Source of the DNA: Paraburkholderia sartisoli
GTDB lineage: Bacteria > Pseudomonadota > Gammaproteobacteria > Burkholderiales > Burkholderiaceae
DNA: 64,000 nt
NCBI RefSeq assembly: GCF_900107685.1
Contig: NZ_FNRQ01000006.1
Span: 372,001 to 436,000, forward strand
Direction of reading: 5' to 3'
Part shown: one piece after another, positions 1 through 64,000 of the stretch
Numbering within the stretch: position 1 is the first letter of the stretch
Layout: each line of letters starts with the position of its first letter
Notes under the pieces: model-generated
Seen by the model: only the letters and a program-made list of their open reading frames with translations
What the model was told of the DNA's origin: nothing
Databases searched by the model: none
Program-made: the position numbers and the translations under genes

Positions 1-2
1 TG

Positions 3-410
3 GCGGCGGCCTACGCGCTCGAACGCTGGGGCCGCAAGCCGACCGCGATCGCCTATCTCCTCGGCAGCGCGGCAGGGGCGTTCGTGTACGGCCAATGCAT
101 CAGCCATCGCGCGGATCTCGCGCTCCTGATCGCCGCGGGACTGGTGATGCAGTTTTTCGTCTTCGGCATGTGGTCGGTGATCTATGCGTACACGCCGGAA
201 CTGTACCCGACGCGATCGCGCGGAACCGGATCGAGCATGGCGTCGGCGATCGGGCGGATCGGTTCGATCATCGGCCCGTCCGGCATCGCGTTGATGCTGC
301 CCCTGACGGGTCCGTCAGGCGCCTTCGCGGTCGGCGCGGGCTGCTTCGCGGTGGCGGCCGCCACGATCGCGCTGCTTGGCCCCGAGACCCGGGGCGTGAC
401 GTTGAACTGA
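3..410 (+). CDS. MFS transporter, C-terminal part (5' end outside window)
   Basis: The reading frame is open from the window edge to a TGA at 408-410 and gives the last 135 residues of a major facilitator carrier. Near the visible start is ERWGRKP, the basic loop motif that MFS proteins carry in the cytoplasmic loops between helices, followed by hydrophobic segments and the conserved stretch TPELYPTRSRGTGSS, which is typical of the sugar/aromatic-acid branch. At least three to four membrane helices are seen. The substrate cannot be told from this end. The sequence after the stop (411-702) shows no gene. Confidence 0.85.
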   Translation, partial: AAAYALERWGRKPTAIAYLLGSAAGAFVYGQCISHRADLALLIAAGLVMQFFVFGMWSVIYAYTPELYPTRSRGTGSSMASAIGRIGSIIGPSGIALMLPLTGPSGAFAVGAGCFAVAAATIALLGPETRGVTLN

Positions 411-702
411 GCGCGAAGGCTACTTTTGTGCTCGTCCATGTCAAATAGGGCTCTGGCGAATTGCCATGGCACGGACGGCATGTTGACGTCCCGGGCCGCC
501 TCGAGGGAGCGGCAGGGGCGAAAGGATCGTTGCTAAAAAACGAACGTTGAAAGATCGACGATGGCGTTGTTCCGCGATCCGCTACACACCCGCAAGGCAG
601 GACTGTGGCAATCACGGGTTTTATTCTCAATGACTACAAGTTTGCTATCGCACGGCCTTCGCGGGTATCTTGCCCATTCCAAAGCGCAAAGGGCAAGGAC
701 TT
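411..702. other. intergenic region, no gene seen
   Basis: About 290 bases between the MFS gene and the secreted propeller protein. Short frames here lack a ribosome site and recognisable protein character. It should hold the promoter of the downstream gene, but no clear -35/-10 pair or palindrome was identified. Confidence 0.5.
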
Positions 703-2742
703 ATGCTGACCAGAATTGCATCGGCCTCAAGCAACGGCTTCGCCCGCTGGATACGTAAGCCGCTGTCTTTCGCGCCTTGTCTGGCACCGGCTTCGGCTGT
801 TCCACATACGCCATGTGCATGGGTCAATAAAAGCATCCGCGTCCTGCTCGCCGCCGTCGTGCTGATCGCGGCAGTTGCACCGGCATGTCAGGCGCAGTAC
901 ACCACCGACTGGCTGGCGAACACGTTTGGGACGAATGCTGCCCACGTCGGTAACGGTGCGCGTTCCATGTGGGTAGCGCCCGAGGGCGTTATCTATACAG
1001 CATCGATGTGGGATGAAAACGAGGGTGGCATTGCCATTTACCGCAACGGCCAGAGCGCAGGTTCCATCGGGTTGCACAACGACTTCCAGGGCAGCGCCAT
1101 CACGGGCAATGCAACGTCGATCTTCGCTGCCTTGCAATTCAGCAGAACGGACGGCGGCGGACGGGTGGGGCGATACAACCGGGCCACGCAAACGCGCGAC
1201 CTCGTTATTCCCGTTAGCGCGACGACGACCGAGGCGCGTGCCGATGTCATCACGGGACTCGCGACATCGGGCTCGCTCCTTTACGCGAGTGACTTCCCTG
1301 GCAATCGCGTCCGGGTCTTCAGCACGGACGGCGTCTGGCAGCGGGATATCAATGTTTCAGGCCCGGGTGCGCTCGCCGTGGACGGCGCCGGCAACATCTG
1401 GGTTGCGCAGAAAAGTGCGGGCAGGATCGTTGAATTCAGTCCCACTGGGGCATCCCTGAATGCGATCCAGATGTCTGCTGCGTCCCGGCCTTCCGCGCTG
1501 TATTTCGACGCCACGGCCCGGCAGCTCATGGTCGGCGACGAGGGGCCCGACATGAACATCAAGATATTCCGTGCCGTCGGCAGGCCCATTCAGGTCGGCA
1601 CATTCGGCATTCAGGGCGGGTATCTCGACACGACGGCTGGCATCAAGGGGCAGGTCGGCGACAAGCGGTTCACCCGCGTGGCCGGCATCGGCAAGGACGC
1701 TGCGGGCAACCTGTATGTCCTCAACAACCCGTGGGGTGGAACCTGGGACCTCGGCCGCAACGGCACGACCGACATTCACGCCTACGACAGCTCGGGTAAC
1801 CTGCGATGGAAGCTGCAGGCGCTGAACTTCGAAGGCAACGGCGCGCCTGATCCCGGCACGGACGGCGCGTACTTCTATGGCGGCTTCAACGTCTACACCG
1901 GCACCGCTGGCGGAACATTCGTGGCGAACACCGTGGACCCGGTCGACTATCCGTCGGATCCGCGCATCGCCATCAACGATGGTCAGCGCGGCCAGCATTT
2001 CGCGCAGATCGCCACTGTCGGTTCAAACCGGATCCTTGTCGCATCCGGCCAGAATCCCGGGATCTTCTATTTTTTCCATTTCAATGCGGCCAATGGCTAC
2101 ATCGCGATTCCGGACGCCTCGCTGCCGGGTGCGGCGTTCAATACGACGGCACCCGTCACCGGCGGATTTTCCCTCGACAGCAATGGAAACATCTGGGCCG
2201 GCCTCGACAGGACGAACCATATCTACTACTACCCGCTGACTGGATTCGATGCCGACGGCAAGCCGGCCTGGGGTGCAGCCGTGACGTACTCCACGCCGAT
2301 GTCCATCAGGCCGATGACGCGGATCATCTACCTCGCGGATAGCGACACCATGATCCTGGCGCAAGGCATCGTCGGCAGCACGGACTGGACGTCGATCGGC
2401 ACGAGGATCGAGGTGTATCACGGCTGGCGCGCGGGCAACCAGAAATCGCCGAATCCGGTGATCAACATCACCAACCCCAATCCCAAGTCGATCACGGCGG
2501 CCGGCAACTATCTGTTCGTCGGATACGTACACACCGTGCCCAACATCGATGCGTTCAATCTCAACACGGGCAACCTGGACGTCACATTGACCAACACCAG
2601 CCCCGCCAGCGTGGATGTCGGTAGTGACGTGGATTCGATGTATGGCCTCAGGTCGTACCTGCGGTCGACCGGGGAGTACGTCATCACGAAGGACAACTAC
2701 AACGACTCCAGCATTATTGTTTATCGCTGGACGCCTGGCTGA
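703..2742 (+). CDS. secreted NHL/SMP-30-type beta-propeller protein, function unknown
   Basis: A 679-residue protein. The start is the ATG at 703, preceded by AAGGA at 695-699; a TTG at 670 in frame is the alternative. The hydrophobic core of a signal peptide lies at residues 46-60 and the likely cleavage is after A64 (CQA/QY), so the n-region is unusually long. The mature part has repeated blade signatures of the form G-x-A-x-D-x-x-G-N-I/L-W/Y-V at about residues 225-240, 328-340 and 485-500, as in NHL-repeat and gluconolactonase-like propellers. It probably acts in the periplasm or outside the cell. No catalytic residues could be assigned. It stands alone, convergent with the ABC transporter genes, and a GC-rich hairpin (2749-2767) separates them. 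Confidence 0.75.
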   Translation: MLTRIASASSNGFARWIRKPLSFAPCLAPASAVPHTPCAWVNKSIRVLLAAVVLIAAVAPACQAQYTTDWLANTFGTNAAHVGNGARSMWVAPEGVIYTASMWDENEGGIAIYRNGQSAGSIGLHNDFQGSAITGNATSIFAALQFSRTDGGGRVGRYNRATQTRDLVIPVSATTTEARADVITGLATSGSLLYASDFPGNRVRVFSTDGVWQRDINVSGPGALAVDGAGNIWVAQKSAGRIVEFSPTGASLNAIQMSAASRPSALYFDATARQLMVGDEGPDMNIKIFRAVGRPIQVGTFGIQGGYLDTTAGIKGQVGDKRFTRVAGIGKDAAGNLYVLNNPWGGTWDLGRNGTTDIHAYDSSGNLRWKLQALNFEGNGAPDPGTDGAYFYGGFNVYTGTAGGTFVANTVDPVDYPSDPRIAINDGQRGQHFAQIATVGSNRILVASGQNPGIFYFFHFNAANGYIAIPDASLPGAAFNTTAPVTGGFSLDSNGNIWAGLDRTNHIYYYPLTGFDADGKPAWGAAVTYSTPMSIRPMTRIIYLADSDTMILAQGIVGSTDWTSIGTRIEVYHGWRAGNQKSPNPVINITNPNPKSITAAGNYLFVGYVHTVPNIDAFNLNTGNLDVTLTNTSPASVDVGSDVDSMYGLRSYLRSTGEYVITKDNYNDSSIIVYRWTPG

Positions 2743-2748
2743 ACCGGC

Positions 2749-2767
2749 GCGGCGGCTCTGCCGCCGC
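2749..2767. terminator. GC hairpin between convergent genes
   Basis: A perfect 8-bp stem (GCGGCGGC / GCCGCCGC) with a 3-base loop lies between the stop of the propeller gene and the stop of the ABC permease gene. There is no T-run, so a role as terminator is inferred from position. Confidence 0.4.
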
Positions 2768-2773
2768 TCACCC

Positions 2774-3619
2774 TCACTTCACCGCCCCCAGCGCCAGCCC
2801 CTTGACCAGATATCGCTGCAGCCACGCAAACACGATCGAAACGGGCAGCGTGGCGCACAGCGTCGCGGCCATCACGAGATGCCATTCGACGACATACTTG
2901 CCCGCCACCATATCCGTCACCTGCACGGTCAGCGTCTTGTTCTCCGGCGAACGGATGAGCGTATAAACCACGGCAAACTCGTTCCACGCGTTGATGAACG
3001 TGAAGATCGCGGTCACGACGATCGCGGGCACCGCCAGCGGCAGGAACACCTTGAAAACCGCCTTCGTCCGGCTGCAGCCCTCGAGCCACGCCGACTCTTC
3101 GAGATCGCGCGGCACGGTCTGGAAATACGACGACAGCATCCACACCGCAAACGCGATGTTGAACGCCGCGTAGGAAACGATCACGCCGATCTTCGAGTCC
3201 ACCAGATTGCCGTCGCCATAAGGAATCATCGCGGCGAGCCGGAAGAGACCCACCACCAGCAGAATCGGTGAAAGCATCTGCGTGACGAGCAGGAACTGGC
3301 GATACACGCCGCGTCCCTTGAACGGAAAGCGCGCGAGCGCGTAAGCCGCGGGCAGGCTGACGGCCAGCGCCAGCGCCGTCGAAAGCAGGCTGATCACCGT
3401 GCTGTTGCGCAACGCGACGCCAAAGTTCGCCGCCGTCCACATATCGATGAAGTTCCGCCACTGCCAATGCACCGGCAGCCAGCGCGCCGGATAGACGAAC
3501 ACTTCGTTGGCGGGCTTGAGCGCGGTGAACAGCATCACCGCGAACGGAAACAGGATCACGATAACCAGCGGCGCAAGCGCGAGCCAGCACCAGAGGGTGC
3601 GTTTCATCTTGACGCTCAT
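2774..3619 (-). CDS. carbohydrate ABC transporter permease (MalG type)
   Basis: A 281-residue inner-membrane permease of the CUT1 family with about six helices; the first follows a short basic N-terminus. The cytoplasmic EAA loop that docks onto the ATPase is seen as DLEESAWLEGCSRTKAVF followed by LPLAVPAIV, close to the family form. The length is normal for MalG/UgpE proteins. It overlaps the other permease gene by 4 bases (ATGA at 3616-3619), so the two are translationally coupled and should form a heterodimeric channel. The binding protein lies upstream and the ATPase sits in the divergent operon at 7170. The substrate is probably a sugar or polyol; it cannot be read from the sequence. Confidence 0.93.
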   Translation of the reverse strand: MSVKMKRTLWCWLALAPLVIVILFPFAVMLFTALKPANEVFVYPARWLPVHWQWRNFIDMWTAANFGVALRNSTVISLLSTALALAVSLPAAYALARFPFKGRGVYRQFLLVTQMLSPILLVVGLFRLAAMIPYGDGNLVDSKIGVIVSYAAFNIAFAVWMLSSYFQTVPRDLEESAWLEGCSRTKAVFKVFLPLAVPAIVVTAIFTFINAWNEFAVVYTLIRSPENKTLTVQVTDMVAGKYVVEWHLVMAATLCATLPVSIVFAWLQRYLVKGLALGAVK

Positions 3620-4506
3620 GCGGGGTCTCCTGATGATTTCGGCTGGAGGCGCAGATACACCATCGAGAAAATGAACAGCATGACCAGCATGATGAGCGAC
3701 ACCGCGGCCGCCTGGCCGGGCCGGCCAAGCCTGAAGCCAAGTTCATACAGATAGGTCACGAGAATGTGTGTGCCGTTGTCGGGGCCGCCCTGCGTCATCA
3801 CCCAGATGATCGGGAACGAGTTGAACACGTAGATCACGTTCAGCAGGATTGCCATGTTCACGAACGGACGCAGCAGCGGCAGCGTCAGCTTGCGGAACAT
3901 CTGCCACGCGCTCGCGCCATCCATGCGCGCGGCTTCGTAAATATCGCCCGGCACCGAAGACAGGCCGCCAAGCAGAATCGTCACGGTAAAGGGAATGGAC
4001 ACGAGAATCCCGACCAGGATCTCGACGATGAACGCGAGCCCCGGCGTGGCGAGCCAGTGAATCGGGCCTGAAATCAGGCCTAAACGCTGAAGCGTCACGT
4101 TGATCATGCCGTAGTCGTCGTTGAACGACCAGCGCCAGACAACGGCCGTCATCGTCAGCGAAACGGACCACGGCAACATCACGATCGTGCGCGCAATGCC
4201 ACGGCCGTGGAAATCCTGGTTGAGCACCAGCGCAACCGGCACCGACGTGAGGATCGTGCCGCCCACGACGCACACGGTCCACACCAGCGTGCGGCGCACC
4301 ACGCCGAGAAACACGGGATCGGTGAAGATCGCGTAGAAATTGTCCAGCCCGATGAAGTCGCGGATCGCACCAAAGCGCGATACCTCATGCACGGACTGCC
4401 ACACGATGCTGAAAACCGGATAGCTGATGATGAAGAGCGCGAGGACGAGACTCGGTGCAATCAGCAACCAGGGCGCCGAAAGGCGGGGAAAAGCGGGACG
4501 GCTCAT
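3616..4506 (-). CDS. carbohydrate ABC transporter permease (MalF type)
   Basis: A 296-residue CUT1 permease with about six helices. The EAA loop is seen as DIYEAARMDGASAWQMFRK followed by LTLPLLRP, a near-canonical match. I chose the ATG at 4506 (MSRPAFPRL) because the upstream ATG at 4536 lies inside a strong intercistronic hairpin (4526-4557) and has no ribosome site; neither start has a good Shine-Dalgarno sequence. Second gene of the minus-strand transporter operon, between the binding protein and the MalG-type permease. Confidence 0.92.
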   Translation of the reverse strand: MSRPAFPRLSAPWLLIAPSLVLALFIISYPVFSIVWQSVHEVSRFGAIRDFIGLDNFYAIFTDPVFLGVVRRTLVWTVCVVGGTILTSVPVALVLNQDFHGRGIARTIVMLPWSVSLTMTAVVWRWSFNDDYGMINVTLQRLGLISGPIHWLATPGLAFIVEILVGILVSIPFTVTILLGGLSSVPGDIYEAARMDGASAWQMFRKLTLPLLRPFVNMAILLNVIYVFNSFPIIWVMTQGGPDNGTHILVTYLYELGFRLGRPGQAAAVSLIMLVMLFIFSMVYLRLQPKSSGDPA

Positions 4507-4525
4507 GCGTGCTCGATCAAAAGAG

Positions 4526-4557
4526 GCGCCGGCCATGATGTAACATCACGCCGGCGC
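4526..4557 (-). promoter_or_regulatory. intercistronic stem-loop between binding-protein and permease genes
   Basis: The bases read as nested inverted repeats: GCGCCGGC pairs with GCCGGCGC outside, and TGATGT pairs with ACATCA inside. It lies 120 bases after the stop of the binding-protein gene and just before the permease start. Such hairpins are known in ABC sugar operons to protect the upstream mRNA segment or partly stop transcription, so that binding protein is made in excess. That role is inferred here. Confidence 0.55.
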
Positions 4558-4677
4558 GCCAGAATGGGCCGATCAAGGCGGGGCTCGAAACGTTACGTTC
4601 GTCCAGGCCCGGAAAACAGCAAACCGGCCGCACGCGAAGCACGCAACGCTTCGAGGCGGCCCGCACCATCAGCTATA

Positions 4678-5910
4678 TCAATGCCCCAATGCCTTGTTCG
4701 CCTGCGTGGCCGCGTTGTTCAACGCGTCCGCCGGCTTGGCCTTGCCGAGGTAAATCGCCTGCATCGCGTCGGTCACGGCCTTCGCGGTGTCTTCCCAGCC
4801 CGTTACCGTCGGTGCGAACTTCGCGGTCGGCAGCAGCGCGACGAATGCCTTCGTGTCCGGATCGTTGAACACCGGATCGGTTGCTTCAGCCTTCGTCGTC
4901 GGCAGGAAACCTTCCGTGCTCGTGAACTCGACGCGCGGCTGCTTCGTGAACAGGAAGTCGAGGAACTTCCACGCGTCCTTCTTCACCTTCGAGTTCTTGA
5001 ACATCACGATCGAATCGGTGACGGCGTACGTGGCGGCCTTCGTGCCCATCGGCACCGGATCGATGCCGTACTTCAGGTTCGGCGCTTCCTTCTTGATCTG
5101 CTTGGCGAGGAACGGCGCCGAAATCACCATCGCGACGCGGCCCTGCTTGAACAGGTTCTGCACGTCTTCACGGCTGTAGCCCGTCACGCCCGGTTGCGTC
5201 AGGCCCTCGTCGATCATCTGCTTGTACATCGTCGCGGCCTTCACGCCAGCCGGCGAGTTGAACGCTGCCTTGCCGTCCTTGCCCAGCACGTCGCCGCCTT
5301 CGGTCCACAGCGCGTAGTAGAAATACACGTCCGTTTCGATTTCCTTGCCTTGCAGGCCGAAGCCGGCCACGCCCTTGGCCTTCAGCTTCTTCGATGCATC
5401 GATGACGTCGTTCCACGTCTTCGGGCCGTTCGGATAGCCGACCGAAGCAAGCAGGTCCTTGTTGTAGTACAGCGCGCGTGCCGATGCCGCGATCGGCAGG
5501 CCGTACGTCTTGCCGCCGATCTCGCTCGGCGCGAGGAACGGGCCGATGAAGCGCGACTTGAACGACGCGTCCATGTAGCCGTCGAGCGGCTCAGCCACGT
5601 CGTCCTTCACGAAATCCAGCAGCCAGCGCGTGCCGACGATGGCCAGATCGGCGTTGGCGTTGCCCGAGATGTCCGTCTGCAGCTTTTGTTGCAGGGTGTC
5701 CCAGTTCACGTCTTCGATCTTGATCGTGGTGCCGGGATTGGCCTTTTCGAACTCCTTGGCCATTTTCTCGAAGTACGGCGCGGTCGCGTCGCTGTAGTGG
5801 GCGACGGTCACCCGGACCGTATCGGCCTGTGCCGACATCGCGATACCGGCGAGGGTAAGCGCAACGGCCAGCTTGCCGAGCGTAAGTGAAGCACGTGCAT
5901 GCAACGACAT
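4678..5910 (-). CDS. ABC transporter sugar-binding protein (family 1)
   Basis: A 410-residue periplasmic binding protein. The N-terminus is a clear signal peptide with a basic start, a hydrophobic core and cleavage after SAQA near residue 29. The mature chain begins DTVRVTVAHYSDATAPYFEKMAKEFE, then NPGTTIKIEDV, as in family-1 carbohydrate-binding proteins, and the length is usual for them. An AGGAGAGA ribosome site lies 6-13 bases before the ATG. First gene of the minus-strand operon; an intercistronic hairpin follows it. Its promoter faces that of the dehydrogenase gene, and two possible RpiR sites lie between. Confidence 0.93.
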   Translation of the reverse strand: MSLHARASLTLGKLAVALTLAGIAMSAQADTVRVTVAHYSDATAPYFEKMAKEFEKANPGTTIKIEDVNWDTLQQKLQTDISGNANADLAIVGTRWLLDFVKDDVAEPLDGYMDASFKSRFIGPFLAPSEIGGKTYGLPIAASARALYYNKDLLASVGYPNGPKTWNDVIDASKKLKAKGVAGFGLQGKEIETDVYFYYALWTEGGDVLGKDGKAAFNSPAGVKAATMYKQMIDEGLTQPGVTGYSREDVQNLFKQGRVAMVISAPFLAKQIKKEAPNLKYGIDPVPMGTKAATYAVTDSIVMFKNSKVKKDAWKFLDFLFTKQPRVEFTSTEGFLPTTKAEATDPVFNDPDTKAFVALLPTAKFAPTVTGWEDTAKAVTDAMQAIYLGKAKPADALNNAATQANKALGH

Positions 5911-5966
5911 TTTCGTCTCTCCTGGGGTGGTCTGCCGCCGTAGCCGGCTGCTGGGTTTGGATTGTT

Positions 5967-5981
5967 TGAAAAAATCCTACA
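5967..5981. promoter_or_regulatory. possible RpiR/HexR-like operator, proximal to the binding-protein gene
   Basis: The 15-base site TGAAAAAATCCTACA fits the published HexR (RpiR family) consensus TGTARTWWWAYTACA at 12 of 15 positions by my count. It lies 57 bases upstream of the binding-protein start. A second such site lies at 6132-6146. An RpiR-family gene is encoded in the same locus. Confidence 0.4.
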
Positions 5982-6131
5982 GGACGAAAAAATAGTTGTC
6001 ACGTAGGGTTCGCCATATTTTTTATCCAGGCGCTTTGTGCTTAATATGCTGTAAAGAAGCGATATTTTGTGCGGTGCAGGAACGCACCAGACAAAAGCCG
6101 ATGGGCGGGAAAGTCCACCAGGCGCCATGTT

Positions 6132-6146
6132 TGTAGGAAATTTACA
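6132..6146. promoter_or_regulatory. possible RpiR/HexR-like operator, proximal to the dehydrogenase gene
   Basis: TGTAGGAAATTTACA is a near-palindrome with TGTA/TACA ends and matches the HexR consensus at 13 of 15 positions. It shares TGTAGGA with the opposite strand of the site at 5967-5981; the centres are about 165 bases apart. The rest of the 388-base divergent region (5911-6298) shows no gene. Confidence 0.45.
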
Positions 6147-6298
6147 GGCGTCGTAAGGCAAAAAAACAACGAGAGAGCGCGGCCGTCACGATAGACGCGG
6201 CAGGCACGAATCAGGGAGCAGTATTACGGACAGTCAAGGCGCCGTCGCATGCGAAACGGCGCGCAAAAGCAACATCGGCAACATCGGCGAGGACGGAC

Positions 6299-7072
6299 AT
6301 GAATCGCGTGGTCTTGGTGACGGGTGCCTGCGGCGGAATCGGCAGGGTGTTGTGCAGGCGCTTTGTGGAAGAGGGCGACACGGTGCTGGCGCTCGATATC
6401 GACGCGACAGCGCTTGCCGCGCTGGCCGCTGAACCCGGCGCCGCGCGTGTAATACCGGTGGCGGTCGACATCGGCGACGCCGCGGCGGTACACGGCGCGG
6501 TGGCGAAAGCCGTGGCAGAGCGCGGGCCGGTCGACGTGGTGGTCGCCAACGCGGGCGCGGCCGAAGGCCTGACGCTCGCGACAACCGACGCCGCCAGCTG
6601 GCAGCGCGACGTCCATCTGAATCTGAACGGCACGTATCACACGGTCGAAGCGGTGCGCGCATCGATGATCGAGCGCGAGCGTGGTGTGCTCGTGCTGATC
6701 GGCTCGGTGAACGGCATGGCATCGCTTGGCCACCCCGCGTATAGCGCGGCCAAGGCGGGCCTCATCAGTTATACGAAGGCGCTTGCGCTGGAGCTGGGGC
6801 GCCACGGCATCCGCGCGAACATTGTCTGTCCGGGCACGGTCAAGACACAGGCGTGGCAGGCGCGCGTCGACAAGAATCCACAGGTTTTCGAGGCGCTCAA
6901 GAAATGGTATCCGCTGCGCGACTTTGCGACGCCCGACGATATCGCCGACGCGGTGCTGTTCCTCGCGTCGCCGGCAGCGCGGGTGATCACGGGCGTGGCG
7001 TTGCCGGTGGACGGTGGCCTGATGGCGGGCAACCGCCTGATGGCGGAGGAACTGACGCTGGAGCAGTTCTAG
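6299..7072 (+). CDS. SDR family oxidoreductase (probable sugar/polyol dehydrogenase)
   Basis: A 257-residue classical short-chain dehydrogenase. The cofactor loop TGACGGIGR is at residues 8-16, an Asp ends the second strand (LALDID), which favours NAD over NADP, NAGAAEG is at 84-90, and the catalytic S136, Y148 and K152 (YSAAK) are present. GAGGAC precedes the ATG. It leads the plus-strand operon with the transporter ATPase and the RpiR regulator, so it probably oxidises the imported sugar or polyol or a derivative. The exact substrate is unknown. Confidence 0.88.
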   Translation: MNRVVLVTGACGGIGRVLCRRFVEEGDTVLALDIDATALAALAAEPGAARVIPVAVDIGDAAAVHGAVAKAVAERGPVDVVVANAGAAEGLTLATTDAASWQRDVHLNLNGTYHTVEAVRASMIERERGVLVLIGSVNGMASLGHPAYSAAKAGLISYTKALALELGRHGIRANIVCPGTVKTQAWQARVDKNPQVFEALKKWYPLRDFATPDDIADAVLFLASPAARVITGVALPVDGGLMAGNRLMAEELTLEQF

Positions 7073-7169
7073 GCCGAAGCTCCGGTGTTAGAGATTGAAG
7101 CAGTGAAAGCGGTTCGAACGATGAACGTCGCGCACCACGCGCGGCGCTCTGGATCCTGACGAGGACAGC

Positions 7170-8252
7170 ATGGCAGCAGTGCAACTGAGCGGCATTTTCA
7201 AGCGCTACGGCGAGACGCAGGTCGTGCATGGCATCGACCTTCATATCGACGACGGCGAGTTCGTCGTGCTGGTCGGCCCTTCGGGCTGCGGCAAGAGCAC
7301 GCTGATGCGCATGGTGGCCGGTCTCGAGGAGATCAGCGGCGGCGAGCTGATGATCGGCGGCACGCGGGCGAACGCGCTTGCGCCGCAGGAACGCAACATT
7401 TCGATGGTGTTCCAGAGCTACGCGCTTTATCCGCACCTGTCGGTGTACGAAAACATCGCGTTCGGGCCGCGCATCCGCAAGGAATCGGAGAAGCATTTCA
7501 AGCCGCGTATCGAGGCGGCCGCGAAGATGCTCAATCTCGGCAGCTATCTGGACCGTCTGCCGCGCGCGCTCTCGGGCGGCCAGCGTCAGCGCGTCGCGAT
7601 GGGCCGTGCGGTGGTGCGCGAGCCGTCGCTGTTTCTGTTCGACGAGCCGCTTTCGAACCTCGACGCCAAACTGCGCGTGCAGATGCGCACGGAAATCAAG
7701 GCGCTGCACCTGCGCCTGAAGAACACGATCATCTACGTCACGCACGACCAGATCGAAGCGATGACGATGGCCGACCGGATCGTCGTGATGAACGCGGGCC
7801 GTATCGAGCAGGTCGGCCGGCCGCTTGAACTTTACGATCGTCCGGCGAACCTCTTTGTCGCGAGCTTCCTCGGCTCGCCTTCGATGAATTTCGCGGAAGG
7901 CTCGATCGTGCAGGGTGACCTGGGCTTCGCGCTCGCGCTTTCCGACGGCCACGTGATTCCGCTGCCGGAGGCCGCGAAAGCTTATGCGGCGCCGGGCGCG
8001 CGCGTGACGCTCGGCATCCGGCCGGAACACATCGAAACGGATACCGCGGCGCACACAGGCGTGGCGATGGAAGTGGAAGTCGTCGAGCCGACGGGCGCGG
8101 AAACCCATCTGTACGGACAAATGGGTGGCAGCACGTGGTGCGTCACGACGCGTCAGCGCTCGACGGTCGAGCCCGGCCAGCGTGTCGCGCTTGGACTGCC
8201 GGCCGGACATCTGCATCTGTTCGACACGGGCAGTGGTGCCCGGCTTGGCTGA
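7170..8252 (+). CDS. ABC transporter ATP-binding protein (MalK/UgpC type)
   Basis: A 360-residue ATPase. Walker A GPSGCGKST is at residues 36-44, a Q-loop in QSYALYPHL follows, the signature LSGGQRQRVAMGRA starts near 134, Walker B is LFLFDEPLSNLDA, and the H-loop is in VTHDQIEAMT. About 120 C-terminal residues form the TOBE/OB regulatory part seen in MalK and UgpC, including GIRPEHIE. It should energise the two permeases encoded divergently at 2774-4506. It lies 97 bases after the dehydrogenase gene. Confidence 0.94.
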   Translation: MAAVQLSGIFKRYGETQVVHGIDLHIDDGEFVVLVGPSGCGKSTLMRMVAGLEEISGGELMIGGTRANALAPQERNISMVFQSYALYPHLSVYENIAFGPRIRKESEKHFKPRIEAAAKMLNLGSYLDRLPRALSGGQRQRVAMGRAVVREPSLFLFDEPLSNLDAKLRVQMRTEIKALHLRLKNTIIYVTHDQIEAMTMADRIVVMNAGRIEQVGRPLELYDRPANLFVASFLGSPSMNFAEGSIVQGDLGFALALSDGHVIPLPEAAKAYAAPGARVTLGIRPEHIETDTAAHTGVAMEVEVVEPTGAETHLYGQMGGSTWCVTTRQRSTVEPGQRVALGLPAGHLHLFDTGSGARLG

Positions 8253-8322
8253 ATCCGCGTGTTGCCGGAGCCGTCGAAGCCATGACGGAACGCGGAGTTT
8301 TTAACCCAACAGGAACACACGG

Positions 8323-9192
8323 GTGTCCGCTCCGAACCTGATTCCCCATATCCGCAACGCGCTTGCATCGCTGCGGCCGGCCGAACGCAAGGTCGCCGAC
8401 ATGGTGCTGGGCGACGTCGATTTCGCGATGCGCGCGAGCATCACCGAACTCGCGCAGCGTGCCGACGTCTCGGAGCCTTCGGTGACGCGCTTCTGTCGCG
8501 CGATCGGCGCACATGGGCTGCGCGACTTCAAGATGCTGCTCGCGCAGAGCGTCGCGGGTGGGTTGCCGTATGCGTCGACGGCCGTCGCGCGCGACGACGA
8601 CCTGCAGACGCTCTTCGACAAGGTTAGCGAAGCCGCGGTCCAAGGCATCACGCACGCGCGCGGCGCACTGGAACCCTCGGCGGTCGAAGCGGCGATTTCG
8701 GCGATTGCCACGGCGCGGCGCGTGTATTTCTTTGGCGTCGGTTCGGGCTCGGGGCTCGCGGTGCAGGACGCGGCGCTGCGGTTTCTGCGGCTCGACATCG
8801 CGGCGAGCGCTTTCACCGACGGTCATCTGCAACGGCTTTACGCGGGCCTGATGGAACCCGGCGACGTCGCGTTCGCGATCTCGCATTCTGGACGCAGCGT
8901 CGAAGTCAACGAAAGCATCCAGATCGCGAAGGAGCGTGGCGCGACAACCATCGGCCTGACGAACGTCGGCTCGCGTCTCGCGTGGCTCGTGGACATTCCC
9001 TTGCTCCTGCGCGTGCCGAACGCGATCGATCCCAATACGCCGGGCGTGTCGCGCATCGTGCATCTGTGCATCATGGATGCGCTCGCCATCGGCGTTGCGC
9101 TCAGGCTGGAGCCGAAGACGCTCGAGAAGATGCGGCATGCCAAAGCAAGGCTGTCGCAGGAAGCCGGGCCTCCTTCCACGGATACGCCTTGA
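8323..9192 (+). CDS. RpiR-family transcriptional regulator
   Basis: A 289-residue protein with the two domains of this family: an N-terminal helix-turn-helix (about residues 1-77, including RADVSEPSVTRFCRAIG) and a C-terminal SIS sugar-phosphate-binding domain (about 120-260), with RVYFFGVGSGSG and SHSGRSVEVNESI. The start is GTG at 8323 with AGGAA at 8311-8315. Proteins of this kind sense phosphorylated sugars and usually control their own catabolic locus, so this one probably controls the two divergent operons through the sites at 5967 and 6132. Confidence 0.9.
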   Translation: MSAPNLIPHIRNALASLRPAERKVADMVLGDVDFAMRASITELAQRADVSEPSVTRFCRAIGAHGLRDFKMLLAQSVAGGLPYASTAVARDDDLQTLFDKVSEAAVQGITHARGALEPSAVEAAISAIATARRVYFFGVGSGSGLAVQDAALRFLRLDIAASAFTDGHLQRLYAGLMEPGDVAFAISHSGRSVEVNESIQIAKERGATTIGLTNVGSRLAWLVDIPLLLRVPNAIDPNTPGVSRIVHLCIMDALAIGVALRLEPKTLEKMRHAKARLSQEAGPPSTDTP

Positions 9193-9234
9193 AGCATCGT
9201 TCGGTTGTGGCCAGAAAGCGCGCTTTCCTGCGCC

Positions 9235-9254
9235 GGCGCGCAATCATGCGCGCC
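9235..9254. terminator. hairpin between convergent RpiR and methyltransferase genes
   Basis: GGCGCGC and GCGCGCC form a perfect 7-bp stem around a 6-base loop; a second perfect palindrome (GAAAGCGCGCTTTC, 9214-9227) lies just before. No T-run follows. The position between two convergent stops suggests termination. Confidence 0.35.
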
Positions 9255-9316
9255 ACGAGCCCATGTGGTTGCATGGCGCGCCAGTACGGCGCGGTTCGGG
9301 CTTTGACGAACGGCTT

Positions 9317-9877
9317 TCAGTAGATCCAGGGAATCAGCCGGCGCGAATGTCGCCGGTACTCTGCATAGACTTCACCAAATTCGCTGGCGAGCGCGGCTTC
9401 TTCGATCTTGATGCGCCTGATCATCACGCAGAAGACCGGCAGGAACGCGACGGCCAGGCTGATCCAGTTATTGAGCGCGAGACCATAGCCGAAAAAGCTG
9501 ACGAGCAGTCCGGTATAGGCCGGATGGCGCACCCACCGGTAAATGCCGCTGGTGATGAGCGCGTGTCCTTCGCGAATCGCGACGTTGTAGGTGAAGAAGC
9601 GGCCGAGCGTCACGATCGAGACGATCCGCAGCAGCATGCCGGTCAGGATCACGACGATGCCGACGTAGCGGAATTCCGGCGCGCGGACGATGGGGAAATC
9701 CGTGAAGTACGCGATGAGCGCGGCCACCCCGATCGACGACACGGTGGTGAACCAGATGACGACAAGCGTGCGCCGGTCACGGTTGCCGGCTTCCTTGCGG
9801 GACGCTCGCAGTTTCGACGACAGGACCATCTCGGTGCCGACCCACGCGAAAAACACAACGGCGAAAATGTAGTTCAT
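9317..9877 (-). CDS. ICMT/PEMT-family membrane methyltransferase
   Basis: A 186-residue integral membrane protein with about five helices. The C-terminal half has the signature of isoprenylcysteine carboxyl methyltransferase-like enzymes: SGIYRWVRHPAYTG, then a glutamate-rich stretch (RIKIEEAALASEFGEVYAEY) ending in RLIPWIY. These enzymes use S-adenosylmethionine to methylate lipid-linked or small hydrophobic acceptors. I took the ATG at 9877, where the first helix begins; a TTG at 9946 is an alternative. Last gene of the nine-gene operon. O-methylation of a pathway product is possible but unproven. Confidence 0.8.
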   Translation of the reverse strand: MNYIFAVVFFAWVGTEMVLSSKLRASRKEAGNRDRRTLVVIWFTTVSSIGVAALIAYFTDFPIVRAPEFRYVGIVVILTGMLLRIVSIVTLGRFFTYNVAIREGHALITSGIYRWVRHPAYTGLLVSFFGYGLALNNWISLAVAFLPVFCVMIRRIKIEEAALASEFGEVYAEYRRHSRRLIPWIY

Positions 9878-9947
9878 AAGCGGATGACGGGTGAATCTGG
9901 CGTCGGCCAGACTGAGGGTTGACGGGTTAAGGATCGCGACACGCAAC

Positions 9948-10412
9948 TTAGATGACGAGCGCCATCAGGACAATGAGCGAGCCGGCCACGAGGCTGAACG
10001 GGGTGTAGATAAGGCGGTCCATTCGCCGGAATGGGCCGTCGCCCCTCTTCCGGAAAAAGCCGAAGTGGCGAAAATCACCGACGGCACGCACGAGCAACGT
10101 CGCGCCGAGCAGGATCACGGCCACCTGAAGAACCGGGCGAAGCGCCGCGCGCGGGAACGGCGTGCAGATGACGTCGAGCCACAGAAGCAGCAGCGCCGAA
10201 CACGCGGCCGAGCCGGCCGCGACCAGCAGGATCGCGCCACGGCGAGGCTGAAAGACCGGCCGCGCGCCCTCATGCGGAAGGGCGAGCTGCAGGCCGCGCC
10301 GGCCGTTCATCGCCCAGTACAGATGGACGAGCGCAAACAGAAAGAACGCAAACGCGAGTGCAAGACCCGCGCAGCGCAGGCCGGCGACGTACCAGGTGTG
10401 CATGTCAGCCAT
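9948..10412 (-). CDS. DUF3995 family membrane protein
   Basis: A 154-residue protein with four hydrophobic segments. The N-terminal helix ending in LVHLYWAMNGRRG and the C-terminal VGDFRHFGFFRK, then MDRLIYTPFSL, are the hallmarks of DUF3995, whose function is unknown. It overlaps the upstream ferredoxin gene by 8 bases. Membership in the operon suggests a membrane anchoring, transport or self-protection role, which is inference only. Confidence 0.8.
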   Translation of the reverse strand: MADMHTWYVAGLRCAGLALAFAFFLFALVHLYWAMNGRRGLQLALPHEGARPVFQPRRGAILLVAAGSAACSALLLLWLDVICTPFPRAALRPVLQVAVILLGATLLVRAVGDFRHFGFFRKRGDGPFRRMDRLIYTPFSLVAGSLIVLMALVI

Positions 10413-10728
10413 CGGTTCTTGAAGCGTCGCGCGGCACCACGCGTGATGCGGGATCGGCCAGCGGCGCTTTCTTCCGTGTGATCAGCGGCCATATCCGCGA
10501 CTGCGCGTGATTGAACGCGACGGCAGCTTCACGCTCCACCGGGGGAAGATCGTCCGCTTCCAGGATGGCGTCGACTGGACACTCGATGATGCAGACGCCG
10601 CAATCGATGCAGTCATCCGGATTGATAACGAGCATCTCCGGTCCTTCGTGAAAGCTGTCCGTCGGGCAAACCTCGACGCAGTCCGTATATTTGCAGCGCT
10701 CGCACGCCTGTGTGACGACATGTGTCAT
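10405..10728 (-). CDS. ferredoxin, two iron-sulfur clusters (7Fe/FdxA-like)
   Basis: A 107-residue protein. CERCKYTDCVEVCP near the N-terminus and CIDCGVCIIECP near residue 40 supply the ligands for two clusters, arranged as in Azotobacter ferredoxin I. The free cysteine found in the CPVDCF segment of that family is Ser here (CPTDSF). The tail of about 50 residues is longer than in 8Fe ferredoxins. The start is ATG 10728 with AGGAA 7 bases away. Being in the operon, it is the obvious electron donor for the di-iron oxygenase or the FAD enzyme. Confidence 0.9.
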   Translation of the reverse strand: MTHVVTQACERCKYTDCVEVCPTDSFHEGPEMLVINPDDCIDCGVCIIECPVDAILEADDLPPVEREAAVAFNHAQSRIWPLITRKKAPLADPASRVVPRDASRTDG

Positions 10729-10739
10729 GAGTTTTCCTG

Positions 10740-11483
10740 TCAGGCTGTCATGCCGCCGTCGATCACAAAGCACTGTCCGGTGACATAGTGGCTTTGATCG
10801 CCGACGAGGTATTCGACCATGGAGCTGACGTCGCTCACATCGCCGGCCTTACGCATGGGGATCGAGCGGCAGAGGGCCACGCGCGCTTTTTCCGGCATCT
10901 CGCGCATCATGTCCGTATCGATGATGCCGGGCGCGATGGCGTTGACGCGCACCCCGAAGCGCGCGACTTCGAGCGCCAGCGAGCGCGTGAAGCTGATCAG
11001 TGCCGCCTTGGTCGCGCTATAGCTGGTTTGCCCGGCGTTGCCCTTCAGCCCCGACACGGACGACATCATGACGACCGAGCCGCTGCCGGCTTCAACCATC
11101 GAGGGGAGCAGCGCGCGCGTCCAGTGAAACGCCGCGTTCAGGTTGTTGTCGACGACCGCGAACCAGGCTTCGGCGTCCATGCCGAGGAAGGCGCCATCGC
11201 GCGTGATGCCGGCGTTGTTGATGAGCGCATGCGGCGCGCCGTACCGGGCAACCCACGCCTGCGCCAGCGCCGCGACCGCCACGCGGTCCGTGCCGTCGCA
11301 TTGCACCGCGTCGACATGGCGGCCTTGCTGCTGGCAATCGTTCGCGAGACGGTGCGCCGCGTCACTGGAATGAACGTACGTGAAGACGACGTGATAATGC
11401 CGCGACAGTTCGCGTACGAGCGCCTCGCCGATACCGCGGGCGCCGCCGGTTACCAGTAACCACGGCCGTTTCTGTTGAGTCAT
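10740..11483 (-). CDS. 3-oxoacyl-ACP reductase-like SDR (FabG type)
   Basis: A 247-residue short-chain dehydrogenase with TGGARGIGE at residues 12-20, NNAG at 89-92, and catalytic S142, Y155 and K159 (YSATK). NAIAPGIIDTDM and the C-terminal YVTGQCFVIDGGM are typical of FabG. The gene overlaps the upstream FAD-enzyme gene by 4 bases. In a cluster with a ketosynthase and an acyl carrier protein it most likely reduces the 3-oxoacyl-ACP intermediate. Confidence 0.88.
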   Translation of the reverse strand: MTQQKRPWLLVTGGARGIGEALVRELSRHYHVVFTYVHSSDAAHRLANDCQQQGRHVDAVQCDGTDRVAVAALAQAWVARYGAPHALINNAGITRDGAFLGMDAEAWFAVVDNNLNAAFHWTRALLPSMVEAGSGSVVMMSSVSGLKGNAGQTSYSATKAALISFTRSLALEVARFGVRVNAIAPGIIDTDMMREMPEKARVALCRSIPMRKAGDVSDVSSMVEYLVGDQSHYVTGQCFVIDGGMTA

Positions 11484-13012
11484 GTGAAATCCTTTGCTTT
11501 CTGGAACCCGAGCATCGCGCCGTAGCCGACCGTCGCTTCGTATCCGCTGCCCGACACCCAGTGGCTGACAAAGCGCAGGTTGTCGACCGGAAGCCTTCGT
11601 GAGGGCGCGTGTTTCGTCGACGATGGTTCGACCAGTGCGCCATAGCCCGACCCATGGGTGTTGTTCGTGTAGCGCAGACAGGTGCGCGGCGTTGACAGTT
11701 CGACGTAGCGAACGTGTCCTTGCATGTCGGCGAAGTGTTCGAGCAGGCGGCCGAGCAGCGCATCCCGCGCGCGCGCTTTTTTGCCGCGATAGGCGTCGGT
11801 CTTGCGTTCCGGCCAGTGATGGATCGTGTCGAGTGCATTGACGACGATGACGTGGCCGGCTGTCGGGTCAAGCGCGTGATAGTTCGTCACCTCGACCGAC
11901 GAGTCGTGCCAGTACGCCTGTTCGCTCAACGCGGCCTCAGACGGCGCGCGGCGCGCACAGGCCCGGGCCTCGCATGCCGTTTCGGGATCGCGCGCGAGCA
12001 GCATGGTTTCGGCGTCGACCAGACCGTAGCGGGCTGGCGGCGCGTCGAGCACGACGTAAAGCGTCGTGGTTGAACTGGCTGCGTGCGTCGCGGTGTGTGC
12101 CGCGACGGGCGTGTCGAACCCAGGCAGCGTCCGATCGACGAGATGCTCCAGCGCGTAAAGCGGCGACGTGTTGACGATCACTTCGTCAGCATGGAAATGA
12201 CCGATCTCCGTGACGACGCCCGTCGCGCGCATCGACGTGCGGTCGATCGTGATCTGCTGGACTTCGGCGCGGGTGACGACACGCCCGCCGCCACGTTCGA
12301 TGCGGCGAACCAGCGCGGCGGTGAGCGCGCTCGAACCGCCTCGCAGATACGCCGAGCCGCCGAACAGCACCGCATACCAGACATGCAGAAAGTACAGATA
12401 GCTCGTCTGTTCCGGGAACGCGCCGACGTAAATGCACGGCAGCGCAAGTATTTCGCGCAGCGTCGGCACCGGGATGCGCTCGCGGATCGCATCGCGCGTC
12501 GAGCGTGTTTTCAGCACGGTATGTGCATATCGCAGACGTTTGAGGTCAGGTTCGTATTCGCCGGACAGCGTGCGAAACTGCATGTACCCATCGTATCCGT
12601 ACGTGCTGATTTCGTCGAAGATGGTTTGCAGCCCCGCTGCACAGTCGGGGAAGCGTTGTTGCAGCGCTTCAAGAACGGCGTGCGGATCTTTGGTCAGCGT
12701 GATGCGTGTGTCGCCGGTGCATGCCCTGAAGAGCGTGTCCGGAAAGACGGGCTCAAGTTCGTCGAACACGCCGAGGCGCTTCAGCGCCTCCCGCAGGTTG
12801 CCGTCCGGCCCCATGCCGCTCAGCTTGTGCAGGCTGACGTCGAAGCGCGCGTGGTGCTTCGGGCGGGCGAACTGCGTTGCGTATCCACCCGGAATCCGGT
12901 GCTTCTCGAGCACCACGATGCGTGTGCCGCGACGCGTTTCGAGCAGGCTCGCCGCATACGCCAGCGCCGTGATGCCGGAGCCGACGCATACGACGTCGAA
13001 TGACTCGCTCAT
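11480..13012 (-). CDS. FAD-dependent oxidoreductase, phytoene desaturase/RetSat-like
   Basis: A 510-residue protein. The N-terminal dinucleotide fold VVCVGSGITALAYAASL is followed by VVLEKHRIPGGYATQF and FDVSLHKLSGMG, matching the carotenoid isomerase / retinol saturase branch of amine-oxidase-like flavoproteins. A C-terminal FAD-contact segment is seen near VSGSGYEATVGYGAMLG. No carotenoid genes are nearby. In this operon it could desaturate, saturate or isomerise an acyl-ACP chain. It overlaps both neighbouring genes by 4 bases, so it is translationally coupled. Confidence 0.82.
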   Translation of the reverse strand: MSESFDVVCVGSGITALAYAASLLETRRGTRIVVLEKHRIPGGYATQFARPKHHARFDVSLHKLSGMGPDGNLREALKRLGVFDELEPVFPDTLFRACTGDTRITLTKDPHAVLEALQQRFPDCAAGLQTIFDEISTYGYDGYMQFRTLSGEYEPDLKRLRYAHTVLKTRSTRDAIRERIPVPTLREILALPCIYVGAFPEQTSYLYFLHVWYAVLFGGSAYLRGGSSALTAALVRRIERGGGRVVTRAEVQQITIDRTSMRATGVVTEIGHFHADEVIVNTSPLYALEHLVDRTLPGFDTPVAAHTATHAASSTTTLYVVLDAPPARYGLVDAETMLLARDPETACEARACARRAPSEAALSEQAYWHDSSVEVTNYHALDPTAGHVIVVNALDTIHHWPERKTDAYRGKKARARDALLGRLLEHFADMQGHVRYVELSTPRTCLRYTNNTHGSGYGALVEPSSTKHAPSRRLPVDNLRFVSHWVSGSGYEATVGYGAMLGFQKAKDFT

Positions 13013-13941
13013 TGCGAAAGACCGAGTTCGACGAACCAGTCGCGCTGCTCCTTGAACCGTCGGGCGTTGAGCATCGCATTGTTCGGCGACGTGCGGATCG
13101 AGCGGACCACGTCCGGATTGTTGACGTCGGCGGGAAACGGAAAGCTCAGATGCGCGGCGATCTCCGGATTGAACGTCAGCAGATTAATGAAGTTGTTCAG
13201 CACGGGCCGGAACTGCTCGCGCACGATCGCCTGATCTTCGTGTGAAGCGCTATTGAAAAAGCCTTCGACGATGCGCCGGCCGAACGTGATGTGACGGATT
13301 TCCTCGACGTGATGCGCATGAAACATCTTGCGCGTGAGCGGCTCGATACCCTCGTCTTGCGTGCTGGACATGGCGACCAGTTCGGCGGCCCACTCTATCG
13401 TCAACGTCCACAGAATGCCGATGGCCGGATGAAGCGTGGGGAGCTTTGCCAGCAGCGCCGCGTAAGGACCCGACGGCGGTGCGAACAGGTTGAGACCGGC
13501 GAGTTTCATGTATCGCCGGAACATCAGCGTATGGATGATCTCCTCTTTCGGGAAGATCATCAGGTACTCGTAGATTTCCGGACTGAGCCGTTCATGATAC
13601 GTGTTGACGTAGCCGACGTAGAGCGGCGGCAGCGTCTGCTCCAGCCAGATGAACATCGATACGTCGCGCGCTGTTTCCTTCCACAGCAACTCGCGACGTT
13701 CGGACTCGCCAAGCGCGTCCCAGTACGGCGTGCCGTAGATCCACGAGGTGTTGTCCGCCTTGGGCGGCAGCGAGAGATCGATTCCGTCCTGCCACGGCAG
13801 AACACCATCGACGTCCATGAACGACCGATGTGACGCCTGCACGAGCTTTCTGATGTTCTCGTGCTTCTGTTCGGACAGGCAGAACGGGTCCCCTGCGTTG
13901 ATGGCGACTGCTTCAAGCGGATTACGAGTAGCGGTGTTCAT
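13009..13941 (-). CDS. AurF-family di-iron oxygenase (possible N-oxygenase)
   Basis: A 310-residue protein of the p-aminobenzoate N-oxygenase (AurF) type. The expected iron ligands are all present and spaced as in AurF: E101, E134-x2-H137 (PKEEIIHTLMF), a mid-chain Glu (E183 or E187), and H210-x3-E214-x2-H217 (HAHHVEEIRH). AurF and CmlI turn aryl amines into nitro groups; other members hydroxylate carbon. The start is ATG 13941, with AGGAGG 8 bases before and the ACP stop only 2 bases upstream. The first 60 residues show no other domain. The substrate is unknown, probably carried by the ACP. Confidence 0.85.
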   Translation of the reverse strand: MNTATRNPLEAVAINAGDPFCLSEQKHENIRKLVQASHRSFMDVDGVLPWQDGIDLSLPPKADNTSWIYGTPYWDALGESERRELLWKETARDVSMFIWLEQTLPPLYVGYVNTYHERLSPEIYEYLMIFPKEEIIHTLMFRRYMKLAGLNLFAPPSGPYAALLAKLPTLHPAIGILWTLTIEWAAELVAMSSTQDEGIEPLTRKMFHAHHVEEIRHITFGRRIVEGFFNSASHEDQAIVREQFRPVLNNFINLLTFNPEIAAHLSFPFPADVNNPDVVRSIRTSPNNAMLNARRFKEQRDWFVELGLSQ

Positions 13942-13943
13942 CG

Positions 13944-14201
13944 TCAGGCCTCCTGGGTTGCGGCTGCCGTGCCGATATACGTGCATAGCTGTCCGAGTGT
14001 GCGGATCTGCTTTTCGAAGAGCGCGGGCGACAGCGCCACGCCAAATTCGCGCTTCACGCCGACCTGGATTTCGACGTAGTCGAGACTGTCGAGACCCAGT
14101 TCATCGATGCTGGTTTCCTGCTGGATCTCGCTGGGCTCAAGGTCCTTGATCTCGACGATCATGTTCTGGATAAACTCAAACACAGTGCTGGCATCAGCCA
14201 T
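13944..14201 (-). CDS. acyl carrier protein
   Basis: An 85-residue acidic carrier protein. The phosphopantetheine site is the Ser in LGLDSLDYVEI (S39), in the usual helix-2 position. The size fits a free-standing type II carrier. It overlaps the dehydratase gene by 8 bases and is followed after 2 bases by the oxygenase gene, which suggests that intermediates stay bound to this ACP. Confidence 0.92.
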   Translation of the reverse strand: MADASTVFEFIQNMIVEIKDLEPSEIQQETSIDELGLDSLDYVEIQVGVKREFGVALSPALFEKQIRTLGQLCTYIGTAAATQEA

Positions 14202-15075
14202 TTTCTTGTTGCTCCAGTTGCTTCGCTGATGAACTCAGCGGGGAAATCATGAGAGCCACCGTGGTTCTCAACAGAAACTGCGTATCGGCATACGCGCTCA
14301 AGGTCGCCTGAATGACGCAACCCTCCTGCCCGCTGCCGGTAATGACAGGGGTATCGATGTCGCAGCGGATTGCATCGGCTTCGCCGTGTGCACCGGTCGA
14401 ATCGATGTCCATGCGCTGGATTTCGGCGGAAATCACCGTCGAGTGGTGTGTCTGCAGGACGGTCGCGTGTTGCATGAGGTCGTCAACGGAACGGGCGGGC
14501 GCGAAGCCGGCAAAGTCGCTAACTTGCGCGAAGAGGCCAGGCTGGCGGAGCAGCGCGCTAAAGAGCAATGCGTCGAGCAGCAGCCATGCGCCGGCCTGGC
14601 CGTGAGAGGTGGCCGGCCATAGCGCGATTGCGGCGGCGCGTTCCGCTTTTGAAATCGAAAACGAATGCCACGCGGGCCCGCTGCCGCACGCTCCAGCAGG
14701 ATCGCATTTCGACTCAACGCTGACTGACAGCGGACGCAGATGACCCGTCATGCAAGGTGTGTTGCGTTCTTCGTCTGCTACCGCGAAATTGAGGCCGTTG
14801 CCGCGCGATTCGATGGCGAAGCGATAACCGGCGTTCTTGAGAACCGGTGCGCGCAACACGGCCTTGAACACGAGCGCGCCTTCCGGCCATTCACGGCGCC
14901 CCGCTTCCTGAAACAGTGCTGCCTTTACGTCGAGCATCACGCGCATGCCGTGAACGGGCACAGCGCCCAGATTCAGCCGCGCGGCGCGCGCGAGGTCGAA
15001 ATGGACCGGATTGAAATCGCCCGAGAATTCGGCCCACGCCTGCAGGTCGGCTGTGTTGTAACGGAGTGCGGTCAT
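14194..15075 (-). CDS. MaoC-like hot-dog dehydratase
   Basis: A 293-residue protein. The N-terminal half carries the R-specific hydratase signature FSGDFNPVHFDLARA (about residues 18-32) with the catalytic Asp and His, followed by VHGM. The second half (about 135-293) has no catalytic motif and may be a degenerate second hot-dog fold, giving a double hot-dog as in some 3-hydroxyacyl-ACP dehydratases. It overlaps the ketosynthase gene by 4 bases. Expected reaction: removal of water from 3-hydroxyacyl-ACP to give a 2-enoyl chain. Confidence 0.78.
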   Translation of the reverse strand: MTALRYNTADLQAWAEFSGDFNPVHFDLARAARLNLGAVPVHGMRVMLDVKAALFQEAGRREWPEGALVFKAVLRAPVLKNAGYRFAIESRGNGLNFAVADEERNTPCMTGHLRPLSVSVESKCDPAGACGSGPAWHSFSISKAERAAAIALWPATSHGQAGAWLLLDALLFSALLRQPGLFAQVSDFAGFAPARSVDDLMQHATVLQTHHSTVISAEIQRMDIDSTGAHGEADAIRCDIDTPVITGSGQEGCVIQATLSAYADTQFLLRTTVALMISPLSSSAKQLEQQENG

Positions 15076-16349
15076 GGCACGAACCGTTCGATGACAAGCG
15101 CCGCGTTGGCGCCGCCGAAGCCGAACGAGAGGTTCATCGTCGTGTCGACCTGCGCCTCACGGTGCGTGTTTGGAACGTAGTCGAGATCGCATTGCGGATC
15201 GGGATCGGCCAGATGGATTGTCGCCGGGACAATGCCGGATTCGATCGTTTTCAGGCAGACGATGGTTTCGAAACTGCCAGCCGCCGCGATCAGGTGGCCC
15301 GAGTACGACTTCGTGCTCGACACCGGAATGCGGTACGCGTGCTCGCCAAGCGCTGCCTTGATCGAAGCCGTTTCGTTGACGTCGTTGAGCGGTGTCGACG
15401 TGCCGTGTGCGTTGATGTAATCGATCTGGTCAGCGGACTTTCCCGCGTCGGCCAGTGCCGCCCGGATCGATTCGACGCGCGCGATCATGTCTTCTGCCGG
15501 CGCCGTGAAATCGCGCGCGTCGGAGTAGCTGCCGTAGCCGGTGATTTCTCCAAGAATGCGGGCGCCGCGATGCAGGGCGGATTCCATCTCCTCGAGGCAC
15601 ACTACGGCTGCACCTTCGGACAGGACGAAGCCGCTGCGCGCCTGGCTGAACGGACAGCAGGCTTTCGACACGTCAGCCTGTTCCTTGGTGAGTGCCTGCA
15701 GGATATCGATGTTCCAGACGTTGGTGCGCGCGTTGAGCGCCTCGGCGCCGCCCGCGAGCATCATTCTCGCGCGGCCCTGGCGGATCACCTCGACGGCGTC
15801 GCCGATTGCGATCGTGCCCGTTGCGCAGGCGGCGACCGGCGTGTTCTGATAGCCACGCAGATTCCACATCAGGCTGCACGCAGCCGTTGCCACGTTCGGC
15901 ATGGTCAGCAGGCTACCGAGCGGACTGCCGAAGCCCGTCGCGAGATAGCGGTCGTGGCATTGGTAGGCCTCGTCGAGGCCGCCCCATCCCGTACCAACGA
16001 TCACGCCGCAATCGAGCGGCGAGTAGACATCGCCCGGTGCCTGCTGTCTGAACGCCATGCCAATGGCTTCCTGCGCGGCGAGCGCCGCGTGGCGTGCGAA
16101 ACGCGGAAGCGCGCGCCTGACCGCCGCTGGAATGGCGCGGAACTGTTTTTCGTCAATGTCGACCTTGCCGAAGAAGCGGGCTTTGATCGACGCGTCCCCC
16201 GTGTCGTGAAGACGATAGCCACATGCGTAATTCATGATGCTTTCCCAGCACGCGTCGACGCGGTTGCCAAGAGGCGTCACGCTGCCGTAGCCAGTGACCA
16301 CGACTCGACGGGCAGGGTGGTTCGAGTTGCCACGGAGAGAGTTGTTCAT
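15072..16349 (-). CDS. beta-ketoacyl-ACP synthase (FabF/KAS II type)
   Basis: A 425-residue ketosynthase. The catalytic triad is intact: C175 in AACATGT, H315 in INAHGTSTPLND and H352 in KSYSGHLIAAAG, with K347 before it. The C-terminal FGFGGANAALVIE is close to the usual FGFGGTNA. There is no fused acyltransferase and no chain-length-factor partner. It is the first gene of the nine-gene operon, and its sequence is distant enough from housekeeping FabF (no fabH/D/G context) to suggest a specialised pathway. It should condense an acyl primer with malonyl-ACP. Confidence 0.9.
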   Translation of the reverse strand: MNNSLRGNSNHPARRVVVTGYGSVTPLGNRVDACWESIMNYACGYRLHDTGDASIKARFFGKVDIDEKQFRAIPAAVRRALPRFARHAALAAQEAIGMAFRQQAPGDVYSPLDCGVIVGTGWGGLDEAYQCHDRYLATGFGSPLGSLLTMPNVATAACSLMWNLRGYQNTPVAACATGTIAIGDAVEVIRQGRARMMLAGGAEALNARTNVWNIDILQALTKEQADVSKACCPFSQARSGFVLSEGAAVVCLEEMESALHRGARILGEITGYGSYSDARDFTAPAEDMIARVESIRAALADAGKSADQIDYINAHGTSTPLNDVNETASIKAALGEHAYRIPVSSTKSYSGHLIAAAGSFETIVCLKTIESGIVPATIHLADPDPQCDLDYVPNTHREAQVDTTMNLSFGFGGANAALVIERFVP

Positions 16350-16755
16350 GCGGAAAAGGAGTCCGTTCGATACGCGGAAGAATCGGTGGGTCGCAGTGCT
16401 GCCTGTTATTGCGATCCGTAAATCGATGCTTCTTTGACTGTGTAGGAATCCGTAGTGTATGAACTGAACATTAGCCCAGTATTGACAGGAATCAGAAATG
16501 ATTCGGAGAACTGTTATCCAGAATTTGCGCTAAAAGGACGCGTGTTTTTGGGAGCGTGCGAACGCTTAATGCGTAATGAATATGCGCGACGTGAAGGCCA
16601 TCTCGTCGGAAGCCGGATCGAAGCAGGTGTGGAGTGCGAGGCGGGGCGAGCCAGCCGCGAATAAGCGGGACGCCGTGAACGTCCCGTTCAGCGCGATCCA
16701 TGCAGCATGAAAACGTTGCCGTCATACGGAGAGCAACGCATGCTAACGCGGGGTC
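16350..16755. promoter_or_regulatory. promoter region of the nine-gene operon, with small palindrome
   Basis: About 400 bases without a credible gene and richer in A+T than the flanks. A perfect inverted repeat GAATCA-GAAA-TGATTC is at 16489-16504, roughly 140 bases before the ketosynthase start on the minus strand. No clear lux box or sigma-54 site was found. The terminator of the adjacent lrp-like gene should also lie here. Confidence 0.4.
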
Positions 16756-17232
16756 TCATGCGATCTGCACCGAAGGCACGCTCTTCATGCAGCGCAGCGC
16801 GAACATCGAGCGGCTGTGGCGAATGCCGGCGATCCGGTAGAGCTTCTCGCGCAGGAAGCGCTCGTATCCCGCCGTGCCGTCGACGGCGACTTTCACCAGG
16901 TAGTCGTATTCGCCCGAGACCAGATACGCCTCCAGCACCTCCGGCAGTGTTGCCAGTTCGGCGCCGAAGCGGGCGAGGGCGTCATCGTCGTGACGGTCCA
17001 GCGTGACTTCGAGCAGCACGACATCGGCGAATCCGAGCTTCGCGCTATCCAGCAGCGCCACGTAGCCGCGAATGTAGCCGTCGGCCTCCAGTTGCCGCGT
17101 GCGGTTCCAGCAGGCGGTCGTGGACATGCCGGCCAGCTCCGCCAGTTCCGCGTTCGAGAGCCGGGCGTTTCTTTGCAGTTCGCGCAGGATCTTGCGGTCC
17201 TGGCTGTCCAGTGGACGGTTTCGCGTGCTCAT
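16756..17232 (-). CDS. Lrp/AsnC-family transcriptional regulator
   Basis: A 158-residue regulator with an N-terminal winged helix-turn-helix (LDSQDRKILRELQ, ELAGMSTTACWNRTRQLEADG) and a C-terminal RAM ligand-binding domain with the conserved GEYDYLVKVAVD segment. Length and layout are standard. Members form octamers and respond to amino acids. It lies upstream of and co-oriented with the biosynthetic operon, but 406 bases apart, so control of that operon is possible but unproven. Confidence 0.92.
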   Translation of the reverse strand: MSTRNRPLDSQDRKILRELQRNARLSNAELAELAGMSTTACWNRTRQLEADGYIRGYVALLDSAKLGFADVVLLEVTLDRHDDDALARFGAELATLPEVLEAYLVSGEYDYLVKVAVDGTAGYERFLREKLYRIAGIRHSRSMFALRCMKSVPSVQIA

Positions 17233-17559
17233 GATGGATCGCCGGAAGATTATTCAGATATCGATCATTCTAACGGAAGAACGTTTCGGCTTGACAGCAA
17301 AACACATGGCAATCAGGAAGCCTTTACAGGGGCGCGCCGGGTATATTTTCTACATTGCTTTCAAGCCCGGACAGCCGCGCGGGCCAGCACACCCGCGCCG
17401 GCCGCCCGCCGTAGCCACACGCTACGGATCGGATGTCGTGTCGCCTTACCGTTGGCGACGCAGGAGCGCGCTTCGACGTTACCGCGTCGGACGTGGCGCC
17501 CAGCGGGTACGAAGGCATGTTCTGTTTTTCCTCTGCCGTTTCCTTCCCTTCTGATGTTT
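17233..17559. other. intergenic region with hairpin
   Basis: No gene is seen. A perfect stem CCGTAGC / GCTACGG (17409-17427) around CACAC could end transcription of the phosphatase-like gene upstream on the minus strand. The A+T-rich part nearest the Lrp start (17240-17275) probably holds its promoter. Confidence 0.4.
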
Positions 17560-18168
17560 TCAGCTGGCGCCCGGCCGCCACGTCCACGCGCCTTCACGCG
17601 AGCGCCGCAATTCGACGATCGACAGCGGCGCGATCTCGATCCGCCCAGACGACTCAGCCGGTGCGCCCAGCACATGAATGAGCGCCGCGCGCATCACGAC
17701 CGCATGCGTAAGCGCGATCACCTGCATGCCGCCGGCCGGTGAAAGTGAAGCTGAAGACGAAGGCGCAAGCGCATCGAGCCACGCGCCGACGCGGGCCAGC
17801 ACAGCCCGGAACGATTCGCCAGCGGGCGGCGCGGCGTCAGGCGAGCGTATCCACGCGGCGAGCGCCTCGGGTTGCGCGGCGGCAAGCTCGTGCAGACGCC
17901 GGCCACGCCATTCGCCCGCATCGGCATCCGAAAGCGCGGGCACGATTTGCGCCTCCAGTCCGAGCGCCTCGGCCGTTTCACGCACGCACGTCGCCGCGCT
18001 GCGAAAGACCTGCGCGGCCTGGGCACCTTGAGCGGCGATCAGCCCACGCCCGTGCCAGGCCCGGAGTGCGTCGAGCGCGCGCGGATCGAGCGGATCGTCC
18101 GCGGGGAAGGCGCCCACGCGCATCGCCCGTGTCGCCGGGTGGCTGATCAGCAGCAACCGTGTCTGCAT
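17560..18168 (-). CDS. histidine phosphatase-like protein (CobC-like, altered RHG motif)
   Basis: A 202-residue protein that follows the phosphoglycerate-mutase/CobC layout: a histidine loop near residue 10, then RSAATCVRETAEALG, DADAGEWRGRRLHE and ALTHAVVMRAAL. The usual RHG signature reads SHP (LLISHPATRAM), so the catalytic His is present but the Arg and Gly are not; activity is uncertain. The start is ATG 18168 with AGGGAC upstream. It is divergent from the cobalamin riboswitch and cbtBA, which fits a link to cobalamin metabolism (alpha-ribazole phosphatase is the classical role). Confidence 0.75.
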   Translation of the reverse strand: MQTRLLLISHPATRAMRVGAFPADDPLDPRALDALRAWHGRGLIAAQGAQAAQVFRSAATCVRETAEALGLEAQIVPALSDADAGEWRGRRLHELAAAQPEALAAWIRSPDAAPPAGESFRAVLARVGAWLDALAPSSSASLSPAGGMQVIALTHAVVMRAALIHVLGAPAESSGRIEIAPLSIVELRRSREGAWTWRPGAS

Positions 18169-18234
18169 GTGCTGTCCCTGTTGTGAGTGCGTCGCGCGTT
18201 CTTCGCGCTGGCGCGCGAAGTTTAGCGCGTAGAA

Positions 18235-18345
18235 TATCGGGACCGAAGCGCGGAAGCCGGTGTAAGCCCGGCGCGGTCGCGCCACTGTAATCGGCTCAAC
18301 AAGGAGTCGAAAGCCAGACCTGAGCTTCGTGTCACCCCTGTGCCA
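18235..18345 (+). ncRNA. cobalamin riboswitch
   Basis: The leader contains the conserved core of the AdoCbl aptamer: GGAAGCCGGTG with TAAGCCCGGCGCGG, then GCCACTGTAATCGG (18281-18294), and the B12-box-like GAAAGCCAGACCT at 18309-18321. It lies directly before cbtB, whose homologues are controlled by cobalamin riboswitches. Binding of adenosylcobalamin should reduce expression of cbtBA. The exact 5' and 3' limits are approximate. Confidence 0.93.
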
Positions 18346-18404
18346 CCCGTGGCCATCTTTTTTCCATCGACTGTCGGGGCGCGTAACCCCTGGAGAGATA
18401 CACC

Positions 18405-18614
18405 ATGACTGACGCCGTTTTCAAGCCGGCCGTTCAACCTGCACCCATTCCCCTGCGCGAACTTTTGCCGTGGGTTGTCTTCGGCGGACTGCTGCTTCTG
18501 CTCGCGCTGTATTTCGTTGGCGCTGAAGAAGGCGCGACGTCGCTGGTTCCCGGCATGATGGTTCACGAGTTCGTCCACGACGGCCGCCATCTGCTTGGCT
18601 TCCCCTGCCACTAA
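18405..18614 (+). CDS. cbtB: CbtB, small cobalt transporter subunit
   Basis: A 69-residue protein with a single membrane helix (about residues 21-40) and a C-terminal metal-binding end, MMVHEFVHDGRHLLGFPCH, with several His and a Cys, the hallmark of CbtB. GGAGAGAT precedes the ATG. It works with CbtA in a predicted cobalt uptake system that supplies cobalamin synthesis. Its regulation by the riboswitch just upstream is strongly supported by position. Confidence 0.92.
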   Translation: MTDAVFKPAVQPAPIPLRELLPWVVFGGLLLLLALYFVGAEEGATSLVPGMMVHEFVHDGRHLLGFPCH

Positions 18615-18625
18615 CGGGGATACAC

Positions 18626-19372
18626 ATGGTAGGCAAACTGTTGGTACGCGGCATGCTCGCAGGCATCGCCGCAGGACTTCTCACGTTCGCGTTCGCCCGC
18701 GTGGCCGGCGAGCCGGCCGTCGATCAGGCGATTTCCTTCGAGGAAAAAGCGGCCGCCGCGCGTGGCGAAGCGCCGGAACCGGAACTCGTCAGCCGTGAAA
18801 CGCAGGCCGGTCTCGGGTTGCTGACCGGCGTGGTCGTGTACGGCGCAGCGTTCGGCGGACTCTTCGCGTTGACGTTCGCGTACGCGTACGGACGCGTCGG
18901 CAGGCTGGGCGCGCGCGCGTTGTCGGCGACGCTGGCGGCGGGCGCGTTCATCGCGCTCGTGATCGTGCCGAATCTCAAGTATCCGGCCAATCCACCGTCG
19001 GTCGGCGATCCGGAGACGATCGGCATGCGCACCGGGCTCTTCTTCCTGATGATCGCGATATCGCTGGCCGCGCTCGTGTTTTCGCTGAAGGTGCGGCGGC
19101 GCGCGGTCGCGCGTGTCGGGCAATGGAACGCGGCGATCATCGGCGGTGCGGTGTACGTCGCGATCATCGCGGCCGTGCAGCTTTCGATGCCGGTCATCAA
19201 CGAAGTGCCGCGGACGTTCCCGGCCACGCTGCTGTGGCACTTCCGCATTGCGGCCATCGGCATGCAACTGATCATCTGGACGACGATCGGGCTGCTGTTC
19301 GGCTGGCTCGTCGAGCGTGACGAGCGTGCGCAACTGCGTGCGGGTGGGGCGGAACGGTCAGCGTTTCCCTGA
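18626..19372 (+). CDS. cbtA: CbtA, cobalt transporter subunit
   Basis: A 248-residue membrane protein with five to six helices, starting MVGKLLVRGMLAGIAAGLL, followed by the EPAVDQAI segment typical of CbtA and VIVPNLKYPANPPSVGDPETI in the middle loop. It lies 11 bases after cbtB and is part of the same transcript. It is the predicted permease for cobalt. Confidence 0.92.
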   Translation: MVGKLLVRGMLAGIAAGLLTFAFARVAGEPAVDQAISFEEKAAAARGEAPEPELVSRETQAGLGLLTGVVVYGAAFGGLFALTFAYAYGRVGRLGARALSATLAAGAFIALVIVPNLKYPANPPSVGDPETIGMRTGLFFLMIAISLAALVFSLKVRRRAVARVGQWNAAIIGGAVYVAIIAAVQLSMPVINEVPRTFPATLLWHFRIAAIGMQLIIWTTIGLLFGWLVERDERAQLRAGGAERSAFP

Positions 19373-19667
19373 TAGCGCTTGATGGTTGTTTGATGCGGGC
19401 CTGGGTGTTCCAGAGGGAATGGAGTGCCTGGGCTCGCAGTCCAGTCTTTCACATGGCGTGCGAGGCGGGGTCCTCCAGCAACCAGAGAAAGAGTTCGTCA
19501 AATCTCGTGTCGACACTATCTGGCACTCAGTCCCCTCGCTTTTCCCTGCGGTTTTGCCGCGACTCCGCGGATGCCTGCCCGCGGGATTTTCCGGGCGCAA
19601 CCGCTTCCCTCACATCCATCTGGATGCTGCCGTGGGGTTGGTGGGTTTTTTTACTTGAAAATTAACA
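19373..19667. other. intergenic stretch between convergent genes, nothing recognised
   Basis: Between the cbtA stop and the inverted repeat at 19668. Frames here are short and lack ribosome sites, and base composition becomes A+T-rich toward 19650. No RNA gene or repeat was recognised. Confidence 0.4.
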
Positions 19668-19704
19668 AAGATGTTCATGAAATCCGTAATTTCATAAACA
19701 TCTT
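19668..19704 (-). terminator. A+T-rich 16-bp inverted repeat, likely terminator of the antiporter gene
   Basis: AAGATGTTCATGAAAT and ATTTCATAAACATCTT pair over 16 bases with one mismatch around a 5-base loop. On the minus strand the stem is followed by a T-rich run (TTTGTTAATTTT), fitting termination of the antiporter transcript 93 bases after its stop. The low G+C is unusual for this genome, so an operator role cannot be excluded. Confidence 0.5.
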
Positions 19705-19796
19705 CTTTAATATTTCGCCGGTGTGCGTTGCGTCGGCATGGCTGTGTGGCGGTCGCCGAATGGCCAAAGCTTTCCCATCGGCGTGACTTGCCGAAG

Positions 19797-21392
19797 CTAT
19801 CCGTGCGCAAGACGCGCCGACACTTCCTGCAAATCGAGATCCTGTTCGAGCGCGCACAGCAGTTCGTCGTGGATCAATCCTTCGCGACGCATCCGCAGCA
19901 GTTCGACACGGCCGGCCGCGATCGCTGTCAGCACGACGTCGTAATGCGCCGCCCGCAGGTCGGCGGGGAATTCAGTCTGATCCTGATACGAATCCGTGAG
20001 ACGCGCGCGGTAACTGTACTGTTCGAGCAGACGCGGGTGAATCACCGTGCCATCCGCGTCGTGAACCAGCGGCTGGATCGCGGCGAACTGCGCGGCTTCG
20101 ACGTGCGCCCACGCCTGCGGCTCCGTCAGGTGACGCGGGTTCCGTTCGGCCCGATGCTCGGGGCCAAGCCAGCGGATCAGCGGCCCGATCGTCGTGCCCT
20201 GCACGAGTACCGTCACGAGGATCACGGCAAACGACGCGACGAGAATCAGGTCGCGCCCCGGCATCTCGTCCGGCAGCGACAGCGCGACCGCCAGCGTCAC
20301 CACGCCGCGCATGCCCGCCCAGCTCTTGATCGTGGCGGCGCGCCAGTCGGTCGCGTGGGCGCCCTTTCGCATGCGCCGGTGCAGCACGCCGTGCAACCCG
20401 TCGACGGCGAACACCCACACGAAGCGCGACACCACGACGGTGCCGACCACCGCCGCGACCGCGGGCGCCAGCGTCGCAAGCGCATCGCCGACGCCGCCAA
20501 GCCGCACGATCACGCCGCGCAGCGAGATGCCGATCAGGATGAAGACGAGCGCCTCGAGCAGGAAGATCATCACCTGCCAGAACGCCGTGCCGCGAATGCG
20601 CGCGTTCGCGGAGAGGATTTCGTGCTGATGCCAGCCGAGCGCCATGCCGCAGGTGACCGTCGAGATGACGCCGGAGACTTCGAGCATTTCGCCGGCGATG
20701 TAGCTGATCCATCCGGCGAGCACCGAGCCCGTGATGACGAGATACAGCTCGCCCGTGTCGTTCAGAAAGCGCAGCAGCCTGACGAAGATCCACCCAGTGG
20801 CAAGACCGACCGCGATGCCACCGAGCCCGAGAATCGCGAAGCTCGCGATGGCGTGCGGCGCGCTGAACACGCCGGTCAGCGCGGCCACGACGGCGAAGCG
20901 GAACAGCACGAGGCCGGCTGCGTCGTTCAACAGGCTTTCGCCTTCCAGCAGGACCATCAGGCGGCGCGGCAACGCGACGCGTTCGAGCACGGCTTTCGCG
21001 GCGACGGCGTCGGGCGGCGAGACGATCGCGCCCAGCGCGAAGCAGGCCGCGAGCGGCAGCGCGGGCACGACGAGATGCACGATCAGGCCGACGACGAGCG
21101 TCGTGAACGCGACCGCGCCGATCGCGAGCAGCAGGATGCCGGCGAGATCGCGCCGGAACTCGTCCCATACGGAGAACCATGCGCCGTCCATCAGGAGCGG
21201 CGGCAGGAACACGATCAGCACGAGCGCCGGATCGAGGTTGACGGGCGGCAGACCCGGCACGAAGGCCATGCCGATGCCGCCGATCAGCAACGCAGCGGCG
21301 GGCGGCAGACGCAGGCGCTTGGCGAGCAGTTCGAGCCCGATGATCGCGATGAGCGAAAGCAGTACCAGTTTGAAGGCGGCAACAGAAGACAT
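19797..21392 (-). CDS. Na+/H+ antiporter, CPA1 family
   Basis: A 531-residue inner-membrane antiporter with about twelve helices. The CPA1 signature is clear: GAIVSPPDAVAAKAVLERVALP, then LEGESLLNDAAGLVLF, which carries the conserved acidic residues for ion exchange. A soluble C-terminal tail of about 130 residues follows. I chose ATG 21392 (MSSVAAFKL), which has an AGGT-type ribosome site, over an ATG 27 codons upstream. Likely role: pH and sodium homeostasis. It stands alone. Confidence 0.9.
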   Translation of the reverse strand: MSSVAAFKLVLLSLIAIIGLELLAKRLRLPPAAALLIGGIGMAFVPGLPPVNLDPALVLIVFLPPLLMDGAWFSVWDEFRRDLAGILLLAIGAVAFTTLVVGLIVHLVVPALPLAACFALGAIVSPPDAVAAKAVLERVALPRRLMVLLEGESLLNDAAGLVLFRFAVVAALTGVFSAPHAIASFAILGLGGIAVGLATGWIFVRLLRFLNDTGELYLVITGSVLAGWISYIAGEMLEVSGVISTVTCGMALGWHQHEILSANARIRGTAFWQVMIFLLEALVFILIGISLRGVIVRLGGVGDALATLAPAVAAVVGTVVVSRFVWVFAVDGLHGVLHRRMRKGAHATDWRAATIKSWAGMRGVVTLAVALSLPDEMPGRDLILVASFAVILVTVLVQGTTIGPLIRWLGPEHRAERNPRHLTEPQAWAHVEAAQFAAIQPLVHDADGTVIHPRLLEQYSYRARLTDSYQDQTEFPADLRAAHYDVVLTAIAAGRVELLRMRREGLIHDELLCALEQDLDLQEVSARLAHG

Positions 21393-21538
21393 GAGATGAC
21401 CTGGATGTCGATAGTGAAGTCGTGTGGACGATGGCACCGCGTGCCCGCGTATTAAGCCACAGCGCTTCGACAAACAGGATGTTCATGCGCGACATCGCGC
21501 TCAGGAGTGCGGCGCGTGATGCCGGACGGACGCAGCGC

Positions 21539-22774
21539 TCAGGACTGCGCCGCCGACTCTCGCGCGACGCGCGACCGTACGGCGGCGGCCGCCGCGGCCG
21601 CGGAGCGGCGCCGGGCGCCGAGCTTCTTCAGCCAGATCATCAGGCCCGTAGCGCTCAGCACGGCGACGGCGATGCCGGTGAAGCTCATCAGGATACGTCC
21701 GCCGATGCCGAGGATGCGGCCCGAATGCAGCGGGAATTGCGCCTGCATGAAGATATCGCCGGCCGAGCCCTTGCCCGGGATCGATCCGCCCGCGAGCCTG
21801 CCGGTGTTCGCGTTGTAGTAGAGCCAGGCGTTGCCGAGGCCGGCGTCGCCGTGATCGTGGCCCGGCGCGAAGAAGCCCACGCCGTACGCGTTGAACGACG
21901 GCACGTAATACAGCGCGCCCGGCGGCGCGGTGAGGCCGCGTTCGCGGCCGGCGGCCTGGGCCATCTGCACGATGCGTTCAGCCGTGAGTGGCACCTCGCC
22001 CGGCGCGCCCTTGCGCATCAACGCGGGGTTGTTGAAGGGCGTCGGTTCGAGCGTCGATACGGTCGAGAGAAGCGGCCGCACGACCGGGTCGGACAGATTC
22101 ATCGATACCGAAGTCAGCGCGACGATCGCGAGCACGCCCCAGATCCAGACGCCGCCCGAGCGATGCAGATCGAACGTGAGCGCATAGCCGCCGCGTCCGA
22201 AACGGAACGCGAACGACTTGCGCCACGCCTTCACGCTCGGAAACGACAGCACGAGCGCGATCACGCTGTCGAACAGCCACACGATGCCGACGATGCCCAT
22301 CAGCCAGGTGCCCGTGTCGAAGCTGCCCATGAACGGCAGATGCAGCGTGTAGTGCAGCTTGTAGATGAACGGAATCAGGTTGATCCGAGCCACCGATACC
22401 GCGCCCCATTCGCGACGCCCCTGGATCTCGCCGGTCGCGGGATCGACGGCCAGCTGGTTGAAGCCGAGCGCATACGGCTGGCCGGTCTTCGGATCGGTGC
22501 GCGGCAGCACCATCATCTGTAGCGTCTTGCCGGGTTCGACGCCCAGCGGCAGATACGTCACGTCAAAGCGCGGATCGGCCGCCTCGATGCGTTGTGCGAG
22601 TTCCAGCGAAGGCAGCGCCGGCCCCTGCGTGCGGGCGTTGAAGAACATCGGGTTCAGCGCCGCGTCGAGTTCGTGATCCCATGCGATCAGCGCGCCGGTC
22701 AGCCCGGCGACGAACAGGAACAGCGCCGTCGCGACGCCCATCCAGCGATGCAGGCGAACGAGCAGCGGCCTCAT
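21539..22774 (-). CDS. PepSY-domain membrane protein (PiuB-like)
   Basis: A 411-residue protein with four membrane helices: the first near residues 12-32 (RLHRWMGVATALFLFVAGLTGALIAW without its last residues), others near 155-185, 210-230 and 355-380. The PepSY-associated signature LHRW recurs as KLHYTLHL and DLHRSGGVWIW, with His residues suited to heme or metal. Such proteins usually accompany siderophore receptors and may act as ferric-siderophore reductases. No receptor gene lies next to it here. A possible Fur box sits 87 bases upstream. Confidence 0.87.
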   Translation of the reverse strand: MRPLLVRLHRWMGVATALFLFVAGLTGALIAWDHELDAALNPMFFNARTQGPALPSLELAQRIEAADPRFDVTYLPLGVEPGKTLQMMVLPRTDPKTGQPYALGFNQLAVDPATGEIQGRREWGAVSVARINLIPFIYKLHYTLHLPFMGSFDTGTWLMGIVGIVWLFDSVIALVLSFPSVKAWRKSFAFRFGRGGYALTFDLHRSGGVWIWGVLAIVALTSVSMNLSDPVVRPLLSTVSTLEPTPFNNPALMRKGAPGEVPLTAERIVQMAQAAGRERGLTAPPGALYYVPSFNAYGVGFFAPGHDHGDAGLGNAWLYYNANTGRLAGGSIPGKGSAGDIFMQAQFPLHSGRILGIGGRILMSFTGIAVAVLSATGLMIWLKKLGARRRSAAAAAAAVRSRVARESAAQS

Positions 22775-22860
22775 CTTGCGCGGAAGGTCGCGCCGACGCG
22801 CAAAGGCTGGGCGGTAAACGGGGACGCGGCGGACAACACGGCGAATCGACTCTCTTTGTA

Positions 22861-22879
22861 AATAAGAATTGTTCGCATC
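22861..22879 (-). promoter_or_regulatory. possible Fur box
   Basis: On the minus strand the site reads GATGCGAACAATTCTTATT and agrees with the 19-base Fur consensus at 11 positions; it also resembles the AATGAGAATTGTT form found before many iron-uptake genes. It lies upstream of the PepSY gene, which fits iron control. Confidence 0.4.
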
Positions 22880-23017
22880 TTAACGGTTGATGGCCCCGGC
22901 TGCAAGTTGTCCGAAAGCGGTGGCCTGACTCACCTTCGGACCTTCGCAACTGGCCGTCACGCCACGAAGCGCCGCGTTGCCCGCCGCAACGGCGCACGGC
23001 TGGCTGAGGCCCCGTGT

Positions 23018-23800
23018 CTACCGCAAGCCCGCCGCGGACTCGACGTTGGCGACCATCGCGATGAGCCGTGGCGCGACGTCGTCGAGCAGCGCACGCGCCT
23101 GGGGCGTGTGGTCCATCACCGCGCAGTTGAACACCAGCGTTTCCGAGTCGACCGGCGCGCAGAGCGGCGCCGCGACGGCGTATATGTTCTTCTGCATGTC
23201 GCCGTGCGACACGCACACGCCCAGTTCGGCGTAGTCGCGCATCGCCTGATCCAGTTGCGGCCGGTATCGCTGCCACTGGTCCGGCACGCCGACGCGCAGC
23301 TGGTTCAGCGCCACCTCGCGTTCCTCGGGACCGACGCCCGCGAGCCACGCCCGCCCCATTGCCAGGCGCAGCACCGGATGGACCGCACCGACGTCGGGCC
23401 GCGTGTCGGAGCGTTTGTCCACCGAGCAGCTTTCGATGTAGACCATGTTCGCCTGGTCACGCATGCCGAGCGAAACAGCGCCGCGTATCTGCATCGCGAG
23501 TTCGCGCATGAACGGCCGCGCGATCTGGCGGACGCGCATGCCGGCCAGCAGCGGATAGCCCATCGACAGCACGCCGCCACCGAGCCGGTACTTGCGCGCC
23601 TCGACGTCGTGACGCAAGTATCCGAGCTCCGTCAACGTGAAGGCCAGCCGCGAAACCGTGGCTTTGGACAGTCCCGTGCGTTCGACAAAATCGCGATTGC
23701 CCAGCGTCCTTTCGCCGGGAAGAAAGCAGCGCAATATTTCGAGCCCGCGCGCCAGCGTGACGGCGAACTGGCGGTCATCGTCGTCAGGCAGCGCGAACAT
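23018..23800 (-). CDS. IclR-family transcriptional regulator (copy 1)
   Basis: A 260-residue regulator: a winged helix-turn-helix (residues 10-75, with FVERTGLSKATVSRLAFTL) and an IclR effector domain from about residue 85 (SLGMRDQANMVYIES, MGRAWLAG, and AVAAPLCAPVDSETLVFNC). It is most like the PcaR/PobR branch that governs aromatic or acyl-CoA catabolism. It lies 45 bases downstream of a second, clearly related IclR gene in the same direction, so the two are probably co-transcribed and arose by duplication. Confidence 0.92.
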   Translation of the reverse strand: MFALPDDDDRQFAVTLARGLEILRCFLPGERTLGNRDFVERTGLSKATVSRLAFTLTELGYLRHDVEARKYRLGGGVLSMGYPLLAGMRVRQIARPFMRELAMQIRGAVSLGMRDQANMVYIESCSVDKRSDTRPDVGAVHPVLRLAMGRAWLAGVGPEEREVALNQLRVGVPDQWQRYRPQLDQAMRDYAELGVCVSHGDMQKNIYAVAAPLCAPVDSETLVFNCAVMDHTPQARALLDDVAPRLIAMVANVESAAGLR

Positions 23801-23845
23801 GGCCGGGCTCCTTGTGAATGCGGTTCATGGTTGCGTGCTTCATGG

Positions 23846-24649
23846 TTATTTGCCGGCCGGCGCGACGTCCTGCTGCGCCTCGAGTTCGTGTTCGAGCCTC
23901 TCGACCATCTGGATCAGCTTCGGCGCGATTTCGTCGACGAGCGTATGGCGGCCGAGCTGGATCCGCGGCACGCCGCAGTTGAAAACGAAAATCTCCGAGT
24001 CGATCGGCGCGCGCATCGGCACGGCCACCGCGTGAATGTCGCGCTTGATCTCGCCTTCGCTGAGCGCGAAGCCCCGCTTCCCGAACGCGCGCAACGCGGG
24101 CGCGAGCGATGCGTGCCACGTCTGCCATTGCACCGGATCGCGGGTGCGCACGAGGTCGAGCACCGCGTCGCGCTGGGCAGGCGTGGCGCGTCCCAGCCAC
24201 GCGCGCCCCATCGCCGACGCCAGCACCGGTAGCGTCGCGCCCGTATCCGGCCGGAACGCGAGCGATTCATGCCGGCGCGACGTTTCGACATACACCACCT
24301 GCGTGCGGTCGCGCATGCCGAGCGACACCGACCCGCGTGTCGCGTCGGCGAGTTCCTTCATCAGGGGTCGCGCCAGTTCGCGGATGCGCATGCCCTGCAG
24401 GAACGGATAGCCCACCGACACCGCCGCCGACCCGAGCCGGTATTTGCGCACGCTGTTGTCGTAGCGCAGGAATCCGATCATCGCGAGCGTGTACGTGAGG
24501 CGCGAAACGGTCGCTTTCGACAGGCCGGTTCGTTCGGCGAATTCCTTGTTGCCGAGAACCGGTTCGCCGACCTTGAAGCAGTTCAGCAGTTCGAGACCGT
24601 GCGCGAGCGTCGTCGCGAACTGGGGATTACGGAGCGGATATGAGGCCAT
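23846..24649 (-). CDS. IclR-family transcriptional regulator (copy 2)
   Basis: A 267-residue IclR regulator with AERTGLSKATVSRLTYTLAM in the DNA-binding domain and SLGMRDRTQVVYVETS, MGRAWLGRA and AVAVPMRAPIDSEIFVFNC in the effector domain. It matches copy 1 segment by segment. It is divergent from the acyl-CoA ligase gene, and the 17-bp palindrome at 24723-24739 lies between them, the classical place for an IclR operator. It may also act at the same palindrome at 28168 and 32360. Confidence 0.92.
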   Translation of the reverse strand: MASYPLRNPQFATTLAHGLELLNCFKVGEPVLGNKEFAERTGLSKATVSRLTYTLAMIGFLRYDNSVRKYRLGSAAVSVGYPFLQGMRIRELARPLMKELADATRGSVSLGMRDRTQVVYVETSRRHESLAFRPDTGATLPVLASAMGRAWLGRATPAQRDAVLDLVRTRDPVQWQTWHASLAPALRAFGKRGFALSEGEIKRDIHAVAVPMRAPIDSEIFVFNCGVPRIQLGRHTLVDEIAPKLIQMVERLEHELEAQQDVAPAGK

Positions 24650-24722
24650 GAATGTGAGCGGAAAAATGCGCCTGTCTGGCGCTTCGCCTATTCAAGCACA
24701 GCGCGGCGCGTGGCGCATCGGT

Positions 24723-24739
24723 GTTTAACATAGCGAAAC
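24723..24739. promoter_or_regulatory. putative IclR operator, copy 1 (GTTTC-N7-TAAAC)
   Basis: The site GTTTAACATAGCGAAAC is an imperfect palindrome. The 22 bases from 24721 differ from those from 32358 at one position only. It lies between the IclR copy 2 gene and the acyl-CoA ligase gene, 70 bases before the latter's start. Confidence 0.6.
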
Positions 24740-24809
24740 CCTAATATCGGCATCCTGCCAGGTTGTTAGGCTTGAACCACATCTTCAGTCCCAGTCCGGA
24801 GTGGTTTCA

Positions 24810-26915
24810 ATGCCCTTGTCTTCCAGCCAGCGCGCCGCGCTCGACGCCCTGTTCAATCCCGCATCCATCGCCGTGGTGGGCGCTTCGTCGAACCCTGCGA
24901 AGATCGGCGGGCTGCCCGTCGAATATCTGCTGAACCAGCGTTATCCCGGTGCGATCTATCCGGTCAATCCGAAGCAGGATCGCATTCAGGGCCTGCAGGC
25001 GTGGCCCTCCCTGCGCGACGTCGGCGCGCCGATCGATATGGCGATCTGCGCCGTGCCCGCCTCCGGCGTCATGTCCGCCGTCGAGGACGCCGCCGTCGCG
25101 GGCGTGCGCTCCATCGTGATGTTTTCGTCGGGCTTCGCCGAAACCGGCGAAGCGGGCCGGCGCGCGCAGAACAACCTGCGCGCGCTCGTCGAGGAAAGCG
25201 GAATCCGGCTGCTCGGGCCGAACTGTCTCGGCTTCGTGAACAACCATCAGCGCATCTACGCGACCTTCACGCCGGCGCTGAAAATCGCCGCGCCGCTACG
25301 CGGCAACATCGGGCTCATCAGCCAGAGCGGCGCGTTCGGCATCTTCGCGTTGATGCTGGCGCAGCGGCGCGGCCTCGGTGTCAGTCACTTCGTGTCGACG
25401 GGCAACGAGGCCGACATCGAACTCGCCGATGCGCTCGCGTGGCAGGCGCTCGATCCGGCGACGTCCGTGATCCTCTGCTATCTCGAAGGCGCGCGCGACG
25501 GCGACAAGCTCTGCGCGGCGCTCGAACTCGCGCGCGCGCAGCGCAAGCCGGTGGTGATGTGCAAGGTCGGGCGCACGACGCAGGGTGCGGCCGCGGCGGC
25601 GTCGCACACGGCTTCGCTTGCCGGCTGCGATGAAATCTACGACGCGGTGCTGCGCCAGTACGGCGTCTACCGCGCGAACGACATCCACGAACTGTTCGAC
25701 ATCGGCTATGCGTGCTCGGTCGCGCCGATGCCCGCGTCGGACGCACTCGGCATCGTGTCGATCTCGGGCGGCGCGGGCGTGTTGATGGTCGACGAGGCGC
25801 ACCGGCTCGGGCTGTCGGTGCCCGCGCTGCCGCAAGCCGCGCAGCAGGTGATTCTCGAGCGTGTGCCGTTCGCGTCCGCCGTCAATCCCGTCGACATCAC
25901 GGGCCAGGTGCTCAACGACACCGCGCTGCTGGGCGACGCCGTCGATACGATGCTCGCGCACGGCGGTTACGACGCGCTGGTGTCGTTCCAGGCCGTCACC
26001 GGAATTTCGACGCAGCACCGGCCGCTCGTCACCGATCTCTGGGCGCGCGTGCGCGCCGCGCATCCCGAGCTGACGGTCGCGGTCGTGTCGATTTTCGACG
26101 AAGCGAACCGCGAGTTCCTCGAAGCGCAGCGTTGCCTCACGTTCGAGGAACCCGCCGCCGCCGTGCGCGCGATTGCCGCATTGCACGGCTTTCGACGGCA
26201 CTTCGAGCGCGCCGCCGCGCCCATTGCACTGCCCGAACCGGTGACCCTTCACAGCGCGCGTCTCGACGAAGCCGCCGCGTTGCAACTGCTCGCCGCAGCC
26301 GACATTCCGGTCGTGCAGAGCCGCGCGGTGTCGACGGCTGGCGAAGCCGCCGCGGCGGCCGCGGCGGCCGGCTTTCCGGTCGCGCTGAAAGTGCTGTCCG
26401 CCGACATCGCGCACAAGTCCGACGTGGGCGGCGTCGCGCTTCACCTCGCCGATGAGGCAGCGGTGCGCGCGGCGTTCGAACGCGTCACGCAGAACGCCGC
26501 GCGCGCGGTGCCCGGCGCGCGGATCGACGGCGCGCTCGTCGCGCCGATGATCGGCAACGGCGTCGAATGCATCCTCGGCGTAACGCGCGATCCGGTGTTC
26601 GGCCCGGTCGTGATGTTCGGCCTCGGCGGGATTCTCGTCGAGGTGCTGAAGGACGTGACGTTCCGGCGCGCGCCGTTCGACCTGGCGGAAGCGCACCGGA
26701 TGATCCGCGAGATTCGCGGCTGGCCGGTGCTCGGCGGCGTGCGCGGCCAACCCGCCGTCGACGTCGACGCCATCGCCGAAGCGCTCGCCGCGTTGTCGCG
26801 CTTCGCGGCGGCGAACGCGGACACGATCGAGTCGATCGACATCAATCCGTTTATTGCCCGGCCGCACGGACAGCCCGCCTGCGCCGTCGACGCGCTGATC
26901 GTCGCGCGCGCATGA
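24810..26915 (+). CDS. acyl-CoA/acetate-CoA ligase (ADP-forming) family protein
   Basis: A 701-residue protein with the fused-subunit layout of NDP-forming acyl-CoA synthetases: a CoA-binding domain (FNPASIAVVGASSNPAKIGG, residues 16-35), a succinyl-CoA-synthetase flavodoxin-like domain (GNIGLISQSGAFG, then SHTASLAG with the phosphorylated His region), and a C-terminal ATP-grasp domain (FPVALKVLSADIAHKSDVGG, SIDINPFI). It converts a carboxylic acid, ATP and CoA to acyl-CoA, ADP and phosphate, or the reverse. The start is ATG 24810, with GGAG 8 bases before. The next gene, 35 bases on, is an acyl-CoA dehydrogenase, so the pair probably activates and then oxidises one acid. Confidence 0.88.
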   Translation: MPLSSSQRAALDALFNPASIAVVGASSNPAKIGGLPVEYLLNQRYPGAIYPVNPKQDRIQGLQAWPSLRDVGAPIDMAICAVPASGVMSAVEDAAVAGVRSIVMFSSGFAETGEAGRRAQNNLRALVEESGIRLLGPNCLGFVNNHQRIYATFTPALKIAAPLRGNIGLISQSGAFGIFALMLAQRRGLGVSHFVSTGNEADIELADALAWQALDPATSVILCYLEGARDGDKLCAALELARAQRKPVVMCKVGRTTQGAAAAASHTASLAGCDEIYDAVLRQYGVYRANDIHELFDIGYACSVAPMPASDALGIVSISGGAGVLMVDEAHRLGLSVPALPQAAQQVILERVPFASAVNPVDITGQVLNDTALLGDAVDTMLAHGGYDALVSFQAVTGISTQHRPLVTDLWARVRAAHPELTVAVVSIFDEANREFLEAQRCLTFEEPAAAVRAIAALHGFRRHFERAAAPIALPEPVTLHSARLDEAAALQLLAAADIPVVQSRAVSTAGEAAAAAAAAGFPVALKVLSADIAHKSDVGGVALHLADEAAVRAAFERVTQNAARAVPGARIDGALVAPMIGNGVECILGVTRDPVFGPVVMFGLGGILVEVLKDVTFRRAPFDLAEAHRMIREIRGWPVLGGVRGQPAVDVDAIAEALAALSRFAAANADTIESIDINPFIARPHGQPACAVDALIVARA

Positions 26916-26950
26916 AACGCACCGCATCGCATCGGGAGGGAGGGAGCCTT

Positions 26951-28135
26951 ATGAACCCGAACCAGACACCGCTGGAAACACTTCGACTGCGCGTACGCGC
27001 GTTCATCGACGAAGACGTGATCCCGTGCGAGGACAACGCGCTCGCGCACGACTTCGCCGCACAGGACAGGGTCATTCACGCCTTGCGCGAGAAAGCGCGC
27101 GAAGCCGGCGTGCTTGGCCCCGGCATTGCACGCGAACTCGGTGGCCTCGGGCTGTCGTTTCGCGAGCGCGCCGTGATTCTCGAAGAGGCCGGCCGCAGCC
27201 TGCTGGGCCCGCACGCGCTGCACGCCGGACCGCCCGACGAAACCAACATCCTGATGCTCGCGAGCCTGTGTACCGACGCGCAGCGCGAGCGCTACCTGAA
27301 GCCGCTGGCGGCGGGCACCGCGAGATCGTGTTTCGCGATGACCGAGCCACCGCCGGGCGCGGGCTCCGATCCGTCGATGCTGCTCACGCGCGCGACCCGG
27401 CGCGACGGCCGGTGGGTGATCGACGGCTGCAAGTGGTTCATCAGCGGCGCGCTCGGCGCGGACTTCGCGATCGTGATGGCCCAGACCGACAGCGGACCGA
27501 CGATGTTCATCGTCGATACGGATACGCCGGGCTACCGGATGGTGCGCGTGATCGACGCGCTCGACGGCTTCATCAGCTCGCATTGTGAACTGGACTTCGA
27601 GGGCTGCACGGTCGGCGATGACGCGGTGCTGGGCCAGGTCGGCGAAGGCTTCGGCCACGCGCAGTTGCGGCTCGAACCCGCGCGTCTCACGCATTGCATG
27701 CGGTTCATCGGCGCGGCGCAACGCGCGCTCGATATCGCCGCGCGCTACGTCGCGGGACGCGACTCGTTCGGCAAGCCGCTCGCGCAACACCAGGCCGTGC
27801 AGACGCTGATCGCCGATTCGCAGATCGACCTGTACGCCGCCCGCCTGATGACGTACGACGTCGCGACGCGCATGGACGCCGGACAGTCCGTGAAGCAGGA
27901 ATCGTCGATGGCGAAGGTCTTTGTCTCCGAGGCCGTCGGCCGGGTGGTCGACCGCGCGGTGCAACTGACCGGCGCGTTCGGCATCTCGGGCGACACCGTG
28001 TTGTCCGCGCTCTATCGCGAGGTGCGCCCGTTTCGCATCTTCGATGGCGCATCGGAAGTGCATCGCGCCGCGATCGCGCAGCGCGCGCTCAGGCAGTACG
28101 CGCCGCCCGCGCGCGAGACGTGTCGGGGGCAGTAA
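26951..28135 (+). CDS. acyl-CoA dehydrogenase family protein
   Basis: A 394-residue flavoprotein. The N-terminal helical domain is followed by CFAMTEPPPGAGSDPS, the FAD/substrate loop, and WVIDGCKWFISGA. The C-terminal domain has GRDSFGKPLAQHQAVQ and ends with FRIFDGASEVHRAAIAQRAL, as in the ACAD10/11-like branch; the catalytic acid cannot be fixed by eye. The start is ATG 26951 behind a very strong GGGAGGGAGGGAG site; an in-frame ATG at 26912 overlaps the ligase stop and is less likely. Confidence 0.9.
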   Translation: MNPNQTPLETLRLRVRAFIDEDVIPCEDNALAHDFAAQDRVIHALREKAREAGVLGPGIARELGGLGLSFRERAVILEEAGRSLLGPHALHAGPPDETNILMLASLCTDAQRERYLKPLAAGTARSCFAMTEPPPGAGSDPSMLLTRATRRDGRWVIDGCKWFISGALGADFAIVMAQTDSGPTMFIVDTDTPGYRMVRVIDALDGFISSHCELDFEGCTVGDDAVLGQVGEGFGHAQLRLEPARLTHCMRFIGAAQRALDIAARYVAGRDSFGKPLAQHQAVQTLIADSQIDLYAARLMTYDVATRMDAGQSVKQESSMAKVFVSEAVGRVVDRAVQLTGAFGISGDTVLSALYREVRPFRIFDGASEVHRAAIAQRALRQYAPPARETCRGQ

Positions 28136-28167
28136 AGCGGTTGCGGTCGTTCGACCGCGCCGCGCTG

Positions 28168-28184
28168 GTTTCATCCATATAAAC
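28168..28184. promoter_or_regulatory. putative IclR operator, copy 3 (GTTTC-N7-TAAAC)
   Basis: GTTTCATCCATATAAAC keeps both five-base arms and the spacing of the palindromes at 24723 and 32360 (read on the opposite strand), although the centre differs. It lies 26 bases before the porin start, where a bound repressor would block transcription. Confidence 0.45.
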
Positions 28185-28209
28185 AAAATCTGACATTGGA
28201 GACTTGTTC

Positions 28210-29433
28210 ATGAAAATCCGGCACCTCGGCTGGCTGCTTGGCACACTCGCGTTCAGCGCGCATGCACAGAGCAGCGTCACGCTCTACGGCCTGATCGACT
28301 TCGGCCTCACGTACGTCAACAACACGCAGACGTCGCGAACGGCGTCGGGACTGCACGGCGCGCACCAGTTCGCGGTGAGCGACGGGAGCGCGAACGGCGT
28401 CGCGGGCAGCCGCTGGGGCCTGCGTGGCGTCGAGGATCTGGGTGGCGGCCTTCAAACCGTGTTCGTACTGGAAAGCGGCTACACGCTGAACAACGGCGCG
28501 CTCGCCCAGGGCGGCGCGGAGTTCGGCCGCCAGGCGTATATCGGCTTGCAGGGCGGATTCGGCAGCGTCACGGTCGGCCGTCAATACGACACGTACACCG
28601 ACTTCGTGCAGCCGCTGACGGCGACAGGCCAGTGGGCCGGCTACATGGGCGCGCAGCCGGACGACGTCGACAGCCTGTCGAACACGAGCCGGATCAACAA
28701 TGCGATCAAGTTCCGCACGCCCGATTACCGCGGCTTCGCGGCGGCGGGTCTCTACAGCCTCGGCGGCATCGCCGGGAGCACGACGCAGAACCAGCTCTGG
28801 TCGCTCGGCGCGCATTACAGCGTGGGTTCGCTGCTGATCGCGGCCGGCTACCTGAACGCGCGCGACCCGAACGTGTCGCTGTATGGCACGACGCCGAACA
28901 AGGGCACGACGACGGCCAACAACATAGGCTCGTTCGGCTCACCGGCGACGCCCGAGTCGTATCCGGTCGATGCGGGCTACGCGTCCGCGAAGACGACGCA
29001 GATTGCGGGCGCCGCGCTCCAGTACGCGATCAGCGCGGTCACGCTCGGCTTCGTCGTGACGAACACGCGTTTCGAGGGGCTCGGCTCGACGTCGGGTCCT
29101 AATCCGCTGGGGTACACGGGCACCGCTGCGTTCACGAGCTTCGAGCTGAGCGCGCGCGCGCAGGTCACGCCGGCGTGGCTCGTCGGCAGCGCGATCCATT
29201 ACACGGACCGCAACTCCGTGAATGGCGACGGCGGCGCGAAATATCTGCAGCTCGATCTGGGCACGATCTACAACCTGTCGAAGCGCACGAGCGTCTATCT
29301 GCTGACCGTGCTGCAGCGCGCGAGCGGCCGCGATTCGCTCGGCCAGCCGGCGGTGGCCTCGATCAGCGGTTTCAGCCCGTCCACGACGAACCATCAGATC
29401 GGCGTGCGCGTCGCGTTGCAGCAGCGGTTCTAA
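28210..29433 (+). CDS. Gram-negative porin (OmpC family)
   Basis: A 407-residue outer-membrane porin with a signal peptide ending AHA/QSSVTLYGLIDFG, the standard start of Burkholderia porins. GLRGVEDLGGGLQTVFVLESGY, RQAYIGLQGGFGSVTVGRQYD and the C-terminal strand ending in Phe (VRVALQQRF) are all typical of trimeric 16-strand porins. The start is ATG 28210 with GGAG 8 bases before. It probably admits the substrate of the neighbouring catabolic genes into the periplasm. Confidence 0.93.
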   Translation: MKIRHLGWLLGTLAFSAHAQSSVTLYGLIDFGLTYVNNTQTSRTASGLHGAHQFAVSDGSANGVAGSRWGLRGVEDLGGGLQTVFVLESGYTLNNGALAQGGAEFGRQAYIGLQGGFGSVTVGRQYDTYTDFVQPLTATGQWAGYMGAQPDDVDSLSNTSRINNAIKFRTPDYRGFAAAGLYSLGGIAGSTTQNQLWSLGAHYSVGSLLIAAGYLNARDPNVSLYGTTPNKGTTTANNIGSFGSPATPESYPVDAGYASAKTTQIAGAALQYAISAVTLGFVVTNTRFEGLGSTSGPNPLGYTGTAAFTSFELSARAQVTPAWLVGSAIHYTDRNSVNGDGGAKYLQLDLGTIYNLSKRTSVYLLTVLQRASGRDSLGQPAVASISGFSPSTTNHQIGVRVALQQRF

Positions 29434-29469
29434 CGCGCGCATCGGGCACGCTACGGTCAAGGAGGAAAC

Positions 29470-30819
29470 ATGTTTCCCATAGCAAATCGATGGCGCGGGT
29501 GGATTGTCGTCGTGATGATGTTTCTGTTCATGCTGATCAATTTCGCCGACAAGGCAGTGGTCGGACTGGCCGCCGTGCCGATGATGCACGATCTCGGGTT
29601 GTCGCCGCAGCAGCTCGGGATGGTCGGCAGCAGCTTCTTTCTGCTGTTTTCGATTTCGGGCGTGCTGTTCGGCTTCGCGGCGAACCGCATCAAGACGAAA
29701 TGGCTGCTGGCGGTGCTGTCGATCATCTGGGCCGTCGTGCAGTTTCCGCTGGTGGGCGCGGCGTCGTTTCCGCTGCTGATCGCATGCCGCGTGGTGCTCG
29801 GCGCGGGTGAAGGGCCGGCGTATCCGCTCGCGCTCCACGCGACGTATAAATGGTTCGACAACAGCAGGCGCAACCTGCCGTGCGCGATCGTGCTGCAAGG
29901 CGCGAACACCGGCATGCTGGTGGCGGGTCCGGTCCTCACGTACCTGATCATTCACTACAACTGGCACAGCGCGTTCCTCGCGCTCGGGCTGGCGGGGTGC
30001 GCGTGGACCGTCTTGTGGCTGCTGCTCGGCGAGGAAGGCACGGTCGACGATCACGCGGCCGCGTCGCCCGTGAACGTGAACGTCGACGTGCGCTCGCCCG
30101 TGCCTGTGCGCGTGCGTTATCGCGACCTGATATGCGACCGGACGCTGTTCGGATGCGTGTTGCTCACCTTCGTCGGATATGCCGTGCTGTCGGTGGGCTT
30201 CACGTGGTTTCCCGTCTATCTGCGCCTTGCGCTCGGCTATCCGGCGGCGGACGTGGGCTGGCTGTTCTCGCTGATCGTCTGCGCGGGCATTCCGGCGACG
30301 CTCGCGATGTCAGCCGCTTCGCAGTGGATGGCGGCGCGCGGCGTGAGTTCCCGGGTTTCGCGCGGCGTCATGGCGAGCGTGCCGATCGCGCTGGCGGGGC
30401 TCGCGCTCTTCGGCACGACGACGCAGATCGGCGCGGGCGCGAAGGTCGCGTGCCTCGCGGCGAGCAACGTGCTGAGCCAGCTGATTTTCTTCTTCGCGCC
30501 GCTGATGATCGGTGAAGTGACACCCACGACACAGCGCGCGGCATGGCTTGGCATCAATGCGTCGCTTGGCACGCTCGCGGGGCTCGTCGCGCCGGCGTTG
30601 ATGGGCCATTTTGTCGGCGATGCGAGCAGTGTCGCCGAAGGCTTCCGACACGGTTTCACCGTGCTGGGCTGCGTGCTGGTGCCGTCCGGCCTGCTGGGTG
30701 TGTGGCTGATGAATCCGGAACGATCCGTGCGGCGGTTGCAGCGCCTGTATTCCGCGAACGCAGGCGAGGCGACGATGAGCGCGGCAGGCACGCCGTCGTG
30801 TGGCGAAAAAGCGGCATGA
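29470..30819 (+). CDS. MFS transporter (copy A of a paralogous pair)
   Basis: A 449-residue major facilitator carrier with twelve helices. The N-terminal stretch FMLINFADKAVVGLAAVPMM, then GMVGSSFFLLFSISG, and the loop motif AANRIKTKWL match the ACS-like organic anion:H+ branch. A charged loop (about 195-215) separates the two halves. AGGAGGA precedes the ATG. It is closely related to the carrier at 33924; differences are concentrated in the central loop and C-terminus. It lies 36 bases after the porin gene, probably in the same transcript. Confidence 0.9.
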   Translation: MFPIANRWRGWIVVVMMFLFMLINFADKAVVGLAAVPMMHDLGLSPQQLGMVGSSFFLLFSISGVLFGFAANRIKTKWLLAVLSIIWAVVQFPLVGAASFPLLIACRVVLGAGEGPAYPLALHATYKWFDNSRRNLPCAIVLQGANTGMLVAGPVLTYLIIHYNWHSAFLALGLAGCAWTVLWLLLGEEGTVDDHAAASPVNVNVDVRSPVPVRVRYRDLICDRTLFGCVLLTFVGYAVLSVGFTWFPVYLRLALGYPAADVGWLFSLIVCAGIPATLAMSAASQWMAARGVSSRVSRGVMASVPIALAGLALFGTTTQIGAGAKVACLAASNVLSQLIFFFAPLMIGEVTPTTQRAAWLGINASLGTLAGLVAPALMGHFVGDASSVAEGFRHGFTVLGCVLVPSGLLGVWLMNPERSVRRLQRLYSANAGEATMSAAGTPSCGEKAA

Positions 30820-30859
30820 CGACGTAGCGACTGAGTAATCGGGATGTTGTGTGTGTGAA

Positions 30860-30894
30860 AAGCGGCCTGTCCGGGTGTCCCGGACAGGCCGCTT
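30860..30894. terminator. bidirectional terminator hairpin
   Basis: A perfect 16-bp stem (AAGCGGCCTGTCCGGG with its complement) around a 3-base loop lies between the convergent stops of the MFS gene and the DUF1254 gene. Confidence 0.75.
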
Positions 30895-30901
30895 CGCTTT
30901 G

Positions 30902-32203
30902 TCAGCGAGCCGTGCTTTCGTCGACCCGCCGGACAGCCGGAATGACGTAGTCGCGCGTCAGGATTTCCTTGCGCGGATGGTACAGGCGCAGGATCAGATA
31001 GAAGCGTCCCGCGGGCGCCGGAAGCCAGTTCGAGATGCCCTGTTGCGGTTCCGTGTGCTGGATCTGGATGTCGAGCGATCCGTCCTCGCCGCGGCGCAGG
31101 TCGCGCGAGCGGTCGCCGATCGCGTAGCGCCGGATCGGATTGTCCGCGAAGTAGAAGTCGCTGCCGTAGATCGACACGGACCAGAACGCATCGACGGGCG
31201 GCAGTTGTCCCGCCGGGAAATGCAGCACGTACTGCCGCGCGCCATCGAGCTGCTCGCCGTTCGCGTCGAAGTCGCCGAGCGCGTAGAGCGCTTCGTCGCT
31301 GGCGAGCGCGCCGAGGCCTTTCATCGCCGTACACGCGCGCGCGAGGTAATCGGTGCCGAGGCGCCCGCCCGCGTAGTTGATCGACCACGGCAGCGCGCGA
31401 CGGCTGCGCGTATGACCTTCGATGAGCTGCGCGCCCGCCTTCACGGCGCGCTGCAGGCCCGCGAGCCGCGCTTCGCCGGCAGCTCCCGTATCGACCCGCC
31501 GGCCGCGCGCGAGACCGAGGCGCGCGAACTGCGCGACGAGGCTCGCGTCACGCGCGGGCGGCGGATTGTCCTGCATCGCGCGCGCGAGATTGTCGAAGAA
31601 CGCGATGCCCGAGGGGCTCGACGGCTGATAGTCGACAACCGACTGCGGCAGGCGGCTTTTGCCGGTTGCAGTCAGCGTGAACTGCGCCTGGAAGGCGCGC
31701 GCTTCCTGCATGTCGTCGGCGCCGTCGATCAGCACGCGCCCCAGCACCCATACGAGATTCGTCGGACAGCGGATTTCCTCCGTGCCGTCGGGCAGCGTGC
31801 CGGACCAGTCGGGACCGACCAGCGCGAAGCGCGATGCGTCCGGACCCACGACGCGCGGGCCGAGATTGCGAAAGTTGTCGCTGTACGCGTCGACCAGTTC
31901 GATCACGAAGTAGCGGCCGGTCGGCGCGGGCGTCGTCAGCACGACCGGGCCGTCGGCCAGGTTCAGCCAGGCCATCGAGTACAGCAGGTCGTTGGCCGGC
32001 GTGACGACGTCGCGGTCCTCATGCGTCCACGGTCGCGGACAGTGCGAAAACTGGTTGACCGGCGCGCGTCCGTATTCGGTGGGCGCATCGACGGCCGTCA
32101 TCAGCGCGCACGTCCTGACGATCTCGACGAGCGGATAGCCGTAGACGTAAGCCTGAACGCCGGCCACATAGGCCCACTCTTCCTGTGCAGTGTTACTGGT
32201 CAT
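30902..32203 (-). CDS. DUF1254/DUF1214 protein (copy A)
   Basis: A 433-residue protein with the two domains that always travel together: DUF1254 in the N-terminal half (YVYGYPLVEIVRTCAL, VVTPANDLLYSMAWLNL) and DUF1214 at the C-terminus (FWSVSIYGSDFYFADNPIRR, NWLPAPAGRFYLILRLY). No signal peptide is seen, so it is probably cytoplasmic. I chose ATG 32203, with AGGAGG about 10 bases before. Function is unknown. It faces a second family member at 32458 across a promoter carrying the 17-bp palindrome. Confidence 0.88.
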   Translation of the reverse strand: MTSNTAQEEWAYVAGVQAYVYGYPLVEIVRTCALMTAVDAPTEYGRAPVNQFSHCPRPWTHEDRDVVTPANDLLYSMAWLNLADGPVVLTTPAPTGRYFVIELVDAYSDNFRNLGPRVVGPDASRFALVGPDWSGTLPDGTEEIRCPTNLVWVLGRVLIDGADDMQEARAFQAQFTLTATGKSRLPQSVVDYQPSSPSGIAFFDNLARAMQDNPPPARDASLVAQFARLGLARGRRVDTGAAGEARLAGLQRAVKAGAQLIEGHTRSRRALPWSINYAGGRLGTDYLARACTAMKGLGALASDEALYALGDFDANGEQLDGARQYVLHFPAGQLPPVDAFWSVSIYGSDFYFADNPIRRYAIGDRSRDLRRGEDGSLDIQIQHTEPQQGISNWLPAPAGRFYLILRLYHPRKEILTRDYVIPAVRRVDESTAR

Positions 32204-32359
32204 GCTGGAACGTCCTCCTGGGTGACTGCGTGTATGTGTCTCCGCGCGGACGGTGAGCAACGCGCGGCGCCACGGCCGCTCCACTGGCCATGGTCGTCGC
32301 ACGCCGCGCCCGCCCGCGGATGGTGCGAGGCCAGTATAGGCAGGCGTCCCGTCCAAAGT

Positions 32360-32376
32360 GTTTAACATGGCGAAAC
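32360..32376. promoter_or_regulatory. putative IclR operator, copy 2 (GTTTC-N7-TAAAC)
   Basis: GTTTAACATGGCGAAAC differs at one base from the site at 24723. It lies between the two divergent DUF1254 genes, 82 bases before the plus-strand one. Confidence 0.6.
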
Positions 32377-32457
32377 CCTGGTTCCGTTATGCGGTGGCCG
32401 GCGTAGGCTTGATTCCGTCTCTTTTGTCCTGCTTGTTCTGTTTAGGGAGCGGTATTC

Positions 32458-33843
32458 ATGTCCTTTTCCACGAGCGCACGCGCCACGACGCATGCGCATC
32501 CGGCTGCAACCCCGAACCCGGCGGATGACCTCGCGGCGCTCGCCCGCGACGCCGTGCTCTACACGCTGCCGCTATTCGAAATGGCGCGTTCGCGCGCGAC
32601 GACGTGCCCGCGTCGCGACGACAGCGGCCAGTTCGCCGGCGAGAGCCCGAATTCGACGCTCTGCTGGCTCAACCGCCTGATGCGCGACCGCCAGCTACTC
32701 GGTCCGCAACACCGCAAGGTCGTGACGCCCAACAACGACACGCTGTACATCAGCGGGTGGCTCGACGTGGGCGAGGCGCCGCTACTGGTGACGGTGCCCG
32801 ACACGGCCGACCGCTATTACGTGCTTGGCCTGCTCGACTTCTATACGAATCCGTTCAACTCGATCGGCACGCGCACGACGGGCAACGGTGCCGGAAAATT
32901 CCTGCTGTATCACCGCGACACACCGCTGCCCGCCGATATCGATCTGACGGATATCACGCCCATCGCCTGCCCGACGCGCGACGTCTGGATGATCGGACGC
33001 GTGCTGGTGGATGGCCCGCACGACCTGCCGGCCGTGCATGCGCTGCAGGACCGCTTTCTTCTGACGACGATCGATGGTGGCCCCGCGCAACGCCGTTTCG
33101 ACGTCGGCATGGACCGAAGCGAAACGGCGGGCGACGCGCGACGCTATGCCGAAGTCGTCAACGCCGCGTTGCTGCGCAACCCGCCTCCGGCGGCTGAGCG
33201 TGCGTATCTCAGCCGGTTCGCCGCTGTCGGGATCGGCGCCGGTTTCGATGCGCCAACGTCTGCCGCGCCTGACGAAGACGCGTTCGCCGTGCTGGGCGCC
33301 GCGCTCGAAGCCGTGATCGCGGAGCTGGACGTGCCGCATCCGTCGGCACTTGGCGGTGGCTGGTTCCTGCCGGTCGAGGTGCGCGATTCGTTCGGCGACG
33401 ACTACTTCGCCCGCGCGCATGTCTGCTGGAACTACATCGGCGCGCTGGGCATCGAGGAGGCGATGTACTTCTCCGCCGATTGCGACAGCGAAGGACGGCC
33501 GCTCGACGGACGCCACGCGTACGAACTGACGTTCGCGCCGGGCGGCCTGCCGCAGGCGCAGGCGTTCTGGTCGCTCACGATGTACGACAAGACGTCGTGC
33601 ATGCTGGTGGACAACGTCATCGACCGTTACTCGATCGGCGACCGCTCCGCGCACCTGCGCGATGACGAAGCGGGGCTGACGCTGCGACTGTCGGCGCAGG
33701 CGCCGCGGGACGCCGCGCTGCAATGCAACTGGCTGCCCGCACCGGCCGCGCCGTTCTATGTGACGTTGCGCGTGTATATCCCGGGCGCGGCGCATCTGGA
33801 GCAGCGCTTTTCCTGGCCTCCGATCCGGCGCATCGAATCATGA
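32458..33843 (+). CDS. DUF1254/DUF1214 protein (copy B)
   Basis: A 461-residue paralogue of the protein at 30902. DUF1254 segments: DAVLYTLPLFEMARSRAT and KVVTPNNDTLYISGWLDV; DUF1214 segments: FWSLTMYDKTSCMLVDNVIDR and NWLPAPAAPFYVTLRVY. AGGGAG precedes the ATG. There is no signal peptide. The downstream MFS carrier (80 bases on) mirrors the arrangement around copy A, so gene and carrier seem to have been duplicated together. Confidence 0.88.
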   Translation: MSFSTSARATTHAHPAATPNPADDLAALARDAVLYTLPLFEMARSRATTCPRRDDSGQFAGESPNSTLCWLNRLMRDRQLLGPQHRKVVTPNNDTLYISGWLDVGEAPLLVTVPDTADRYYVLGLLDFYTNPFNSIGTRTTGNGAGKFLLYHRDTPLPADIDLTDITPIACPTRDVWMIGRVLVDGPHDLPAVHALQDRFLLTTIDGGPAQRRFDVGMDRSETAGDARRYAEVVNAALLRNPPPAAERAYLSRFAAVGIGAGFDAPTSAAPDEDAFAVLGAALEAVIAELDVPHPSALGGGWFLPVEVRDSFGDDYFARAHVCWNYIGALGIEEAMYFSADCDSEGRPLDGRHAYELTFAPGGLPQAQAFWSLTMYDKTSCMLVDNVIDRYSIGDRSAHLRDDEAGLTLRLSAQAPRDAALQCNWLPAPAAPFYVTLRVYIPGAAHLEQRFSWPPIRRIES

Positions 33844-33923
33844 GCAGCCGGCGCGTGCATTAACCGGATCAACCCGGCGTTCGAGACCGGACCGGCGTGT
33901 GCTGTACCAATCAAGGAGGAGAC

Positions 33924-35333
33924 ATGTTGAAAGAATCAACCAGCCGGTGGCGCGCATGGGTTGTGGTGGCGCTGGTGTTCCTGTTCATGCTGATCAATTT
34001 CGCCGACAAGGCCGTGATCGGCCTCGCGGCCGTGCCGATGATGCGCGACCTGGGGCTGACGCCCGAGCAGTTGGGCCTCGTCGGCAGCAGCTTTTTTGTG
34101 CTGTTCTCGATCTCGGGAATCGTCTTCGGCTTTATCGCCAACCGGGTCAAGACGAAGTGGCTGCTGGCGATACTGTCGATCGTGTGGGCGGCCGTGCAGT
34201 TTCCGCTGGTCGGCGCGGTGTCGTTTCCGTTGCTGATCGCGTGCCGCGTGCTGCTCGGCGCGGGCGAAGGGCCGGCCTACGCGCTCGCCATCCACGCCAC
34301 CTACAAGTGGTTCGACAACAGCCGGCGCAACATCCCGACCGCGATCGTCCAGCAGGGCGCGAACATGGGCATGCTCGTGGCGGGACCGTGCCTCACGTGG
34401 CTGATGATCCACTACGACTGGCACGCGGCGTTTCTTGCGCTCGGCGTCGTCGGCGCGATCTGGACCACGCTCTGGCTGCTGTTCGGCGCGGAAGGCACCG
34501 TCGACGAATCTTCGCAGCAGGACGTGGCCGACGCGTCGCCGCGTTCCGCTTCTACTTCCGCTCCCGCTCCCGCTCCCGCTCGCGTGAATGCGCGTCTACC
34601 CGTTCGCGTGCCGTACCGCGCGCTGATGTGCGATCCGACGCTCGTCGGCATTTTCCTGCTTTCGTTCGCGGGCTTTCTCGTGCTTTCGCTGTGCTTCACC
34701 TGGTTTCCCGCCTATCTGCGACTCGGCCTCGGCTATTCCGCGACCGACGCGGGCTGGCTCTTCTCGGTCATCGTCGGCGCGGCGATTCCTGCTTCGCTGG
34801 TGATGTCGTGGTTCTCGCAGTATCTGTTTGGCAAAGGCGTGTCGTCGCGCGCGTCGCGTGGCTTTGTCACGAGCGGCGCGATTGCGTTGACCGCGCTCGC
34901 GTTTCTGTGCACGACCACCGATATCAGCGCTCCTTTGAAAATCGTCTGCCTGACATTGGGCGCGGGTTTTGGCCAGCTGATCTTTCTCTTCGGCCCGTTG
35001 ATGATCGGTGAAGTCACGCCGCCTGCGCAGCGGGGTGCGTGGCTCGCGATCAACAATTCGGTCGCGACGCTCGCCGGATTTGTCGCGCCCGCGCTGATGG
35101 GGCGCTTCGTCGGCGCCGCGCACAGCCGCGCGGCCGGCTTCGAACACGGGTTTCTGTTGCTGGGCTCGGTGCTCGTCGTGGCAAGTGTCGCCGCGTTCTG
35201 GCTGATCCATCCCGAACGCTCGATGCGCCGGTTGAGCGGCGCCGCTGCGTTCGCTGCGTTGGGCGACAGCCGCGAACGCAGCGACATCCATCAGCCCGCG
35301 TGCTTGCCGGACGAAGCAACCGGCGCGGGCTGA
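33924..35333 (+). CDS. MFS transporter (copy B of a paralogous pair)
   Basis: A 469-residue, twelve-helix carrier almost superimposable on the one at 29470: FMLINFADKAVIGLAAVPMM, GLVGSSFFVLFSISGI and KWFDNSRRNIPTAIVQQGANMGMLVAGP recur with few changes. The central loop is longer and rich in Ala, Pro and Ser. The start is ATG 33924, behind AAGGAGGA. Probably co-transcribed with the DUF1254 gene before it. The substrate is unknown, likely an organic acid. Confidence 0.9.
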   Translation: MLKESTSRWRAWVVVALVFLFMLINFADKAVIGLAAVPMMRDLGLTPEQLGLVGSSFFVLFSISGIVFGFIANRVKTKWLLAILSIVWAAVQFPLVGAVSFPLLIACRVLLGAGEGPAYALAIHATYKWFDNSRRNIPTAIVQQGANMGMLVAGPCLTWLMIHYDWHAAFLALGVVGAIWTTLWLLFGAEGTVDESSQQDVADASPRSASTSAPAPAPARVNARLPVRVPYRALMCDPTLVGIFLLSFAGFLVLSLCFTWFPAYLRLGLGYSATDAGWLFSVIVGAAIPASLVMSWFSQYLFGKGVSSRASRGFVTSGAIALTALAFLCTTTDISAPLKIVCLTLGAGFGQLIFLFGPLMIGEVTPPAQRGAWLAINNSVATLAGFVAPALMGRFVGAAHSRAAGFEHGFLLLGSVLVVASVAAFWLIHPERSMRRLSGAAAFAALGDSRERSDIHQPACLPDEATGAG

Positions 35334-35452
35334 TCGTGACCGGCCCGGACGATGTCGTCGGGTTCCTGCATGTGACGAATCATGGTGATCTTCGCCGCCA
35401 CGCTGGCGAGGATCGCCAGCGCGCCTATCGTGTCGAGCAGAGCTGAAAGCAT
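35291..35452 (-). CDS. small protein of 53 residues, one hydrophobic helix
   Basis: A short open frame not overlapped in frame by any larger gene. The ATG at 35452 is preceded by AGGAGA 8 bases away. The chain starts with a hydrophobic stretch (LSALLDTIGALAILASVAAK) that could span or sit on the membrane, then a charged tail ending GKHAG. Its 3' end overlaps the end of the MFS gene by 43 bases on the opposite strand. It lies 87 bases after the TSUP gene and could share its transcript. Function unknown. Confidence 0.5.
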   Translation of the reverse strand: MLSALLDTIGALAILASVAAKITMIRHMQEPDDIVRAGHDQPAPVASSGKHAG

Positions 35453-35539
35453 CACATCTCTCCTGGTTCACATCCTCTATGACAGGAAGCGATGGGTGAT
35501 TCGCCTTCCTGACAGCGATAAAACGGTACGCCGCGCCGA

Positions 35540-36301
35540 TTATTTCAACGCGGGTCCATAGGCGCGCACGAAAAACGCCAGCGTGATGCAGACGGTCAGC
35601 AGCAGGGTGGCGGACCGGATCAGGGCGGCCGGCGCGCGGCGGCCGATCTGCGCGCCGCCATAACCGCCCGCGATCGCGGCAACGAGCATCAGCAGCGTCT
35701 GTGGCCAGTGTACGGCGTGCGCGACAACAAAGGTGAGCACGGCCATCGCGTTCGCGGCACTGACGAGCAGCGTGCGCGGCGCGTTCAGGCGCTTGAGGTC
35801 GCCGCTGTCGACGAGTCCCCAGACGGCCAGCATCATGATGCCGACCGCCCCGCCGAAATAGCCGCCGTAGACGCCCAGCGCGAACTGCACCGCCATCACC
35901 GCCGAAGGCCGGATGTGGCAATGCCGGCGAAGCCGTTCACCAAGCCTGCGTCCGAACGCGAGCGCGACGCTTGCGACCAGAAGCAGCCAGGGCAGCACGA
36001 AGTTGAACGCTTTCGGCGACGTCCACAACAGCAGCAGCGCGCCGATGACGCCGCCCACCAGCGTGATCGCCAGCAGCGGACGCAGCGACACCGCGCCGAT
36101 CGGGCCGAGCCCGTCGCGATACGCCCAGGCGCTCGCGACCCCGCCGGGGAACAGCGCGACCGTGCTCGATGCGTTCGCCTGAACCGGTGGCACGCCGGCC
36201 AGGATCAGCGCGGGCAGGCTGACGAACGAGCCGCCTCCAGCGAGCGCGTTCATCGCGCCCGCTAGTAATCCCGCGCCTGAGAGTAACAAGAACTGGTTCA
36301 T
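35540..36301 (-). CDS. TSUP (TauE/SafE) family permease
   Basis: A 253-residue membrane protein with about eight helices in two related halves. NALAGGGSFVSLPALILAGVPP near the N-terminus and GGYFGGAVGIMML in the second half are the paired glycine-rich motifs of sulfite/organosulfur exporters. I chose ATG 36301, where the first helix begins. A LysR-type regulator is divergent, with an inverted repeat at 36338-36358 between them. The substrate is not defined. Confidence 0.9.
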   Translation of the reverse strand: MNQFLLLSGAGLLAGAMNALAGGGSFVSLPALILAGVPPVQANASSTVALFPGGVASAWAYRDGLGPIGAVSLRPLLAITLVGGVIGALLLLWTSPKAFNFVLPWLLLVASVALAFGRRLGERLRRHCHIRPSAVMAVQFALGVYGGYFGGAVGIMMLAVWGLVDSGDLKRLNAPRTLLVSAANAMAVLTFVVAHAVHWPQTLLMLVAAIAGGYGGAQIGRRAPAALIRSATLLLTVCITLAFFVRAYGPALK

Positions 36302-36337
36302 TCGACAGATCGTAGCGACCGCTTCACCTGTCCGCAA

Positions 36338-36358
36338 TCTGGCTTTTCCAATGCTAGA
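36338..36358. promoter_or_regulatory. possible LysR-type binding site
   Basis: TCTGGC and GCTAGA form an inverted repeat (5 of 6) with a 9-base spacer; the T-N11-A core of LysR boxes fits. It lies between the divergent permease and LysR genes. Confidence 0.35.
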
Positions 36359-36385
36359 CTTCGTCAAAACCGAAGGGAGGCATGT

Positions 36386-37291
36386 GTGCGATTCGATCTG
36401 ACCGATCTGCGTCTTTTTCTCAGCGTGATCGAGCACGGCAGCCTGACACAGGGCGCGCGGGCGATGAATCTCGCGCTGGCGTCCGCGAGCGGGCGCGTCT
36501 CGGGAATGGAATCCGCGCTCGGCGCGCCACTTCTGGAGCGCACACGCCGGGGCGTGCGGACAACGGCGGCCGGCGACGCGCTGGTGCGACATGCACGTCT
36601 GATCCTCGAGCAGGTTCAGCAGATGCGCGGCGAACTGCACACGTATGCGACCGGCCTGAAAGGGCGCATCCGGCTGTTGTCGAACACCGCCGCGCTCGCT
36701 GCGTTCCTGCCGCAGCAGCTGTGCGACTTTCTCGCGCGTTATCCCGATCTTTCTGTCGACCTCGAAGAGCGCCCGAGCAGCGAGATCGCGCTCGCGATCG
36801 CGGAAGGGCGCGCCGAAGTGGGGATCGTCGCGGATATCGCCGACCTGACGACACTGCAAACCCATCTGCTCGCGCGCGATCAACTGGTGGTCGTCGCGAA
36901 CACGCGGCATCGCGTCGCCGGGCAGGCGAGCGTGGCGTTCGCGGATATCGTCGGCGAGGCGTTCGTCGGTTTGTCGGATGCGGCACTGGAAACGCATCTG
37001 GGTCAGCGTGCGTCCCGTCTTGGACGGCAGATGAATTACCGTCTCAAGCTGAGAAGCGTGGAGAACGTGGGGATGCTCGTCGAAGCGGGTATCGGGATCG
37101 CGATTCTTTCGGAGGCGTCGGCGGCGGCGCTGCGCCGGCCGGGCCTCGAGATCCTGCCGCTTTCGGAGCCGTGGGGCTCGCGCCAGCTCAGCCTGTGCGC
37201 CCGCGATTTCGCGACGTTGACGCCGCACGCAAAACTGCTCGCGGAGCATCTCAAGGCGAGCAACGCGTTGCCGGATGTGACGTCTTCATAG
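36386..37291 (+). CDS. LysR-family transcriptional regulator
   Basis: A 301-residue protein. The winged helix-turn-helix (residues 1-60; FLSVIEHGSLTQGARAMNLALASASGR in two parts) is followed by the periplasmic-binding-like effector domain (from about 90). The start is GTG 36386, with GGGAGG 5 bases before. It is divergent from the TSUP gene and probably controls it and itself. Confidence 0.92.
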   Translation: MRFDLTDLRLFLSVIEHGSLTQGARAMNLALASASGRVSGMESALGAPLLERTRRGVRTTAAGDALVRHARLILEQVQQMRGELHTYATGLKGRIRLLSNTAALAAFLPQQLCDFLARYPDLSVDLEERPSSEIALAIAEGRAEVGIVADIADLTTLQTHLLARDQLVVVANTRHRVAGQASVAFADIVGEAFVGLSDAALETHLGQRASRLGRQMNYRLKLRSVENVGMLVEAGIGIAILSEASAAALRRPGLEILPLSEPWGSRQLSLCARDFATLTPHAKLLAEHLKASNALPDVTSS

Positions 37292-37352
37292 CCGGTGATT
37301 TCGCGGCCACGGCAGGCGTCGCGCTCCGGTGCTCGAATCACCGCGTTGCGCG

Positions 37353-38255
37353 CTACGCGTTGCGTTTGTTCAGGCGTTCGAGCATCGCGATCGCGGCGGC
37401 CGGATTGTGTGCCTTGAACCCGCTGATCACATAGAGATAGACGTCGCGAGGCGTGTTTTCTGCGTTTACATCGCCGGATATATCGAGCCCGTCCGGCGTG
37501 CCGCCTGATGCCCATGTGCGCGCACGTGTCACCCATTGATCCAGCGCGTTGCTGGAATAACCTTTCGACTGTGCTTCGGTCGTGCCCATGACCCGCGCGT
37601 AGACAAACGGCGCGGTCGGGTCGGCGATCTGCGGATACTTCGAATCGCCGGCCATCACAATCGCCACCTCGTACCGGCGCGCGAGCGCGACGAACGCCGC
37701 GTTGCAAAAGCTCTCGTGCCGCACTTCGACTGCATGGCGGATCGCGCGTCCGTCGACGCGCTTTGGCAGGAGCTTGAGAAAGCCTTCGAAATCGTCGGGA
37801 TCGAACTGTCTGGTCGTGGCGAATTGCCAGTTGACCGGGCCGAGCTTGTCCTTCAGTTCGAGCACGCCGCTCGTGAAGAACCGCTCGATGGAATCGCCCG
37901 CTTCCGACAGCACTCTGCGGTTCGTGGCGAATCGCGGCGCTTTCAGCGAAAAGACGAAGTCATCAGGCGTTTCGTCGTGCCACTTCGCGAACGTGGCCGG
38001 CTTTTGCGAGCCGTAAAACGTGCCGTTGACTTCGATGGTCGTCAACTGGCGGCTCGCGTATTCGAGCTCGCGTTTCTGCGTGAGCCCTTCGGGATAAAAC
38101 ACGCCGCGCCACGGCTCGAACGTCCAGCCGCCGATGCCGACGCGGATTCGCGCCGAGCTGTCCGCTGGCTTGGGCGTTGTCTTTGCCGCTGGCTTTGCGG
38201 CTGTCTTTGCCGCGGTCTTTGTCGCCGTTTTTACAGCCGTTTTTCGCGTCGCCAT
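37353..38255 (-). CDS. DUF72 protein with Lys/Ala-rich N-terminal tail
   Basis: A 300-residue protein. Residues 33 onward are a DUF72 TIM-barrel: IRVGIGGWTFEPWRGVFYP, then EYASRQLTTIEVNGTFYG, FSLKAPRFATNRR and AVEVRHESF. Before it lies a 30-residue tail of repeated K-T-A, K-A-A and K-P units, like the DNA-binding tails of bacterial histone H1-like proteins. The DUF72 function is not settled. The tail could bind nucleic acid or simply be a low-complexity extension. Confidence 0.85.
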   Translation of the reverse strand: MATRKTAVKTATKTAAKTAAKPAAKTTPKPADSSARIRVGIGGWTFEPWRGVFYPEGLTQKRELEYASRQLTTIEVNGTFYGSQKPATFAKWHDETPDDFVFSLKAPRFATNRRVLSEAGDSIERFFTSGVLELKDKLGPVNWQFATTRQFDPDDFEGFLKLLPKRVDGRAIRHAVEVRHESFCNAAFVALARRYEVAIVMAGDSKYPQIADPTAPFVYARVMGTTEAQSKGYSSNALDQWVTRARTWASGGTPDGLDISGDVNAENTPRDVYLYVISGFKAHNPAAAIAMLERLNKRNA

Positions 38256-38401
38256 TGAATCACTCCTTTCCGAGCGGCCGATGCGCTCAAGTGTAGTAAA
38301 TCAGCGAGGAATCACCGCCGCAAGCAGATGGAACCGATCGGACCGGTCGAGAAAGCCGACGAAGAGGCGATGCGCGTCCAGCAGGCGTTCTGGAGGGCGC
38401 G

Positions 38402-40450
38402 TTACGACGTCGTCGTTTCGTCGGCGGTGGCGGATGCGGACGTGGCGGGCGATCCACCGGTTCGTGCGACGCCTGCTTCACCGCCGCCTTCCTGCGACGG
38501 CGTTTTCTCGCGCGGAAAATGCACGCTCAGCACGGTCGAGCCCTGGGTCGACCGAACGTTCAGCGTTCCACCCAGCCGCCGCACGCGGGCCCGCATGCTG
38601 CGCATGCCCGTGCCCGGATGCTCCGCCAGGGCGTCGGGATCGAAGCCCACACCGTTGTCCTTCACCACCAGCCGCACGCCAGCATTGTCGCCATGCAGAT
38701 CGACGTCGACGCGGCTTGCCTGACTGTGCTTGAGCACATTCGTCAGCGCCTCCTGAAGCGTGCGCATCACGTCGAGACTATGCGAAGCCGGCAGATAACA
38801 CTGTTCGATCCCGCTGACGCTCCAGTGGCATTCGATCCGGTGGCATTCGAAGAGACGCGTCAGCCGGTGCCGCAGCGGCCCGATCTGCGCATCCAGCGAG
38901 TACTCTCCAGACTGATGGCTCGACGCCGTATCGATGATGATGCGCAGGTCGTCGCGCAACTCCTTGAGGATCGACAGGAACTGTTCGGGCGCGATGTCCT
39001 GCGGCGCGCGCTCGAGCGTGGCGATGCTGCTCACCAGCGTGCCGCCCAGACCGTCGTGAAGATCGTGCGCGAGATTGAGCCGCTCGCCGAGACGCGCATT
39101 CGCCACTTCGAGCGTGTGCTGGCGCTGTAACGTCGTTTCGAGTTCGGCGCACGCCGCCTTGATGCGGGCCGTGAGCCGGTCGTTGAACTGCTCGATGCCG
39201 CGCAGGTTCGCGACGAAGCGCCACGCCAGCACCAGCGCCATGCCGATCGACAGCAACTGCGACGTCAGCGCGGTGTAGTAGCGGTTGTCGCTCAGGATGC
39301 CGAGGAACGACAGCAGATCGTGCGTGCCGGCCGCGACAAAGATCGCGATGCAGAAAGACAGGATGCGATGGTCGGTGCGGCGGCTTCGCCACGTGAAGAC
39401 CAGATACGCGAAGCAGGTTGTGAAGTAGACACAGGCCTGCACGATGGTCAGCGCCGCGCGCATGGCGTTCATGTGGCTGTGCGGCGTCATTAGCATGGCA
39501 ACCGTGCCACACGCGACCAGGACCCACAGCGCGGCTTCGATGCGCGGCAGGCGCCGCTCGCAGAACCGCGTGACGAACATCGTGAACGACGCACTGTAGA
39601 CGATCAGCGCAATCGAATTCGCGGCTTCCCATCCGTCGGTCGTCGCGAACGGCCAGGGGGTCGTCGCCACCTGATTGAGCGCGACCCATCCCCACGCGAG
39701 CGACATCAGCGTGAACCAGCCGTAGGGCGCTTCCTGTCTGCGCATCAGCCACAGCGACAGAAAGAAGCAGCCGAGCGTCGCGGTGATCGCAAGGCTGAAG
39801 AGCTGAAGATCGTGACGCAGCCAGTAGTCGCCTTCGAAGCGCGCGGCGATCATCGCGGGGTCGCCGATTGAAACAGGTCCGAGGCCCGGTTGATACGCGG
39901 CCTGACCCGCGACGCGCACCAGCAGCGTATTCGTGCCCTCGTGCAGCAGCGGCGGCGCGAGCAGCTGGTGGCGCGGGGTGTTCCAGGCGCGCGTCAGCGG
40001 TTCGGCGAGATGCGGGTCGCGCATCAGCAGCGTGCCGTTCAGATAAACCGCGCCCGCCATGTTCAGATAGTCGAGCATCAGCGCGATGGGCCGCGTGGTG
40101 TCTGTCTGCTGCCATGTGAGTCGGTACCAGACGTCGCCGTCGAAGCCGGACCAGCGCTGCGACCAGTCGTCGGGTAACGAAACGGCAACCCATCCGGTGG
40201 CCGGCGGCGTATCGGCCGGCTGCGCGGCGCGTGCCGCCTCGACGTGCGTGAACGTTACAAAAGAGGGGGACGTCCGCGCGTTTGCCGCGTTTGCCTGAAG
40301 CAGGGCGAACGCCATGACGAACGTTACGGCGACCAGCCAGCGTGAGTCACGCCGCGCGATCAGGGCAGCAAGCCATGCGTGCGCGCTTCGAACACAGCCT
40401 GCGTGCGCGAATGCACCGCCAGTTTCTTGTAGATGTTCTTGATGTGGCAT
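38402..40450 (-). CDS. sensor histidine kinase with 7TM-DISM sensor (NarL-type partner)
   Basis: Up to 682 residues. After a signal-like segment comes a jelly-roll 7TMR-DISM extracellular domain (about 60-195, with DDWSQRWSGFDGDVWYRLTW), seven membrane helices (about 210-415), a HisKA_3 dimer domain with the phosphorylated His in LAHDLHDGLGGTLVSS, and a HATPase domain (LQEALTNVLKHSQAS, DNGVGFDPDAL, GMRSMRARVRRLGG). The start is uncertain: ATG 40450 overlaps the regulator gene by 91 bases, while ATG 40315 would cut into the signal peptide. Coupled to the response regulator upstream. The stimulus is unknown. Confidence 0.87.
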   Translation of the reverse strand: MPHQEHLQETGGAFAHAGCVRSAHAWLAALIARRDSRWLVAVTFVMAFALLQANAANARTSPSFVTFTHVEAARAAQPADTPPATGWVAVSLPDDWSQRWSGFDGDVWYRLTWQQTDTTRPIALMLDYLNMAGAVYLNGTLLMRDPHLAEPLTRAWNTPRHQLLAPPLLHEGTNTLLVRVAGQAAYQPGLGPVSIGDPAMIAARFEGDYWLRHDLQLFSLAITATLGCFFLSLWLMRRQEAPYGWFTLMSLAWGWVALNQVATTPWPFATTDGWEAANSIALIVYSASFTMFVTRFCERRLPRIEAALWVLVACGTVAMLMTPHSHMNAMRAALTIVQACVYFTTCFAYLVFTWRSRRTDHRILSFCIAIFVAAGTHDLLSFLGILSDNRYYTALTSQLLSIGMALVLAWRFVANLRGIEQFNDRLTARIKAACAELETTLQRQHTLEVANARLGERLNLAHDLHDGLGGTLVSSIATLERAPQDIAPEQFLSILKELRDDLRIIIDTASSHQSGEYSLDAQIGPLRHRLTRLFECHRIECHWSVSGIEQCYLPASHSLDVMRTLQEALTNVLKHSQASRVDVDLHGDNAGVRLVVKDNGVGFDPDALAEHPGTGMRSMRARVRRLGGTLNVRSTQGSTVLSVHFPREKTPSQEGGGEAGVARTGGSPATSASATADETTTS

Positions 40451-41067
40451 TCGACCGTCAACCTCGACAGGGACAGCAAACCGGCAATTTCCCGATTGGT
40501 CAGCCCCTTGCCCACCAGCGACAGGATTTCGATTTCCCGTGTGCTAAGCGGCGATGCGGTGACGGTGCGTGGCGCGGTGACGACCTCCGGTGTGGACGAA
40601 GGCGCTGCGGTGCCGACCAGGTCGAGAATGCGTCTGGCGACGAATGGATCGATCGGTGCGCCGCCGCGCAACGCGCTGCGAACTGAGAGCGATATTTCGA
40701 TGTCGTCGCGTTCCTTGAGCAGATAACCGGTGGCGCCCGCCTGCAGCGCGGTCACGATGATGTGCTCGGTGCTCCACGCGGAGATTACCAGAATCGGCAC
40801 GGCCGGATCGCGCTCGTGCAGCGAACGGATCAGGTCGATGCCGTTGCCGTCCGGCAGCCCGACGTCGATCAGCGCCATCGCGAACGGCTGGTCCGCGAGC
40901 AGCGCCTGCGCCGCGCCGATGCTGCCGGCAAACATGAGCGCTTCGTCCGTGTAGCCGAGGGTCGCGAGGATGCCGCGCATCCGCTCCTGCATCAACGGTT
41001 CGTCTTCGACGACCAGTAGCGGGCTCGGGAGGATCGATTCGCTGACATCGGGAAAAGCGTGGTTCAT
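40360..41067 (-). CDS. two-component response regulator, NarL/LuxR type
   Basis: A 235-residue protein. Receiver domain: LLVVEDEPLM near the N-terminus, phospho-acceptor Asp in MALIDVGLPDGNG, then ISAWS and the conserved Lys in YLLKERDD. The output domain is a LuxR helix-turn-helix (LSTREIEILSLVGKGLTNREIA, TVECHIKNIYKKLAVHSRTQA). I took ATG 41067; an ATG 18 codons upstream is possible and neither has a good ribosome site. First gene of the two-component operon with the kinase after it. Confidence 0.92.
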   Translation of the reverse strand: MNHAFPDVSESILPSPLLVVEDEPLMQERMRGILATLGYTDEALMFAGSIGAAQALLADQPFAMALIDVGLPDGNGIDLIRSLHERDPAVPILVISAWSTEHIIVTALQAGATGYLLKERDDIEISLSVRSALRGGAPIDPFVARRILDLVGTAAPSSTPEVVTAPRTVTASPLSTREIEILSLVGKGLTNREIAGLLSLSRLTVECHIKNIYKKLAVHSRTQAVFEARTHGLLP

Positions 41068-41451
41068 GGGCAGGAGTCGTGGTTTCGATTGTGTGGGGTG
41101 GGGGTTTGCGCGGCCGCGCATCCAGTTGCGGCCTCTGGCAGCAACATACCTGAAACAGGCTGGATCAGTCCGGGGTGGGTGGATGCGCCATGTCGAGACT
41201 ATCGGACGTTGGCGCCGCGTTGCGAATACCTGGTCCCTGGTATTGTTGCGAATACACCCATGCGGTCAATCCGGTGCGTTGTCGTTCGCGCAGAGCCCGC
41301 ATGCGACGGACGGGCACCGTCGGCCACGCGAATACCCCGTCAACGTGACAGCGCTGTCGGGTAAGCCCGGGCGGGTCCGCATTCGCATTCCGCGCTAGAC
41401 TGATCCTGGTCAGATTTTTTGTGATCGGGCAGTTGCCTGGGAGAGGCCGCC
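41068..41451. other. intergenic region holding direct repeat copy 1
   Basis: No gene is seen. It contains the left copy of the repeat described at 41149-41279 and then the promoter region of the transglycosylase gene, ending with a GGGAGAGG ribosome site. Confidence 0.6.
41149..41279 (+). repeat. direct repeat flanking the PBP gene, left copy
   Basis: About 130 bases beginning CCTGAAACAGGCTGG and containing AATACC-N8-GGTATT recur at 44619-44763 in the same orientation with high identity; the right copy has a 15-base insertion near its start. The shared tail GCCCGCRYGCGACGGAC follows in both (41295, 44796). Confidence 0.85.
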
Positions 41452-44400
41452 ATGAACCGGCCGCTGGTTCGGTTTTCGCTTCGTACGCTCGGTGCTGCGC
41501 GGGTCTGGACGTGGCTCAAGTGGTTCCTCGTCGCGGCCTTTCTGCTTGCGCTGGTAGTCGTCGCAAGGCTTTGCCAGATCGAAATCGAAACCTCCCGGTT
41601 GCAGGCACGCTATTTGTCCGAACTGACGCGCGACGTCGGTTCCACGCCCGGCGAGGGCGTGAGCCACAGTATCCGCTTTCCCACCCACGGCCCCTACGAT
41701 GAGCGTCTCGGTTACGCGCTGTTGCCGTCGTTCCAGCAGCGACTGACTGAGCGCGATTTCGCTGTCACATCACAGGCGCGCGATTCCGAACGGATGCTGT
41801 CGCTTGCGGACGACGGCCTGTTCCTGCCTTACGAAGAGAAAGATCAGGCGGGCCTGCAATTGTTTGACGGCACCGGCGTGCTGCTATTTGACAGACGTTA
41901 TCCGAGCCGCGTCTACGACAGCTTCGAGGCGATTCCGCCGCTCGTCGTCAACGCGCTGCTGTTCATCGAAGACCGTTACCTGCTCGACGCGGATCAGCCG
42001 AACCGCAACCCCGCGATCGACTGGGGGCGCTTCAGCCGCGCGCTGGTTGACGAGGGCCTACACGTGTTCAACCGGCATCAAGCGACGCCGGGCGGCAGCA
42101 CGCTCGCGACGCAGATCGAGAAATTCCGCCACTCGCCTGGCGGGCGGACGGCGACGCCGCCGGAGAAGCTGCGGCAGATCGCATCGGCTTCGGTGCGCGC
42201 CTACCTGAACGGGCCGCAGACCATGCCCGCGCGTCGCCAGATCGTCGTGCGCTATCTGAATTCGGTGCCGCTTGCGGCGCAGCCTGGCATCGGCGAGATC
42301 AACGGCATTGGCGACGGCCTTGCCGCGTGGTACGGGCGTGACTTCGACGAAGTCAACCGCATCCTCGATGCGCCCACGTCCGGTGACAACCTCGCCGCCC
42401 AGGCGGTGGCATTCAGGCAGGTTCTGTCGCTGATGATCGCGCAGCGCGCGCCGTCGTACTTTCTGCATCAGGGCTTTGACGATCTCGAACGCCGGACCGA
42501 CAGCTATCTGCGACTGCTGGCGACAGGTGGTGTCATTTCGCCCTCGCTGCGCGATGCAGCGCTCGCCGTGCATGTCGAACGGAGTCCACCGCCGCGCGGA
42601 CATTCGAGCGAATCGTTCGTCGACCGCAAGGCGGTCACCTCGATGCGCACCCATCTGCTGGCGGCGCTCGGCATACCGGGTTTCTACGAACTCGACCGGT
42701 TCGATCTGCAGGTGACCGGCACGCTCAATAACGCGGTTCAGCAGGCGGTGAGCGACCGGCTCGCGCGCGCGGCAACGCGCGACGGCGCGCAGGCTGCGGG
42801 ACTGTACGGCTTCGAAATGCTGCGCCCTCAGGACGACCCATCGAAGATCGCCTATAGTTTCACGCTGTTCGAACGGCGCAACGGCGCGAACCTCCTGAGG
42901 GTGCAAACCGACAGCGTCAATGAACCGTTCGACATCAACCAGGGCGCGCGCCTGAATCTCGGCTCGACGGCGAAGCTGCGTACGCTCATCACGTACCTGC
43001 AGATCGTCTCCGACCTGCACGCGCGTTATGCGTCGCTGGGCACGGCGGAACTCAAGCGCGTCAAGCCCGATCCGATGGATGTGCTGACACGCTGGGCACT
43101 CGACTATCTCACGCATACGTCGGACCGCTCGTTGCAGGATATGCTCAATGCCGCGGTGGAAAGGAAATATTCAGCCAGTGCGGGCGAGACGTTCTATACG
43201 GGCGGCGGCGCGCAGACGTTCAGCAATTTCGAATCGAGCGATAACGGCCGCGTTCTGACCGTACACGTGGCGTTCCAGCACTCGGTGAATCTCGTGTTCG
43301 TGCGTTTGATGCGCGATATCGTCCATTACGAGATGATCCAGACTGCGGGGCCGTCTTCCCACTGGCTCGACGATCCGGCGACACGCGAGCGGTATCTCAC
43401 GCGTTTTGCCGATCAGGAAAGCCGCGTGTACATGAAGCGCTTCTACACGAAGTACGATGGCAAGACGCCCGACGAAGCATTGGCGATTCTGCTGCAAGGC
43501 GTGCGCAAGTCGCCGCCGAAGATCGCGACGGTGCTGCGCAGCGTCGCACCCGACGGCTCGCAGGCATGGTTCGACGCGCGGATGCGCACGGCCTTGAAGG
43601 GCACATCCGCGGCGTCGCTGGCGGATGACGATCTCGCGAAGCTCTACACGAAGTACGCGATCGACCGCTTCAACCTGAATGATCGCGGCTACATCGCGAG
43701 CGTGCATCCGCTGGAGTTGTGGACCGTCAACTATCTGCGTGAACATCCGGCCGCAACGCTCGACCAGTTGCAGAACGCGAGCCGCGAGGTGCGTCATGGC
43801 GCCTATTCGTGGCTCTTCAAGACGCGCTACCACGCGACGCAGGACCGCCGGATCAAGCGCATGGTGGAACTGCGTGCGTACGACGCGATCGGCAAGTCGT
43901 GGCAGGCACTCGGGTATCCATTTGCGAACCTGACGCCCTCGTATGCGGCGGCCATCGGTGCATCGGGTGACCGGCCGGCCGCGCTCGCGCAACTGATCGG
44001 CATCATCGCCAACGACGGCGACAAGGTACCGACCGAAAGCATCGCGCAACTCGACTTCGCGAAGGACACGCCGTATGAGACGCATTTCACGCGAGCGGCG
44101 GTGGCCCCGCAGGCCATGGTGTCGCCGCAGATTGTCAACGTGGTGCGTGAGTTGTTGAGCGACGTGGTGCAGGGCGGCACCGCAAGGCGCCTTGCCCAGG
44201 GCATGACGTTCCCCGATGGCAAGACGCTCGCGGTGTACGGTAAAACCGGTACGGGCGACCAGCGTTTCGATGTGTTTGCGCCCGGTGCCCGGCTGATCGA
44301 GTCTCGCAAGGTTAACCGGACCGCTATTTTTGTGTTCGCGTTCGGCAACCGTTTCTTTGGTGCGTTGACTGCTTACGTTCACGAGCCGTATGCGGCCCGC

Positions 44401-44487
44401 TACGATTTTACGAGCGCGATGGCGGTGCAGTTTCTGAAGTCGCTCGCGCCGGCGTTGCAGCCGTTGCTCGATAGCAATAGCCATTGA
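41452..44487 (+). CDS. PBP1-like bifunctional transglycosylase/transpeptidase
   Basis: A 1011-residue inner-membrane protein with one N-terminal anchor (about residues 23-42). A GT51 transglycosylase domain follows at about 160-300: FIEDRYL with the catalytic Glu at 173 and ATPGGSTLATQIEKF. The C-terminal part has a penicillin-binding fold, with the acylation motif S505-T-A-K508 and KTGT at 931-934; the SxN motif could not be fixed by eye. At over 1000 residues it is longer than PBP1a/1b, with extra sequence between the SxxK and KTG motifs. It should polymerise and cross-link peptidoglycan. Direct repeats flank the gene on both sides. Confidence 0.87.
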   Translation: MNRPLVRFSLRTLGAARVWTWLKWFLVAAFLLALVVVARLCQIEIETSRLQARYLSELTRDVGSTPGEGVSHSIRFPTHGPYDERLGYALLPSFQQRLTERDFAVTSQARDSERMLSLADDGLFLPYEEKDQAGLQLFDGTGVLLFDRRYPSRVYDSFEAIPPLVVNALLFIEDRYLLDADQPNRNPAIDWGRFSRALVDEGLHVFNRHQATPGGSTLATQIEKFRHSPGGRTATPPEKLRQIASASVRAYLNGPQTMPARRQIVVRYLNSVPLAAQPGIGEINGIGDGLAAWYGRDFDEVNRILDAPTSGDNLAAQAVAFRQVLSLMIAQRAPSYFLHQGFDDLERRTDSYLRLLATGGVISPSLRDAALAVHVERSPPPRGHSSESFVDRKAVTSMRTHLLAALGIPGFYELDRFDLQVTGTLNNAVQQAVSDRLARAATRDGAQAAGLYGFEMLRPQDDPSKIAYSFTLFERRNGANLLRVQTDSVNEPFDINQGARLNLGSTAKLRTLITYLQIVSDLHARYASLGTAELKRVKPDPMDVLTRWALDYLTHTSDRSLQDMLNAAVERKYSASAGETFYTGGGAQTFSNFESSDNGRVLTVHVAFQHSVNLVFVRLMRDIVHYEMIQTAGPSSHWLDDPATRERYLTRFADQESRVYMKRFYTKYDGKTPDEALAILLQGVRKSPPKIATVLRSVAPDGSQAWFDARMRTALKGTSAASLADDDLAKLYTKYAIDRFNLNDRGYIASVHPLELWTVNYLREHPAATLDQLQNASREVRHGAYSWLFKTRYHATQDRRIKRMVELRAYDAIGKSWQALGYPFANLTPSYAAAIGASGDRPAALAQLIGIIANDGDKVPTESIAQLDFAKDTPYETHFTRAAVAPQAMVSPQIVNVVRELLSDVVQGGTARRLAQGMTFPDGKTLAVYGKTGTGDQRFDVFAPGARLIESRKVNRTAIFVFAFGNRFFGALTAYVHEPYAARYDFTSAMAVQFLKSLAPALQPLLDSNSH

Positions 44488-44503
44488 ACGATCGCATCTT
44501 GAC

Positions 44504-44619
44504 TTTCCTCGAAGAGCGAAGACAGATTCACGCCCAGCGCGACGGCGAGCCGGTCGAGCACGGTTGCAGTCGGGCTGCTCTCGCCGCGTTCTATCAGCGA
44601 ATGTTCGAGCGGTTCACGC
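44504..44619 (-). pseudogene. fragment of an XRE-cupin regulator gene
   Basis: This stretch matches 45816-45932, inside the intact XRE-cupin gene, at about 93% identity by my count (seven substitutions) with one base deleted, which shifts the frame. It covers the helix-turn-helix coding part only. It joins directly to the right copy of the direct repeat, so it is a remnant of duplication or recombination, not a gene. Confidence 0.8.
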
Positions 44620-44763
44620 CTGAAACAGGCTGGATCAGTCCGGGGACGCCAGGTTCGGGTTGTGTGGATGCGCCATGTCGAGACTATCGGGCGTTGGCAC
44701 CGCGTTGCGAATACCTGGTCCCTGGTATTGTTGTGAATACACCTATGCGGTCAAATCGGTGCT
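44619..44763 (+). repeat. direct repeat flanking the PBP gene, right copy
   Basis: The counterpart of 41149-41279, in the same orientation. It starts at the edge of the XRE fragment. No transposase or tRNA accompanies either copy. Confidence 0.85.
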
Positions 44764-44862
44764 TTGTCGGTGGTGCAGGTGAACAGACCGTTTAGCCCGC
44801 ACGCGACGGACATGGACAGGGTAGTTGCGTGGCGCGGGTTTTGAAGCGCCGCGTGTGTGTTG

Positions 44863-44894
44863 GAGCCGGCGCGTTCGCGCCCGGCTCTTTTTTT
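44863..44894 (+). terminator. rho-independent terminator
   Basis: GAGCCGG and CCGGCTC with inner GCG/CGC pairs form a GC-rich stem around TTC, followed by seven T on the plus strand. It ends transcription coming from the PBP gene. Confidence 0.75.
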
Positions 44895-44905
44895 GCACGT
44901 GCCTG

Positions 44906-45433
44906 TCAAAGCAGCCGGTAGTAGAACGTCGTGTCGCACAACGCGCCATCCGGCATCAGCGCGTAGTCCGGTACGACGCCCGCGCGTTGCCATCCCGCGC
45001 GCGCGTACAGCCGTTCGGCATCGCCGCCCGTCACGGTATCGAGTACGAGCACGGTCTTGCCTTCATCGCGTGCGACGTGTTCGATGGCTGCCATCAGACG
45101 CTGCGCGACGCCTTGGCGTCGCGCGCGGCGATGCACCAGCATCTTCGCGACGTCCGCGCGATGCGGCTGGTTGTCCGGTTGCGCGACGATCAGCTGCACG
45201 GTGCCGGCGATCGTGCCGTCCTGATCCTCGGCGACGAGCAGGACGCGTTCATCGCGCGCGACGGCTTCGGCGACGCCGCGCCAGAACGCCAGCGCCTTCT
45301 CGCGTGGAAGCGGCAGCATGAAGCTCACCGACGCACCGCCTTCGACGCAATCCACCAGCACATCCGCAAGCGCGTGTACGCGCGCCATGGCTGCGTCGCC
45401 GTCGAGCCGGCGAATGGTTACGGTGTCGCTCAT
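44906..45433 (-). CDS. GNAT-family N-acetyltransferase
   Basis: A 175-residue acetyltransferase. The acetyl-CoA-binding loop is seen as VHRRARRQGVAQRLMAAIE (R-x-x-G-x-A form), preceded by the AGTVQLIVAQ strand and followed by LVLDTVTGGDAERLYARAGWQ. GGAGG precedes the ATG at 45433, which overlaps the stop of the regulator gene by 4 bases. The acceptor is unknown; the pairing with a cupin-type regulator suggests a small amino compound. Confidence 0.9.
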   Translation of the reverse strand: MSDTVTIRRLDGDAAMARVHALADVLVDCVEGGASVSFMLPLPREKALAFWRGVAEAVARDERVLLVAEDQDGTIAGTVQLIVAQPDNQPHRADVAKMLVHRRARRQGVAQRLMAAIEHVARDEGKTVLVLDTVTGGDAERLYARAGWQRAGVVPDYALMPDGALCDTTFYYRLL

Positions 45434-46020
45434 GTGTGCCTCCTCGTGCGTGCCGGCGACAAGGTTGCCAGCGCAACGAGATATCGCGCCGGCGCCGACG
45501 TGGGATTGCTGAAGACGGTCGGGCAGTCGAGGCGCATCGTCAGACAGTCGCCGGCTTCGAGATGCCAGTGTTCGTCGCCGATGATTAGATCCATCGCGCC
45601 TTCGATCATCCATATCTGCTGATGCGTCTCCGCGTCGCGCGCGCCGGTTTCGTACGCGACGCGCTGGCCGGCAGGAAATGAAACCTCGACGAGTTGAATC
45701 GGCGAAACCGCAGCAGGCGAGAGGCTGCGCCGCACGTAGCCGGAAACCGGATCGGTCCATATGGGCTGACCGGCGGCGCGCGCCACCGGCGACGGCGGGG
45801 CGGCGGCCTCGCTGCTTTCCTCGAAGAGTGAAGACAGATTCACGCCCAGTGCGACGGCGAGCCGGTCGAGCACGGTCGCGGTCGGGCTGCTCTCGCCGCG
45901 CTCGATCAGCGAAATGTTCGAGCGGCTCACGCGGCTGCGTTCAGCGAGTGCGTCGAGCGAGAAACCGCGCGCGTCGCGCAGTTCGCGCAAGCGGCCGGCG
46001 ATGCGGGTATTGACGTCCAT
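45430..46020 (-). CDS. XRE-family regulator with C-terminal cupin domain
   Basis: A 196-residue regulator. The helix-turn-helix is at about residues 6-60 (RLRELRDARGFSLDALAERS, VSRSNISLIERGESSPT), and a cupin sensor domain follows at about 115-190 (THQQIWMIEGAMDLIIGDEHWHLEAGD). I chose ATG 46020; the frame stays open upstream. A 16-base palindrome at 46046-46061 lies just before and probably serves autoregulation. Part of this gene is duplicated as the fragment at 44504. Confidence 0.9.
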   Translation of the reverse strand: MDVNTRIAGRLRELRDARGFSLDALAERSRVSRSNISLIERGESSPTATVLDRLAVALGVNLSSLFEESSEAAAPPSPVARAAGQPIWTDPVSGYVRRSLSPAAVSPIQLVEVSFPAGQRVAYETGARDAETHQQIWMIEGAMDLIIGDEHWHLEAGDCLTMRLDCPTVFSNPTSAPARYLVALATLSPARTRRHT

Positions 46021-46045
46021 AACATCCAGTTTAGCGGAGAAAAAA

Positions 46046-46061
46046 TTCCAGTAAACTGGAA
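46046..46061. promoter_or_regulatory. 16-bp palindrome, likely XRE operator
   Basis: TTCCAGTAAACTGGAA is an inverted repeat with 7-base arms and a 2-base centre. A related half-site CCAGTTTA lies at 46026-46033. The position, 26 bases before the regulator start, suits autorepression. Confidence 0.5.
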
Positions 46062-46120
46062 AAACGTCGAGATATACAGAAAAATGGATGCGAGATACCG
46101 CGATCGGGTCCACAATCGGG

Positions 46121-46145
46121 CTTGATATACTAAATCCAATATTCC
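46121..46145. promoter_or_regulatory. possible GntR operator shared with the oxc promoter
   Basis: The site holds GATATAC and AATATTCC. The reverse strand of 49546-49560, before oxc, reads GATATAC directly joined to AATATTCC. The shared words in front of the regulator and its probable target suggest a common binding site; the spacing differs. Confidence 0.3.
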
Positions 46146-46222
46146 GTCACGATCCTCGCACATGGCCGGACGCATCCCACCGCGTCACGCAGCCGCGCAG
46201 GTTCAACTGGAGGCGACGCATC

Positions 46223-46939
46223 TTGTCAGAACTTCACACTGAGGTAGCGGCCACGCCGCTGACGTTGTCGCTGCGGCCGATCGGCGCGAGCGTGAGCCTG
46301 CGTGACCGCGCGTACGCGATGCTGCGCCAGGCGATCGCCGACGCGGACATTTATCAGACGCGCGAAGACGTGCGTCTCGACGACCGTGTGTTGAGCGAGT
46401 CGCTGGGTGTGAGCCGCACGCCGGTTCGCGAAGCGATGACGCGGCTCGAACAGGAAGGGTTTCTGCGCACCGTGCCGCGTCGCGGCATCTATATCGTGCG
46501 CAAGAGCAGGCGCGAGATCGTCGAGATGATCCAGATGTGGGCGGCACTCGAAAGCATGGCGGCGCGTCTTGCCACGCTGCACGCCACCGATTCGGAAATT
46601 GCCCGGCTGCGTCGCATGTTCGACCATTTCCACGACACGACGCCCACCGATCACATCGCCGATTACTCGGACGCGAACATTGCGTTTCACCAGGCCATTG
46701 TCGAGCTGTCGAAATCGCAGGTCATTCTCGACACGATCAAAAACATTTTTATTCACGTGCGTGCCATTCGCCGTTTGACGATTTCGCAGAGCGATCGTGC
46801 ATCGCGCTCGATTGTCGATCATCTGCGCATCATTGAAGCGCTGGAGTGCCGCGACACCGAACTCGCCGAACGACTTGCCCGTCAGCATTCACTCGATCTC
46901 GCCGCCTTTGTCGAGGCGAACTGCGATTTTCTCGACTGA
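46223..46939 (+). CDS. GntR-family regulator (FCD domain), likely oxalate regulator
   Basis: A 238-residue regulator with a winged helix-turn-helix (LSESLGVSRTPVREAMTRLEQ, then GFLRTVPRRGIYI) and an FCD ligand domain (about 100-230) with the metal-binding His in AFHQAIVEL and DHLRIIEAL. The start is a TTG at 46223 with GGAGG 9 bases before; the frame is open further upstream without a ribosome site. It precedes the oxalate antiporter gene, and FCD regulators typically sense small carboxylates, so control of the oxalate genes is a fair inference. Confidence 0.88.
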   Translation: MSELHTEVAATPLTLSLRPIGASVSLRDRAYAMLRQAIADADIYQTREDVRLDDRVLSESLGVSRTPVREAMTRLEQEGFLRTVPRRGIYIVRKSRREIVEMIQMWAALESMAARLATLHATDSEIARLRRMFDHFHDTTPTDHIADYSDANIAFHQAIVELSKSQVILDTIKNIFIHVRAIRRLTISQSDRASRSIVDHLRIIEALECRDTELAERLARQHSLDLAAFVEANCDFLD

Positions 46940-46980
46940 CCGACACATAACAGCCGTCTGACTGGAAGACGGTTAACGAC

Positions 46981-47014
46981 AAGCCCGGGACGTTGCCAAC
47001 GACCGGGCTTTTGG
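46981..47014 (+). terminator. rho-independent terminator of the GntR gene
   Basis: AAGCCCGG pairs with CCGGGCTT, with an inner stem CGTTG/CAACG, and TTTT follows. Confidence 0.65.
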
Positions 47015-47221
47015 CCGTTTACGCGCGATTCGTACACCTGAATGACGAAATTCAATGCATAAGCGATAGCGAATGAACACGATAACGAATTTTGATTATG
47101 CGTAAATCTCCAATGTACTTAGCATGACTCCGTATAAGCCGGTGCAGCACGCCTCGATGCAGTGCATCAGAACGCACGAAGCAGGAGGCCGGCATTATTC
47201 AATATAACGGAGACAAGACAC

Positions 47222-48541
47222 ATGAACGTTCTTACGCAGCAACCACCTGCCCCTTCTTTTCTAGGGAACCGGTGGACCCAACTCGTCATTGGCATTGTGT
47301 GCATGGCACTCGTCGCCAATCTTCAATACGCATGGACACTGTTCGTCGGACCGATGGACGCGCGGCATCACTGGGGGCGGGCGGCGATCCAGCTGGCCTT
47401 CTCGATTTTCATCCTCACGGAGACGTGGCTCGTGCCGGTTGAAGGCTGGCTGGTCGACAGGTTCGGTCCACGACCGGTCGTTGCCGTCGGCGCGCTGTGC
47501 GCGGGCGTCGCGTGGATCATGAATTCATACGCGACGACCTTGCCTGAGTTGTACGTGGCGGCCGTGTTCGCGGGTCTCGGCGCGGGCGGTGTGTATGGCA
47601 CGTGCGTCGGCAATGCGCTGAAACTGTTTCCGGATCGTCGCGGCCTCGCGGCCGGACTGACGGCGGCGGGTTTTGGCGCCGGCGCCGCGGTCACGGTGAT
47701 TCCAATCGCCAACATGATCACGCGCACGGGCTACGAGCATACGTTCCTGTTCTTCGGCATCCTGCAGGGTGTCTGCATTTTCGTGCTGGCGCTGCTGCTG
47801 CGCAAGCCGGCGCTGGGTCTGGCGTCCACCGCAAAGAAGAAGTTCGCGGTGAGCAGGACCGACTACACGCCGGGACAGATGATCAAGACGCCGGTGTTCT
47901 GGGTGATCTATGCATCGTTCGTCGCGGTGGCCGCGGGCGGCCTGATGGCCACCGCGCAGATCGGCCCGATCGCGAAAGACTGGGGCCTCGCCAAACTGCC
48001 GATGACCATCTTCGGCGCGACGCTGCCGCTGCTCACGATGACGCTGTCGATCGACAGCATCTGCAACGGCTTCACGCGTCCTTTGTGCGGTTTCATCTCC
48101 GACAAGATCGGCCGCGAAAACACGATGTTCTTCATCTTCATCGGTGAAGGGCTCGCGCTGCTCGGCCTGATGGAGTACGGCAGCAACCCGTATGCGTTCA
48201 TGACATTCGCCGCACTGGTCTTCCTGTTCTGGGGCGAGATCTATTCGATTTTCCCGGCAATCTGCGCGGATACGTTCGGCAGCAAATACGCGGCTTCCAA
48301 TGCGGGCACGCTGTACACGGCGAAGGGCACGGCGTCGCTGATCGTGCCGATCGCCTCGGTGCTCTCGGCGACGGGCGGATGGAACCTGGTGTTCATCGTC
48401 TCGGCGGTCATCACGATCGCGGCCGGCATCTCGGCGAAGTTCATCCTCGCGCCGATGCGCCGGCACTGGATCGAATCAAGCGATAGCGCAGCGGTGGATG
48501 CGGCCAGCGTCGCGGCCAGTTCGGGCCTGAGCCATCACTGA
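47222..48541 (+). CDS. oxlT: oxalate/formate MFS antiporter (OxlT-like)
   Basis: A 439-residue, twelve-helix carrier. The start MNVLTQQ is followed by RWTQLVIGIVCMALVANLQYAWTLF with short loops, and by GVYGTCVGNALKLFPDRRGLAAGLTAAGFGAG, the pattern of OxlT proteins; NMITRTGYEHTFLFFGI and the basic loop LRKP also fit. GGAGA precedes the ATG at 47222. It should exchange external oxalate for formate produced inside, feeding Frc and Oxc encoded downstream. A bidirectional terminator follows. Confidence 0.9.
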   Translation: MNVLTQQPPAPSFLGNRWTQLVIGIVCMALVANLQYAWTLFVGPMDARHHWGRAAIQLAFSIFILTETWLVPVEGWLVDRFGPRPVVAVGALCAGVAWIMNSYATTLPELYVAAVFAGLGAGGVYGTCVGNALKLFPDRRGLAAGLTAAGFGAGAAVTVIPIANMITRTGYEHTFLFFGILQGVCIFVLALLLRKPALGLASTAKKKFAVSRTDYTPGQMIKTPVFWVIYASFVAVAAGGLMATAQIGPIAKDWGLAKLPMTIFGATLPLLTMTLSIDSICNGFTRPLCGFISDKIGRENTMFFIFIGEGLALLGLMEYGSNPYAFMTFAALVFLFWGEIYSIFPAICADTFGSKYAASNAGTLYTAKGTASLIVPIASVLSATGGWNLVFIVSAVITIAAGISAKFILAPMRRHWIESSDSAAVDAASVAASSGLSHH

Positions 48542-48600
48542 TACGGCTGCGGGCAAACAGACAGGCAGATAGCAATTGGCAACGAGAGTCGTGCAGTAAA

Positions 48601-48638
48601 AAAACTCACCCCGCTGCGCAGGTAGCGGGGTGAGTTTT
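48601..48638. terminator. bidirectional terminator
   Basis: A perfect 15-bp stem (AAAACTCACCCCGCT with its complement) around an 8-base loop, flanked by A-run and T-run, serves both the antiporter gene and the convergent small gene. Confidence 0.85.
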
Positions 48639-48703
48639 ACACGTTAAGACGGGAAAGTTTGCCGCGCATGGGCGCGGCATAAGACAGCACGTAACGCCTG
48701 AAT

Positions 48704-49093
48704 TCAGGCGCCGGCGAGCGCGGGCAGATCCGGTTCGTCCGACCAGTACGCGGCAATCGAGAAGCCTTGCGAGGCCGGCTGAGCGGTTTGCGTGCCTGCG
48801 CTGGCTTCGGTACAGGTGGGCAGCGCCTCCGGCGCAATCGCGGTCTTCTTCGCGAGAATGGCTTCGCTCAGGAACGCCGCGCTGTACGCGTTCAGCAGAT
48901 GCGGATGGTGCGCCTCGACGTACGCGATGATGCGAGCCTGCTCGCCGTCGATGGTCGCGAGCGATTCGAGCGTCTGCGCGTCCCAGCGAAAGCGCAGACC
49001 CAGTTCAGCGAATGCCATGTTGTAGGCGCAGAGCTGGGTGCGGATCGCCTGTTCGCGCTGCGTTTGATGTCCGTGGATGTGTGTGTCGCCCAT
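48704..49093 (-). CDS. hypothetical protein in the oxalate locus
   Basis: A 129-residue soluble protein of unknown function. It starts MGDTHIHGHQTQ, rich in His, and has a predicted helical core (about 15-70, with FAELGLRFRWDAQTLESLA). The C-terminal third is Ala/Thr-rich and less ordered. AGAGAC-type ribosome site GGAGAG lies before the ATG. It is divergent from oxc, with a 20-base palindrome between them, so it is probably part of the oxalate response. Confidence 0.75.
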   Translation of the reverse strand: MGDTHIHGHQTQREQAIRTQLCAYNMAFAELGLRFRWDAQTLESLATIDGEQARIIAYVEAHHPHLLNAYSAAFLSEAILAKKTAIAPEALPTCTEASAGTQTAQPASQGFSIAAYWSDEPDLPALAGA

Positions 49094-49598
49094 GATGTCT
49101 CTCCGGTGATCGATAACGTAGATACAGCGTAGGGCGTCGGAACGATAGATGATAGTTAAAGATTATTTCGATAATCATAAGTCGTAGCTTATGAAATAGC
49201 GCTGTTGCGGCACTGATATCTGGAGGGCACACGTGCGTCTACGTATGTGATATCCAAAATGAAATATTTGTGACAGCCAATTTTGAGGCCGGAAAAGTCG
49301 TCTGTCAGAGGGTAGGCAGCAAGAAAAACACGCTGAAAACACGAAGGCGATAGCGACGACTTACAGTATGAAATCCGTCCTGGAAACGGCCTGAAAGCTT
49401 TGCATGACGGCACTCATGTCATACGCAACATTGATGCATCGCAGCAGTCTTTATGAGGAACACGAGGAAATCCACCCGCTTCGTTCACGCTGCACAGCAG
49501 CACGGTCACACATCGGAGAAAACTCGCTTGACTAATATTGTGTTTGGAATATTGTATATCACGAGACAACACACACGCCCCGCCAAGGAGGAGACGTC
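49094..49598. promoter_or_regulatory. oxc upstream region with palindrome
   Basis: 505 bases, A+T-rich, no gene seen. It holds the inverted repeat TCATAAG-N6-CTTATGA at 49175-49194 and the GATATAC/AATATTCC site at 49546-49560. This is the divergent promoter region of the small gene at 48704 and of oxc. Confidence 0.5.
49175..49194. promoter_or_regulatory. 20-bp palindrome TCATAAG-N6-CTTATGA
   Basis: Both 7-base arms match perfectly. It lies 82 bases before the small gene at 48704-49093 and 400 bases before oxc. A regulator binding site is likely; its owner is unknown. Confidence 0.4.
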
Positions 49599-51341
49599 AT
49601 GGCAGAAGTAGTTGGGACCATTAAGCCGCAGACAGCCGCTGCAGAAGCTACGCAGCAAACAACCGACGGCTTTCACCTCGTCATCGATGCGCTGAAGGCA
49701 AACGACATCGATACGATTTTCGGTCTGGTCGGCATCCCCATCACCGACCTGGCTCGCCTTGCGCAAGCCGAGGGCATGCGCTTCATCGGCTTTCGCCATG
49801 AGCAGCACGCGGGCAACGCGGCGGCCATCGCCGGCTATATGACAAAGAAGCCGGGCATCTGCCTGACGGTGTCGGCGCCGGGCTTCCTGAACGGCCTCAC
49901 GGCACTCGCCAACGCCACCACGAACTGCTTCCCGATGATTCTCATCAGCGGTTCGAGCGAGCGCGAAATCGTCGACCTGCAGCAAGGCGATTACGAAGAG
50001 ATGGATCAGTTGAACGCGGCGAAGCCGTACGCGAAGGCCGCGTATCGCGTGCTGCACGCCGAAGACATCGGCATCGGCGTCGCGCGCGCCATTCGTGCGG
50101 CCGTGTCGGGTCGTCCGGGCGGCGTGTACCTCGATCTGCCCGCCAAGCTGCTCGCGCAGACGATGGACGCCGTGAAGGCAAAAAAATCGCTCGTGCGCGT
50201 GATCGACGCCGCGCCGCGCCAGCTGCCGGCGCCTGAATCGGTACAGCGCGCGCTCGATCTGCTGAAGGGCGCAAAGCGTCCGCTGATCCTGCTCGGCAAG
50301 GGCGCCGCCTACGCGCAGGCCGACGCGGAAATCCGCGCGTTCGTCGAGAAGACCGGCATTCCGTATCTGCCGATGTCGATGGCGAAGGGCCTGCTGCCCG
50401 ACACGCACGAACAGTCGGCTTCCGCCGCGCGCTCGTTCGTGCTGGCCGAGGCGGACGTCGTCGTGCTGATCGGCGCGCGTCTGAACTGGCTGCTTTCGCA
50501 CGGCAAGGGCAAGACCTGGGGTGCGCCGAAGCAGTTCGTCCAGATCGACATCTCGCCGACGGAAATCGACAGCAACGTGGCGATCGCCGCGCCGGTGATC
50601 GGCGATATCGGTTCGTGCGTGTCGGCGCTCGTGGCAGGCCTCGATGCGAGCTTCCCGAAACCCGCCGTCGAATGGACGGGCGCGATCACGGAGCGCAAGA
50701 GCACCAACCTCGCGAAGATGGCCGCGACGCTGGCGAAGAACCCGTCGCCGATGAATTTCCACAGCGCACTGCGCGCGATCCGCGACGTGCTGAAAACGCG
50801 TCCCGACATCAACGTCGTCAACGAAGGCGCCAATACGCTCGACTACGCCCGCAGCATCATCGACATGTACGAGCCGCGCAAGCGCTTCGACTCGGGCACG
50901 TGGGGAATCATGGGCATCGGCATGGGCTTCGCGATCGGTGCGGCGGTGACGAGCGGCAAGCAGGTCGTCGCGATCGAAGGCGACAGCGCGTTCGGCTTTA
51001 GCGGCATGGAACTCGAAACCATCTGTCGTTACGACCTGCCGGTCTGCACGATCGTCTTCAACAACAACGGCGTGTATCGCGGCACCGACGTGAACCCGAC
51101 GGGCGGCAAGGACGTTGCGCCGACGGTGTTCGTGAAGGGCGCGCGCTACGACAGGATGATCGAGGCGTTCGGCGGCATCGGACACCACGCCACGACGCCC
51201 GAGGAGTTGACGAAGGCCCTGCTCGAAGCCATCGCTTCAGGCAAGCCGACGCTCATCAACGCAGTGATCGACGAAGCCGCCGGCACCGAAAGCGGTCGTC
51301 TGACGAACCTGAATCCGCAAAGCGCGGCAATGAAGAAATAA
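49599..51341 (+). CDS. oxc: oxalyl-CoA decarboxylase
   Basis: A 580-residue thiamine-diphosphate enzyme that converts oxalyl-CoA to formyl-CoA and CO2. The activating Glu is E68 in [10 protein letters not shown], the ThDP/Mg motif runs from G461-D462-S463 ([13 protein letters not shown]) to [10 protein letters not shown], and the [19 protein letters not shown] segment is characteristic of Oxc against other ThDP decarboxylases. The length is normal. CAAGGAGGAG precedes the ATG. frc follows 29 bases on. Confidence 0.97.
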
Positions 51342-51370
51342 CACCCGTTAAGTCAACAGGAGATACAAAG

Positions 51371-52621
51371 GTGAGCAAACCTCTCGATGGCGTCAAGATC
51401 ATTGACTTTACTCACGTCCAGGCGGGCCCGGCATGCACTCAGATGCTGGCATGGTTTGGTGCAGACGTAATCAAGGTCGAACGTCCAGGCTCTGGCGACG
51501 TCACGCGTAGCCAGTTGCGCGACATCCCGGGCGTCGACGCGCTTTACTTCACGATGCTGAACAGCAACAAGCGTTCGCTGACGCTCGACACCAAGAAGCC
51601 GGAAGGCAAGGAAGTGCTCGAAAAACTGATCCGCGAATCGGACGTGCTGGTCGAAAACTTCGGCCCGGGCGCACTCGACCGGATGGGCTTTTCGTGGGAA
51701 CGGCTGAACGAACTGAATCCGAAGATGATTGTCGCTTCGGTGAAGGGCTTCAGCGACGGCCACCACTACGACGACCTGAAGGTCTATGAAAACGTCGCGC
51801 AGTGCGCAGGCGGCGCGGCATCGACCACCGGTTTCTGGGACGGTCCGCCGACAATCAGCGCGGCGGCGCTCGGCGACAGCAACACGGGCATGCACCTCGC
51901 GATCGGCATCCTGACCGCGCTGATCGGCCGCGACAAGACCGGCAAGGGCCAGAAGGTCGCGGTTTCGATGCAGGACAGCGTGCTGAACCTGTGCCGCGTG
52001 AAGCTGCGCGACCAGCAACGTCTCGATCGCGTCGGCTACCTGGAGGAGTATCCGCAATATCCGCACGGTGAATTCAGCGACGTCGTGCCGCGCGGCGGCA
52101 ACGCCGGCGGTGGCGGCCAGCCGGGCTGGGTGCTCAAGTGCAAGGGCTGGGAAACGGACGCGAACGCGTACATCTACTTCACGGTGCAGGGCCACGCGTG
52201 GGAGCCGATCTGCCGCGCGATCGGCCGGCCGGAATGGATCGACGACCCGGCGTACAAGACTGCTGAAGCGCGTCAGCCGCACATCTTCGAAATCTTCAAG
52301 ACGATCGAAGAATGGCTTGCCGACAAGACGAAGTTCGAAGCGGTCGACGTCCTGCGCAAGTTCGATATTCCGTGCTCGCCGGTTTTGACGATGAAAGAGC
52401 TCGCGAACGATCCGTCGCTGCGCGCAAGCGGCACGATCGCCGAAGTGCAGCACAAGGAGCGCGGCAGCTATCTGACGGTGGGCAGCCCGATCAAGTTCTC
52501 GGACATGAAGCCTGAAATCACCGGGTCGCCGCTGCTGGGCGAGCATACCGAGGAAGTGCTCGCGGGTCTGGGCTACAGCCGGAACCAGATCGAGAATCTG
52601 CGAGAATCGAAAGTGGTCTGA
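51371..52621 (+). CDS. frc: formyl-CoA:oxalate CoA-transferase
   Basis: A 416-residue class III CoA-transferase that passes CoA from formyl-CoA to oxalate. The catalytic Asp is D169 in [11 protein letters not shown], the same number as in the characterised enzymes; Q17 in HVQAGPAC and the glycine loop [10 protein letters not shown] are also present. GTG start at 51371, behind AGGAGA. It is co-transcribed with oxc, and a double terminator follows. Confidence 0.97.
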
Positions 52622-52642
52622 TTGTTCCACAGGGGTCGCACG

Positions 52643-52701
52643 TGACGCTCGCTTGCCGGATTGCGAGCGTCAGTGAAACAGCGCCCCCGTGGGCGCTGTT
52701 T
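52643..52701 (+). terminator. tandem terminator after frc
   Basis: Two stems follow the frc stop: TGACGCTCGC with its complement (52643-52672) and AAACAGCGCCC with its complement around CCGT (52676-52701), the second ending in T residues. Confidence 0.75.
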
Positions 52702-52761
52702 TCACAATGACACCGGCGGGCGCGATCATCGCGCCCGCCATCAACGGAGATTCGCTCGACC

Positions 52762-53205
52762 ATGCAGCCAGCCATCGATTATCAGCAACTTGTCACGGCG
52801 ATCGGAGACGCGGTCGTCATTTCGGGCGCCGACGGCAACATCACGCTGTGGAATCCCGCCGCGGAGCGCATGTTTGGCTTCACTGAAGAAGAGGCGCTTG
52901 GCAGATCGCTCGACGTGATCATTCCCGAGCGTCTGCGTGGCCGTCACTGGGAGGGTTACCAGAAAACCATGGCAACCGGCCAGACGCGCTATGGCAACGA
53001 CGTGCTGCGCGTGCCCGCCGTTCACAAGGACGGCCGTGCGCTGTCGATCGCCTTTACCGTCGCGCTGCTGTATGCGCCGGACAGGACGTTGACCGGCATC
53101 GTCGCCGTGATCCGCGACGAAACGAGCCGCTTCCAGGAAGATCGCGGTCTGCGCAAGCGTATCGCTGAACTGGAAGCGAAGGTGCAGGCACAGGCGGCCG
53201 CGTAA
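52762..53205 (+). CDS. stand-alone PAS-domain protein
   Basis: A 147-residue protein made of one PAS domain (about residues 5-125: AIGDAVVISGADGNITLWNP, AERMFGFTEEEALGRSLDVIIP, then a core sheet ending VAVIRDETSRF) and a short C-terminal coiled coil (KRIAELEAKVQ). It has no output domain, so it may pass on a redox or ligand signal by protein contact, or act in dimers. It lies behind the frc terminator and before a small unknown gene, and looks like an accessory to the oxalate genes. Confidence 0.87.
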   Translation: MQPAIDYQQLVTAIGDAVVISGADGNITLWNPAAERMFGFTEEEALGRSLDVIIPERLRGRHWEGYQKTMATGQTRYGNDVLRVPAVHKDGRALSIAFTVALLYAPDRTLTGIVAVIRDETSRFQEDRGLRKRIAELEAKVQAQAAA

Positions 53206-53247
53206 GGCTTCGTGGCTTCAACGATGGGCCCTGTCAGGAGAGATTCG

Positions 53248-53505
53248 ATGCGTGTAGAAACGCTGGGACGTTACCAGCTCGAGCTGTCGGCGCGGCAGTT
53301 CATCCACAACGGCGGGTGGGCCGCGTTCGCCGCGATCAGCACCACCGACGACGCCGATGCCGCGCCGGTCGACGTGCTGCCGCTGCAGCAGGTCATGGAA
53401 AACGCGGTCTTCGAGAGCGAGGCCGCGGCGATCGCCGCTGCGCGTGGCGTCGTGATCGCGTTGCTGAAGCGGCCGCAGGCGCCCGCCACGCCGGTCATCA
53501 GCTGA
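53248..53505 (+). CDS. small hypothetical protein (85 residues)
   Basis: An 85-residue protein of unknown function. The chain is short and mixed alpha/beta, with YQLELSARQFIHNGGWAAFA near the start and an Ala-rich helix (VFESEAAAIAAARGVVIALL) near the end. AGGAG precedes the ATG at 53248. It lies 42 bases after the PAS gene and is likely co-transcribed. No signal peptide. Confidence 0.65.
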   Translation: MRVETLGRYQLELSARQFIHNGGWAAFAAISTTDDADAAPVDVLPLQQVMENAVFESEAAAIAAARGVVIALLKRPQAPATPVIS

Positions 53506-53529
53506 GCGGCGACGGACGGCGTGCCGGCG

Positions 53530-54999
53530 TCAGTGGGTCGACGCCTCGCGGGCCGTCCGTAGTTTGATCGCGGGCACGATCGTCACCGAGATCATCACGC
53601 CGAGCGAAATCACGAGAATCGACGCAAACGTGAGATGCAGCGACTGGTGCAGGACCAGCCGGGCGGCGTTGTCGCGCATCGTGTCAGCGGTTGAGTCGAG
53701 GAGTTGCCGCAGCTGGTCGGACGAGACGGCGGCGGTGCCCTTCGAGTGGCTCAAGCCGTAGTTGAGCACCGCGCCGAACATCGCCGCGCCGAGCGTGCTG
53801 CCCAGATTGCGCGAGAAGAGATTCGACGCCGTTGCGCTGCCGCGCTCCGACGGCGTCACGATTTCCTGGATCAGGATCAGCGAGCTGACGCTCACGACGC
53901 CCATGCCGAACCCCATCACGAGCGAGCCGATGCCCGCGAGAACTGGTGTGCTGCCGGGCGTCAGCGTGGTGAAGAACACGGCGCCAAGCGGCAGGAACAC
54001 GCTGCCGGCGATCAGTGTGCGGCGCAGGCCGATCCGGTGAAACGTGCGCGCCGCGAGCGTGGCGCCGCTCGGCCAGCCGAGCATCATCATCGTCAGCGCG
54101 AGCCCCGCGACGACCGGCGAGCGGTGCAGCACGCCCTGCACGTACATCGGCAGAAACGTCGTCAGTCCCATCAGCGCCATGCCCGAGAGCACGGTGGCGA
54201 CGTTGCACGCGGCGATCGGCCGGTGGCTCCACAGCGCGAATGAAATCATCGGGTCGGCGGCGCGTCGTTCCTGCACGACGAAGAGCGCGCCGCATACGAC
54301 GGATGCGACCAGTTCCAGCGTGCCGCGCGCATAGTCCGACGTGCCGAAATCTGTCAGCGCCATCATGAGCGACGCAATCGAGAGCGTGAACAGTGCCGCG
54401 CCCGCGATGTCGATCGAAGGCTTGCCGTGCCGCTCGTGCTCGTGCAGATAGCGAACAAAGCCGATTGCGGACATGATGCCGATCGGCACGTTGATCCAGA
54501 AGATCCACGCCCACGAGAGATCGCGAATGATGAGGCCGCCGAGCATCGGCCCGATCACAGCCGAGATCGCCCACACGCTCGCGAGATACCCCTGAATCTT
54601 GCCGCGCTCGCGCGCCGGATACAGGTCGCCGACGATCGTCAGCGCGACGGGCTGCATGGCGCCGGCGCCGATACCCTGAATCAGGCGAAACGCGATCATC
54701 GCCGGCATCGACCACGCGAAGCCGGCCAGCACCGAGCCCACGATGAAAATCGCGATGCCGGTCAGCATGACTGGCTTGCGGCCGTACAGATCGGCGAGCT
54801 TGCCGAACACGACGGTCATCGCCGTCTGCGCCAGCAGGAACGACGAGAAAACCCAGCTGTACAGACTCAGCCCGCCGAGTTCGGTCACGATCTGCGGCAT
54901 CACGGTCGAGACGATGGTGGCCTCGATCGCGACCATCGCCATCGAGGCCATCACCGAGGCAATCACCAGCGGTCTTACGGTTTTTGTGTGTTGTGACAT
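53530..54999 (-). CDS. MFS drug:H+ antiporter, DHA2 family (14 helices)
   Basis: A 489-residue exporter. It starts MSQHTKTVRPLVIASVMASM and has DHA2 features: TELGGLSLYSWVFSSFLLAQ, the motif GKLADLYGRKPVML in the first loop and, in helix 5, QGYLASVWAISAVIGPMLGG. About fourteen helices are visible. The ATG at 54999 lies 14 bases after the EamA gene's stop, so the two exporters form one transcript. The export substrate is unknown. Confidence 0.9.
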   Translation of the reverse strand: MSQHTKTVRPLVIASVMASMAMVAIEATIVSTVMPQIVTELGGLSLYSWVFSSFLLAQTAMTVVFGKLADLYGRKPVMLTGIAIFIVGSVLAGFAWSMPAMIAFRLIQGIGAGAMQPVALTIVGDLYPARERGKIQGYLASVWAISAVIGPMLGGLIIRDLSWAWIFWINVPIGIMSAIGFVRYLHEHERHGKPSIDIAGAALFTLSIASLMMALTDFGTSDYARGTLELVASVVCGALFVVQERRAADPMISFALWSHRPIAACNVATVLSGMALMGLTTFLPMYVQGVLHRSPVVAGLALTMMMLGWPSGATLAARTFHRIGLRRTLIAGSVFLPLGAVFFTTLTPGSTPVLAGIGSLVMGFGMGVVSVSSLILIQEIVTPSERGSATASNLFSRNLGSTLGAAMFGAVLNYGLSHSKGTAAVSSDQLRQLLDSTADTMRDNAARLVLHQSLHLTFASILVISLGVMISVTIVPAIKLRTAREASTH

Positions 55000-55013
55000 G
55001 GGGGTTTCCGGTT

Positions 55014-55931
55014 TCAAGCCGGACGTGCGCGTGAATGTAGAAGGACGGTGCCGATGCCGCCGAGGGCAATCACGACCATGCCGAGCGCGGACCACCGATC
55101 GGGTACCTGGCTGAACAGCGCCCAGCTGAAGAGTGCAGCGAACGCGAGCTGTGCGTAACCAAACGGCGTGAGCAGCGCGAGTGGCGCGCGGCGCAGCGCC
55201 TGGAGCATCAACACGTGTCCGAGCGTCGCGAGCGAAGCCATCAGCAGCACGAGAATCCAGCTTCCGGATCGTACACGGCTCATTTCGGGAAGCAGCGTCG
55301 CCTGATCTGCCCAGAGCAGAAACGCAAGTGTGATGGTTGCGACGAGCGCTGTCAGGAAATTCGTGGTGATGGGGTCGCCGCTTTTCGAGAGCTTGCTGGA
55401 TGCGACCTGAAAACAGGCGAAGGTTGTCGCGGCGCCAATGGGGAAAATCACGGTCCAGTTGAATTGCCCGCCGCCGGGGCGCACCACCATCAGCATGCCG
55501 ATGAAACCCAGCACGACCATTGCCCACTTGCTGCGCGGCACGTCTTCGTTGAGCACGGTTGCAGCGAGGAGGGTGGTGATGAGCGGCGCCATCATGGCGA
55601 GCGAGGTCGTGACGGGCAGCGGCAGATAACGCAGGCCGGCGAACGTGCAGGCTGAATTGGACAGCAGCAGGAACGCGCGCAGAAACTGCAGCTTCAGCGC
55701 GCCGGTGTTGCGAAAATGCCGGGCGCCGCGCCGTGCCTGCCACACGCCGAGCACGATCGCCTGGAAGAAGTAACGCACCAGCAGGAGCGCCAGCAGCGGG
55801 ACCGCCGTGCCGATCGCCTTGACGGTTGCATCGCTGGCCGCGAACGTCGCGGTCGTCGCGATCATGACGAGCACGCCCGCCCCGGCGGTGACCGGTAGCG
55901 AAAAGCCGCGCATGCGGGCCAAAACTTCCAT
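55014..55931 (-). CDS. EamA/DMT-family transporter
   Basis: A 305-residue membrane protein with ten helices in two EamA repeats. The first repeat has TFAASDATVKAIGTAVPLLALLLVRY in two pieces and NSACTFAGLRYLPLPVTTSLAM; the second ends with GYAQLAFAALFSWALFSQVP. First gene of a pair with the DHA2 exporter. Probably exports metabolites or amino acids. Confidence 0.9.
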   Translation of the reverse strand: MEVLARMRGFSLPVTAGAGVLVMIATTATFAASDATVKAIGTAVPLLALLLVRYFFQAIVLGVWQARRGARHFRNTGALKLQFLRAFLLLSNSACTFAGLRYLPLPVTTSLAMMAPLITTLLAATVLNEDVPRSKWAMVVLGFIGMLMVVRPGGGQFNWTVIFPIGAATTFACFQVASSKLSKSGDPITTNFLTALVATITLAFLLWADQATLLPEMSRVRSGSWILVLLMASLATLGHVLMLQALRRAPLALLTPFGYAQLAFAALFSWALFSQVPDRWSALGMVVIALGGIGTVLLHSRARPA

Positions 55932-56219
55932 CGGGCTCTCTTGTTGTGGGCGCGGATTGTTCGGGTTTGCGCTCGAATCCGGTTCGCCGGGCTCGTTGCG
56001 CTGGGGTCAATTATGACGATTAAAGTGAAAGGGTGAACCCATGCAGGGGAAAAAATGAACGACGAAGGTCCTGCTGGCCAGGATTGCACCGGCGAAACCG
56101 GGTGGTCGGCCTGCCTCTGGCCTGCTACGCTTTCTGGCGGGAGCGAGGTTCGAGCCGGGTCGTCGCCGCTGTGTGACGATTCAGATATCTTCGCTTCCAT
56201 CCCCAGGGACCTCACGCCG

Positions 56220-56603
56220 ATGCCAGCTACCATCCGCAACTCGCTCGTCTGGATCTTCGAGGCATTCGAGCGGGAGGCAACCTTCATTCGCAAGCCAATG
56301 TTCGGCTGCGAAGCCGCCTATGTCGATGGCCTGTTATGTCTGGTCGCGGCCGATCGCGACGAGCCCTGGAACGGCTTGCTGGTCTGCACGTCGCGAGAGC
56401 GCCATGCCGCTCTCATCGAGGACATGCCCGCCCTGCGGCCGCATCCCGTCCTTGGGAAATGGCTGTATGTGCCGCAAGCCGATCCGGCGTTTGAAGACGT
56501 CGCGGAAAGGCTGACAATGCTCGTGCTGGCGCGCGACGGGCGAATCGGCGTCGAGCCGAAGCCGCGCCGACGTGGTGGAAGATCGCCGCTTCCAAAGACA
56601 TAA
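56220..56603 (+). CDS. small hypothetical protein, TfoX-N-like
   Basis: A 127-residue protein. FIRKPMFGCEAAYVDGLLCLVAAD resembles the start of TfoX/Sxy N-terminal domains (a KxMFG-type strand pair), and LLVCTSRERHAALI with HPVLGKWLYVPQ follow. The C-terminus is Arg/Pro-rich. I took ATG 56220, with AGGGA 10 bases before; the frame is open upstream to 56055 but that part has little protein character. Function unknown. Confidence 0.6.
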   Translation: MPATIRNSLVWIFEAFEREATFIRKPMFGCEAAYVDGLLCLVAADRDEPWNGLLVCTSRERHAALIEDMPALRPHPVLGKWLYVPQADPAFEDVAERLTMLVLARDGRIGVEPKPRRRGGRSPLPKT

Positions 56604-56683
56604 GGCGTCGCTCCAGGCGATTTCTTTATACGACGAGGGCGGCCCGTACGACCCACTGGACGCCCGGCCACGGAGATCACCGC

Positions 56684-57994
56684 TCAGTGCCCGTGTCGCT
56701 CCTCAACAGCTACCGGTGTCTGTTTCGATTGCCGGCTCAGCATCAGCGTGACGACGGCGGACACCGCGAGCGTCGCGCCCACTACGTACAGGCCCGCTGA
56801 ATAACCCCCCGTTACGTTTTTGAGCCATCCGATCGCGAACGGACCGACGAAGCCGCCCAGATTGCCGACCGAGTTGATCATCGCGATTCCCGCCGCCGCA
56901 CCGGCGCCTGACAGGAACATGCTGGGCATCGCCCACAATGGCGCCTTGGCCGCGCTGATCCCGATGTTCACGATCACGAGCGCCAGGATGATCATCAGCG
57001 CGGTAGCCGCGTTACCGGCAAAAACGAATCCAAGGCACGCCACGACACATGGAATGACAACGTGCCATGTGCGCTCTTCCGTGCGGTCCGAATGCCGTGC
57101 CCACACGATCATCGCGATCACCGCGAGGATGCTCGGTATGCCTGCCAGCAGACCCGTTTCGAACAACCCGAACCCATACTGGCGAATGATCAGGGGCGCC
57201 CACAATCCGAGTGTGTACAGCCCCGCCGACGTGCCAAAGTAGATGAGCGCGAGTGCGAGCACACGCGGATCGCGCAAGGCGCTTAGCGCACCAGCGGTGT
57301 GGCCGGCATGCGCCTGCCTCGCCTCCGCTTCCGTCTTCATCTTCGCGATCAGCCATGCGCGCTCTTCCGGTTGAAGCCACTGCGCTTTCGCCGGCGTGTC
57401 CGTCAGGTACTTCAGCACGAAGAAGCCGAGAATGATCGCCGGCACCGCTTCGAGAATGTAGAGCAACTGCCAGTCGGCCAGTCCGGCGACTGGAGGCAGC
57501 TTCATGATCGCGCCGGAGAGCGGCGAGCCGATCGCGGTCGAGATCGGCGCGGCTGCCATGAACCATGCCGCGGCGGCCGCACGTTGACGCAACGGGAACC
57601 ACAGGCTCAGATACAGGATGATGCCGGGGAAGAAGCCCGCTTCGGCGACACCCAGCATAAAGCGCAGCGCGTAGAAGCTGTTTGGGCCGACGACGAACGC
57701 CGACGCGAACGACACGATCCCCCACGACACCATCACGCGGGCAATCCACCGGCGCGCACCGACCCGGTGAAGAATCAGGTTCGACGGCACTTCGAACAGG
57801 AAGTAGCCGATAAAGAACAGTCCGCCGCCGAAACCAAAGGCGGCAGGCGAAAGGCCGATGGCCCTGTTCATCGTCAGCGCGGCGAAGCCCACGTTGACGC
57901 GGTCGAGAAAACTCACGAAATACAGCAGCATGACAAACGGAATGATCCGCAGCATGAGCTTGCGGGACACCCGGCTTTCGAGTTCGGAAATCAT
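56684..57994 (-). CDS. MFS transporter, ACS family (tartrate-type)
   Basis: A 436-residue, twelve-helix carrier. LYFVSFLDRVNVGFAALTMN and FFIGYFLFEVPSNLILHRVGARRWIAR are the standard ACS motifs, found in tartrate, phthalate and galactonate carriers. AAGGAGGAG precedes the ATG. It lies downstream of the tartrate dehydrogenase gene, about 200 bases apart and in the same direction, so uptake of tartrate or a similar dicarboxylate is likely. Confidence 0.9.
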   Translation of the reverse strand: MISELESRVSRKLMLRIIPFVMLLYFVSFLDRVNVGFAALTMNRAIGLSPAAFGFGGGLFFIGYFLFEVPSNLILHRVGARRWIARVMVSWGIVSFASAFVVGPNSFYALRFMLGVAEAGFFPGIILYLSLWFPLRQRAAAAAWFMAAAPISTAIGSPLSGAIMKLPPVAGLADWQLLYILEAVPAIILGFFVLKYLTDTPAKAQWLQPEERAWLIAKMKTEAEARQAHAGHTAGALSALRDPRVLALALIYFGTSAGLYTLGLWAPLIIRQYGFGLFETGLLAGIPSILAVIAMIVWARHSDRTEERTWHVVIPCVVACLGFVFAGNAATALMIILALVIVNIGISAAKAPLWAMPSMFLSGAGAAAGIAMINSVGNLGGFVGPFAIGWLKNVTGGYSAGLYVVGATLAVSAVVTLMLSRQSKQTPVAVEERHGH

Positions 57995-58195
57995 TGTCTC
58001 CTCCTTGGAGGTTTGAGCGGTGCTCTATTCAGATTTCGATGTGCTCGCATCAATACACCCTGGCAACCGGACTTCGATGACGCGTGACATTGCCCGTCTC
58101 AAGAGGGTTGCCGCCCTGTATTCGCCGCACTCGGGACGAGCCCGGCCACCACGCAGACCGGACCCCTGCGGAGCCGCCGATGGCGCTTAAGCCGC

Positions 58196-59290
58196 TTAAG
58201 CCGCGTTGGCTGCAGGCACCGCGGCTTTCTCGATGAACGCGCAGACGGCGGCCGTCACCTGCGCCGTCGTTGCCGTGCCGCCAAGGTCACGGGTGTGGAG
58301 CGACGTGTCCGCGGTCACTGCTTCGACGGCTTGCATCACGCGTTTGGCCGCGTCGAATTCGCCGAGGTGTTCGAGCAGCATGACGACTGACCAGAAGGTG
58401 CCGACCGGATTGGCGAGACCCTTGCCCATGATGTCGAACGCGGAACCGTGGATCGGTTCGAACATCGACGGATAGCGGCGTTCCGGATCGATGTTGCCTG
58501 TCGGCGCGATGCCGAGGCTGCCGGCGAGTGCGGCGGCGAGGTCGCTCAGGATGTCGGCGTGCAGGTTGGTGGCGACGATCGTGTCGAGTGTGGCCGGGCG
58601 GTTGATCATGCGGGCGGTCGATGCGTCCACCAGTTCCTTGTCCCATTTGACGTCCGGGAATTCCTTCGAGATTTCGAGCGCGATTTCGTCCCACATCACC
58701 ATTGCGTGACGCTGCGCGTTGCTCTTCGTAATGACGGTCAGCAGTTTGCGCGGACGCGATTGCGCGAGACGGAACGCGAAACGCATGATCCGCTCGACAC
58801 CGGCGCGCGTCATGATCGACACGTCCGTTGCGGCTTCGATCGGATGTCCCTGATGAACGCGGCCGCCCACGCCGGAATATTCGCCTTCCGAGTTTTCGCG
58901 GACGATGACCCAGCTCAGGTCTTCCGGCTTGCAGCGCTTCAGCGGCCCATCGATGCCCGGCAGGATGCGGGTCGGACGCACGTTCGCGTACTGGTCGAAG
59001 CCCTGGCAGATTTTCAGGCGCAGGCCCCACAGCGTGACGTGATCAGGAATGTCCGGATCGCCGGCCGAGCCGAACAGGATCGCATCCTTGTCGCGGATTG
59101 CGTCGAGCCCGCTGGCGGGCATCATGACGCCATGCTCGCGGTAGTAGTCGCCGCCCCAGTCGAAGTTTTCAAACTCGAATGCGAACGACCGGGTGGTCCT
59201 GGCAAGTGCTTCGAGGACCTGCGCGCCAGCGGGGATGACTTCCTTGCCGATGCCGTCGCCGGGGATGGTTGCGATGCGGTAGGTTTTCAT
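58196..59290 (-). CDS. ttuC: tartrate dehydrogenase/decarboxylase
   Basis: A 364-residue member of the isocitrate/isopropylmalate dehydrogenase superfamily. It starts MKTYRIATIPGDGIGKEVIPAG and has SAGDPDIPDHVTLWGLRLKI, then FDQYANVRPTRILPGI, VRENSEGEYSGVGGR, catalytic Lys in VITKSNAQRHAM, and the NAD site GSAFDIMGKGLANPVGTFWS. These match TtuC-type enzymes, which act on tartrate and D-malate with NAD. The ATG is at 59290, behind AAGGACGG. A LysR gene is divergent. Confidence 0.93.
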   Translation of the reverse strand: MKTYRIATIPGDGIGKEVIPAGAQVLEALARTTRSFAFEFENFDWGGDYYREHGVMMPASGLDAIRDKDAILFGSAGDPDIPDHVTLWGLRLKICQGFDQYANVRPTRILPGIDGPLKRCKPEDLSWVIVRENSEGEYSGVGGRVHQGHPIEAATDVSIMTRAGVERIMRFAFRLAQSRPRKLLTVITKSNAQRHAMVMWDEIALEISKEFPDVKWDKELVDASTARMINRPATLDTIVATNLHADILSDLAAALAGSLGIAPTGNIDPERRYPSMFEPIHGSAFDIMGKGLANPVGTFWSVVMLLEHLGEFDAAKRVMQAVEAVTADTSLHTRDLGGTATTAQVTAAVCAFIEKAAVPAANAA

Positions 59291-59371
59291 GCCGCCGTCC
59301 TTCAGGTGTCGTTGGGGTAGGCGAACTTTACCCATCTCCGGACGTGAAAACCGGTGCTAAACTCAAAGCAT

Positions 59372-59397
59372 CTTTAACTTTAATTCATAAGTAAAAG
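59372..59397. promoter_or_regulatory. inverted repeat before the LysR gene
   Basis: CTTTAACTT and AAGTAAAAG pair at 8 of 9 positions with an 8-base spacer. It lies between ttuC and the divergent LysR gene, two bases before the LysR start, so it is a candidate autoregulatory site. Confidence 0.4.
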
Positions 59398-59399
59398 TC

Positions 59400-60326
59400 A
59401 TGCGCGACACCGTCGAACCGTCGGATTTAAGTTTCTTTTCGACGCTCGCGGCGTCCGGCAGCCTGAGCGCCGCCGCGCGGGAGCTGGGGCTGACGGCAGC
59501 GGCCGTCAGCAAGCATCTGACGCAGATGGAGCGTCGCGCCGGTGTTCCGCTCGTCAACCGGACCACGCGGCGGATGATGCTCACGCCGGAGGGCGAGTTG
59601 TACCTCGAGCACGCGCGCCGGATCCTCGACGGGATCGACGAGCTGGCCGAATTGCTGGGCACCGCGAAGAAAAGTCCGAAGGGTTTGCTGCGCGTGAACG
59701 CGACGCTGGGCTTTGGGCGCAGCCATGTTGCCCCTGCGATCTCGCGCTTTGTCGCGAAGTACCCGCAGGTATCGGTTCAGCTTCAGTTGTCGGTCACGCC
59801 TCCGCCGCTGACGGACGATACGTTCGACGTCTGCATCCGGTTCGGCGAGCCGCCCGACACGCGGGTGGTCGCGCGTCTTCTCGCGACGAACCGGCGGTTG
59901 CTGTGCGCCGCGCCATCGTACATCGCGGCACGCGGGATGCCGATGACCGCGCACGACCTGACGCGGCACAACTGCATTGGCATCCGCCAGGGTGACGAAG
60001 CCTACGGCGTGTGGCGCCTGACTTCGGGCAGGGGTGCGTCCCGTAAAACGGAGGCGGTGCGTATCAACGGGTCGCTGACGACGAACGACGGTGAAATCGC
60101 AGTGAAGTGGGCGCTCGAAGGGCACGGCATACTGATGCGGGCCGAGTGGGACATCAAACAGTATCTCGCCGATGGCTCACTGGTTCTGGTATTGCCCGAG
60201 CATGACACGCCGAACGCCGATATCTTTGCCGTCTATTCGCAACGACACCAGATGTCCAACCGGATTCGCGCGTTTGTCGATTTCATCGCACACGATCTTC
60301 GGAGCGAAGCGGGGGAGGTTGCATGA
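59400..60326 (+). CDS. LysR-family regulator (tartrate-locus type)
   Basis: A 308-residue protein with a helix-turn-helix (residues 8-67: LSFFSTLAASGSLSAAAREL, LTAAAVSKHLTQMERRAGVPL) and an effector domain (about 92-300) with GLLRVNATLGFGRSHVAPAI. It resembles regulators of tartrate and dicarboxylate degradation (DmlR/TtdR-like). It is divergent from ttuC and most likely controls it and the carrier. Confidence 0.92.
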   Translation: MRDTVEPSDLSFFSTLAASGSLSAAARELGLTAAAVSKHLTQMERRAGVPLVNRTTRRMMLTPEGELYLEHARRILDGIDELAELLGTAKKSPKGLLRVNATLGFGRSHVAPAISRFVAKYPQVSVQLQLSVTPPPLTDDTFDVCIRFGEPPDTRVVARLLATNRRLLCAAPSYIAARGMPMTAHDLTRHNCIGIRQGDEAYGVWRLTSGRGASRKTEAVRINGSLTTNDGEIAVKWALEGHGILMRAEWDIKQYLADGSLVLVLPEHDTPNADIFAVYSQRHQMSNRIRAFVDFIAHDLRSEAGEVA

Positions 60327-60417
60327 GCGACCGCTCAGGCCGGGGAGCGGTCCGGCGTGTTGTGCGTCGACAAACAGCTCTTGATCGGCGAGGAGACGTT
60401 GCCGGGCAGAACGGGCA

Positions 60418-60463
60418 GTGTCCATTGTTGCGTTGCAGATTGCGGGGACGCAACAACGGACAC
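60418..60463. terminator. long hairpin between convergent genes
   Basis: A 16-bp stem with one mismatch (GTGTCCATTGTTGCGT against ACGCAACAACGGACAC) and a 14-base loop lies between the LysR and EgtB-like genes. No T-run directly follows. Confidence 0.45.
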
Positions 60464-60488
60464 GGAGGAAAGGGGAAGGATTCCTTAA

Positions 60489-61787
60489 TTAGTCAAAATT
60501 CCGCACGCAGCGAAACCCCGCATACACGTATTGATAACGCGGCTGGAACCAGTTGCGAAACGTCGGGCGCAACATGCATGCCGCGGTGCGCGCTGAGCCG
60601 CCCTTGAGCACGTAATGCTGGCCGTCGAAGAAGTTCGCCGAATAGCCGAGGTAAAACGGAAACGCGTCGAAACCCGGCAATGCATCGAACACAGTCGATG
60701 TCCATTCCCAGCCGTTGCCGAACTGCCCGACGACGCCGAACGCGCTGATGTTATCCGGATGCGCGTGGACCTCCTGCGGATCCCAGCTACGGAAATCGAA
60801 ATTGCCCGATGCCGCGTGCGGCGCGCCGTGCGCCGCGCGCTGCCACTGCGCTTCGGTGGGCAGCGCCTTGCCGGCCCAGCGTGCGTACGCGCTGGCTTCG
60901 GCATGACTCACATAAACCGGCCAGGTTTCGGGCAGGACGATGTCGTCGAACATCGTGCGCAGCTTCCACATGCGCTCGCCGTCCTGCGTCGCGAGCGACC
61001 AGCCCGCGGGATGCTCGATCTGTTCGGCTTCCCGCCACGCCCAGTCCTTGCCGGTCCACAGCGACGGGTCGCGATAACCGCCCGCTTCGACGAACGCGCG
61101 ATACGCACCGTTCGTCACCATATGACGGTCGATCTCGAACGCCGGCACATCGACACGCAACTCGCCGAATTCGTTGTCCCAGCCGAAGACACCATCCTCG
61201 CGCACCATGCCGAGCGCGGTCGGGCCAGCGGGTACGCTGACCATTCCGTCATCGGGATGGCCGGTCTGGGGTTCGGTGATGGAGCGCCGCGGCGCGACTT
61301 TCTGCTCGAGGGGCAACTGGTGCAGCATGTACGCGAGCGTTTCGGCATGCATCAGCCGGTGCTCGATCGCGACGTGCAACAACTGTTCGGCCGAAGCGGT
61401 GCGCATGCCTTCGCGCACGAGTTCAAGCGTGGCAAGCTTCCGGTCGATCTGCGCGCGCGCCTCCGCGGCGTATTCGTTGACCACTTCGAGCGAGGGCCAG
61501 TCAGACGGCACGTCAGTCGGAAAGCCGCCGTCGACGGGATCGATGCCGAAGGCGAACAGCTGGTCGAGTTCGGGGCTGAGCGCGGGGAGGTCGAACAGAC
61601 GCCGGTCGAAAAGGTTCCGGTCGAACGCTTCGAGATGGCCGATATAGAACACGATCCGGTGCCGTTCGCGGATCGGACGTTCGTAGAGAAACTCAGGTTT
61701 GACGACGGCAAACAACGCGTCCGAGACGCGGCGGGCTTCGATGAGTCGATGGATGAGCGGGTGCTGCAAGGCGGGTTCGCGATTCAT
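60489..61787 (-). CDS. egtB: EgtB-like nonheme iron sulfoxide synthase
   Basis: A 432-residue protein with a DinB-like helical domain (about 10-165) and a C-terminal FGE-sulfatase domain (about 180-432). The iron ligands are those of EgtB: H51 in GHLEAF and H143-x3-H147-x-E149 (HRLMHAE). The FGE part has ALPTEAQWQRAAHG, GNGWEWTST, YVLKGGSART and YAGFRCVRNFD. EgtB joins a thiol to hercynine in ergothioneine synthesis; relatives make ovothiol or selenoneine. No methyltransferase (EgtD) is in the window, so the exact product is open. ATG at 61787. Confidence 0.85.
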   Translation of the reverse strand: MNREPALQHPLIHRLIEARRVSDALFAVVKPEFLYERPIRERHRIVFYIGHLEAFDRNLFDRRLFDLPALSPELDQLFAFGIDPVDGGFPTDVPSDWPSLEVVNEYAAEARAQIDRKLATLELVREGMRTASAEQLLHVAIEHRLMHAETLAYMLHQLPLEQKVAPRRSITEPQTGHPDDGMVSVPAGPTALGMVREDGVFGWDNEFGELRVDVPAFEIDRHMVTNGAYRAFVEAGGYRDPSLWTGKDWAWREAEQIEHPAGWSLATQDGERMWKLRTMFDDIVLPETWPVYVSHAEASAYARWAGKALPTEAQWQRAAHGAPHAASGNFDFRSWDPQEVHAHPDNISAFGVVGQFGNGWEWTSTVFDALPGFDAFPFYLGYSANFFDGQHYVLKGGSARTAACMLRPTFRNWFQPRYQYVYAGFRCVRNFD

Positions 61788-61943
61788 TGCACCGGGTCTC
61801 CTGCTAGGGGACAGTCTGAAACTGTACCTGCTTGCAGGAGGCATGCCAAGGCGAAATGTATCGCGATCAGGTGGCCGGCTTGACGCCGCCGTGCCAGCGT
61901 GGCGCGCGCGGGAGAATGGCGATTCTGGCCGGCCGCCGTGGTT

Positions 61944-62720
61944 TTATAGCTGACGCAAACCGTCGAAATCGACGATGCGGATGAATTTGCCCTGTATGTC
62001 GATCAGGCCACGCTTTTGAAATCTTGACAGCGTACGGCTGACCGTTTCAAGCGTGATGCCGAGGTAGCTGCCCATTTCCTCACGCGTCATGCGCAGGTTG
62101 AATTCGTTCGACGAATAGCCACGCTGTGTGTTGCGCTCCGAGACATCCAGCAGGAACGCGGAGACGCGTTCGTCGGCGCTCTGTGAGCCGAGCACCATCA
62201 TCTGCCTTGCCTCGCTCACGATCTGCTCGCCCATCAGTTTGTGCAGCCGGTCCTGCATCGTGCCGATTTCGCGGCACAGACGCTTCAACGCGGGATACGG
62301 CACGATGCACACGGAACTGTCCTCGAGCGCGACCGCGCTGCACGCGTGCGTATCGTTACTGATGCCATCGAGGCCGAGCGGTTCGCCCGCGAGTTTCAGT
62401 CCGATCACCTGTTCGCGACCGAGGCGATGCGACATCACCGTTTTCAGCGCGCCCGAGCGGACGGCGTACAGGTTGTCGAACGAGTCGCCCGTGCGAAAGA
62501 GCACCTCGCCGCGCCGCACGGTGCGCGCGCTGCAGATGAGCGCCTCGAGTTTTGGCAGGTCTTCGGCGCACAGGCCCTGCGGCATGCAGAGTTGCCGCAT
62601 CGCACAGGTCGAGCAGCGGGCGACATCGCGCCGCGCACGCACGGGCGCGGTGGCCCGGACAGGCCGGTGCGCGACAGGCGTGGGAAGCGCGACAGACGGA
62701 AGCGCGATGGGATTGAGCAT
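61944..62720 (-). CDS. fnr: FNR-type oxygen-sensing regulator (Crp/Fnr family)
   Basis: A 258-residue regulator. The [4Fe-4S] ligands are C36-x2-C39-x5-C45 (CSTCAMRQLC) plus a later Cys in DTHACSAVAL, matching FNR C20, C23, C29 and C122. A cyclic-nucleotide-like domain follows, then a helix-turn-helix with ITLETVSRTLSRFQKRGLI, which carries the E-x-x-S-R recognition residues for TTGAT half-sites. The N-terminus is longer than in E. coli FNR. It should activate or repress genes when oxygen is lacking. A perfect FNR box lies in the upstream region. Confidence 0.93.
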   Translation of the reverse strand: MLNPIALPSVALPTPVAHRPVRATAPVRARRDVARCSTCAMRQLCMPQGLCAEDLPKLEALICSARTVRRGEVLFRTGDSFDNLYAVRSGALKTVMSHRLGREQVIGLKLAGEPLGLDGISNDTHACSAVALEDSSVCIVPYPALKRLCREIGTMQDRLHKLMGEQIVSEARQMMVLGSQSADERVSAFLLDVSERNTQRGYSSNEFNLRMTREEMGSYLGITLETVSRTLSRFQKRGLIDIQGKFIRIVDFDGLRQL

Positions 62721-63104
62721 GATCGGTTAGCCCGGAAAGTGTTGTTGCCCTGATTGTCCCACCGGCCTTTGCGCGGCCTGAGTGACAAAAGGACGCGCGG
62801 CTGTGTGAGAGTCGCGTCTTGAAAAGGTCAGACAGAGAAAGGAGCGACGCAAGCGCGCAGGATATGACCCGGTCAGCTATGCGCTGAATCAAACATCAGC
62901 GTAAATGATCACCGAAAAGCGCCGAAACTGCCTTGATGTAAATCAAGTCGTCAGGTCGTTGGTCTTGACCGGGAGAAGGGACAGGATCAAGACCTGGCAA
63001 GGCTTCCAGCTAACAAAAGGCTTGCCGTCAATCAGAATCAGACGGGTAACTTGTCCAGTTTGCCTTACAATCATGCTCTATTCAGACAAGCTGCGACATC
63101 GACG
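62721..63104. promoter_or_regulatory. divergent promoter region of fnr and a FadR-type gene
   Basis: 384 bases without a gene. It holds the FNR box (62933-62946) and an inverted repeat GGTCTTGACC / GATCAAGACC (62961-62970 and 62985-62994, 9 of 10 bases) with a 14-base spacer. Short matched words TTGTC (63054) and GACAA (63085) lie nearer the GntR gene. Confidence 0.5.
62933..62946. promoter_or_regulatory. FNR box
   Basis: TTGATGTAAATCAA has the exact FNR consensus TTGAT-N4-ATCAA, extended to CTTGATGTAAATCAAG. It lies 213 bases before fnr and about 160 bases before the GntR gene, so it may serve either. Confidence 0.75.
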
Positions 63105-63794
63105 ATGAACGAGCGCAAATCTTTGGGTCTGCCCGACAAGATCTACGGCGATATCCTGAACCAGATCCTGGAAGGCGAGTACCGGGAGGGCGAGCGGCTA
63201 CCTACCGAGCACGCGCTGGCCGAGCGTTTCGAAACGTCGCGCCCGACGGTGCGTGAAGCGCTGGCCCGTCTGCGAGCCGACGGGATCATCGTGACGCGCC
63301 ACGGTTCGGGTACCACGGTCGCGCGCAGGCCCGATCCGGACGTGCGCCGCTTTGCGCCGCTCGAAACGCTGTCCGATATCCGCCGTTGCTATGAATTTCG
63401 CATCGTCACCGAAGCAGGCGCGGCGGCGCTCGCCGCACAGCAGGCCGACAGCGACGATGTCGCCGCCATCCAGCACGCGTGGGACGAGCTCGAACGCGTC
63501 ATCGAAACGCAGGGCATCGGCGCGCACGACGACTTCTCGTTTCATCTGGCCGTGGCGCGGGCGTCGAAGAACCAGTTTTTCATCACCGTGATGTCGTTCA
63601 TCGAAGAGCAGATCGTGTTCAGCATGAACCTCTCGCGCAACCTGTCGCTCGTGAAGACGCTGGAGCGGCAGCGTCTCGTGCAGCGCGAGCATCTGGCGGT
63701 GCTGGAAGCGATCCGCAGCAAGGATGCGGCCGCGGCGGGGCAGGCCATGCGCGCCCACCTCGAAAACGCGCTCGACCGGATGTTCGGCTCGTAA
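63105..63794 (+). CDS. GntR/FadR-family transcriptional regulator
   Basis: A 229-residue regulator with a winged helix-turn-helix (residues 8-75: IYGDILNQILEGEYREGERL, then FETSRPTVREALARLRADG) and an FCD ligand domain (about 88-220) with DFSFHLAVARASKN. I took ATG 63105, the first Met before the DNA-binding domain; no ribosome site is evident. It likely controls a carboxylate-related operon beyond the window edge. Confidence 0.9.
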   Translation: MNERKSLGLPDKIYGDILNQILEGEYREGERLPTEHALAERFETSRPTVREALARLRADGIIVTRHGSGTTVARRPDPDVRRFAPLETLSDIRRCYEFRIVTEAGAAALAAQQADSDDVAAIQHAWDELERVIETQGIGAHDDFSFHLAVARASKNQFFITVMSFIEEQIVFSMNLSRNLSLVKTLERQRLVQREHLAVLEAIRSKDAAAAGQAMRAHLENALDRMFGS

Positions 63795-63868
63795 GCGCCG
63801 CGCAAACCGGACCGGCTCCCGCCCGAATCCGGTTTGAACCCGACCTGAACCGGCAACCCGGCAACCCC

Positions 63869-64000
63869 TCAAGCCGCCGCGGCCATCGGACCAAACAGCG
63901 CGGCCCGCGTCTGCGGACTGACCGCGATCTCCAGCGCCACCGCATTTTCGACGCCGATGCGCAGCGGCGGCCCGAGCCGTCGCAGTTCGATACCGGTTTT
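63869..64000 (-). CDS. C-terminal end of an unidentified protein (5' end outside window)
   Basis: An open frame on the minus strand ends with TGA at 63869-63871 and gives 43 C-terminal residues, including GIELRRLGPPLRIGVENA. It runs off the window edge. The composition fits a real gene of this genome, but the segment is too short to name a family. It is convergent with the GntR gene. Confidence 0.5.
   Translation of the reverse strand, partial: KTGIELRRLGPPLRIGVENAVALEIAVSPQTRAALFGPMAAAA

Follow-up and report, generated by a model that had tools for sequence, protein, structure and literature searches.

What decides between nitrogen oxidation, carbon hydroxylation and halogenation at AurF-type diiron sites is an open question. 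It is raised by a gene for an AurF-like protein that lies among fatty-acid-type genes of Paraburkholderia sartisoli, in a 64,000-nucleotide stretch of the genome (contig NZ_FNRQ01000006.1, positions 372,001 to 436,000; hereafter, the window). The initial annotation of this DNA had placed AurF and CmlI in large polyketide or peptide clusters with arylamine substrates, which overstates how confined the relatives of these enzymes are. CylC and NocO are described as halogenating ACP-bound fatty acyl chains (PMC12101540, PMC8406957), and LitN as hydroxylating the amide nitrogen of hexadecanedioyl-threonine (PMC10616846). The fatty-acid-linked AurF relatives MatA/ActI are thought to oxidise nitrogen (PMC5719088), and two further relatives, Dob3 and DnfA, have been associated with a hydrazone (PMC13061610) and a hydroxylamine (PMC9478400), respectively. 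The fatty-acid setting alone is thus not new, being preceded by CylC, NocO and LitN.

An AurF-like gene in a nine-gene operon

The AurF-like protein (310 aa) is encoded on the minus strand by a complete ORF with its ATG at 13941 and its stop at 13009; the plus-strand frame over 13009–13941 is interrupted by stops. The initial annotation missed the strand; it also missed two features described below, the pair of second-shell Glu residues and the CrtI-like flavoprotein that recurs as a partner. The gene is the fourth of nine minus-strand genes that overlap or sit within 11 bases of each other, in the order ketosynthase, MaoC-type dehydratase, acyl carrier protein (ACP), AurF-like protein, CrtI-like flavoprotein, FabG-type reductase, FdxA, DUF3995 and ICMT. 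The FabF-type ketosynthase (425 aa; 15072–16349) matches PF00109/PF02801, and the NCBIfam fabF model below its cut-off, and has the Cys-His-His set (ACATG at 174, NAHGT at 313 and SGHL at 350). It is followed by the dehydratase (293 aa; 14194–15075; PF01575, E-value = 5.9e−7), carrying the motif SGDFNPVHFD, and by the ACP (85 aa; 13944–14201; PF00550, E-value = 1.4e−12), which has a DSLD attachment motif and whose gene ends two bases before the start of the AurF-like gene. Next comes a CrtI/carotenoid-isomerase-like FAD oxidoreductase (510 aa; 11480–13012), conserved in alignment A4, with Pfam matches to NAD_binding_8 and DAO and with NCBIfam matches to carot_isom and crtI_fam below their cut-offs. 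The FabG-type SDR ketoreductase (247 aa; 10740–11483; Pfam adh_short) has a YSATK motif and matches TIGR01830, the NCBIfam 3-oxoacyl-ACP reductase model, below the cut-off. The ferredoxin that the initial annotation had placed at 10405 is real: it is of the FdxA type with eight Cys (107 aa; 10405–10728), matches Pfam Fer4 families and scores 121.8 bits against the NCBIfam FdxA cut-off of 135. The last two genes encode a DUF3995 protein, probably located in the membrane (154 aa; 9948–10412; PF13160, E-value = 1.1e−22), and an ICMT-family membrane methyltransferase-like protein (209 aa; 9317–9946; PF04140, E-value = 6.3e−20; PDB 4a2n, E-value = 7.4e−17). Because most of the NCBIfam matches fall below cut-offs, the gene names used here give the family rather than the exact function.

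Active-site motifs of the ketosynthase, ketoreductase, dehydratase and ACP are all present, which makes this a type II FAS/PKS-like cassette and bears out its earlier description as a fatty-acid-type operon. By family, the nine genes include no enoyl reductase and no acyltransferase, nor any PLP enzyme, aminotransferase, amide synthetase or adenylating enzyme. A scan of nine proteins encoded on the flanks in the window showed transport, regulatory or otherwise unrelated proteins; the claim that no amine source is encoded nearby therefore holds for the nine operon and nine flanking proteins. A minus-strand gene upstream (16756–17232; Pfam AsnC_trans_reg) encodes an Lrp/AsnC-type protein, which by its position is a possible regulator of the operon and which also adjoins the operon in a Paraburkholderia MAG (locus L003). 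Downstream, the gene of an RpiR-type regulator (8323–9192) is convergent with the operon. Consensus searches for promoters and terminators over 9100–17400 gave nothing above chance. A literature search, with few subscription journals and no bioRxiv preprints in its coverage, returned no paper on this operon and none on DUF3995.

Ligand conservation and predicted fold

The 310-aa protein matches the Pfam AurF family (PF11583) with 72.6 bits against a cut-off of 29.6 (E-value = 4e−20), far beyond chance, and no NCBIfam model at an E-value of 0.01 or better. Its ligand residues E101, E134, H137, E183, H210, E214 and H217 make up a set of three His and four carboxylates, a combination that a study of NocO calls largely unique to N-oxygenases (PMC12101540). 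The residue numbers given in the initial annotation are exact in the translation, its 'mid-chain Glu' being E183, and the AurF spacing that it had proposed is complete: all seven positions align with AurF and CmlI in a 36-row alignment, which includes PDB chains of AurF, CmlI, a VlmB homologue and two R2lox proteins (7qbk and 7qbp). Loss of ligands in orthologues, which would have spoken against a diiron site, was seen neither in alignment A2, where the seven residues are identical in all five sequences (the window protein and four orthologues at 47–57% identity), nor in the sequence of locus L058. Across the 30 rows of alignment A3, E134, H137, E183, E214 and H217 are invariant, E101 is found in 27 rows and H210 in 23. 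The gene appears to be under purifying selection, since it differs from its nearest Paraburkholderia relative (L003) at 26 of 930 bases with dN of 0.0099 against dS of 0.093. We predict that the protein probably binds two irons through the three-His, four-carboxylate set.

In searches against the PDB, the single sequence gave chance-level matches only (best E-value = 0.33). A profile of the five orthologue rows hit R2lox best (7qbp, E-value = 1.7e−4) and no AurF chain up to an E-value of 10, and only the 30-row profile reached AurF (3chh, E-value = 1.2e−11) and CmlI. An AlphaFold2 model built from five sequences was of moderate confidence (mean pLDDT 64.3, pTM 0.62). Foldseek ranked AurF first for this model, but with an E-value of 0.021, and no match was at or below 0.001. 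VIA-align superimposed it on AurF (3chu) with a Z-score of 16.5 over 262 residues (rmsd 3.8), with ribonucleotide reductase R2 rows tied at 16.4, and the structural alignments gave 12–17% identity to AurF/CmlI. The model supports a ferritin-like bundle and nothing finer; as AurF and R2 scored alike in VIA-align, the fold was not used to choose between them.

Phylogenetic position and second-shell residues

We then considered where the protein falls in a tree of the 36 aligned rows, from which L065, a second match in its own genome, was left out. The window protein groups with sequences from Chromobacterium piscinae (L004), Oxalobacteraceae (L005, L006 and L007), genome G410 (L058), Photobacterium (L020), genome G1240 (L081) and locus L052, with support of 96/95. 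Glu at both second-shell positions, E133 and E213 in the window protein, is found in exactly these nine of the 36 rows. The Glu pair takes the place of the second-shell Asp pair of AurF, D135 and D226, whose roles are described in PMC12101540. AurF and CmlI have a D/D second shell, R2lox has E/D and actinobacterial relatives linked to DUF4873 have D/E. These columns were part of the alignment behind the tree, so E/E is a mark of the nine-row group rather than independent support for it. L052 sits on a very long branch (3.41) yet shares E/E, and both PDB R2lox rows group with the VlmB homologue, outside the nine-row clade. The place of AurF/CmlI is weakly supported (39/35 at the base), and a grouping of the eight clade rows other than L052 with AurF/CmlI is not rejected (p-AU 0.077). 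Among the AurF-type ferritin-like diiron enzymes, we therefore assign the window protein to an uncharacterised subfamily and do not file it as an arylamine N-oxygenase.

Gene neighbourhoods and distribution of relatives

A scan of genome contigs returned five loci. L003 carries the entire nine-gene operon at protein identities of 90–98%, and L004 has genes one to eight in unchanged order, with identities of 67% for the ketosynthase, 57% for the AurF-like protein, 51% for the FAD oxidoreductase, 50% for the SDR and 57% for the ferredoxin; the ICMT gene has no match at the L004 locus. Aerocyanidin is presumably linked to Chromobacterium, and an aerocyanidin-like isonitrile lipid was considered as the operon product and dropped, as nothing found ties it to these genes.

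The setting in L005, L006, L007 and L058 differs from the window operon type. An AMP-ligase ORF precedes the AurF-like gene in all four; the one Oxalobacteraceae ligase compared, that of L006, is of the long-chain-fatty-acid type. By Pfam, a crotonase follows the AurF-like gene in three of the four (the L007 neighbourhood was read by eye), a 4HBT thioesterase is present in L005 and L006, and L006 has an amine-oxidase-type flavoprotein, for which BLASTP gave no significant match to the CrtI-like flavoprotein of the window. Kynureninase and tryptophan dioxygenase genes, convergent to the AurF-like gene of L058, are a possible source of an aryl amine there.

A protein search of plasmids led to the Photobacterium cluster L020. 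It starts with a flavodoxin, an AMP ligase, two KSIII-type proteins, an ACP, a CrtI-like flavoprotein (33%) and the AurF-like protein (24%), and continues with SCP2, a metallo-beta-lactamase-fold protein, an SDR (45%), a ketosynthase, a truncated ketosynthase-like protein and a FabA-like dehydratase. Its ligase is nearest to benzoate-CoA ligases, so that an aryl, even an aminoaryl, starter is possible in this cluster. L081 has a similar cluster with, in addition, a DUF3995 protein (38%), a family for which L004 also holds a relative of the window protein. The pair of AurF-like and CrtI-like genes lies next to ACP, ketosynthase and SDR genes in both L020 and L081, and across the clusters the flavoprotein, and likewise the DUF3995 protein, can be aligned along its length. 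Among the neighbours of L005, L006, L020 and L081 that were scanned by family, covering part of them, there was no PLP enzyme or amide synthetase. Given the settings of L004, L020, L081 and the Oxalobacteraceae type, the close relatives have acyl-ACP or acyl-CoA genes as their partners.

Other neighbourhoods are less uniform. Serratia and Chimaeribacter plasmids have ketosynthase, dehydratase, ACP and SDR genes in the same order; a MacB-type exporter accompanies them, and no AurF-like gene is annotated in this stretch. The acyl cassette therefore exists without the two oxidising genes. The dehydratase query gave twelve matches on Serratia proteamaculans plasmids. A Fer4-containing flavoprotein adjoins the AurF-like gene in a Streptomyces relative (L068), DUF4873 is annotated next to it in the actinobacterial L022 and L069, and the four neighbours scanned at L052 are unrelated (OsmC, a Na/H exchanger, an alpha/beta hydrolase and OmpA). 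The neighbourhoods of L059, L062, L063, L064, L066 and L067 were compared with the window proteins only.

Close orthologues are sparse. They were found in two of 144 genomes of the genus, the second of which (G1222) is probably the same as that of L003, and in one of 398 genomes of the family, two of 399 of the order and two of 398 of the phylum, these last being the same two as for the order; any match was obtained in 12, 40 and 9 genomes of the family, order and phylum, respectively. Among relatives' families, that of G1240, searched with its own protein, gave 1/5 genomes, that of G410 1/3 and that of G445 0/299. The flavoprotein query matched in 8/303 genomes, and an AurF-like gene was present in one (L081) of the five non-self flavoprotein neighbourhoods examined (L081–L085).

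Proposed function and alternatives

Our best guess, with the balance about even, is that the AurF-like protein, driven by the ferredoxin, oxidises carbon in an acyl chain carried by ACP or CoA. It may oxidise carbon because its close relatives, too, are surrounded by genes for building or activating fatty-acid-like chains. The initial annotation had offered an amine made elsewhere or carbon on an acyl-ACP as the substrate, and the gene context of the relatives favours the second. The complete and conserved ligands, the tight operon whose order is kept in L004, the match of the five-row profile to R2lox but to no AurF chain, and the Fer4-containing flavoprotein at L068 also speak for it. Besides the acyl partner genes, the proposal draws on analogy with three precedents. 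The first is CylC/NocO, where an AurF-like diiron enzyme, as predicted here, adjoins an ACP and attacks C-H bonds of ACP-bound fatty acyl chains (PMC12101540, PMC8406957). The second is the Geobacillus R2lox protein GkR2loxI, which is reported to hydroxylate alkanes and whose gene cluster also encodes a long-chain acyl-CoA ligase and an enoyl-CoA hydratase (PMC10867098). The third is provided by phytoene-desaturase-like (CrtI-like) proteins in the FASII clusters for Kuenenia ladderanes and Desulfotalea polyunsaturated hydrocarbon, which likewise combine FabF, ACP and FabG with such proteins but contain radical-SAM enzymes (PMC2649909), whereas an O2-dependent diiron enzyme is expected in the window operon.

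The operon would then constitute a small type II fatty-acid/polyketide-like pathway. To judge from their families, the ketosynthase, reductase and dehydratase would assemble an unsaturated acyl chain attached to the operon's own ACP; as the operon lacks an acyltransferase, we assume that a housekeeping enzyme carries out malonyl loading. The AurF-like protein would bind two irons through its seven ligands, the FdxA ferredoxin, the probable electron donor, would reduce this site, and O2 would then yield a peroxo or higher-valent species capable of hydroxylating, epoxidising or desaturating a carbon of the ACP-bound chain. This unsaturated chain may next be a substrate of the CrtI-like flavoprotein, and finishing steps on the membrane side may fall to DUF3995 and ICMT, in Paraburkholderia perhaps a carboxyl methylation. 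The Oxalobacteraceae branch would apply this chemistry to a long-chain acyl-CoA. More tentatively, and with somewhat less assurance than an even balance, we suggest that the Glu/Glu branch as a whole oxidises carbon in acyl chains carried by ACP or CoA, with the N-oxygenase ligand set, partnered by a CrtI-like flavoprotein, in sporadic, undescribed type II acyl pathways of Paraburkholderia, Chromobacterium, Photobacterium and their relatives.

The main rival is an N-oxygenase whose amine, amide or hydrazone substrate originates beyond the operon, such as the chain in amino-acyl or amide form; we regard it as unlikely on the whole. The protein resembles AurF/CmlI in its PF11583 match above the cut-off, in its seven ligands and in having these enzymes among its top structural matches, and the characterized proteins described with the seven-ligand set, AurF, CmlI, Dob3 and DnfA, oxidise nitrogen (PMC13061610, PMC9478400), which speaks against carbon oxidation. 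So do the benzoate-type ligase of L020, the kynurenine genes beside L058, the p-AU value given above and the dissimilar L006 flavoprotein. LitN and MatA/ActI, moreover, are N-oxidising relatives in lipid-linked pathways (PMC10616846, PMC5719088). The window protein differs from AurF/CmlI, however, in its Glu pair instead of the Asp pair and in its acyl-ACP operon, where no aryl-amine supply is seen. It also differs from the LitN-type enzymes: there is no DUF4873 among the nine operon genes, E/E contrasts with D/E in L022 and L069, and the sequences are separate in the tree. The absence of amine- and amide-forming families from the operon and of PLP enzymes and amide synthetases from the scanned neighbours of L005, L006, L020 and L081 weighs in the same direction.

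An R2lox-like oxidase, using Mn/Fe or diiron for a two-electron oxidation of a hydrocarbon or fatty acid with no need for an ACP, seems improbable. R2lox chains share the modelled fold and are the nearest PDB sequences to the five-row profile, with 7qbp as the best match, and R2lox is reported to bind fatty acids and, in one case, to hydroxylate alkanes (PMC10867098). Yet both 7qbk and 7qbp have Ile where the window protein has its third His, H210, and their second shell is E/D; the ACP gene, in turn, lies only two bases from the AurF-like start. Least probable is a CylC/NocO-like halogenase chlorinating the ACP-bound chain: the third His, the neighbouring ACP and the ferredoxin would suit it, as would the action of the AurF-like CylC/NocO on acyl-ACP, but the window protein has EExxH (with E133) and HxxEExxH in place of the halogenase motifs QExxH and HxxDExxH given for NocO (PMC12101540) and is therefore not a halogenase by the motif criterion, and its operon, proteobacterial rather than cyanobacterial, has no fatty acyl-AMP ligase.

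Implications

The sequence comparisons thus point to a real, conserved and so far uncharacterised AurF-type subfamily housed in a small type II acyl operon. The operon family occurs in culturable bacteria such as Chromobacterium piscinae and is hence open to knock-out. The clade keeps the ligands of N-oxygenases, changes both second-shell acids and is tied to acyl genes in several neighbourhoods; its activity would help to tell whether the ligand set, or rather the second shell and the pocket, determines the chemistry.

AurF-like proteins in other gene neighbourhoods

AurF-like genes are part of large type II clusters in Photobacterium (L020:2189-16559) and in genome G1240 (L081:2293-16835), whose common gene content further comprises a flavodoxin, a metallo-beta-lactamase-fold protein, KSIII-type and SCP2 proteins and a CrtI-like protein. 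The KSIII-type proteins are two in number, of which ORF picking called one in L081. AurF-like proteins matching that of the window at 25-29% are carried by ten genomes, all belonging to genus g58 of family f34 (loci L060, L063 and relatives); in L060, the gene is adjoined by genes for an NAD synthase and a CoA-ligase. In genome G410 (L058:5310-7452), an AurF-like gene is convergent with kynureninase and tryptophan dioxygenase genes.

According to the alignment, the first Glu ligand is replaced by Ile in the AurF-like protein encoded on an Agrobacterium vitis plasmid (L021:7956-9748), where the gene adjoins that of a nitronate monooxygenase. The same substitution is found at locus L009.

Related genes in the P. 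sartisoli genome and on plasmids

The P. sartisoli genome encodes a second ferritin-like protein (G000:C12:140221-140673; L065:8773-9654), which matches Pfam FA_desaturase_2 (E = 4.5e-8), scores 22.8 bits against AurF, under the cut-off of 29.6 bits, and lacks the third His ligand. Elsewhere in this genome (L086, G000:C12:697860-702577), there are three consecutive ketosynthase-like genes, 30-37% to the ketosynthase of the operon, which may represent an aryl-polyene-type cluster.

Acyl cassettes on plasmids of Serratia marcescens (pE41; L071) and Chimaeribacter arupi (L072) share with the window operon the gene order ketosynthase, MaoC-like dehydratase, ACP and SDR. No AurF-like gene is annotated within these two stretches. 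Both cassettes adjoin genes for a MacB-type exporter and an outer-membrane efflux protein.

Follow-up and report, generated by a model that had tools for sequence, protein, structure and literature searches.

Binding sites of IclR-family regulators have been surveyed by Suvorova and Gelfand (2021, PMC8222616), who reported the consensus GTTYCRYW3RYGRAAC for 54 IclR orthologous groups, and described both tandem sites at a spacing of 18-22 nt and sites made of three boxes. In the GTT-11-AAC subgroup of their group 1, sites of 17 bp with GTT/AAC arms accompany an adjacent IclR gene and one or two neighbouring operons. The same survey lists PcaU and PobR of Acinetobacter as IclR-family regulators with three-box sites, and TphR of Comamonas sp. 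E6 with the motif TTTTTGCGCATAGCGCAAAAA (Table 1). The locus described here lies in a window of 64,000 nucleotides (the whole stretch of DNA analysed) from Paraburkholderia sartisoli and is like the GTT-11-AAC subgroup in these features, and possibly also in a second site, here at 21 nt. It differs in having two IclR genes rather than one and in its right arm, TTAAAC, which departs from the symmetric consensus and whose asymmetry is conserved. Similar to the PcaU and PobR systems, it combines a divergent regulator and target, a palindrome plus a possible extra half-site, and a catabolic target, although its operator sequence is different and activation is here only putative. The likeness to TphR consists of the CATAGCG centre and the control of an organic acid pathway by an IclR protein, whereas the TphR operator is symmetric and the genes differ.

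The cluster contains two IclR-family genes on the minus strand, IclR-A (23018..23800), which is the second of the pair, and the operator-proximal IclR-B (23846..24649), both with PF09339 and PF01614. They are followed on the plus strand by acs (24810..26915; PF13549, PF13607, PF13380), an NDP-forming acyl-CoA ligase whose closest solved structures are 8wzu and 9y43, the acyl-CoA dehydrogenase gene acd (26951..28135; PF00441, PF02770, PF02771), a porin gene (28210..29433; PF13609), and the transporter gene MFS1 (29470..30819; PF07690). Two DUF1254/DUF1214 genes with PF06863 and PF06742 are also present, namely dufA (30902..32203, minus strand), which has the solved relative 3u07, and dufB (32458..33843, plus strand), and a second transporter gene, MFS2 (33924..35333, plus strand; PF07690), completes the set. 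Literature searches on DUF1254, DUF1214, IclR regulators that occur in pairs, and this combination of genes found no relevant paper.

Three 17-mers had been claimed in a sequence-only reading of this DNA at 24723, 28168, and 32360, and all of them are present there. Site 1 (operator 1, GTTTAACATAGCGAAAC, 24723..24739) lies between the divergent iclRB and acs, and site 3 (operator 2, GTTTAACATGGCGAAAC, 32360..32376) between the divergent dufA and dufB. Site 2 (GTTTCATCCATATAAAC, 28168..28184) is located between acd, which ends at 28135, and the ATG of the porin gene at 28210, both on the plus strand; of the three sites, each proposed to be in a divergent intergenic region, site 2 is therefore the exception (no strand is assigned to the sites). 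The near-identity of sites 1 and 3 at about 7.6 kb could be confirmed, with 21 of 22 bases identical (GTGTTTAACATRGCGAAACCCT) at a distance of 7,637 bp, and this 22-mer had zero matches across 100 shuffles of the window. Calling the sites palindromes was correct in part, as only 5 of the 8 pairs are symmetric in sites 1 and 3, and 4 of the 8 in site 2.

The 5.93-Mb genome (22 contigs) was examined by pattern searches, and all matrix ranks given below refer to the window. GTTT-N9-AAAC occurs 48 times in the genome, against 30 times for the reversed control. From these 48 occurrences, GTTTC-N7-TAAAC, counted on either strand, was found exactly three times, at sites 1, 2, and 3. The frequent random occurrence in coding DNA that would speak against a regulatory pattern was therefore not seen. 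Allowing up to two mismatches to the 17-mer GTTTAACATNGCGAAAC, the whole genome contains sites 1 and 3 and, on a different contig, a single copy with two mismatches. This copy (GTTTAACATAGCGATTC, G000 contig C19:394169-394185, L078 3169) has a similar CCTGATT continuation and precedes a gene whose start resembles a secreted glycosidase, and it is without counterpart in G036, G125, and G178.

When the window was compared with the published consensus (GTTYCRYWWWRYGRAAC), sites 1 and 3 were its two best positions, matching at 16 and 15 of 17 bases. A weaker box (GTTCCGTTATGCGGTGG, 32381..32397, plus strand) lies 21 bp downstream of operator 2, inside the published spacing of 18-22 nt; it matches the consensus at 14 of 17 positions, has a conserved CCGTTAT core, and is a probable second or third IclR box. 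Its counterpart at acs (ATATCGGCATCCTGCCA, 24744..24760, plus strand) is conserved in relatives and matches at 8 of 17 positions, and its role as a second box is doubtful. If both regions are read as three-box sites of the group 2 consensus, the dufB site matches at 12 of 16 positions and the acs site at 10 of 16.

The distribution of the operator was examined in 148 Paraburkholderia genomes. The exact 17-mer is present in 11 of them, and an IclR-B orthologue (73-100% identity) occurs in the same 11 and no others, the next relatives having 58% identity or less. The 17-mer is thus found in 11/11 genomes with the orthologue and in 0/137 of the rest, an overlap with a chance probability of ~8e-17 if the genomes were independent, which phylogenetically they are not. 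All 21 copies fall within the cluster, one before IclR-B and one before dufB, except in G018, where the two genes share one site. Sixteen of the 17 positions are invariant across the 11 genomes while the flanks have diverged, and site 1 shows no difference among the 10 genomes with the acs promoter. In a sample of 399 genomes from the family, only four contained the 17-mer, all belonging to the 11. The named records with an IclR-B orthologue are Paraburkholderia gardini, P. saeva, and an uncultured Paraburkholderia. A wider regulon was considered and rejected, the 2-mismatch sites elsewhere in the 11 genomes being mostly scattered. A few such sites (GGTTAACATAGCGGAAC, GTTTAACAACGCGGAAC) recur among more distant relatives and are not found in this genome.

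The single site of G018 belongs to a minimal form of the cluster, which consists of the IclR pair, the operator, and dufB only. Its operator (L070, G018:C206, 11211-11227) is a hybrid, with acs and dufA missing between. The left flank shows 0.76-0.87 identity to the acs site of relatives versus 0.52-0.57 to the dufB site, and the right flank 0.83-0.90 to the dufB site versus 0.64-0.66 to the acs site. A search for a dufA orthologue in G018 found none, the best matches having 34-36% identity. The hybrid probably arose when recombination between the operators, which are direct repeats, removed the intervening DNA; because G018 is listed with 10% contamination, this origin is likely rather than proven.

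In addition to these copies, related sites could be identified at distant IclR loci. Tandem IclR pairs with a first copy of 52-58% identity occur in G171 and G040 (same genus), G189 and G212 (another genus of the family), and G620 and G716 (another family), and in all six, GTTTCGATATCTTGAAC, GTTTTGATATCTTGAAC, or GTTTCGCTATCTGGAAC stands before the first IclR gene, oriented like GTTTCGCTATGTTAAAC of the window. The clusters of G620 and G716 include relatives of acd (59-60% identity) and acs (48-49%), with tripartite tricarboxylate receptors between these in G620. In G171, G040, and G212, a second similar site was found 5-11 kb away (L173 16461-16477, L174 10632-10648, and L172 15770-15786), that of G171 near an enoyl-CoA hydratase gene, which suggests that the two-site layout of a local regulon recurs there with other acyl-CoA genes. 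Furthermore, 13 single-IclR loci (~48% identity) contain two 17-bp GTTY-N9-RAAC sites 20 bp apart. Over 27 IclR loci, 28 sites of this form were found versus 0.35 expected, and none could be found at 12 more distant IclR loci (39-48%). The paired sites of L073-L076 and L079-L087 lie upstream of a single IclR gene and, where flanks are covered, beside relatives of acyl-CoA dehydrogenase and ligase. To our knowledge, this predicted separate regulon has not been reported before.

Conservation also extends to putative promoter elements. Downstream of the operator, the hexamer TAGGCT, the presumed -10 element of acs (24767..24772, plus strand) and of dufB (32404..32409, plus strand), is invariant and at one fixed distance in 21/21 copies, acs and dufB alike, suggesting a promoter design common to both genes. 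On the dufA side of site 3 lies AGTATA, which reads TATACT on the minus strand (32333..32338), a putative -10 of dufA that is kept in 10/10 genomes with dufA. A simple sigma-70 scan at sites 1 and 3 found no consensus promoter and no recognisable -35, so the -10 assignments derive from conservation. If they are right, the operator would cover roughly -56 to -40 at acs and dufB, and -50 to -34 at dufA.

Because of this position, and because no -35 can be recognised, acs and dufB appear somewhat likelier to be activated in response to an effector than to be simply repressed, and we give activation an even chance. Classical repression through the same operators and regulators, in which IclR bound to the 17-mer and the adjacent box would impede RNA polymerase in the -35 region and be released by an effector, is a tentative second choice. 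The downstream box would indeed overlap the presumed -35 region, but the 17-mer itself would be upstream of it, the box is poor at acs, and the promoters look weak unaided.

The sequence-only reading had counted site 2 as a third operator of the same regulon, a proposal that we consider unlikely. In its favour, GTTTC-N7-TAAAC is confined to three sites that all lie in this cluster, and four close species retain GTTT-N9-AAAC at the porin gene. However, site 2 matches the consensus at only 12 of 17 positions (~190 window positions do no worse), and a matrix built from the homologous operators places it 19th in the window. Its fifth base is not kept among close relatives, three relatives have another centre (GTTTTACYYACATAAAC), and the more distant G139 and G115 each have one broken arm, whereas sites 1 and 3 stay invariant in the 11 genomes. 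Given this poor fit and the decay in relatives, site 2 was rejected as an equivalent operator. Since the conserved block around it extends to the ribosome-binding site, it may instead form part of the leader or the promoter of this porin gene. That porins in general share this leader was also rejected, as its exact sequence has one occurrence genome-wide and is missing from the other readable porin leaders. Read-through from acs-acd may nevertheless bring the porin gene and MFS1 into the regulon. Further downstream, a perfect palindrome (GGAAACATGTTTCC, 29464-29488) covers the ribosome-binding site and start codon of MFS1 and runs into an IclR-like 17-mer. This candidate (29472-29488), third on the matrix, overlaps the MFS1 start codon and is fully kept in one of three close relatives, and it was treated as a probable chance occurrence.

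With regard to the regulators, IclR-A and IclR-B are ~50% identical and lie 45 bp apart on one strand, and both contain HTH_IclR and IclR_C domains above the curated cut-offs. Their scores for TIGR02431 (PcaR/PcaU/PobR), 130.5 and 108.3 bits, are below the cut-off of 284.75 bits. The closest solved relative of IclR-B (residues 8-252, E 7e-56) is 5WHM, an IclR-family regulator for which we know of no operator or target. Tandem IclR genes in conserved order were observed in all 17 loci examined from two families. In a tree of 50 IclR proteins, the 17 operator-proximal copies form one clade (99/95), and the second copies fall into two groups, a single clade not being rejected. Thus, either the duplication predates the divergence of the sampled loci of the two families or the pair has moved as a unit. 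Judged from the tree and the loci, the pair is an ancient duplication that has been inherited together, and tests of single proteins may therefore miss a joint action.

This history bears on the idea of an obligate hetero-oligomer, in which each IclR protein would read one arm of the asymmetric operator. The conserved pair order in 17 loci, the well-supported operator-proximal clade, and the fact that the operator keeps both its asymmetry and its direction with respect to the first gene are consistent with such a complex. On the other hand, the two proteins have almost the same recognition helix, and asymmetric sites also occur at single-IclR relatives, which rules out asymmetry as proof of a heterodimer. 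An obligate complex is therefore improbable on present evidence. We are similarly doubtful of the broader view that an obligate IclR pair has been retained as a unit in two families of Burkholderiales, the acyl-acid pathways under its control differing by lineage.

Taken together, sites 1 and 3 are very probably IclR operators of a local regulon, a prediction that is well supported because conservation, co-occurrence, consensus fit, and related sites at distant IclR pairs all point to it. The partial symmetry of the operator, the negative search for a sigma-70 consensus promoter at both sites, the weakness of the second box at acs, and the phylogenetic dependence of the co-occurrence counts weigh against it. 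It is very improbable that the 17-mer is the site of another regulator or a non-regulatory repeat travelling with the cluster, in view of its match to the IclR consensus, its invariance against diverged flanks, the fixed promoter geometry, and the homologous sites before homologous IclR pairs elsewhere. Thus, the proposal of one catabolic regulon under the adjacent IclR genes stands for sites 1 and 3, given their co-occurrence with the regulator in 148 genomes, their consensus fit, the homologous sites at tandem IclR pairs, and the absence of conserved sites elsewhere in the genomes. It is not supported for site 2, and neither is a direct control of the porin and MFS genes from an operator there. 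The sites, their conservation, their co-occurrence with the regulator gene, and their consensus match can be read from the DNA itself; we infer protein binding, promoter elements, the sign of regulation, and the substrate as follows. Sites 1 and 3 would be bound by a regulator from the tandem pair, IclR-B and perhaps IclR-A as well. A dimer would occupy the 17-mer, and a second unit may sit on the weaker box located 21 bp downstream. The bound protein would set transcription from the promoters with TAGGCT at the fixed distance, somewhat more probably by activating acs and dufB in response to an effector, with autoregulation of the iclR pair, than by simple repression. In this way, acs-acd, dufA, dufB-MFS2, and the iclR operon itself would form one local regulon for the uptake and CoA-dependent degradation of a carboxylic acid.

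The arrangement is well conserved and of a familiar kind. It turns a previously unannotated cluster into a defined, testable regulon of Paraburkholderia, in which a single predicted switch links an acyl-CoA ligase pathway with two uncharacterised DUF1254/DUF1214 proteins. As dufB is the only target present in all 11 genomes with the IclR pair, the effector of the regulator should point to the DUF1254 substrate. Moreover, the long-conserved pair of IclR paralogues would provide a clean case for studying why a local switch needs two members of the same family.
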